Source: Nitrosotalea sp. (GTDB taxonomy: Archaea > Thermoproteota > Nitrososphaeria > Nitrososphaerales > Nitrosopumilaceae). From it: 24,755 nucleotides of DNA. A model generated the notes under the pieces. That model was given only the letters and a program-made list of their open reading frames with translations. It was not told the DNA's origin and ran no database searches. The first letter of the stretch is position 1, and the number at the start of each line of letters is the position of its first letter. The stretch spans positions 1 through 24,755 of the forward strand of contig JAKEIJ010000020.1 in NCBI GenBank assembly GCA_022545805.1, given 5' to 3'. The position numbers were made by a program, and so were the translations under genes. Of this stretch, positions 1 to 24,755 are shown one piece after another.

Positions 1-488
1 GCCAAGTTTACTGCATCCTTTTCGCTCATTTTTGGTTTGAATTCAGTATCCAAGACTCCAAGTGCCATCTCGGCACCTGTTCCGACAGAAGCATAATCAT
101 CAGGTAAGACTGAACCTAGTGGATCCAGTGTGTAAATCACTGCTTCACCATCTACTCCTCCAACTATGACCTGAGTCAATAGAGGATAGTATCGTCTTTC
201 ATACATCAAAGTTGACATCATCTTTGCCACAGAGTTTGGAGGAATTTCTCGCTTGAGTTCCATCTTTCTTATCTTGGTCATTGCCCTCATCTGCATTGCC
301 AATACCTGCATGTCTGCAACCATTCCAGCACAACATGCGCCAACAAAGTCTGTGATCTTAAATGTCTTCTTCGTAGTCTTGCTTACCACGAAATTACCAT
401 AAGAGATTCTTCTCTCACTTGCCATGACGACACCGCCGTCATATGTAATACCGACCGCAGTAGCTCCCGGCATGTACATGTAAGCCAT
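1..488 (-). CDS. psmB: Proteasome beta subunit, partial (3' end outside window), probably non-catalytic
   Basis: About 162 N-terminal codons of a 20S proteasome beta subunit, a ring component of the archaeal protein-degrading core particle. Visible family signature: AVGITYDGGVVMASERR near the N terminus, a Lys at the position of catalytic Lys33 (SKTTKK), then VGGVDGEAVIYTLDPLGS and YASVGTGAEMALGVL. The start is the ATG at 486-488, giving MAYMYMPGATAVGI; later ATGs at 479 and 473 are in frame, but only 488 lies at leaderless spacing from the TATA-like box at 510-517. Aligned without gaps to the Thermoplasma subunit (T-T-T-V-G-I), the residue at position 1 is Ala and Thr falls at position 2, resembling the crenarchaeal PsmB1 type, which lacks autonomous activity. 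The family is certain; lack of catalysis is inferred. Confidence 0.93.
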   Translation of the reverse strand, partial: MAYMYMPGATAVGITYDGGVVMASERRISYGNFVVSKTTKKTFKITDFVGACCAGMVADMQVLAMQMRAMTKIRKMELKREIPPNSVAKMMSTLMYERRYYPLLTQVIVGGVDGEAVIYTLDPLGSVLPDDYASVGTGAEMALGVLDTEFKPKMSEKDAVNL

Positions 489-509
489 AACTGAATTGCA
501 TTGTGAGCA

Positions 510-517
510 CAATAAAG
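510..517 (-). promoter_or_regulatory. TATA-like box for psmB
   Basis: Read on the minus strand the sequence is CTTTATTG, centred about 26 nt upstream of the ATG at 488. This suits a leaderless archaeal transcript and supports that start. Confidence 0.45.
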
Positions 518-611
518 GCCTTTCTGTGTAAACATTCCAGGGATCAAGAAGATCTGTAGGCAAGAGATCCAAATTTTAGATATTTGTAAAAGATAGAAAT
601 TTGGGAAAAAT

Positions 612-1961
612 CTATTGAGATGCAAAGTTGCGTATTATCTTGCACATGCACTTTGTGGTTTTTCTCAAAAGATCAATTCTTGCAAATTCGTTGGGAGAAT
701 GTATCCTTGCAAACACATAGGTGCTTCCCACTGCAATGCACGGAGAATGCAGGAATTTTACAAACGAGAACATTGGTCCTGTACCTGCAGACGAGACACT
801 AAGAATCGATTTACCAAAGGATTCGTCCGCTGCTTTTTTGACAGTCTTGACAAATGGGTCAGATAGTCTTGTTCGTGCAGCTGCCTCACCATGGATTTTA
901 GTTACAAGTATATCTCCAAATCCATTTTGCTTGAGATGTCTTTTCAGTCGGAGCAGTTGTTTTTCTGGGTCCATCTTTGGTATCAGCCTGAAATCAATTT
1001 TTACAAGTGCCATTGATGGTAATACTGTCTTTGCACCAGGACCCTCATATCCTGATGTAAATCCTGCAATGTTGCATGTTGGTTCGCCAACTAGAGCTTT
1101 TTTTATTGCAACTCCTTTCTTGTTTCCTACAAATTTTTTTATTCCATACTCTTTTTTAAATGAGTTTTCATCAAATGGCTCTGATGCAATTATTTTGAGA
1201 TCTTGGTTTGTGAACTTGTCTACTTCCTTGTACCAGTCTTTTATCAGGACGCGTCCATTAGAATCACGAAGTGTCTTTAATGCGTTAATTAGTCTCCAGG
1301 CAGGATTCTCAATTATGACTGCAAGACTAGAGTGTGCATCACGGATTGACTCTGTCTTTGAGAGCTCAACATACAACAAGCCCTTCATTCCAAGACTGAT
1401 TATTGGTCTGTCCTTTTCATCTACATAGCCAAACTCCCAGATTACTGCATCACATGATAATTTTTCTTGGTATCTTGACAGATAATCTTCAATGTGTACA
1501 CTACCAATCTCTTCTTCGCCTTCTATGAAAAATTTGATGTTGCATGGCACATCTCCGGTTGTTTTCAAAAATGATTCTACTGCCTTGATTCTTGTAATCA
1601 GTTCTCCCTTGTCATCAGCAGATCCTCTTCCGAAAATTTTATTCCCCTTGATTTTGCCGCTAAAAGGCTTGTCGTCCCAGAGCTCAAGTGGCTCTTCTGG
1701 CTGCACATCATAATGATTGTAAAACAATAACGTCTTGGCAGGATTTTTTTTTGACTTTACTTCGCCATATATTGCTGGAGGAACTCCTTTTTTGACTCGA
1801 AGTATCTCTGCGTGTATTCCAGATTTTCTCATCATGCTAACAACCAATTTTGAGCACTCTTCTAGCCCTAGATTTTTTGCAGAGACACTTGGCTGCTGGA
1901 TTAATTTTTGAAGATCTGAAACAAGAGTTGCAAAGTTCTTGTCGACATAATTTTCTTGCAT
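612..1961 (-). CDS. M20-family metallopeptidase (dipeptidase-like)
   Basis: A 449-residue zinc peptidase of the M20 / CNDP dipeptidase type, expected to be cytoplasmic and to hydrolyse short peptides or acylated amino acids. The metal-site motifs are intact: FYNHYDVQP (His83), GRGSADDKGE (Asp116), EGEEEIGS (Glu150-Glu151, general base and ligand) and ARIHSPNE near the C terminus (His421). Length is normal for the family. The ATG at 1961 follows the nnrD stop by 3 nt, with a weak GTGA ribosome-binding element in the end of nnrD. It is therefore the third gene of a trmI-nnrD-M20 operon. A gap of 123 nt separates it from psmB downstream. Exact substrate cannot be read; carboxypeptidase or deacylase activity is possible. 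Confidence 0.9.
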   Translation of the reverse strand: MQENYVDKNFATLVSDLQKLIQQPSVSAKNLGLEECSKLVVSMMRKSGIHAEILRVKKGVPPAIYGEVKSKKNPAKTLLFYNHYDVQPEEPLELWDDKPFSGKIKGNKIFGRGSADDKGELITRIKAVESFLKTTGDVPCNIKFFIEGEEEIGSVHIEDYLSRYQEKLSCDAVIWEFGYVDEKDRPIISLGMKGLLYVELSKTESIRDAHSSLAVIIENPAWRLINALKTLRDSNGRVLIKDWYKEVDKFTNQDLKIIASEPFDENSFKKEYGIKKFVGNKKGVAIKKALVGEPTCNIAGFTSGYEGPGAKTVLPSMALVKIDFRLIPKMDPEKQLLRLKRHLKQNGFGDILVTKIHGEAAARTRLSDPFVKTVKKAADESFGKSILSVSSAGTGPMFSFVKFLHSPCIAVGSTYVFARIHSPNEFARIDLLRKTTKCMCKIIRNFASQ

Positions 1962-1964
1962 GTG

Positions 1965-2825
1965 TTATTTCACTTTATCAAAGGGTTTCATGGCACTTGG
2001 TATAAAATCCAATAGATCAGTTGCTACAATATGCAGTCCATATTTTTTTTGTGTCATGTACCCTGCCTTGCCGTTTACAAATGCTGCTGCAGAAGCAGCC
2101 TTGACTGGGTCTTTGTTTTTGCACAACATTGAGGCAACTACACCGGACAACACATCACCTGTTCCGCCCACGGTCATGGCTGCAAGATTTTTGGGATTTA
2201 GGTAAGTCTGTTTTCCGTCTGAGATGATATCTGTTGGCCCTTTGAGAAGTATCGTGATTCCATTCTCTTTGGCATGTTTTTCAACAAGTGCAGTCCTAGG
2301 TTTGATACCATCAGGCGGAAGCTCGCCAAACAGTCTCCTAAATTCTCCGGCATGAGGAGTGACTGTGACCTTTTTGTCTTTAATTATTGGAATAATTTCT
2401 GGTACAAGGCAGCTTGCATCAAGGGATACCATCACTGCCCTGTCAAGAAGAGATGATACCAGAATTTTTAGAGCTTCTCTATCTTGGATCCCAAGACCCA
2501 TCCCCATTGTTGCAGAGTCAAGTTCTTTTGGTATTATTCCAAGAAGTTTTTGTACAGAACCTCGTGTCAACTTGACGTCAACTAACGGTACGACGATAAG
2601 ATTTGGAGAGAATGAACGTGTTGCCATCACATTGATCTTGGGCACACAGGTGTACACCAAGTCGGCTCCAGTTCTAAGTGCGGCAAGAGATGACAAAATT
2701 GGTGCACCGTGATAAAGATAATTTCCCCCAAGAACTAGGACCTTGCCATTGTCACCTTTTCTGGCCAGATTCTTTCTAGCAGGTATGAAACTTTTGACTG
2801 TAACTGCTTGGAGAATTTTTGCCAA
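1965..2825 (-). CDS. nnrD: ADP/ATP-dependent NAD(P)H-hydrate dehydratase
   Basis: A 286-residue ribokinase-fold enzyme that repairs hydrated NADH or NADPH (NAD(P)HX) to the normal cofactor using a nucleoside phosphate. The hallmark is GGTGDVLSGVVASML, with the putative catalytic Asp at about residue 224; upstream are VLVLGGNYLYHGAPILSSLA and TPHAGEFRRLFG, both typical. Only the dehydratase domain is present; the epimerase domain fused to it in many prokaryotes is missing here and must be elsewhere or absent. The start is a TTG at 2823-2825, 8 nt after the trmI stop, giving MAKILQAV; no earlier ATG fits. The gene sits between trmI and the M20 peptidase in one transcription unit. Confidence 0.9.
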   Translation of the reverse strand: MAKILQAVTVKSFIPARKNLARKGDNGKVLVLGGNYLYHGAPILSSLAALRTGADLVYTCVPKINVMATRSFSPNLIVVPLVDVKLTRGSVQKLLGIIPKELDSATMGMGLGIQDREALKILVSSLLDRAVMVSLDASCLVPEIIPIIKDKKVTVTPHAGEFRRLFGELPPDGIKPRTALVEKHAKENGITILLKGPTDIISDGKQTYLNPKNLAAMTVGGTGDVLSGVVASMLCKNKDPVKAASAAAFVNGKAGYMTQKKYGLHIVATDLLDFIPSAMKPFDKVK

Positions 2826-2833
2826 CAGACGTT

Positions 2834-3715
2834 TTATTTTTTAAGAGATGATAAACTTTCGTCTTCAGCAGAATCTACTTCTTCTGATTCAACCTCTGGC
2901 TGTTCTACTATTGGGGACAATATTTTGCGCAAGCTTGCAGGTGTTATGACTTTGCGCGCAAATGCAACGTATGTCGTGTGACCTATTGCTCTAAACGAGT
3001 GTCTTGTCTTGCCGTCTCTTGCCTCGATTGTTCTCACTATTTGCTCTGTACACTCAATATCAAAAAAGTCATTTTTCCTCAATGCCGCAGCAAGTTTTTC
3101 AAGCTGGTTCATTGTTGGACATATTGCAACAAACGCACCACTGCCCTTGAGCATCTTTCTCGCCTGAGGCACAACCACCCACGGGTCGCCTAGATCAACA
3201 ATTACCACATCCGCATCTTTTTGTGGCATCTTTTTGGAAGTTTTCAAGTCAAGTTTTGTCATGGTAACATACTTTGAGACACCTGCTTTTTCGATGTTCT
3301 TTCTTGCAATTGCCATGAAATTTTCATCGACATCATAAGTGTAGACATGGCCTTTTGGTTTTACAAGACTTGCAAGAAAAGTTGTAAAAGATCCGCTGCC
3401 AGTTCCAATCTCCACAATCTTGTGTCCACTCTGTAACCCAATTCGTGCTGCAATGTACCCCAAGTCTTTTGGGTAAACAATTTGGGTGCTGCGTTGACTT
3501 TTCATTACATAATCATAGATGGTAGGCTCTAGTGCAAAAATTATTTTCCCCTTGTTGGTCTTGATTGCAGTTCCAAATGGTTTTCCTATCACTTTTTTGT
3601 GGTCTATTATTCCAACGTGGGTGTGAAATTTTTGTTTTGGTGCAACCTTCATCAGCCATTTTTTACTATCATTATAAAAAAACAATACATTGTCGTTTTG
3701 CTTTATTTTCTTCAA
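2834..3715 (-). CDS. trmI: tRNA (adenine-N1)-methyltransferase, TrmI family
   Basis: A 293-residue class I SAM-dependent methyltransferase that forms 1-methyladenosine at tRNA position 58 (archaeal members also act on position 57). Evidence: the N-terminal small beta domain running into GKPFGTAIKTNKGK, the linker YPKDLGYIAARIGLQSG, the SAM-binding loop VEIGTGSGSFTTFLASLV at about residues 101-118, YDVDENF, and the DVVIVDLGDPW motif IV. The C terminus carries a Glu/Ser-rich tail. The start is a TTG at 3713-3715, supported by the TATA box at 3737-3745 at leaderless spacing. It is the promoter-proximal gene of trmI-nnrD-M20. Family assignment is firm; exact target positions are inferred. Confidence 0.93.
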   Translation of the reverse strand: MKKIKQNDNVLFFYNDSKKWLMKVAPKQKFHTHVGIIDHKKVIGKPFGTAIKTNKGKIIFALEPTIYDYVMKSQRSTQIVYPKDLGYIAARIGLQSGHKIVEIGTGSGSFTTFLASLVKPKGHVYTYDVDENFMAIARKNIEKAGVSKYVTMTKLDLKTSKKMPQKDADVVIVDLGDPWVVVPQARKMLKGSGAFVAICPTMNQLEKLAAALRKNDFFDIECTEQIVRTIEARDGKTRHSFRAIGHTTYVAFARKVITPASLRKILSPIVEQPEVESEEVDSAEDESLSSLKK

Positions 3716-3736
3716 TAACTCAACCTGATCAAATGT

Positions 3737-3745
3737 GGATAAATA
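3737..3745 (-). promoter_or_regulatory. TATA-like box for the trmI-nnrD-M20 operon
   Basis: Minus-strand TATTTATCC is centred 26 nt upstream of the TTG start of trmI. It lies in the 58-nt gap after the end of the 61-residue membrane-protein gene. Confidence 0.5.
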
Positions 3746-3773
3746 GCTTGACCCTAAAAATTTTCTTTAACAT

Positions 3774-3959
3774 CTAGACTTTGGTTTCTTCGCCGGTCTT
3801 GGGTTTTCTTTTGAGTATTCTTCCAGAGACAACAGATGCCACCCAGAAACCCACTCCAGTCCATACCATTCCTTGTGATACGGTGAACATTCCTACTACC
3901 GTAAAGACAAGACCTATTCCTGCAAATATCACCGGAATTACGGCTTTGGTTGAGACCAA
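3774..3959 (-). CDS. Small two-helix membrane protein, unknown
   Basis: A 61-residue protein that I do not recognise as a named family. Two hydrophobic helices are visible, at about residues 7-25 and 31-48, followed by a very basic stretch (RILKRKPK) and a short polar tail, so a hairpin with both ends inside the cell is likely. The only reasonable start is a TTG at 3957-3959, 3 nt after the argS stop. A GGAGAGG element overlapping the end of argS sits about 9 nt upstream as a ribosome-binding site, which argues for real translation coupled to argS. It ends the phosphatase-argS operon. Function unknown; co-transcription with argS may be only positional. Confidence 0.65.
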   Translation of the reverse strand: MVSTKAVIPVIFAGIGLVFTVVGMFTVSQGMVWTGVGFWVASVVSGRILKRKPKTGEETKV

Positions 3960-3962
3960 CTT

Positions 3963-5843
3963 TTACATCCTCTCCGGGGCGTCAATTCCTAAAAGTTGTA
4001 ATGCTTTTGCAAGTGTTTCCTTGAACGAGTACACCAAGCAGAGCCTTGCGTTTACAGTAGACTCTGAATCTGCTGTCAAAACCTTGACATGCTCATAGAA
4101 TGTGTTGAACGATACTGCAAGTTGGTAGCAATATTTCGCAATTATTTTGGGTGAGAGATTTTTTGCGGCATCTTCTACATGAAGGTCAAACTTGGCAATA
4201 ACTTTGGCAAGGTCTCTTTCGTATATGGTATCCAGACCATCAAAGTTTGTTTCAAAGTTTGGACTCTTACCAGATTTTTCCAAGATTCGTAATGCACGTG
4301 CATGTGCATACTGGATGTATGGTCCAGTGTCACCTTCCAAACTCAGTGATTCTGTAAGATCAAATGTAATTATTTTATCAAGGTCTTGTTTTATCATAGT
4401 ATATCGTAATGCACCAATTGCCACTTGTTCGGATATCTTGACAAGATTAATCTCGTCAAGTTCTGGATTTCTTTTCTTTGCTTCATCAAATGTGCGTTGG
4501 CTCAAAACATCCATTACATAGTCGGCACTCACATAGATTCCTTTTCTGCCAGACATTTGCACAGATTTTCCTCCAGTGTCAAGATCAAGTGTCTTTGCAG
4601 TATCTGGGCTTAGTGTAACGGATTCGTAACCAAGATGAACATACGAGTCTGGCTTGGACTTGAAATCAGACATGATCTGTGTGATTAATTTTTGTAACCT
4701 TGACTGCCTGGAATCTATTACTGTTATGACATGGTCTCCTGCAAAGTGCATCTTGGTGTCCCTGCTGTCAAGTGTTGTCTGCCACAAGACTCGCCCTGTT
4801 GTTTGGACTGTATAGTGTTTATAGTAAAATGGATCTTCTAAAATTCCAAGCTTCCATGCTGCATACGGAATGTCTTTTGCGATATATGTCGCAGTACCAT
4901 TACTTCTAACAAGAACCTTATCGTCTTCGGACTCTGCCTTGATTACCCAGCATCCAGTGTTTTTACCCTCTAGCTCAAGCGTTGTTATTCCCATAGATTT
5001 CATTTTTTCAAATGCCTGAAACCATAGTTTTGAGCGAACTATCTGGGATTCGAAATTAAGACAATCATATGTAACCCCGAGACGCCAGCATGTTTTGAGC
5101 TGTTCTTCTAGCACACGCCTTGTTATATCATCTCCAAATCTTGCAATCTCTGATGTTCCTTCTTCTAGTTCCTTTAGTACATGAGAGCGCAACTCGATAA
5201 GTTGCTTGTCTGTTTCATACTTTTCAGTGATTTTTACATATACTACGTCTCCACAGTAGTGGTCAAACTTTTGGCCCTCTGGGGCCTTGTCAGAATATCC
5301 GCCATACTTGAAACCAACTATGATATCTGCAACTTGGAGTCCAGAATCGTCTACATAATTTAGTACACTGGTATCGTATGATGCCTTGTGAAGAATTCTT
5401 GCAATCGTATCTCCAATTATTATATTTCTGACATGACCAACATGCAATGCCTTGTTAGGATTGACACTGGTATGCTCGATTACCATCTTTGAGTTTTTTC
5501 CAAGATCTACTGTTCCATAATCAGAATCAAGCGAAGCATGGATTACATCTGGTACAAGTTTTGTATAGTTTGCAACAAAATTAAGATAACCTGATGCATG
5601 TGCAGAAACTTCAGATACATATGTTCCAAGATTTTTTTTGTACTCTTGTGCAAGTGTTAGTGCAATATCAAATGGTTTTTTCTTGAGTGCCTTTGCAAGC
5701 AAAAATCCAACGTTGCAGCTGACATCTCCAAACTCTGGCCTTGATGCTTCAGATATGTCAAACTCAGTTTTAGGATATCCTAGTGTGTCGCATAGTTGCT
5801 GTACACCCAACCTGATTTCGTTGTATAGTAATCGTAATGTCAT
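3963..5843 (-). CDS. argS: Arginyl-tRNA synthetase
   Basis: A 626-residue class I synthetase charging tRNA-Arg. Domains in order: N-terminal Arg-specific additional domain (about 1-95), Rossmann catalytic core with VNPNKALHVGHVRNIIIGD (HIGH signature as HVGH at 134-137), the second half with AGDHVITVIDSRQ, a KMSKS counterpart written QMSGRKG at 429-435, and the C-terminal helical DALR anticodon-binding domain (about 510-626, containing YIQYAHARA). Loss of the first KMSKS lysine is common in ArgRS. The ATG at 5843 is 7 nt after the phosphatase stop, so the two are co-transcribed; the small membrane-protein gene follows 3 nt after the argS stop. Confidence 0.97.
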   Translation of the reverse strand: MTLRLLYNEIRLGVQQLCDTLGYPKTEFDISEASRPEFGDVSCNVGFLLAKALKKKPFDIALTLAQEYKKNLGTYVSEVSAHASGYLNFVANYTKLVPDVIHASLDSDYGTVDLGKNSKMVIEHTSVNPNKALHVGHVRNIIIGDTIARILHKASYDTSVLNYVDDSGLQVADIIVGFKYGGYSDKAPEGQKFDHYCGDVVYVKITEKYETDKQLIELRSHVLKELEEGTSEIARFGDDITRRVLEEQLKTCWRLGVTYDCLNFESQIVRSKLWFQAFEKMKSMGITTLELEGKNTGCWVIKAESEDDKVLVRSNGTATYIAKDIPYAAWKLGILEDPFYYKHYTVQTTGRVLWQTTLDSRDTKMHFAGDHVITVIDSRQSRLQKLITQIMSDFKSKPDSYVHLGYESVTLSPDTAKTLDLDTGGKSVQMSGRKGIYVSADYVMDVLSQRTFDEAKKRNPELDEINLVKISEQVAIGALRYTMIKQDLDKIITFDLTESLSLEGDTGPYIQYAHARALRILEKSGKSPNFETNFDGLDTIYERDLAKVIAKFDLHVEDAAKNLSPKIIAKYCYQLAVSFNTFYEHVKVLTADSESTVNARLCLVYSFKETLAKALQLLGIDAPERM

Positions 5844-5850
5844 GGAAACA

Positions 5851-6546
5851 TCATTCTGCCAATAGTTTTAGCTGTACTTTTTCAAGTGCCTCAATCATGC
5901 CATCTCCTGCATGTCCTGGCACTGAAATTGTTGCCTGAGACTGGACATCTCGTGGGGCATTTCCAAGGGCTACACTTGTTCCTGCCAACTTGAAGAGTGG
6001 AACATCAGTCTCGCTGTCACCTATTGCGATAACATCATCTTTTGTTACAGAGAACATCTTCATCACCTCAAGAAATCCGCTTGCCTTGTCTACTCCTTTT
6101 GAATTTATATGATAAGCATATTGGCTGTCAGTTAAGGTAACGTCAAGATTATTCTCGGCAAAAAGTTTCTTGCCCAAATTTACATCAAAATTTCTTTCAA
6201 GTACTACTTCGGTTATTCTGGGAAATACTGGTTTTTCTATTGCTTCTGGAACTTTTGTTTTCAAGAACTCAAATGCAGTATGACATTTTTGTTTGTCTCC
6301 GATTAGCTTGTGCTCATTTGGGCCGGTAGTTATTATTCCGCCATTTTCTCCGACTGCAATTCTTGTTGTTCCACCAAACACTGAAAGTACATAGGCCTCA
6401 ACAGAAGATCTTCCGGTGACATAGATTACCTTGTGTCCAAGTTTTACAAGATATCTCAGAGCTGCCAATGCATCAAGATCAACACGACCTCCCTTGTTGT
6501 CAGTAATGGTACCATCAATGTCTATTGCAAAGATCTTGGGCTTCAT
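5851..6546 (-). CDS. Phosphoglycolate phosphatase, archaeal HAD type
   Basis: A 231-residue HAD-superfamily (subclass IIB) phosphatase resembling the archaeal phosphoglycolate phosphatase family, which removes phosphate from 2-phosphoglycolate. Motif I is AIDIDGTITD with nucleophile Asp9 and Asp11; motif II is VTGRS; motif III Lys is in GVDKASG (about 154); motif IV is IAIGDSETDVPLF (Asp177 and Asp181). An in-frame GTG at 6553-6555 would add three residues, but the ATG at 6544-6546 lies 26 nt from the centre of the TATA-like box at 6569-6576, so I prefer it. First gene of the operon with argS. Related HAD-IIB enzymes act on other sugar or glycolytic phosphates, so the substrate is less sure than the family. 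Confidence 0.88.
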   Translation of the reverse strand: MKPKIFAIDIDGTITDNKGGRVDLDALAALRYLVKLGHKVIYVTGRSSVEAYVLSVFGGTTRIAVGENGGIITTGPNEHKLIGDKQKCHTAFEFLKTKVPEAIEKPVFPRITEVVLERNFDVNLGKKLFAENNLDVTLTDSQYAYHINSKGVDKASGFLEVMKMFSVTKDDVIAIGDSETDVPLFKLAGTSVALGNAPRDVQSQATISVPGHAGDGMIEALEKVQLKLLAE

Positions 6547-6568
6547 TAAAATCACGTATGACGTGGGT

Positions 6569-6576
6569 CATAATAA
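6569..6576 (-). promoter_or_regulatory. TATA-like box for phosphatase-argS operon
   Basis: Minus-strand TTATTATG is centred about 26 nt upstream of the ATG at 6546. It is part of a compact divergent promoter with the box at 6583-6590 on the other strand. Confidence 0.45.
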
Positions 6577-6582
6577 CTACTA

Positions 6583-6590
6583 TCTAAAAT
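6583..6590 (+). promoter_or_regulatory. TATA-like box for the UPF0248 gene
   Basis: TCTAAAAT is centred about 26 nt upstream of the ATG at 6613. This spacing favours that ATG over the in-frame TTG at 6595, which would lie far too close to the box. Confidence 0.45.
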
Positions 6591-6612
6591 AGTTTTGAGC
6601 ACAAAGTGTATC

Positions 6613-6828
6613 ATGGTACGAAAAGGACAAGTTTCTGAAATATTCAGCAAGGCCTTGCACCATGACAATCCGGAATCATATCAAATTGGATATGTTGACT
6701 TTTACACAACAAAAGAGACAACTCTTGAAGAATTTCTCAAGTTATCAGAAAACTTTGAGGTGATACCTGCATCAAGAATTGTACACATTAGAAAAGGAAA
6801 CGAGATGCTGTATCGCAAAAAACTATGA
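6613..6828 (+). CDS. UPF0248 / DUF504 family protein
   Basis: A 71-residue protein matching the pattern of UPF0248 (DUF504), a small family widespread in archaea and linked by domain studies to RNA repair or processing; its biochemical role is not settled. The recognisable core is a Lys/Arg-rich N terminus (VRKGQVSEIFSKALHHD), a central GYVDFYTTKE strand, and the family ending VIPASRIVHIRKGNEMLYRK. The longer reading from the TTG at 6595 adds six residues without family support, so I start at the ATG at 6613. It is transcribed divergently from the phosphatase-argS operon and stands alone: the next gene starts 113 nt later with its own putative promoter. Confidence 0.8.
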   Translation: MVRKGQVSEIFSKALHHDNPESYQIGYVDFYTTKETTLEEFLKLSENFEVIPASRIVHIRKGNEMLYRKKL

Positions 6829-6911
6829 ATCTGAATGTGTATTTTCCTCGCTAAAACAATTGTATACTAAATTTCATTACTAAATATTTTATAGAAGATT
6901 ATAAGTATATT

Positions 6912-6921
6912 CAGATATATG
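6912..6921 (+). promoter_or_regulatory. TATA-like box for the secreted FN3 protein
   Basis: CAGATATATG is centred about 25 nt upstream of the GTG at 6942, within a strongly AT-rich stretch (6880-6921) that offers other TATA-like choices. Confidence 0.35.
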
Positions 6922-6941
6922 TTAGAGAAGATCAATGCATA

Positions 6942-8522
6942 GTGAAATCAAATACGTATAGTACATTGGTAATGAACGCAGTACTTTTGATTTTATTCCT
7001 ATCACTTGCTAGCAATCATGTTGTAAATGCATCTTCTGTTGGAACTATCAGTTTAGCAAAATCTGGACTAGTTGTATCTGATCCTTTAAACAATGAAATT
7101 AAAACACAGCAAGAATTGAAAGCAAATCCAGGATATTGGTACTACAACGGAGACGCACCAGATCTAAAAGCAAATTATACATTTTTCAAAGACTTACAAG
7201 GACTACATGTGGGAGCTCAGGCACCTGCAAATGGAACATATGCCGGATTCTATGCCATGTCACAAAATACCAATGCAACTTTATTTCATGCAATAGTATC
7301 AACACCAGTCAGAACAATTCCAAGCAACAATAACTTTTTCTTTAATGGATTATACGTCCAGACTGCACAATCAGTAGTAAATTATGTGTCATGTGTATCA
7401 GACACTAGCAAATCTGGAACCATCTGGACAATCGGTCACACTTACGGAAGTCCCAATGATGCTCTAATGTTCGACACTTTGTGGACAGATACTAGTCAAA
7501 ATCAGCCATTAACTCGAGACTGTACAATAGTTACAGATGGTCAGAATAACCTCAAGGCGTATCTTGATGGTGTCTTGGTATATTCAAGTAGTACAATCCT
7601 ACTTGGCATGCCTTCTCCATTCAATGCATATCTTGAACCACAAAATTCCTACACAGGCCAGATGATCAATGGAACGTATACAGACTTTTACGTAACAGAA
7701 GGGGACAAGATTCTGATAACTAACATTTCATCAAATGCTGCAGTAGCAAATGTAACCGACTCGAATGGAAATGTACTTGCCAGTTCGCCAGTATCAAATG
7801 GCAAGGCAATTTTCGACATAGGAAAATATCACTTCCCATTAGTTGCAAATATTGCAATTTATGATTCTAACAAAATACTAGTTTCATCCACAACTAGTCC
7901 TGCAAACATGTTTGGAGGAGATGTTTATACAGTTGATGCTCTAAACCCCAGCCCACCAAAGTCTCCCACAGGACTTGCTGCTACTGCAATCTCGTCATCA
8001 CAAATCAATTTGTCGTGGACTGCACCATCAGACAATGGTGGTTCTACAATAACAGAATACAACGTAGAAAGATCCACAGACAATGGAACTTCGTGGTCAA
8101 GTGTATCCAATACAACATCTACTAGTTATTCTGATACTGGACTGGTACCAAGTACAACTTACACTTATCGCGCATCTGCAATCAATTCAGTTGGAACTAG
8201 TTCTCCGTCAAACACTGCTTCTGCAACTACTTATCCAAGTGTTATAACCAATTCCAAATTAACCGTAAGCACACAGAACCTCAATGGGGCATCCATCTCA
8301 GGTCAGTACATAGAACTCTGGCAAAACGGGATCCAGATAGATGGCGGATTCTCTCCTGTTACATTTACCTTAATGGATGGGCCACAGTATACAGTAATAG
8401 CTGACAATTACCTCACAAACATGTTTGATCATTGGTTTGATACTGGTTCAAAAAATAACTCAAGAAACATATCAATCATGACGGATACAAGCATAACAGC
8501 AGTCTATAGAACCATTCCTTAG
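6942..8522 (+). CDS. Secreted lectin-like protein with one fibronectin type III domain
   Basis: A 526-residue exported protein. It opens with a Sec-type signal peptide (Lys2, hydrophobic stretch AVLLILFLSLA, probable cleavage after VNA near residue 30). Residues about 31-335 look like a beta-rich, concanavalin/LamG-like domain (YTDFYVTEGDKI, YLDGVLVY, many N-x-S/T sites). A fibronectin-III domain follows (about 337-431: SSSQINLSWTAPSDNGGS, STTYTYRASAINSVG). The C-terminal domain (about 435-526) has the FDHWFDTGS and ITAVY signature common in thaumarchaeal surface proteins. The start is a GTG at 6942; the in-frame ATG at 6972 would lose the Lys before the hydrophobic core. Role is probably surface adhesion or polymer binding; the ligand is unknown. 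Its FN3 closely resembles those of the gene at 16904-18631. Confidence 0.85.
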   Translation: MKSNTYSTLVMNAVLLILFLSLASNHVVNASSVGTISLAKSGLVVSDPLNNEIKTQQELKANPGYWYYNGDAPDLKANYTFFKDLQGLHVGAQAPANGTYAGFYAMSQNTNATLFHAIVSTPVRTIPSNNNFFFNGLYVQTAQSVVNYVSCVSDTSKSGTIWTIGHTYGSPNDALMFDTLWTDTSQNQPLTRDCTIVTDGQNNLKAYLDGVLVYSSSTILLGMPSPFNAYLEPQNSYTGQMINGTYTDFYVTEGDKILITNISSNAAVANVTDSNGNVLASSPVSNGKAIFDIGKYHFPLVANIAIYDSNKILVSSTTSPANMFGGDVYTVDALNPSPPKSPTGLAATAISSSQINLSWTAPSDNGGSTITEYNVERSTDNGTSWSSVSNTTSTSYSDTGLVPSTTYTYRASAINSVGTSSPSNTASATTYPSVITNSKLTVSTQNLNGASISGQYIELWQNGIQIDGGFSPVTFTLMDGPQYTVIADNYLTNMFDHWFDTGSKNNSRNISIMTDTSITAVYRTIP

Positions 8523-8640
8523 ATTTTCAAATATTTGATAAAATAATCGATGTGTCCTTTTAGAAAATCAAAAGTAATAACAAATTCAATGACAGATCTT
8601 CTAACACAGAAATAAGGTAGTGCTATTAGTGGGCAGAATT

Positions 8641-8660
8641 TGAGCATGGTTAGATGCTCA
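8641..8660 (+). promoter_or_regulatory. Perfect hairpin enclosing the start codon of the DedA-like gene
   Basis: TGAGCAT (8641-8647) and ATGCTCA (8654-8660) form a perfect 7-bp stem around the 6-nt loop GGTTAG. The second arm begins with the ATG start codon. If the transcript begins upstream of 8641 the start would be sequestered; if it is leaderless, from about 8654, the hairpin would not form in RNA. A CTATTAG TATA-like element at 8623-8629 fits the leaderless case. Confidence 0.5.
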
Positions 8661-9142
8661 TTGATTTTCTAAGGCCAATACTTGAGAATCCATTTTTTGT
8701 AAAATATGGGTTGGCAGGTCTCTTCTTGAATGCAGTCTTTGCTGCAGTAGTACCATTTCCAATCGTTGTTACAGCAACCGCGCTGCTTTTGGATGGTCAA
8801 AGTGAGCTAGCAGTGTTTGCGGTCATGTCAACTGGTTCTGTAATAGGAGGCATACTAACATACTATATCGGATATGATGGTGGCAAGGTCTACAAGTTCC
8901 TGCGAAGAACTCATCGGGAAGAACATCATCAGAAGAGCTTTGTGTGGCTCAACAAGTATGGATGGAGCATAATTTTTGCACTTAGCTTGGTCCCAATACT
9001 GACAGAGGTTGTGACCGTAATTGCAGGTGTGAAAAAATATAATTTCAAAAAATTTGTCATATCCATGAGCATAGCAAGAACTGCCAGTGCATTCGCTGCA
9101 GTCTTTTTTGGAAACATGTTTTTGCAGTACATCAAGTCATAG
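8654..9142 (+). CDS. DedA / VTT-domain (SNARE-associated) membrane protein
   Basis: A 162-residue integral membrane protein with features of the DedA/VTT family, implicated in lipid transport or scrambling and membrane homeostasis in bacteria and eukaryotes. Hydrophobic segments lie at about residues 18-46, 52-75, 102-125 and 133-157. The first carries a VPFPIVVT motif, where family members have a conserved Pro-rich re-entrant region, and the third carries SLVPILTEVVTVIAG. Basic loop residues (RRTHREEHHQK) lie between the second and third segments. The ATG at 8654 starts inside a perfect hairpin. Length is slightly short for the family (often about 190-220). The DRG-type GTPase follows after 52 nt and has its own possible promoter. 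Confidence 0.75.
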   Translation: MLIDFLRPILENPFFVKYGLAGLFLNAVFAAVVPFPIVVTATALLLDGQSELAVFAVMSTGSVIGGILTYYIGYDGGKVYKFLRRTHREEHHQKSFVWLNKYGWSIIFALSLVPILTEVVTVIAGVKKYNFKKFVISMSIARTASAFAAVFFGNMFLQYIKS

Positions 9143-9161
9143 GTAGCCACCAGTAGTAAGA

Positions 9162-9168
9162 TTTTATT
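9162..9168 (+). promoter_or_regulatory. TATA-like box for the DRG-type GTPase
   Basis: TTTTATT is centred about 30 nt upstream of the ATG at 9195, in the gap after the DedA-like gene. Confidence 0.35.
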
Positions 9169-9194
9169 CAGCAAGATACCAACAAATCACCAAC

Positions 9195-10295
9195 ATGGGA
9201 ATTCCAGAAAAGATCCAGGCCATCAAAGATGAGATGTCAAAGACCCAGATCAACAAGGCTACAGAACACCATGTAGGTCTTCTCAAGGCAAAGCTTGCCA
9301 AGCTCAAAAGAGAGCAAGAAGAGGTAAAATCAAGATCAAGTGGTAGTTCTGCAGGCTTTGATGTAAAAAGAACTGGAGATGCAACAGTTGTCTTCATCGG
9401 ACTTCCAAGTGTTGGAAAATCAACACTACTCAATAGAATGACTGGTGCAAAATCGGCAGTGGGTGCATTTCAATTTACTACAACAACTGTAATTCCTGGA
9501 ATGATGGAACATCGTGGTGCCAAAATTCAGATACTTGACTTGCCCGGTATCATCAAGGGGGCATCAACTGGAAAAGGTCTTGGAAAAAGAGTTTTAGCGG
9601 TTGCAAAAAGTGCAGACTTGGTATTGATAATACTTGATGTCTTCCAACCATATCTTGAAGATGTAATCAGAACAGAACTTGGAAACATTGGAATTAGATT
9701 GGACCAGAGACCACCAGACATTGTAATTGAAAAGACAGGCGATGGAGGAATTGCAGTCAGTCAACAGGTTCCTCTTACCAAGATGTCAATCAGTCTAATG
9801 AAAGACATACTTAGATTGTACGGGATGAATAACGGCAGAGTTCTAGTTCGAGAAGATGTTGATGCAGACCAGTTGACAGACTACATATCAGGCAACAAGT
9901 TTTACGTCCAGTCCCTTACAATAATGAATAAAATTGATCTTGTAAACCAAGGGTTCGTAAATGAACTACAACAAAAATCAAAATCAAAATTTGTTCCAAT
10001 ATCTGCAGATTCAGATATCAACATAAACGCGCTAAAAGATGCAATATTTGAGAGACTCGATTTTATCAGAGTTTACATGAGACCAAAGGGAGGAGAAACA
10101 GACTACAAGGAACCTTTGATAATAAGAAACAAATCAAGCGTATTAGACGTATGTAACAAGCTCCACCGTGACCTCAAAAAAGATTTCAGATATGCGCTAG
10201 TGTGGGGAAAGAGTGTAAAGTTTGGAGGACAGCGAGTCGGCATCAATCATGTGCTGCAAGACGAAGATGTTCTTACCATAATCAAAGCAAAATAG
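9195..10295 (+). CDS. DRG-type (Obg family) GTPase with TGS domain
   Basis: A 366-residue translation-associated GTPase of the DRG branch of the Obg family, found in archaea and eukaryotes. Order: N-terminal charged helices (1-55) ending in the family helix HHVGLLKAKLAKLKREQEE, G1 P-loop FIGLPSVGKST (Gly69-Thr77), G2 Thr cluster QFTTTTVIPG, G3 DLPG (115-118), an insertion of about 60 residues typical of DRG proteins, G4 NKID (245-248), G5-like SADSD, and a C-terminal TGS domain (about 290-366, DVCNKLHRDLKKDFRYALVWG) ending in DVLTIIKAK. All motifs are intact. Likely cytoplasmic and ribosome- or tRNA-linked. Start ATG at 9195 gives the conserved MGIPEKI opening. Confidence 0.95.
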   Translation: MGIPEKIQAIKDEMSKTQINKATEHHVGLLKAKLAKLKREQEEVKSRSSGSSAGFDVKRTGDATVVFIGLPSVGKSTLLNRMTGAKSAVGAFQFTTTTVIPGMMEHRGAKIQILDLPGIIKGASTGKGLGKRVLAVAKSADLVLIILDVFQPYLEDVIRTELGNIGIRLDQRPPDIVIEKTGDGGIAVSQQVPLTKMSISLMKDILRLYGMNNGRVLVREDVDADQLTDYISGNKFYVQSLTIMNKIDLVNQGFVNELQQKSKSKFVPISADSDININALKDAIFERLDFIRVYMRPKGGETDYKEPLIIRNKSSVLDVCNKLHRDLKKDFRYALVWGKSVKFGGQRVGINHVLQDEDVLTIIKAK

Positions 10296-10334
10296 CAAAA
10301 ACTCTTTTGTGCCAAAAACATTTTGTGGTATACA

Positions 10335-10508
10335 ATGGAAGAAGCTGAATACAGATGGTGCAAGAAATGTTTTACAAAAACAAAACAAGAAATTATTTTC
10401 ATGCCCAACATGGCAACATACAAGAAGAGAAGACAATACAAATGCACAGAGTGTGGTCAGACATCATGGTTGCAAGGAAGAAGACCATCTGCAGAATCAG
10501 TATACTAA
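10335..10508 (+). CDS. Small zinc-ribbon protein, unknown
   Basis: A 57-residue protein with two CxxC knuckles, Cys9/Cys12 (WCKKC) and Cys37/Cys40 (KCTECG), separated by 24 residues rich in Lys and aromatics; this is a classic zinc-ribbon layout. The spacer and tail are strongly basic (ATYKKRRQYK, QGRRP), which suggests nucleic-acid or ribosome binding. I start it at the ATG at 10335; an in-frame TTG at 10323 would add four residues (MWYT). It lies 39 nt after the GTPase gene and is followed immediately by a T-rich hairpin terminator. No specific family name can be given; small ribosome-associated or transcription-related zinc ribbon is the best guess. Confidence 0.75.
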   Translation: MEEAEYRWCKKCFTKTKQEIIFMPNMATYKKRRQYKCTECGQTSWLQGRRPSAESVY

Positions 10509-10540
10509 ATTTTTTAACAAAAAATTAATTTTTTTGTAAA
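10509..10540 (+). terminator. T-rich hairpin terminator after the zinc-ribbon gene
   Basis: Directly after the stop codon there is a T-run, then ACAAAAAA (10517-10524) and TTTTTTGT (10530-10537) form an 8-bp A/T stem with a 5-nt loop. The second arm is a run of seven Ts, the usual archaeal termination signal. Confidence 0.6.
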
Positions 10541-10623
10541 AAATTGTGTCTATATTACTCATCATTTGGTGTAATTTTCTTAAGTGCTACAATAGAAAAA
10601 CAAGTAAATACAACAATTGTGCA

Positions 10624-10842
10624 ATGGCAAAACGATCAACAAGAGCTGTTAAAAAAAGATCAGCTCCTAAGAGAAGATCTGCTGCAAAGCGATCTGCTCC
10701 AAAGAGACGATCTGCTCCAAAGCGTAGTGCTCCTAAGAGAAGATCTGCTGCAAAGCGATCTGCTCCAAAGAGAAGAGCTGCTCCAAGAAAGAGATCAGCT
10801 TCACGAAAAGCAAAGAGAACAGCTTCAAAAAGACGAAGATAA
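10624..10842 (+). CDS. Lys/Arg-rich histone H1-like repeat protein
   Basis: A 72-residue protein with 35 Lys or Arg residues and no acidic residue. It is built from copies of units like KRSAPKRRSA, so it is predicted to be unfolded and to bind DNA or RNA, as histone H1 tails and bacterial Hc1/HctB-like proteins do. The ATG at 10624 is the first start compatible with the repeat region; a longer reading from 10546 adds 26 residues of unrelated hydrophobic sequence. Two other frames stay open through the region because of the repeats, but their Leu/Gln-rich products are less credible. It ends just before a perfect hairpin shared with the convergent 94-residue gene. Role in chromatin or ribosome assembly is inferred from composition only. 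Confidence 0.72.
   Translation: MAKRSTRAVKKRSAPKRRSAAKRSAPKRRSAPKRSAPKRRSAAKRSAPKRRAAPRKRSASRKAKRTASKRRR
10663..10773 (+). repeat. Perfect 45-nt direct repeat inside the basic-protein gene
   Basis: Bases 10663-10707 and 10729-10773 are identical over 45 nt, with copy starts 66 nt (22 codons) apart. This equals two 11-codon protein units and marks a recent in-frame duplication. Shorter variants (TCTGCTCCAAAG) occur between and after the copies. Confidence 0.9.
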
Positions 10843-10854
10843 AATTTTAAACAG

Positions 10855-10879
10855 ATTATCGCTTCTTGCAAGCGATAAT
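10855..10879. terminator. Perfect inverted repeat between convergent genes (bidirectional terminator candidate)
   Basis: ATTATCGCT (10855-10863) pairs with AGCGATAAT (10871-10879); one further T-A pair extends the stem to 10 bp around a 5-nt loop. It lies 12 nt after the stop of the plus-strand basic gene and 10 nt after the stop of the minus-strand 94-residue gene, the position expected for a shared terminator. Confidence 0.6.
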
Positions 10880-10889
10880 TTGTAATATT

Positions 10890-11174
10890 TTAGCTAAACA
10901 TTTGACCTGGTGGTGATGGAGATTTTCCTTTAACTGCATCAGGTTCTACGAAAAATTTTCTTTCATTAGGAATTATTGATAACTTCAGTGATGCATTTAC
11001 TGCATAATGCGGTGTGCCATCAGGGTTCTTATAGTTTGTTGCAATACCAACTCTGTCAAGATCAACTTTTACTTTGACCATTGTCCCATCTTCAAGCTTG
11101 AAAGTGACATGTTCATCTCCAACTCGTTGATGATCTAACATCTTGAATTCTATCTTGTCTTTTGATGTGCTCAT
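10890..11174 (-). CDS. Conserved-looking 94-residue protein, unknown
   Basis: I do not recognise the family. The 94 residues alternate in a strand-like pattern (HVTFKLEDGTMVKVKVDLDRVG, HYAVNASLKLSIIP), suggesting a small beta-rich fold, and end in a Pro-rich tail (KSPSPPGQMF). There is no signal peptide, membrane helix or cysteine. The ATG at 11172-11174 is the natural start. It lies 35 nt downstream of the collagen-like gene on the same strand and may be co-transcribed with it, making it the best candidate for a functional partner. Coding is supported by length, the clean start and the terminator hairpin just after it; function is open. Confidence 0.65.
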   Translation of the reverse strand: MSTSKDKIEFKMLDHQRVGDEHVTFKLEDGTMVKVKVDLDRVGIATNYKNPDGTPHYAVNASLKLSIIPNERKFFVEPDAVKGKSPSPPGQMFS

Positions 11175-11209
11175 GGTATCTTGAGATTTGTTTGAGTTAT
11201 TTGAAGATT

Positions 11210-12844
11210 CTAGTATAGAAAGCTCATCAGTTTTATTTGCTGCTCAGTTGTCAGGACATTTTTAGAAGACAAGATCTCAAGCAGTTGTGTTATCAATGCG
11301 CGCTCTTGTTCTGAAAATCCTGTTGGACCCTTGTCACCTGGCGGACCTGGCGGACCTCTAGGACCTTGTTCACCAGGAATTCCTTGTTGTCCTTGAGGAC
11401 CTTGCGGACCCTTGTCACCCAAAGGACCTTGTGGGCCAGTTAGACCCTTATCGCCTTGTGGACCTTGTACGCCTTGTGGACCTTTATCACCATGTGGACC
11501 TAGTGGACCCTTGTCACCCAAAGGACCAGGAGGACCTTGAATTCCCGGAGGACCCTTGTCACCGGGAGTACCCTGCGGACCGGTGGTACCCTTGTCTCCT
11601 TGTGGACCTTGAATTCCTTGTGGACCAGGTGGACCTGTTGGACCTGGCGTACCTCGTGGACCTTGTTCACCGCTTGCACCTGGTAATCCTCTTGGACCCT
11701 TATCGCCTTGTGGACCAGGAATTCCAGTTAGACCTTTTTCTCCAGCAGGACCTTGTGGACCCTGCGGACCTTTTTCTCCAAGTGGACCTTGCGGACCAGT
11801 AAGACCCTTGTCGCCTTGTGGACCCTGCGGACCTGGCAATCCCTTGTCACCTGGCGAACCTGGTGGACCTTTTGGACCTTGTTCACCAGGTGGTCCAATG
11901 ATTCCCTTGTCTCCTTGTGGACCAGGAGGACCTGTTGGTCCTTTTTCTCCAAGTGGACCAATTTCTCCGGTTAGTCCCTTGTCGCCTTTATCACCTTTAT
12001 CTCCTTTATCTCCATGTTCACCTTTTTCACCTTCTTCACCACGAGGACCCTTGTCACCTTGTGGACCTTTATCACCAGTAATTCCTTTATCACCAATTGG
12101 ACCCTTGTCACCCCTGTCACCTTTGTCGCCGCTTGGACCATGTGGACCCTTGTCACCCATTGGACCTGGAGGACCTAATGGTCCTTTGTCACCAGTAATT
12201 CCTTTATCACCCATTGGGCCTTTATCGCCCCTATCGCCTTTGTCACCTGGCGGACCTGGTGGACCTTTGTCACCTTTTTCTCCAAGTGGACCTGGTGATC
12301 CCTTGTCACCTTGTACGCCCATAGGACCTGATGGACCTTGTACACCAGGCGGACCCATCTGTCCCGGTGGACCCATAGGACCAGCCGGACCCATCGGACC
12401 GGATGGACCTCGCACTCCCCTTTCACCCTGGAAAGGTTCCATCACAATTTTTTGTTTAGGAATTTCAGAATCGAATTTTGTATGATGTGTTACTGGTTCT
12501 GATTCTGGAGTTGATTCGACATAGTCAGAGTCAATTTTTGGAACATTAATTTGAAAACTAGAATGAATTGAGGAGAACTGGTCAATTACGACAACCCAGA
12601 CAGTTCCCTTTTGAAATACTGTTGATGGAAGCGGATTTTTTGCAGAACCAATGACTTGGGTAAATTTTTTGTCTTTTACTCTAAGATGAAAATTGTCCTT
12701 CCAAAGAGAGTGAAAACTTCTCTTCTTTACATCATCAAGTGAGGGAGGTGTATCACAGAGTGCAATTTGCACCTCAAAGACACCTGACAAGATCTTAAAG
12801 GGCGACTCGCCAGAGATCTCTATAGTGTTATCTTTTGATGACAT
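11210..12844 (-). CDS. Collagen-like protein with 123 Gly-X-Y triplets
   Basis: A 544-residue protein in three parts. Residues 1-139: a beta-rich N-terminal domain ([49 protein letters not shown]) and an acidic Ser/Thr/Pro linker. Residues 140-508: exactly 123 uninterrupted Gly-X-Y triplets (27 GDK and 5 GEK, many GPP, GPQ, GPL), the sequence rule of a collagen triple helix; runs such as KGDKGDKG supply Lys-Asp pairs known to stabilise helices lacking hydroxyproline. Residues 510-544: an amphipathic helix ([12 protein letters not shown]) that could trimerise. No signal peptide or membrane segment is visible, so it is either intracellular or exported by an unrecognised route. The ATG at 12844 is the only good start. 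The antisense strand also holds Gly/Pro-rich open frames, a side effect of GGN/CCN codons. Structure is inferred; function unknown. Confidence 0.93.
11321..12427 (-). repeat. Gly-X-Y triplet array (collagen domain)
   Basis: A 9-nt-periodic coding repeat of 1107 bp encoding triplets 1 to 123 without a break. Higher-order copies are visible, for example [12 protein letters not shown] occurs twice in the C-terminal half and [10 protein letters not shown] twice in the N-terminal half, pointing to growth by internal duplication. Confidence 0.95.
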
Positions 12845-12865
12845 ATTCTACGTGTAATCCCTTAG

Positions 12866-12873
12866 TATTTTTG
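12866..12873 (-). promoter_or_regulatory. TATA-like box for the collagen-like gene
   Basis: Minus-strand CAAAAATA is centred about 26 nt upstream of the ATG at 12844. AT content is high all around, so the exact box is uncertain. Confidence 0.3.
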
Positions 12874-12966
12874 TATTTTCAATATGATATAAAGCCCATT
12901 TGTGAATTTTTAGACACTTGGAAATCTGTTTTCTACCTTCCAGGCTGCCTGATTTTCAAACTAATC

Positions 12967-12974
12967 TATTTATC
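12967..12974 (+). promoter_or_regulatory. TATA-like box for the TPR protein
   Basis: TATTTATC lies about 30 nt upstream of the GTG at 13001 and 22 nt upstream of the alternative TTG at 12992. It is on the plus-strand side of the 156-nt divergent region shared with the collagen-like gene. Confidence 0.4.
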
Positions 12975-13000
12975 TACGGCTAATCCACATTTTGTTAACC

Positions 13001-14134
13001 GTGAAAAAGATACTCAAGGACAAAAAGGAAGAACCTCTTTCGGAGATTAGAAAGGTAGAGCCAGAGCCAAGTACCAAGATAACAGATTCCAACTATAACA
13101 GAAACAAACACTACAAGAAAGGGGTCTCCCTCATGGCAGATGAGCGATTGGAGGATGCGGCAAGAGCGTTCGAAGATGCGCTACGAATCGATCCAAGACA
13201 TATGGATTCATTGCTCAAGTTAGGATATGCACGTTTTCACATGAATGATTTTGCAGGCGCGATGGAATCATACAACAAGGTCCATGAAATCGATGTTACA
13301 AATGCAGAAGCATGGAACTTGAAAGGTCTGATTTACTATCAACAGAAGAATTATGATAAAGCATTAGACAGCGTAGAAAAGGCAATTGATTCCAATTCTA
13401 TAGACGGAATGTCGTGGTACAACAAGGCATGTTACCACTCTTTATTGAATCACATACCAGAATCTATCGAGGCATTAAAACGCTCAATTGAGATTGATGT
13501 CAAGAATGCAAAAAAAGCAGTAAGAGACAAAGACTTTGAAAACATCAGAACTGATGAAGGATACAAAAGAATTGTTGAAGTTGTTGTACTTGAATCAGTG
13601 AGACAAGGATATCGTAAAGTAGGACAGATTGTCTGGACTACAATGGTAGGCAAGCTGGAAGTTGAAGATGCTGCAAGAAAACTAGTTGAGAAGGGGTTAT
13701 TGATAAAAACAGAAAAAAATCTCGGACTGCAAAAAGTAGAAGAGTTTGAGATTGTTCCAGAGCTTGCAGAAAAAATCGGGGTGGAAAAGAAAGGCTTTTT
13801 TGGTGCTGCTAAAAAATCTCAGCCAATTGTAATACAAAATCTAAAAGAGATAAACGAGGCTGTACAAGCAACCAAGACAGCAATTGAAAAAGGAGACGTC
13901 AAGGAAGTAATTGCATGTCTTGACGTATTCATTGAACCTGCAAAGAAAGGCGGACAAATGATTGAATACTTTTTTGAAGAGCACCGTGACATTAGGTTGT
14001 ACAAGGTAAGACTCACCGACAAGGGAGTAGAATATCTCCAGGCAAACAAACAGAAGATAATGGACTTGTTTAGCAACATAGAAATGATGATAACAAAGAA
14101 ACTTAGAAACGAAGCTGCCAGTCAGAATTCTTAG
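13001..14134 (+). CDS. Tetratricopeptide repeat (TPR) protein
   Basis: A 377-residue soluble protein. After a charged N terminus (KKILKDKKEE) there are about four TPR units (residues 30-175): KGVSLMADERLEDAARAFED, LGYARFHMNDFAGAMESYNK, KGLIYYQQKNYDKALDSVEK and NKACYHSLLNHIPESIEALK. TPRs form a helical scaffold for binding other proteins. Residues about 195-250 (GQIVWTTMVGKLEVEDAARK, LVEKGLLI) resemble a winged-helix fold, and the remainder is a long charged helical region. GTG at 13001 is preferred (MKKILKD); the in-frame TTG at 12992 would add three residues. It diverges from the collagen-like gene and ends 3 nt from the convergent sulfurtransferase gene. Partner unknown. Confidence 0.88.
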   Translation: MKKILKDKKEEPLSEIRKVEPEPSTKITDSNYNRNKHYKKGVSLMADERLEDAARAFEDALRIDPRHMDSLLKLGYARFHMNDFAGAMESYNKVHEIDVTNAEAWNLKGLIYYQQKNYDKALDSVEKAIDSNSIDGMSWYNKACYHSLLNHIPESIEALKRSIEIDVKNAKKAVRDKDFENIRTDEGYKRIVEVVVLESVRQGYRKVGQIVWTTMVGKLEVEDAARKLVEKGLLIKTEKNLGLQKVEEFEIVPELAEKIGVEKKGFFGAAKKSQPIVIQNLKEINEAVQATKTAIEKGDVKEVIACLDVFIEPAKKGGQMIEYFFEEHRDIRLYKVRLTDKGVEYLQANKQKIMDLFSNIEMMITKKLRNEAASQNS

Positions 14135-14137
14135 AAT

Positions 14138-14947
14138 TTATTCAGCAGACAGATCCCAATAGTTTGCATCCTTTTGCTTTTCTATGGGTTTTTCAAGCGA
14201 CTTCCATTCTTTGAATGAGCGTACATAGAGCTTGACATTGTCCATACCTAATGACTTTAGTGCATAATACCCCAAGCCTGAGAGTGTGCCTACACTTCCA
14301 CAATATGTGATTATTTCAGATTCCGGAGTAATGTTTCTGTTTTGTATCAGTCGACGTAAATCCTCTTTTGGTCGAAGTATATTTTGACCTGATGCAAGCA
14401 TTCGGTATGGAATATTTATTGCACCAGGGATGTGCTGCTCAAGATAGTTGAGCCTTTCTCTGTTGTCTACTAATATTGCACCCTTTTCCTTGGCTGGAAC
14501 AAGGTAATCTGAAGTTGCAAGAATTTGTGGTTGTAGTTTTAGCGAGTGATTTGTTTTTACAATGGATGGAGTATCAGAACTTGTTTCAAGGCCAAGTTTT
14601 TTCCATGTTCCATATGTTATATCCAAAAGTGATACATCTTCATGTCCAATGTATTCAAGTGTCCATGCAACTCTAGATGCAAGCGCTCCAAATGTATCAT
14701 CATATACTACAACTGACGTCTCATCGCCAATTCCAAATGACTGGGCATATTGGAGAACTTTGTCTGGGCTGTCATCTGCAAGAAGACTTGCCAGTGGTAG
14801 ATTTATGGCACCAGGGATGTGGCCTTGCTTGTAATCATCTTCTTTTCGGATATCGAGAACCTTGACGCTCTTGTCACGTATCTCAGAACGTAACTTGTCA
14901 GCATCAATTGTAACGCGAGTAGTTTTTTCTTTGCTCAAGCCGCACAT
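14138..14947 (-). CDS. Tandem-rhodanese sulfurtransferase
   Basis: A 269-residue thiosulfate / 3-mercaptopyruvate-type sulfurtransferase with two rhodanese domains. The N-terminal one (about 10-120: LDIRKEDDYKQGHIPGAINL) has no active Cys, as usual. The C-terminal one (about 145-260: LVDNRERLNYLEQHIPGAI) carries the active loop YCGSVGT with Cys216. It transfers sulfane sulfur from a donor to thiol acceptors. The ATG at 14947 lies 13 nt inside the end of the sulfite/nitrite reductase gene and has a strong purine ribosome-binding site (GGAAGGGG) just upstream, so translation is probably coupled. The pairing suggests a role in assimilatory sulfur metabolism. Donor specificity cannot be read. Confidence 0.9.
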   Translation of the reverse strand: MCGLSKEKTTRVTIDADKLRSEIRDKSVKVLDIRKEDDYKQGHIPGAINLPLASLLADDSPDKVLQYAQSFGIGDETSVVVYDDTFGALASRVAWTLEYIGHEDVSLLDITYGTWKKLGLETSSDTPSIVKTNHSLKLQPQILATSDYLVPAKEKGAILVDNRERLNYLEQHIPGAINIPYRMLASGQNILRPKEDLRRLIQNRNITPESEIITYCGSVGTLSGLGYYALKSLGMDNVKLYVRSFKEWKSLEKPIEKQKDANYWDLSAE

Positions 14948-16737
14948 TCGCCCCTTCCTGTTTTGGTATGGTAGCTTCCATCACTTCCATAGTCGGCGTA
15001 AAAGTCTTCATCCTGATCTTTTGTGGGAGCAATCACAACAGGCTTGAGCAACTCTTTGATATCATCAATGGAATTTATTTTTGGGCCGCCATTTCCTTCT
15101 ATGACTCGTTTTACCCATAGATCAAGTGTCTCACCGGATTTTTTGTCAGACTTGAATATCTCCACTATTTTTAGAATTGTTGGAATTACTCTCTTTGCTG
15201 GAACTTTTGTACATGTATGTCCAAGTGTAGTGGTTTCATCTGATCTTCCTCCAAGAGACATGGTATACAATGGGTACATGTCTTTTCCAAGCCTTCCTCC
15301 ACCCCCATAGAACCCAATTGTAGCAATCTCATGCTGGCCACAAGAGTTTGGACATCCACTTATCTTGATGGTAGAGTTGCGAAGATCATCGTCTTCGTCT
15401 ATTTTTAGTTCAATGAATTTTCTTTGCACCTCCTTTGCCAATCTATGTGAATTTGTTAGTGCCAGGTTACATGAAGTTGTTCCAGAACAGCCTACGACAG
15501 ATGCCATCGTAAGCGCACCGGGATTTGCAAGACCGACTTCTAGTAGTTTAGAGTAAACTCTAGGAAGATCCTCGTCTCGCACCCATCGAAATACCATGTC
15601 TTGTGTAAAGCCATTTCTTATCTGTCCATCTGCAGTAAACGCTCTTGCAATATCAGCAATTGCTCGTAGTTGGTTTGATGTGACATCACCTGATTCTAGT
15701 GTAAGAAATACGCAACTAAATCCAGGTTGCTTTTGTTTGAATGTATTCGATTTTACCCATCTAGCATAGCCTTGTGGAACAGACGGAATTTCTGAGCTTA
15801 TCGATATCTTTCTCATTGTTTCTACTGTCTTGTCAACTTCAAGTTTTATGATAACTGACAATAACATCTTTATCATTGCCCTTTCTTTTAGCACCAAGTT
15901 TTGGAATTTTTCCCAGCCCATCTCATTTACAAGATAACGCATTCTTGCTCGAGCCATGTTTTCCCTGTTTCCTAACCTGTCAAATATTCTAATTACTGAA
16001 ACAATAGTATACAACACTTCATCTTCTGAAGTAAATGGTTCCAATTGGTGTCCTACAAATGATTGTGCACCCAGTCCCCCGCCCAGAAATACTTTGAATC
16101 CTCTTTGTGGTTTTCCGTTTACTTCACCTTGTTGCGGGATTAATCCAATGTCTACCATTCTTGCCATTCCGTGTTTTTCACAGCATGTGAAATTAATCTT
16201 GAATTTTCTTGGAAGCGCTTGACACAGGGGGTTTCGTAAAAGGAACTTGGTCGCGCCAACTGCATAAGGAGTAGGATCAAATACCTCATCTGGACACACA
16301 CCTGCAAGTGGACTGCACATGATACTTCGTACAGAGTTTCCACATGCTTCTCTTGTTGTCATTCCAGATTCTGCAAGTCCTCGCAAAACTTCAGATACAT
16401 CTTCTAATGCTACCCAGTGAAGTTGAAAGTTTTGTCTTGTAGATACATGTGCACTACCTATTGAGAACTGCTCACTAAGATCTGCAATCTTTTCCAGTTG
16501 CTCAGAATAAACTTCGCCTGCTGGGAGTTTTAGTCTAATCATGCTGTAATCATCTGTCATTCTGCTGCCATAGGCTCCATGCTGTAGCCTGAATCTTCGA
16601 AAATCATCACGGTTAATTTTTCCTTGTCTGAATAGCTTTACCATCTCAGAGAACCGTTCAGCCTCCTCTAGACGTCCCCAGTTTATCTTGTGTTTTGGGA
16701 CATTATCTGGTTCAGACTGGATACTAGTATTGCTCAA
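14935..16737 (-). CDS. Siroheme nitrite/sulfite reductase (ferredoxin type)
   Basis: A 600-residue hemoprotein reductase of the NirA/Sir family, performing six-electron reduction of sulfite to sulfide or nitrite to ammonia with siroheme and a 4Fe-4S cluster. Two ferrochelatase-like halves are visible; the cluster/siroheme cysteines are Cys417 and Cys423 (VVGCSGTTSC) and Cys462 and Cys466 (SGCPNSCGQHE), all intact. Substrate-side basic residues occur in HVSTRQNFQLHW, and the C terminus ends GRGECAA as in many ferredoxin-dependent members. The start is a TTG at 16735-16737 with TATA box CATATAAA (plus-strand view) at leaderless distance. Overlap with a rhodanese gene, and TusA and cysteine synthase elsewhere in the window, favour assimilatory sulfite reduction; nitrite cannot be excluded. 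Confidence 0.92.
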   Translation of the reverse strand: MSNTSIQSEPDNVPKHKINWGRLEEAERFSEMVKLFRQGKINRDDFRRFRLQHGAYGSRMTDDYSMIRLKLPAGEVYSEQLEKIADLSEQFSIGSAHVSTRQNFQLHWVALEDVSEVLRGLAESGMTTREACGNSVRSIMCSPLAGVCPDEVFDPTPYAVGATKFLLRNPLCQALPRKFKINFTCCEKHGMARMVDIGLIPQQGEVNGKPQRGFKVFLGGGLGAQSFVGHQLEPFTSEDEVLYTIVSVIRIFDRLGNRENMARARMRYLVNEMGWEKFQNLVLKERAMIKMLLSVIIKLEVDKTVETMRKISISSEIPSVPQGYARWVKSNTFKQKQPGFSCVFLTLESGDVTSNQLRAIADIARAFTADGQIRNGFTQDMVFRWVRDEDLPRVYSKLLEVGLANPGALTMASVVGCSGTTSCNLALTNSHRLAKEVQRKFIELKIDEDDDLRNSTIKISGCPNSCGQHEIATIGFYGGGGRLGKDMYPLYTMSLGGRSDETTTLGHTCTKVPAKRVIPTILKIVEIFKSDKKSGETLDLWVKRVIEGNGGPKINSIDDIKELLKPVVIAPTKDQDEDFYADYGSDGSYHTKTGRGECAA

Positions 16738-16761
16738 TTAATGTAGCTACTCTTCAGAAAG

Positions 16762-16769
16762 CATATAAA
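16762..16769 (-). promoter_or_regulatory. TATA box for reductase-sulfurtransferase operon
   Basis: Minus-strand TTTATATG is centred about 28 nt upstream of the TTG start at 16737 and is one of the best TATA matches in the window. It supports a leaderless message starting at the TTG. Confidence 0.55.
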
Positions 16770-16832
16770 TTTTGTATTAAGTAGCCTTTTCCTCCTTATA
16801 ACAAAATAAGTAGGAAAATTTTGCCATGCTTG

Positions 16833-16848
16833 TTCCAAACTTTTGGAA
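16833..16848. promoter_or_regulatory. Palindrome upstream of the reductase gene (operator or terminator candidate)
   Basis: TTCCAAA and TTTGGAA form a perfect 7-bp inverted repeat with a 2-nt centre. It lies about 100 nt upstream of the reductase start and 55 nt past the end of the FN3-protein gene. The short centre suits a dimeric DNA-binding regulator better than an RNA hairpin. Confidence 0.4.
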
Positions 16849-16903
16849 TCAGTTTTTACGGATCATGTTGACAATTTCTAGTTATTTCACATGTTCATCC
16901 TTT

Positions 16904-18631
16904 CTACGGCAATGCCTTTATCTCAATTGCAACATCATCCCAGAAATCTGCGCTATTTGTAGTCCACTTGCAGTTGATAACACTTTGAGTTGGTACAATT
17001 TTGGAGCTTGATGCACCGGTTATGGCACTTGGCATGTTGACGTCCCATTGTTGTGTACATGTTGATGAGCCAATTGTGGAGCCGCCATAAATGGATGGCA
17101 GATCTATGACCCAGTCGTTTGCGAATTTAGTTGTAAGCGATATGGTAGGACTGTTGGAATTTACATTGTGTCGTACTGCTTTGGTGGGTATTGGGTTTGT
17201 CTGATTTACTCCAGAAAATGAATATGCTCCAACGACTGTTGATGTTTTGCCATTCATTGTAACTACAATAGCACCATTACCTGTGGGATTGTCGAGATAC
17301 CAAAATTCGGCATCATTATTATAAAATGATCCAACTTTTTTCGTAAGAGGTATGCCTCCAAATGTAATTGAATTTACATGACTTCGGTCTGCACTGACAC
17401 CTACAACAAGTAACCTATTGTTGTCTGTTCCAACATCAAAGTCTGAAAGCATAATTCGGTTCGAGGATAATGTTGTTGAGCCGGATGTTGATTGTATGTT
17501 GTTTAAGACAATTCCACTTGTCGAAGTACTAGTAGTTTCAGAGGCAGTATTTGATGGAGAACCGGTTCCGATGCCATTGATTGTAGAGACGCGGTATGTG
17601 TAAGTGGTACTCTGAGAGAGTCCAGCATCATTGTAAGTGGCATTATTATTACCGGTGTTAGATATGACAGAATACCAGGTATTTCCATTATCAGGTGATC
17701 GTTCAACATCATATCCTGTTATTTCCGAACCGCCATCGTCTGTAGGTGTAGTCCAAGACAAGTTGATTTGTGATGATGAAATAGTAGTTGCGACAAGTTC
17801 TGTTGGTGATGATGTTATTGTTACATCACTAGGTGTTGACGCAGTTGCAGTGTTTGATGGTGAACTAGTTCCCATGCCATTGATTGCAGAGACGCGGTAT
17901 GTGTAAGTGGTACTTGGATTTAATTCCGTATCATAATAGGTGGTAGTAGTACTGCCTGTGTTTTCATCCATCGTTGACCATGTAGAACCTGCATCTGTTG
18001 AACTTTCAATTTGATATCCGGTTATTTCAGAACCACCATTGTTTGCAGGTGTAGTCCAAGATAGGTGGATTTTAGATGAAGATGTAACCATTGCCTGCAA
18101 GTTTTGTGGTGCAGATGAAGAGTCAATCCATTGTACATTGTATGTTACCGGATTACTAAGAGTTGAAAAGGTTGCAAAAAATACAGATTGTGAATAGTAT
18201 CCAGGATGTGGATTTGTTAGTGTTTCATTGAGGGTCACGTCTTGGTTGGGAAGTATGGTTGTGGTTTTACTATCCGGCATACAATGTCCATCTGCAAAAG
18301 CAAAAACATCATCATGATACCAAGTGGTTCCAAGACTTGTGTTGTTCTGAGAGCTCATATTGGAAGTGTGTATTACAAAAGTTACATCATAACTGCTTCC
18401 TGTGTTCACATTAAAGACCACACCAGGATTTGCTATTGGATTAAACGTATTACTGCCATTATTTATCGCAAAGGATACGATCGGACCGTCATACCTATTG
18501 AGACACGTGGAAGGGGCATCACCCATTGCAAACACTTGATTCATAGACAAACCAAGGCCTACAAAAAGAATTGAAGCAAAGAATACAGTGAGACGGTACT
18601 TACTACGATAATTTTTTGGAGTTTCTGTCAC
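16904..18631 (-). CDS. Secreted protein with two fibronectin type III domains
   Basis: A 575-residue exported protein. Signal peptide residues 1-35 (basic NYRSKYR, hydrophobic FFASILFVGLGL, probable cleavage after VFA). Residues about 41-165 form a beta-rich domain with a Cys pair (DAPSTCLNRYDG, DGHCMPDS) and asparagine-rich loops. Two fibronectin-III domains follow (about 168-265 and 275-365), each with INLSWTTP or IHLSWTTP and a TYTYRVS strand. The C-terminal domain (about 371-575: GVSADRSHVNSITFGG, VVGAYSFSGVNQ, WDDVAIEIKALP) looks like a lectin-type jelly-roll seen in surface proteins. Start is a GTG at 18629-18631. No anchor helix at the C terminus, so it is released or held by other surface proteins. 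It shares FN3 type with 6942-8522; binding target unknown. Confidence 0.85.
   Translation of the reverse strand: MTETPKNYRSKYRLTVFFASILFVGLGLSMNQVFAMGDAPSTCLNRYDGPIVSFAINNGSNTFNPIANPGVVFNVNTGSSYDVTFVIHTSNMSSQNNTSLGTTWYHDDVFAFADGHCMPDSKTTTILPNQDVTLNETLTNPHPGYYSQSVFFATFSTLSNPVTYNVQWIDSSSAPQNLQAMVTSSSKIHLSWTTPANNGGSEITGYQIESSTDAGSTWSTMDENTGSTTTTYYDTELNPSTTYTYRVSAINGMGTSSPSNTATASTPSDVTITSSPTELVATTISSSQINLSWTTPTDDGGSEITGYDVERSPDNGNTWYSVISNTGNNNATYNDAGLSQSTTYTYRVSTINGIGTGSPSNTASETTSTSTSGIVLNNIQSTSGSTTLSSNRIMLSDFDVGTDNNRLLVVGVSADRSHVNSITFGGIPLTKKVGSFYNNDAEFWYLDNPTGNGAIVVTMNGKTSTVVGAYSFSGVNQTNPIPTKAVRHNVNSNSPTISLTTKFANDWVIDLPSIYGGSTIGSSTCTQQWDVNMPSAITGASSSKIVPTQSVINCKWTTNSADFWDDVAIEIKALP
17571..17913 (-). 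repeat. Near-identical DNA segments marking duplicated FN3 domains
   Basis: Bases 17571-17610 and 17874-17913 match at 39 of 40 positions, 303 nt (101 codons) apart, and encode the same part of both FN3 domains (TYTYRVS...INGxGTG/S). They indicate recent domain duplication or gene conversion. Confidence 0.85.
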
Positions 18632-18764
18632 GAATTATCAATTCTTTTAGGATCACATTACATATCTGGATATACGGTGAATATTCTGGAAGATAATACA
18701 GTCCAAATAACAGGTCTCAAATATATTTTCATGAAACCGTATAGTTACAAAGAACCAGAAAAGA

Positions 18765-18772
18765 GTTAAATG
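18765..18772 (+). promoter_or_regulatory. TATA-like box for inositol-phosphate synthase
   Basis: GTTAAATG is centred about 27 nt upstream of the ATG at 18796, on the plus-strand side of the 164-nt divergent gap shared with the secreted FN3 gene. Confidence 0.4.
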
Positions 18773-18795
18773 GTCACCGGCAAGGAAAAAACATC

Positions 18796-19815
18796 ATGTC
18801 AAACAAGATAAGTCTCGCCCTAGTAGGAATGGGAAATGTATCCACCACACTTGTGAAAGGTTTTGAATATTACAAAAACTCTACAGAAGGTTTGTGGCAT
18901 CCAAAAATAGGTGGGCTTACACTCAATGACTTTACAGTTACTGCAGTATATGATATCGATGCAACAAAGGTCGGAAAAAATATTTCAAGTTTGATAAATG
19001 GCTCCAAGTCAGACTTTGGAAATCTTGTAGTCCAACCAGGAATTGCAGAAGATGTTGCACTGGAACATATTTCAAAGAATGGACAAACAAAATCATCAAG
19101 CTATGACGAATTTGTAAATTCTCTTAAAAAAACAAAGCCAGATTTTCTTGTAAACCTTATTTCATCAGGAATGGAAAAAAGCGGTGAAAAATATGCAAAA
19201 GCTGCACTTGATGCAGGGTGTTCTTTTCTTAATGCAACATCTGTCAAGACGGTTACCGATCAAATACGAAAAGCGTTTGAATCAAAGGGATTATTCATAC
19301 TTGGAGATGATTTGATGAGCCAGTTTGGTGGAACTGCATTTCACAGAGGTATGATTGATTTCATGGCAAGTAGAGGAATTTTCTTGAAAAAGGCATACCA
19401 ACTTGATGTTGGAGGCAATCAGGATACACAAAGTACCATGGCTGAAGAGACAAGAGAAAGAAAGAGACAGATAAAGACAGACTCTATCGCAATAGAATCA
19501 CCTATTCCTTTCATGTCAACAGCAGGTACTACAGAATATGCAGAACAACTTGGTGATTCAAGAGTTAGCTACTATTGGATGGAGGCAAAGGGATTTCTGG
19601 ATTCTCCAATCGAGCTTGACTTGTCCCTTCGTACAAATGACAGTACAAACGGCTGTAATGTTATAGTGGATGTCATTCGTGCTGCAAAAAGATCAATTGA
19701 TAAAAAAGACTTTGGCAAATCAGACATAATCTCAGCATATGCATTCAAGAGCCCATCAAAGAAGATGCACATACGAGAATGTATCAAGGCGTTTGAAGAC
19801 GCGTTTGTAAACTGA
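18796..19815 (+). CDS. ino1: myo-inositol-1-phosphate synthase (archaeal type)
   Basis: A 339-residue NAD-dependent enzyme converting glucose-6-phosphate to inositol-1-phosphate, the precursor of archaeal inositol phospholipids and of compatible solutes. Evidence: NAD-binding VGMGNVSTTLV near the N terminus; the catalytic-domain series GDDLMSQFGGTAFHR (170-184), YQLDVGGNQD, a Lys pair with x3 spacing (Lys223, Lys227 in KRQIK), GDSRV (Arg256) and FKSPSKK (Lys318). Compared with the yeast consensus GDDLKSGQTK, the Lys is Met174 here, and the Lys of GDSKV is Arg256. Length is close to other archaeal members and much shorter than the eukaryotic form. First gene of a plus-strand run ino1, thi4, DUF6775-like, trxB with short gaps. 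Family firm, catalytic detail inferred. Confidence 0.87.
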   Translation: MSNKISLALVGMGNVSTTLVKGFEYYKNSTEGLWHPKIGGLTLNDFTVTAVYDIDATKVGKNISSLINGSKSDFGNLVVQPGIAEDVALEHISKNGQTKSSSYDEFVNSLKKTKPDFLVNLISSGMEKSGEKYAKAALDAGCSFLNATSVKTVTDQIRKAFESKGLFILGDDLMSQFGGTAFHRGMIDFMASRGIFLKKAYQLDVGGNQDTQSTMAEETRERKRQIKTDSIAIESPIPFMSTAGTTEYAEQLGDSRVSYYWMEAKGFLDSPIELDLSLRTNDSTNGCNVIVDVIRAAKRSIDKKDFGKSDIISAYAFKSPSKKMHIRECIKAFEDAFVN

Positions 19816-19821
19816 GCAAAC

Positions 19822-19828
19822 TATTAAT
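19822..19828 (+). promoter_or_regulatory. TATA-like box for thi4
   Basis: TATTAAT is centred about 28 nt upstream of the ATG at 19853. It supports that ATG instead of the in-frame GTG at 19829, which would abut the box. Confidence 0.45.
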
Positions 19829-19852
19829 GTGCAAAAAAATGGATTATTTTTC

Positions 19853-20671
19853 ATGCAAAAAGCAACTCTAAGCGACGAAGCCCCAAAGATCTTTGCTGAT
19901 TTAAGAGAAGTTGAGATAACGAGAGCTATTGCAAACGAATTTCATTCAGTATTAATCGACAGATCAGATTCTGATGTTATAATTATCGGCGCAGGTCCAG
20001 CAGGACTTACTGCAAGTAGAGAATTATCATTAATGGGATTCAAGGTTCTGGTAATCGAACAGAACAACTATCTCGGTGGGGGCTATTGGCTTGGAGGATA
20101 CATGATGAATCCTGTAACAGTTAGGGCTCCGGCTCAAAAAATATGGGACGAGTTGGGAGTTCCTTACAAGCAGGTCGCAGAAGGCCTCTTTCTAACACCT
20201 GGACCACATGCGGTATCAAAATTGATTGCAGCAGCATGTGATGCAGGAGTAAAATTCTTACAGCTAACCAAGTTTGATGATCTAGTTTTGAAGAACGGTC
20301 GTGTCTCAGGAATTGTAGTAAACTGGATGCCAGTATCTGCACTTCCAAGAAACATAACATGTGTAGACCCAATTGCATTAGAATCAAAGATGGTAATCGA
20401 TGCATCAGGACATGACTCTGTTGCAGTAAAAAGACTAGTAGACAGAAAACTTGTAGAATGGAAAGGAATGGATCCAATGTGGATAGACGACGGTGAAAAC
20501 AGAGTAGTCTACAAGACAGGTGAAGTATATCCAGGATTGGTCATTTCTGGAATGTCTGTAACTGAAACATATGGTCTTGCGAGAATGGGTCCAACTTATG
20601 GTTCCATGTTACTATCTGGTAAAAAGGCAGCCGAAGTAACAGCAGCCAAGCTTAAAGAACTAAGAAGATAA
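19853..20671 (+). CDS. thi4: Thi4 thiamine thiazole synthase, Cys type
   Basis: A 272-residue flavoprotein-fold enzyme that builds the ADP-thiazole precursor of thiamine from NAD and glycine. Dinucleotide-binding DVIIIGAGPAG (41-51) is followed by VIEQNNYLGGGYWLGG, TPGPHAVSKL, the motif NITCVDP (Cys170), DASGHDSVAVKRL, and the C-terminal GMSVTETYGLARMGPTYGSM. Cys170 aligns with the sulfur-donating cysteine of yeast Thi4 (a suicide enzyme), whereas methanogen enzymes have His there and use free sulfide. I start at the ATG at 19853 because the GTG at 19829 adds eight residues without support and lies next to the TATA box. It follows ino1 by 37 nt and precedes the DUF6775-like gene by 25 nt. Confidence 0.93.
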   Translation: MQKATLSDEAPKIFADLREVEITRAIANEFHSVLIDRSDSDVIIIGAGPAGLTASRELSLMGFKVLVIEQNNYLGGGYWLGGYMMNPVTVRAPAQKIWDELGVPYKQVAEGLFLTPGPHAVSKLIAAACDAGVKFLQLTKFDDLVLKNGRVSGIVVNWMPVSALPRNITCVDPIALESKMVIDASGHDSVAVKRLVDRKLVEWKGMDPMWIDDGENRVVYKTGEVYPGLVISGMSVTETYGLARMGPTYGSMLLSGKKAAEVTAAKLKELRR

Positions 20672-20696
20672 ATCAATTAACTTTCAAAACTACTTG

Positions 20697-21479
20697 ATGA
20701 AGATAACCAAGATTTTTCTTTACGATGAGCCGTCAGTTCCAGAAATCCAGATAAATGATCTGGCAAGTTTCATAAAAGAAACATTTGAAGTGCCAGTCAG
20801 TGTACGAAAAAGTTTCTTTTCACATTTCAAGTCAGACAAAGAGACTGCGACAAAACTTGCATCAACAAGGGTTTTCAATCCCCAGGCCGCATTTGAGATA
20901 CATATACCAACAGAGGAGGAGATTAATTTTGAAGAAGAATCATTTGAAAACAATTCTTCCTCAAACAATATCGTACTGTATGATGGTTTTGAGTTGCAAA
21001 AAATAATTCTTGATAAAATTCCAAACGAGGAACTATCAATTGATACATTTCACCTTGCTTTCACTACAAGGCTTTCATGCACATATGACTGTGATGACAA
21101 TAGGTACCACGGAAGGGCAGTAATCTGTTCAAATCCTTCTATCATCTCAACTACTGGAATAATAGAAGCCCCTGCCAAGCCGCGTGCATATTACTTGATA
21201 ATGCAACATAGCATATCTCAAGGCCTAAACCTTGATACACTGAAAGACAAGTTCAGAGGCAAGTTTCTAGAATACCATGACAAGAATCTTGCCCAGGTAG
21301 TAAGAGGATATGCACTACAGGCAATTTTTTATTATATAACATCAGAGCCATTTTGTGATTCAAAGGAATGTGTTTTGTACAATGCACATTGGCAAGAAGA
21401 TCTAATACATACACAGATCGAATTGGGAAAGCTGTGTGAATATCACCAGAGAATTCTGGAGACATACAAGAAAACATGA
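20697..21479 (+). CDS. Putative metallopeptidase, DUF6775-like
   Basis: A 260-residue protein that I match from memory to the archaeal DUF6775 putative metallopeptidases. The variable N-terminal half carries an acidic Ser/Asn-rich segment (EEESFENNSSSNN). The conserved half contains DTFHLAFTTRLSCTYD (His119), DNRYHGRAVICS (His138), TGIIEAPAKPRAYY (157-166), RGYALQAIFYY and EPFCDSKECVLYNAHWQED (Cys220, Cys225, His231). The Cys/His set suggests a structural metal site; no HExxH motif is present. No signal peptide. The ATG at 20697 is preferred to the adjacent TTG at 20694. It sits between thi4 and trxB, with 25 nt and 34 nt gaps. The activity is unproven even for the family. Confidence 0.68.
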   Translation: MKITKIFLYDEPSVPEIQINDLASFIKETFEVPVSVRKSFFSHFKSDKETATKLASTRVFNPQAAFEIHIPTEEEINFEEESFENNSSSNNIVLYDGFELQKIILDKIPNEELSIDTFHLAFTTRLSCTYDCDDNRYHGRAVICSNPSIISTTGIIEAPAKPRAYYLIMQHSISQGLNLDTLKDKFRGKFLEYHDKNLAQVVRGYALQAIFYYITSEPFCDSKECVLYNAHWQEDLIHTQIELGKLCEYHQRILETYKKT

Positions 21480-21482
21480 ATA

Positions 21483-21490
21483 ATTTAAAT
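21483..21490 (+). promoter_or_regulatory. TATA-like box for trxB
   Basis: ATTTAAAT is centred about 27 nt upstream of the GTG at 21514, supporting that start; the nearby ATG at 21491 is out of frame. Confidence 0.5.
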
Positions 21491-21513
21491 ATGAACTTGA
21501 CCGAGTTGCACTT

Positions 21514-22479
21514 GTGCAAGCAGAAATCAGATCAGAGAACAAGAAACCAGAGACTAAAAGAAAATTTGATGTAATAATTATTGGTGCAGGTCCTGCAGGA
21601 TATACTGCTGCAATATACACATCACGTGCAAAACGTGAGACTCTGATAATCTCAGGCATTTTACCAGGAGGACAGTTGATGCTTACAACAGAAGTTGAAA
21701 ATTTCCCAGGTTTTGCAAGCGGTATCATGGGTCCAGAATTGATGACAACCATGAGACAGCAAGCAGAAAGAATGGGAACTACAATCATTGATGATGAAGT
21801 AGTAAATGTTGATTTCAGACACAAGCCGTTTAAGATACTAACATATTCTGAGGAATACGAAGCTGATTCTGTAATCATTGCAACAGGTGCAACACCAAGA
21901 AAGATTGGCGCGAAAGGAGAACAGGAATTTAGTGCACGAGGAGTCTCATATTGTGCTACATGTGATGGACCATTTTTCAAGAATCAAGATATCGTAGTTG
22001 CAGGTGGAGGGGACTCTGCAATGGAGGAAGCAATATTTCTTACAAAGTTTGCAAACAAGGTTCACGTAGTACACCGAAAGGACACACTTCGTGCAAGCAA
22101 GGTAATGCAAGACCGTGCTTTTGAAAATAAAAAAATCCAGTTTCACTGGAATACAATAATTGAAGAAGTAAAAGGCAGTCAGAAGGTGAGCCAGATAATG
22201 GTAAAAGATGTCACTACAAATAACGTCAACACACTAGAAGTAGGCGGATTATTTGTCGCAATAGGACATGAGCCAAATACAAAATTATTCAAGAGTCAGA
22301 TTGACCTTGACGAACAAGGATACATTGCACTAAAAAATCACACCCAGACAAATGTTGAAGGAGTCTTTGCTGCAGGAGATGTTCACGACCACAGATACAG
22401 ACAGGCAATCACAGCAGCAGCATTTGGATGCATGGCTGCAATTGATGTAGATAAGTACCTATCAGAGCGTAAAAAGTAA
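21514..22479 (+). CDS. trxB: Thioredoxin reductase
   Basis: A 321-residue FAD/NADPH disulfide reductase that keeps thioredoxin reduced in the cytoplasm. FAD-binding IIIGAGPAGYTAA (about 22-33), PGGQLMLTTEVENFPGF, the redox pair Cys147-Ala-Thr-Cys150 (SYCATCDGPFF), NADPH-binding GGGDSAMEEA (164-173), HRKDTLRASK (basic residues favouring NADPH) and the second FAD motif FAAGDVHDHRYRQAITAA are all present. The start is a GTG at 21514. An N-terminal extension of about 17 charged residues (SENKKPETKRK) precedes the core. The stop codon abuts the stop of the convergent cysteine synthase gene with no spacer. Confidence 0.96.
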   Translation: MQAEIRSENKKPETKRKFDVIIIGAGPAGYTAAIYTSRAKRETLIISGILPGGQLMLTTEVENFPGFASGIMGPELMTTMRQQAERMGTTIIDDEVVNVDFRHKPFKILTYSEEYEADSVIIATGATPRKIGAKGEQEFSARGVSYCATCDGPFFKNQDIVVAGGGDSAMEEAIFLTKFANKVHVVHRKDTLRASKVMQDRAFENKKIQFHWNTIIEEVKGSQKVSQIMVKDVTTNNVNTLEVGGLFVAIGHEPNTKLFKSQIDLDEQGYIALKNHTQTNVEGVFAAGDVHDHRYRQAITAAAFGCMAAIDVDKYLSERKK

Positions 22480-23472
22480 TTATTCTCTAATTTTAGAGAT
22501 GTACTTGGAATCTTTTAGTCCAGAATCGTATTCACTTTCTGAGAGTATGTGTTGCTGTGTGTAAAGACTCTTGAATTTTCTTCCATCATCTGCAAATATT
22601 CCAACCGCATAGCCATTTGAGATGTTATATTTTTTCATGGCAGTATATACGGTTGCAGAGGATGGACTGACAAGCATTTTCTCTTTTTGTAGAATCTCTT
22701 TTACAGAGGAAAATGCCTCTTCGTTTGTAATTGTTATCCAGTCATCAACTACTTTTTCACGCTTGATGAACAGGTCAGGCTTGGAAGACTCTTCAAAATT
22801 TCTCAGACCCTGAATCAAGTGATTCTGTTGAGGCTGTACTGCGATAATCTTGATGCCAGGATTCTTTTCTTTTAGATATGCACCTATACCGGTAATTGTT
22901 CCACCTGTTCCCACACCGGTGAAAAAATGAGTAATCTTTCCCTGAGTCTGCTCCCAGATCTCAGGACCTGTGCCTTTGTAATGACCCATAAAGTTTGCAT
23001 CGTTTGCATATTGGTTAGGAGAATAGTACTTGTCAGGTCTTGCAGATGCAATAGATCGTGCTAGCGCAATGCTTTGGTCAGTTCCTGCACCCACCTTTGG
23101 ACACAGGTCATCTGATGTTTGGTATAGCGTTGCGCCAAGGGATTCAATTATTTTCTTTGTTTCATCACTTGCCTTTTCAGGAATGACAATCTCAACTTTG
23201 TATCCCAAGAGTTTTGCAATTCCGGCAAGTGCGATACCTGTGTTTCCAGAGGTTGGCTCTATGATTATGGTATGTCCCCTTTTAATCAGGCCTTGTTCTT
23301 CTGCCATCTTTACCATCCAGTAAGCAGCCCTGTCTTTTACAGATCCAAATGGATTGTAAAATTCTAATTTAGCGAAAAACTCTGTTTTGTTTTTTGAAAG
23401 TGATTCTAGTTTTACAATTGGCGTGCCACCTACTTTTATTGGCATACCGAGATCTTCTAGTGTTTCAGCCAA
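22480..23472 (-). CDS. Cysteine synthase family PLP enzyme
   Basis: A 330-residue fold-type II pyridoxal-phosphate enzyme that makes cysteine from an activated serine and sulfide or a sulfur carrier. The PLP lysine is Lys46 in NPFGSVKDRAA; the substrate loop is EPTSGNTGIAL (72-82); the phosphate-binding loop is GVGTGGTITGIG. It is between CysK and CysM in character, and the acyl acceptor (O-acetylserine or O-phosphoserine) cannot be fixed by eye. The start is a TTG at 23470-23472, 5 nt after the tusA stop, with a GGTGA ribosome-binding element in the end of tusA; the in-frame ATG nine codons later would cut into the conserved N terminus less well. It is co-transcribed with tusA, suggesting delivery of persulfide sulfur. 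Confidence 0.9.
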   Translation of the reverse strand: MAETLEDLGMPIKVGGTPIVKLESLSKNKTEFFAKLEFYNPFGSVKDRAAYWMVKMAEEQGLIKRGHTIIIEPTSGNTGIALAGIAKLLGYKVEIVIPEKASDETKKIIESLGATLYQTSDDLCPKVGAGTDQSIALARSIASARPDKYYSPNQYANDANFMGHYKGTGPEIWEQTQGKITHFFTGVGTGGTITGIGAYLKEKNPGIKIIAVQPQQNHLIQGLRNFEESSKPDLFIKREKVVDDWITITNEEAFSSVKEILQKEKMLVSPSSATVYTAMKKYNISNGYAVGIFADDGRKFKSLYTQQHILSESEYDSGLKDSKYISKIRE

Positions 23473-23477
23473 GGCGG

Positions 23478-23726
23478 TTATTTCACCTTCTTGATTGTAA
23501 ACTCTAGATCTTTGTCTGTTTTTTTAAGTTCAATTAACTGATGACCCATTCTATTTACCCATCTTGTGATGTCTTCTTCAGATGCAGGATCATCTGCAGT
23601 TATTTTTAGAATGTTTCCTACTGCCATTCTTTCCATCTCTATCTTTGTTCTAAAGACAGGCTCAGGACAGAACATGCCTCGTACATCAATTGTCTTAGTT
23701 GGAGTTAATTCCGAAATGTCGGTCAC
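23478..23726 (-). CDS. tusA: TusA-family sulfur carrier
   Basis: An 82-residue TusA/SirA-like protein. It carries the CPEP motif (Cys20 in DVRGMFCPEPVFRTKIEM) that binds persulfide, then the family ending ITADDPASEEDITRWVNRMGHQLIE. TusA proteins pass sulfur between donors and acceptors in tRNA thiolation, cofactor synthesis and sulfur oxidation. The start is a GTG at 23724-23726. It lies 5 nt upstream of the cysteine synthase gene in the same unit, which makes sulfur hand-over for cysteine formation an attractive inference. It ends with a Lys-rich tail (TIKKVK). Confidence 0.92.
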   Translation of the reverse strand: MTDISELTPTKTIDVRGMFCPEPVFRTKIEMERMAVGNILKITADDPASEEDITRWVNRMGHQLIELKKTDKDLEFTIKKVK

Positions 23727-23787
23727 CTGTAAGCCAAAAAGTGCTCACGCAATATTAAAATCTATTCATAGGCGCAAGAAGATACTA

Positions 23788-24708
23788 TCATCTAATAATC
23801 ATTGGCAGAATTGCACGCAAGTTTCTTTCATACAAAACCGTGTGATCCTGATCTTTGAAATTAATCTTGTTGGAAAGTTTTGTTATCAAGCGGACTGCAA
23901 CCTTGTATGCAGTTGTCCAGACTATGCTATCAGGGTTTGACTCAAAGGCATTTATCAAAAATTTACATATACCTGTAAGGTGCGGATGATTTTCTTTAAA
24001 GTATATCATGATGTCTTCTTTAGAATTTTCAATCTTATACAGAGCATGCGCTATCATTTCTCTGCTTGTGATGTATCCAGTTTCGCTAACAGTTACTTTT
24101 CCGTGTCGTAGTGCATAGAGTACATCATCAAGATTGTTTTCAGAGTCTACCAAGTTTATGCATCTTCCAAGTGTAGATGCCACATGTGAATCGCTTCCTG
24201 CAACTTCAATAAGTCGATTTGCTTTGGCAAAATGATATGCTCTAAGATTAGAATACCTGTCCACGTTGTTGCTGTTAAAGACCTCAATCATATCACATAG
24301 AACTGCTCTTTCCCTGAGTCCATTGCTAAGACCAAAGGGATGAGGAGCGCAAGAGATGGCACCCTGTGATTTTATATCATCAAGGGTCTCCTCCAATGTG
24401 CCTCCAGCTTTTATGGTTTGGTTGAGACCAAACGCGAGAACATGAATTCCTTGATCAGTAGTTATCTCCTCTCCAGGATAAACCTTGATCTTTTTGTATT
24501 TCTCATGATTACTTCGATACTCCAAAAGTGAACCATATCCGTTTATCGTATTATGGTTTGTAATGAAAAATGCATCAAGGTTTGCTTCATATGCTTTCTC
24601 AAGCTGATCCATGATTGTCACTCCACAGTCATATGGTGTCTCTTTGGGCCCAAGTTGAAAGTTTGAAAATTCATTATGACAGTGTAATTCTATTTTTAAT
24701 CCAGCCAA
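23788..24708 (-). CDS. PHP-domain metal-dependent phosphoesterase
   Basis: A 306-residue PHP-superfamily protein. Metal-binding motifs: ELHCHNEFS (His9, His11) near the N terminus, FFITNHNTINGYG, PGEEITTDQGIHVLAFGL, CAPHPFGLSNGLR and GSDSHVASTLGR, together giving the His/Asp/Glu set of a trinuclear metal site. PHP proteins hydrolyse phosphate esters such as histidinol phosphate or nucleotides, or act as nucleases; the C-terminal 90 residues (KENHPHLTGICKFLINAFES onward) are helical and not informative. The start is a TTG at 24706-24708 with a TATA box at leaderless distance. It is followed, after a 61-nt gap, by tusA on the same strand, with an independent AT-rich promoter candidate between. 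Confidence 0.85.
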   Translation of the reverse strand: MAGLKIELHCHNEFSNFQLGPKETPYDCGVTIMDQLEKAYEANLDAFFITNHNTINGYGSLLEYRSNHEKYKKIKVYPGEEITTDQGIHVLAFGLNQTIKAGGTLEETLDDIKSQGAISCAPHPFGLSNGLRERAVLCDMIEVFNSNNVDRYSNLRAYHFAKANRLIEVAGSDSHVASTLGRCINLVDSENNLDDVLYALRHGKVTVSETGYITSREMIAHALYKIENSKEDIMIYFKENHPHLTGICKFLINAFESNPDSIVWTTAYKVAVRLITKLSNKINFKDQDHTVLYERNLRAILPMIIR

Positions 24709-24732
24709 TGTTTATCGAATCCATCAATCAAT

Positions 24733-24740
24733 GCATATAA
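24733..24740 (-). promoter_or_regulatory. TATA box for the PHP-domain gene
   Basis: Minus-strand TTATATGC is centred about 28 nt upstream of the TTG at 24708. The last 47 bases of the window hold only this upstream region. Confidence 0.5.
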
Positions 24741-24755
24741 TCTTTGTTTCTGGAA

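Follow-up and report, generated by a model that had tools for sequence, protein, structure and literature searches.

What would a long collagen do in an archaeon if it carries no visible signal for export? This question is raised by a gene of Nitrosotalea sp. in contig JAKEIJ010000020.1, of which a stretch of 24,755 nucleotides was analyzed (hereafter, the window). Collagens are normally regarded as surface or extracellular proteins; therefore, a collagen that lacks a visible export signal throughout a whole family is unexpected. The features of the locus are collected in Table 1.

Table 1. Features of the collagen-like gene and its surroundings in the window.
Feature	Position	Strand	Basis
Collagen-like protein gene (544 aa; ATG start, TAG stop)	11210..12844	-	ORF read 12844 to 11210
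N-terminal head, beta-rich, probably Ig-like, residues 6-105, no Pfam entry	12530..12829	-	profile searches, AlphaFold2
Linker, variable, residues 106-139	12428..12529	-	sequence comparison
Gly-X-Y run (rod), residues 140-511, 124 triplets, uninterrupted	11312..12427	-	triplet count, Pfam
Foot, C-terminal 33-aa helical hairpin, residues 512-544, most constrained part	11213..11311	-	alignment, dN/dS, AlphaFold2
In-frame TAG two codons upstream of ATG	12848..12850	-	sequence
Promoter-position element AAATACARAAATACTT, one mismatch in window	12863..12878	-	conservation in members
TPR protein gene, divergent	12992..14134	+	Pfam, conserved neighbour

The 544-residue frame contains no internal stop codon, and no frameshift was seen within the window. 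The initial annotation had counted 123 unbroken Gly-X-Y triplets dominated by GDK, GPP, GPQ, and GPL. That count holds, and it becomes 124 when the final GFS is included; GDK occurs 27 times, GPQ 16, GPP 13, and GPL 7. In Pfam, the protein matched Collagen (PF01391) with 204.8 bits, above the curated cut-off of 27.2, and nothing else. The source MAG is 1.14 Mb in size and 70.7% complete, and every collagen match in it falls in this gene.

In the AlphaFold2 model of the head (pLDDT 93.8, pTM 0.85), six strands are combined with two short helices, which, together with the PF01391 match, agrees with the globular N-terminal head on a collagen-like rod described initially. We read the head (about 100 residues) as a beta-sandwich, probably Ig-like judging from the chains that the model resembles at moderate Z. 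Eighteen head sequences (alignment A1) gave no significant match in Pfam (the lowest E was 0.06); sequence searches found no solved relative of the head, and fold searches found no clear one. The initial outline is sound for the head and the rod, but it left out the C-terminal foot as a part of its own, although this is the most conserved part. The foot was modeled as a two-helix hairpin (pLDDT 83.2, pTM 0.54, single chain). Head and foot are two hitherto undescribed end domains.

To describe the architecture across the family, 98 distinct member sequences were gathered. Of these, 12 extend beyond a contig edge or lack the head motif searched for and were set aside; the other 86 were counted as complete members. 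Counting runs of at least four triplets, all 86 have a single unbroken Gly-X-Y run of 84–143 triplets. The lengths are clustered, with 119–126 triplets in 53 members and 101–104 in 19. A tail of the foot kind (33–35 residues) forms the C-terminus in 85 of the 86, the exception being L094. Among 20 further stretches from deeper branches, head, rod, and foot are kept in most. One of these has 185 triplets (L205), one has a diverged end (L210), and two contain unknown bases (L207 and L208). The genus of L201 has small genomes (about 0.8 Mb); here the rod is down to only 10 + 22 triplets, and the end has diverged. In L202, from another genus, the frame of the collagen gene is broken. These two sequences may represent a rod that is decaying while the head is kept; the rod therefore seems dispensable in some lineages.

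Selection was estimated in 12 close relatives, comprising eight congeners, two others named Nitrosotalea, L067, and L087. In 8133 comparisons of Gly codons (66 pairs), there was no amino acid change but 3238 synonymous differences. The Gly-X-Y run is therefore not due to chance, and we infer that its frame is translated because selection keeps the Gly codons. A long uninterrupted run kept by selection, a feature of prokaryotic collagen-like proteins, is found here. The median dN/dS was lowest for the foot (0.01, 50 pairs), followed by the rod (0.06, 66 pairs) and the head (0.086, 56 of 66 pairs computable); these values are rough because dS is near 1. The extreme conservation of the foot suggests that it may have the more demanding partner or a role in assembly.

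GDK and GEK make up 17.9% and 7.5%, respectively, of the 9943 triplets of the complete members, among which no Cys was found, and Pro occupies 31% of the X and Y places in the family. Pairs of Lys or Arg in a Y place followed by Asp or Glu in the next X place stabilize bacterial collagens, and Lys-Gly-Asp/Glu salt bridges had been described as abundant in this protein. This claim did not survive the count. The window protein has 10 such pairs (seven of them KGD or KGE), whereas triplet shuffles average 13.2, and 12.9% of the shuffles were equally low. In seven of eight members tested the count was below the shuffled mean, and in one it was just above. In the eight members tested, enrichment of these pairs is therefore rejected. 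A domain of the prolyl-hydroxylase type (PF13640) was not found above the cut-off in any of seven genomes, one of which (G017) had a sub-threshold match. If a triple helix forms, the 372 residues of the run would give a rod of about 105 nm at 0.286 nm per residue, in line with the roughly 100 nm estimated initially.

The initial annotation regarded such a protein as not standard in ammonia-oxidizing archaea. The genome searches overturned this view. A whole-protein search found it in 136 of 151 sampled Nitrosopumilaceae genomes and in all 22 genera, a count that may include other collagens. A profile of the head alone found matches in 187 of 400 class genomes, which fall into 22 of 82 genera; those 22 are all the sampled Nitrosopumilaceae genera, and all the matches listed lie within this family. 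A broader head profile matched 49 of 50 Nitrosopumilaceae genomes and none of 249 others from the phylum. At a completeness of at least 90% and a contamination of at most 5%, the head was found in 122 of 220 class genomes. At least nine Nitrosopumilaceae genomes of this quality, among the 20 non-matches listed, have no head match; all nine are in at least 30 contigs, and in one of them (G108) the rest of the collagen gene lies at a contig end. Among the genomes listed, the head is present in 24 of 24 single-contig Nitrosopumilaceae genomes. Two head matches were found in each of two genomes (G265 and G090), and one in every other matched genome. The foot profile matched 122 of 250 class genomes, and its sole match outside Nitrosopumilaceae (G193) is weak and partial (E 0.006). 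The separate searches with the flanking domains, as proposed initially, thus found both of them family-wide and nearly confined to one family. PF01391 was found in 152 of 233 class genomes, both inside and outside Nitrosopumilaceae; therefore, it is the architecture, and not the Gly-X-Y repeat itself, that is specific to the family. Head and foot are specific to Nitrosopumilaceae in the genomes searched.

Among the best 80 of 127 head relatives in GTDB contigs, the closest named one is from a Candidatus Nitrosotalea MAG (L061, 96%), and others are from Nitrosotalea devanaterra (L063, 81%) and Nitrosotalea bavarica (L068, 74%). These named relatives place the window in Nitrosotalea. Together with Nitrosopumilus, Nitrosarchaeum, Nitrosotenuis, and Cenarchaeum, we take Nitrosotalea to belong to Nitrosopumilaceae as defined in GTDB. 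One record titled Nitrososphaeraceae (L113) has the gene in the same neighborhood, and its title is taken as a misnomer. No description of the protein turned up in literature searches; databases name members of the family “collagen-like protein” or “hypothetical protein”, or give a generic collagen name (JGI).

The neighborhood of the gene is also conserved. In the same best 80 of 127 loci, many of which end at contig edges, the gene for the TPR protein was found in 77, that for a rhodanese in 76, that for a sulfite/nitrite reductase in 74, and that for a Drg GTPase in 56. Conserved neighbors are a mark of vertical inheritance. The family-wide presence and the conserved neighborhood rule out a strain-specific or recently acquired gene; it belongs to the single-copy core of Nitrosopumilaceae and, most simply, came from their common ancestor. 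The TPR protein occurs more widely, in 107 of 120 class genomes, 21 of which belong to three other families of the order that have no head. A dedicated partnership between the two proteins is thereby ruled out, and the collagen gene was probably added beside an older TPR gene. Two other features of the window were noted. A small and very basic protein with KRSAPKRR-like repeats is encoded at 10546–10842 (+), with a 33-base tandem repeat at 10658–10786; it resembles a tail of the histone H1 type and has tblastn matches in 19 of these 80 loci. Two fibronectin type III proteins, at 6942–8522 (+) and 16904–18631 (-), interrupt the otherwise conserved gene order and have matches in only one of the 80 loci (L061).

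The lack of an export signal noted at first was borne out by hydropathy analysis, on which alone the following statements are based. Neither a signal peptide nor a membrane helix is visible in the window protein; its highest 19-residue value is 1.03 and lies within the head. An in-frame TAG two codons before the ATG excludes an overlooked signal peptide upstream. None of the 86 complete members has an N-terminal hydrophobic core, whether the closest or the most distant start codon tried is used, and their maximal 19-residue hydropathy is at most 1.6. The open frame before the first head motif is at most 20 residues long in 31 of them and at most 35 in 80.

An upstream element, AAATACARAAATACTT, is located about 34 bases before the start in 84 of the 86 members (46 exact, 28 with one mismatch, and 10 with two). 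Mononucleotide shuffles reach two or fewer mismatches in about 0.1% of cases. When eight whole genomes were scanned, the six exact matches all lay just upstream of the collagen gene, and six matches with one mismatch occur elsewhere, as compared with two for a reversed control pattern. No copy within one mismatch was found at the collagen gene of G019. As a control, the upstream regions of 11 other genes were compared (two more had too few sequences). One of these, the sulfite reductase gene, is preceded at the same distance by a block of equal conservation, which in related loci is TCAAAAATTTATATCC at about -34, and at the TPR gene the AAATACARAAATACTT element was recovered, read backwards. 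The idea of a gene-specific regulatory element is weakened by the sulfite-reductase block; since one of the 11 control genes has an equal block at that distance, we read AAATACARAAATACTT as a core promoter. Its position fits a transcript that starts near the start codon, leaving little space for a longer N-terminus. Most likely, the protein remains in the cytosol or at the inner side of the membrane; a missing signal peptide is no proof of such a location.

Taking these results together, we favor, with a probability of roughly one half, a homotrimeric rod in the cytosol, about 105 nm long, that is encoded by a core gene of Nitrosopumilaceae and spaces or tethers two partners. Three chains would meet via their C-terminal helical hairpins, so that the foot nucleates the trimer, and the chains would then zip into an unhydroxylated collagen triple helix. 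The three heads, probably Ig-like, would lie at the far end from the foot and bind one partner, and the rod would act as a stiff spacer or tether between this partner and that of the foot. The spacer role is suggested because the rod is uninterrupted and its length is clustered, though not fixed. Several observations speak against this reading, namely the variation in length (84–143 triplets in complete members, 185 in L205), the reduced rod of L201 and the broken frame of L202, the lack of enrichment of pairs of opposite charge, and the occurrence of the TPR neighbor in families without the head. Cells of Nitrosopumilus maritimus are 320–410 nm across according to cryo-EM (PMC11082331) and would thus have room for a rod of about 105 nm. 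The words filament, fiber, and fibre are absent from the available part of that text, which speaks neither for nor against a rod.

The protein might instead be a surface or secreted fiber that is exported without a Sec signal peptide and whose heads or foot bind the S-layer or a substrate. We consider this unlikely, although it is in line with the usual place of prokaryotic collagen-like proteins at the surface and with the existence of two other Nitrosopumilaceae collagens with signal-peptide-like starts (L162, hydropathy 2.72; L163, 2.35). These two have Gly-X-Y triplets like the window protein but differ from it in their starts and in having 4–7% charged residues in X and Y places, and a head or foot like those of the window protein was not seen in their available parts. 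In four collagen stretches of the other kind, two of them without a visible N-terminus, charged residues take 0–7% of the X and Y places versus 29–41% in the head-rod-foot family, and Thr takes 21–94% of the Y places versus 6–18%. In one report, “LPXTG-anchored collagen-like adhesins” are increased at low salinity in Nitrosotenuis chungbukensis MY2, with one of them in the proteome (PMC13037477), and this strain also carries the head-rod-foot gene (L099). However, MY2 has two further Gly-X-Y gene pieces at contig ends (L161 and L162), one with a signal-peptide-like start, so that the reported adhesins may be these other collagens. The other piece runs by eye into apparent fn3 and FG-GAP-type repeats, and the two are possibly one gene split by its repeats. 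Export is further opposed by the missing N-terminal hydrophobic core in all 86 complete members and in the window protein, by the absence of LPXTG from the 33-residue foot of the latter and from the C-terminal member tails inspected, and by SclA and SclB scores below the cut-offs. Triplets also occur in two other contexts, whose domains were named by eye: a DnaK/Hsp70-like protein of a Nitrosopumilus ends in 12 C-terminal triplets of the GAEGQA type (L165, 1478–3389, -), and in Nitrosopumilus salaria 17 triplets, mostly GAT, lie beside RTX-like GGxGxD repeats (L164, 3–765, +).

Two other explanations change the nature of the rod or its origin. It seems improbable that the Gly-X-Y part is a charged disordered spacer instead of a triple helix in the cell. 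The frequent GDK and GEK triplets and the unenriched pairs would suit such a spacer, and highly expressed disordered proteins of other archaea, one cluster of which is reported to be annotated as collagen-like (PMC5069720), offer a precedent. However, a disordered chain does not need Gly at every third place, yet none of the 8133 comparisons shows a change and no run is broken in the 86 members; the Pro content of the X and Y places points in the same direction. An adopted viral or tailocin tail-fiber gene is very improbable. PHROG tail-fiber families match the Gly-X-Y part, as they would any such repeat, but the head has no PHROG match and no confirmed relative in IMG/VR. The head matched phage records at E 4 or worse and had no fold match in BFVD at E 0.001, a kind of search that may miss a relative, and the neighboring genes look like housekeeping genes.

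Returning to the cytosolic rod, we tentatively extend it to a broader proposal, which has somewhat less than even odds: an intracellular collagen that has been part of the core of an archaeal family since its origin, and that sets the distance between two components as a triple-helical rod in the cytosol. Nitrosopumilaceae rank among the most abundant archaea on Earth, in the ocean and in soil. A collagen present in all 22 sampled genera, lacking a visible export signal and bearing two undescribed end domains, would make collagen more than a surface material, namely a possible inner component of the archaeal cell.

Compared with known collagen-like systems, the protein resembles several of them in its repeat and differs in its ends. 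It scored 215.9 bits against Scl2/SclB (cut-off 325) and 192.5 bits against Scl1/SclA (cut-off 400) in NCBIfam, both sub-threshold; the Scl adhesins are anchored by LPXTG, whereas the window protein has neither such a tail nor a visible signal peptide. The Lcl adhesin (NCBIfam) shares the Gly-X-Y stretch (282.7 bits, cut-off 500), but the window protein has its own terminal domains and no visible signal peptide. Phage tail fibers of the PHROG tail families match the Gly-X-Y part, but no viral relative of the head was found at a useful E-value in IMG/VR, PHROG, or phage records, and the gene lies in a housekeeping neighborhood. Collagen-like phage tail fibers assemble in the cytosol without a signal peptide. 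With the prokaryotic collagens of PF01391, the window protein has in common a long and perfect Gly-X-Y run, and it is set apart from them by the lack of a visible signal peptide, by a head and a foot of its own, and by its status as a core gene of a single family.
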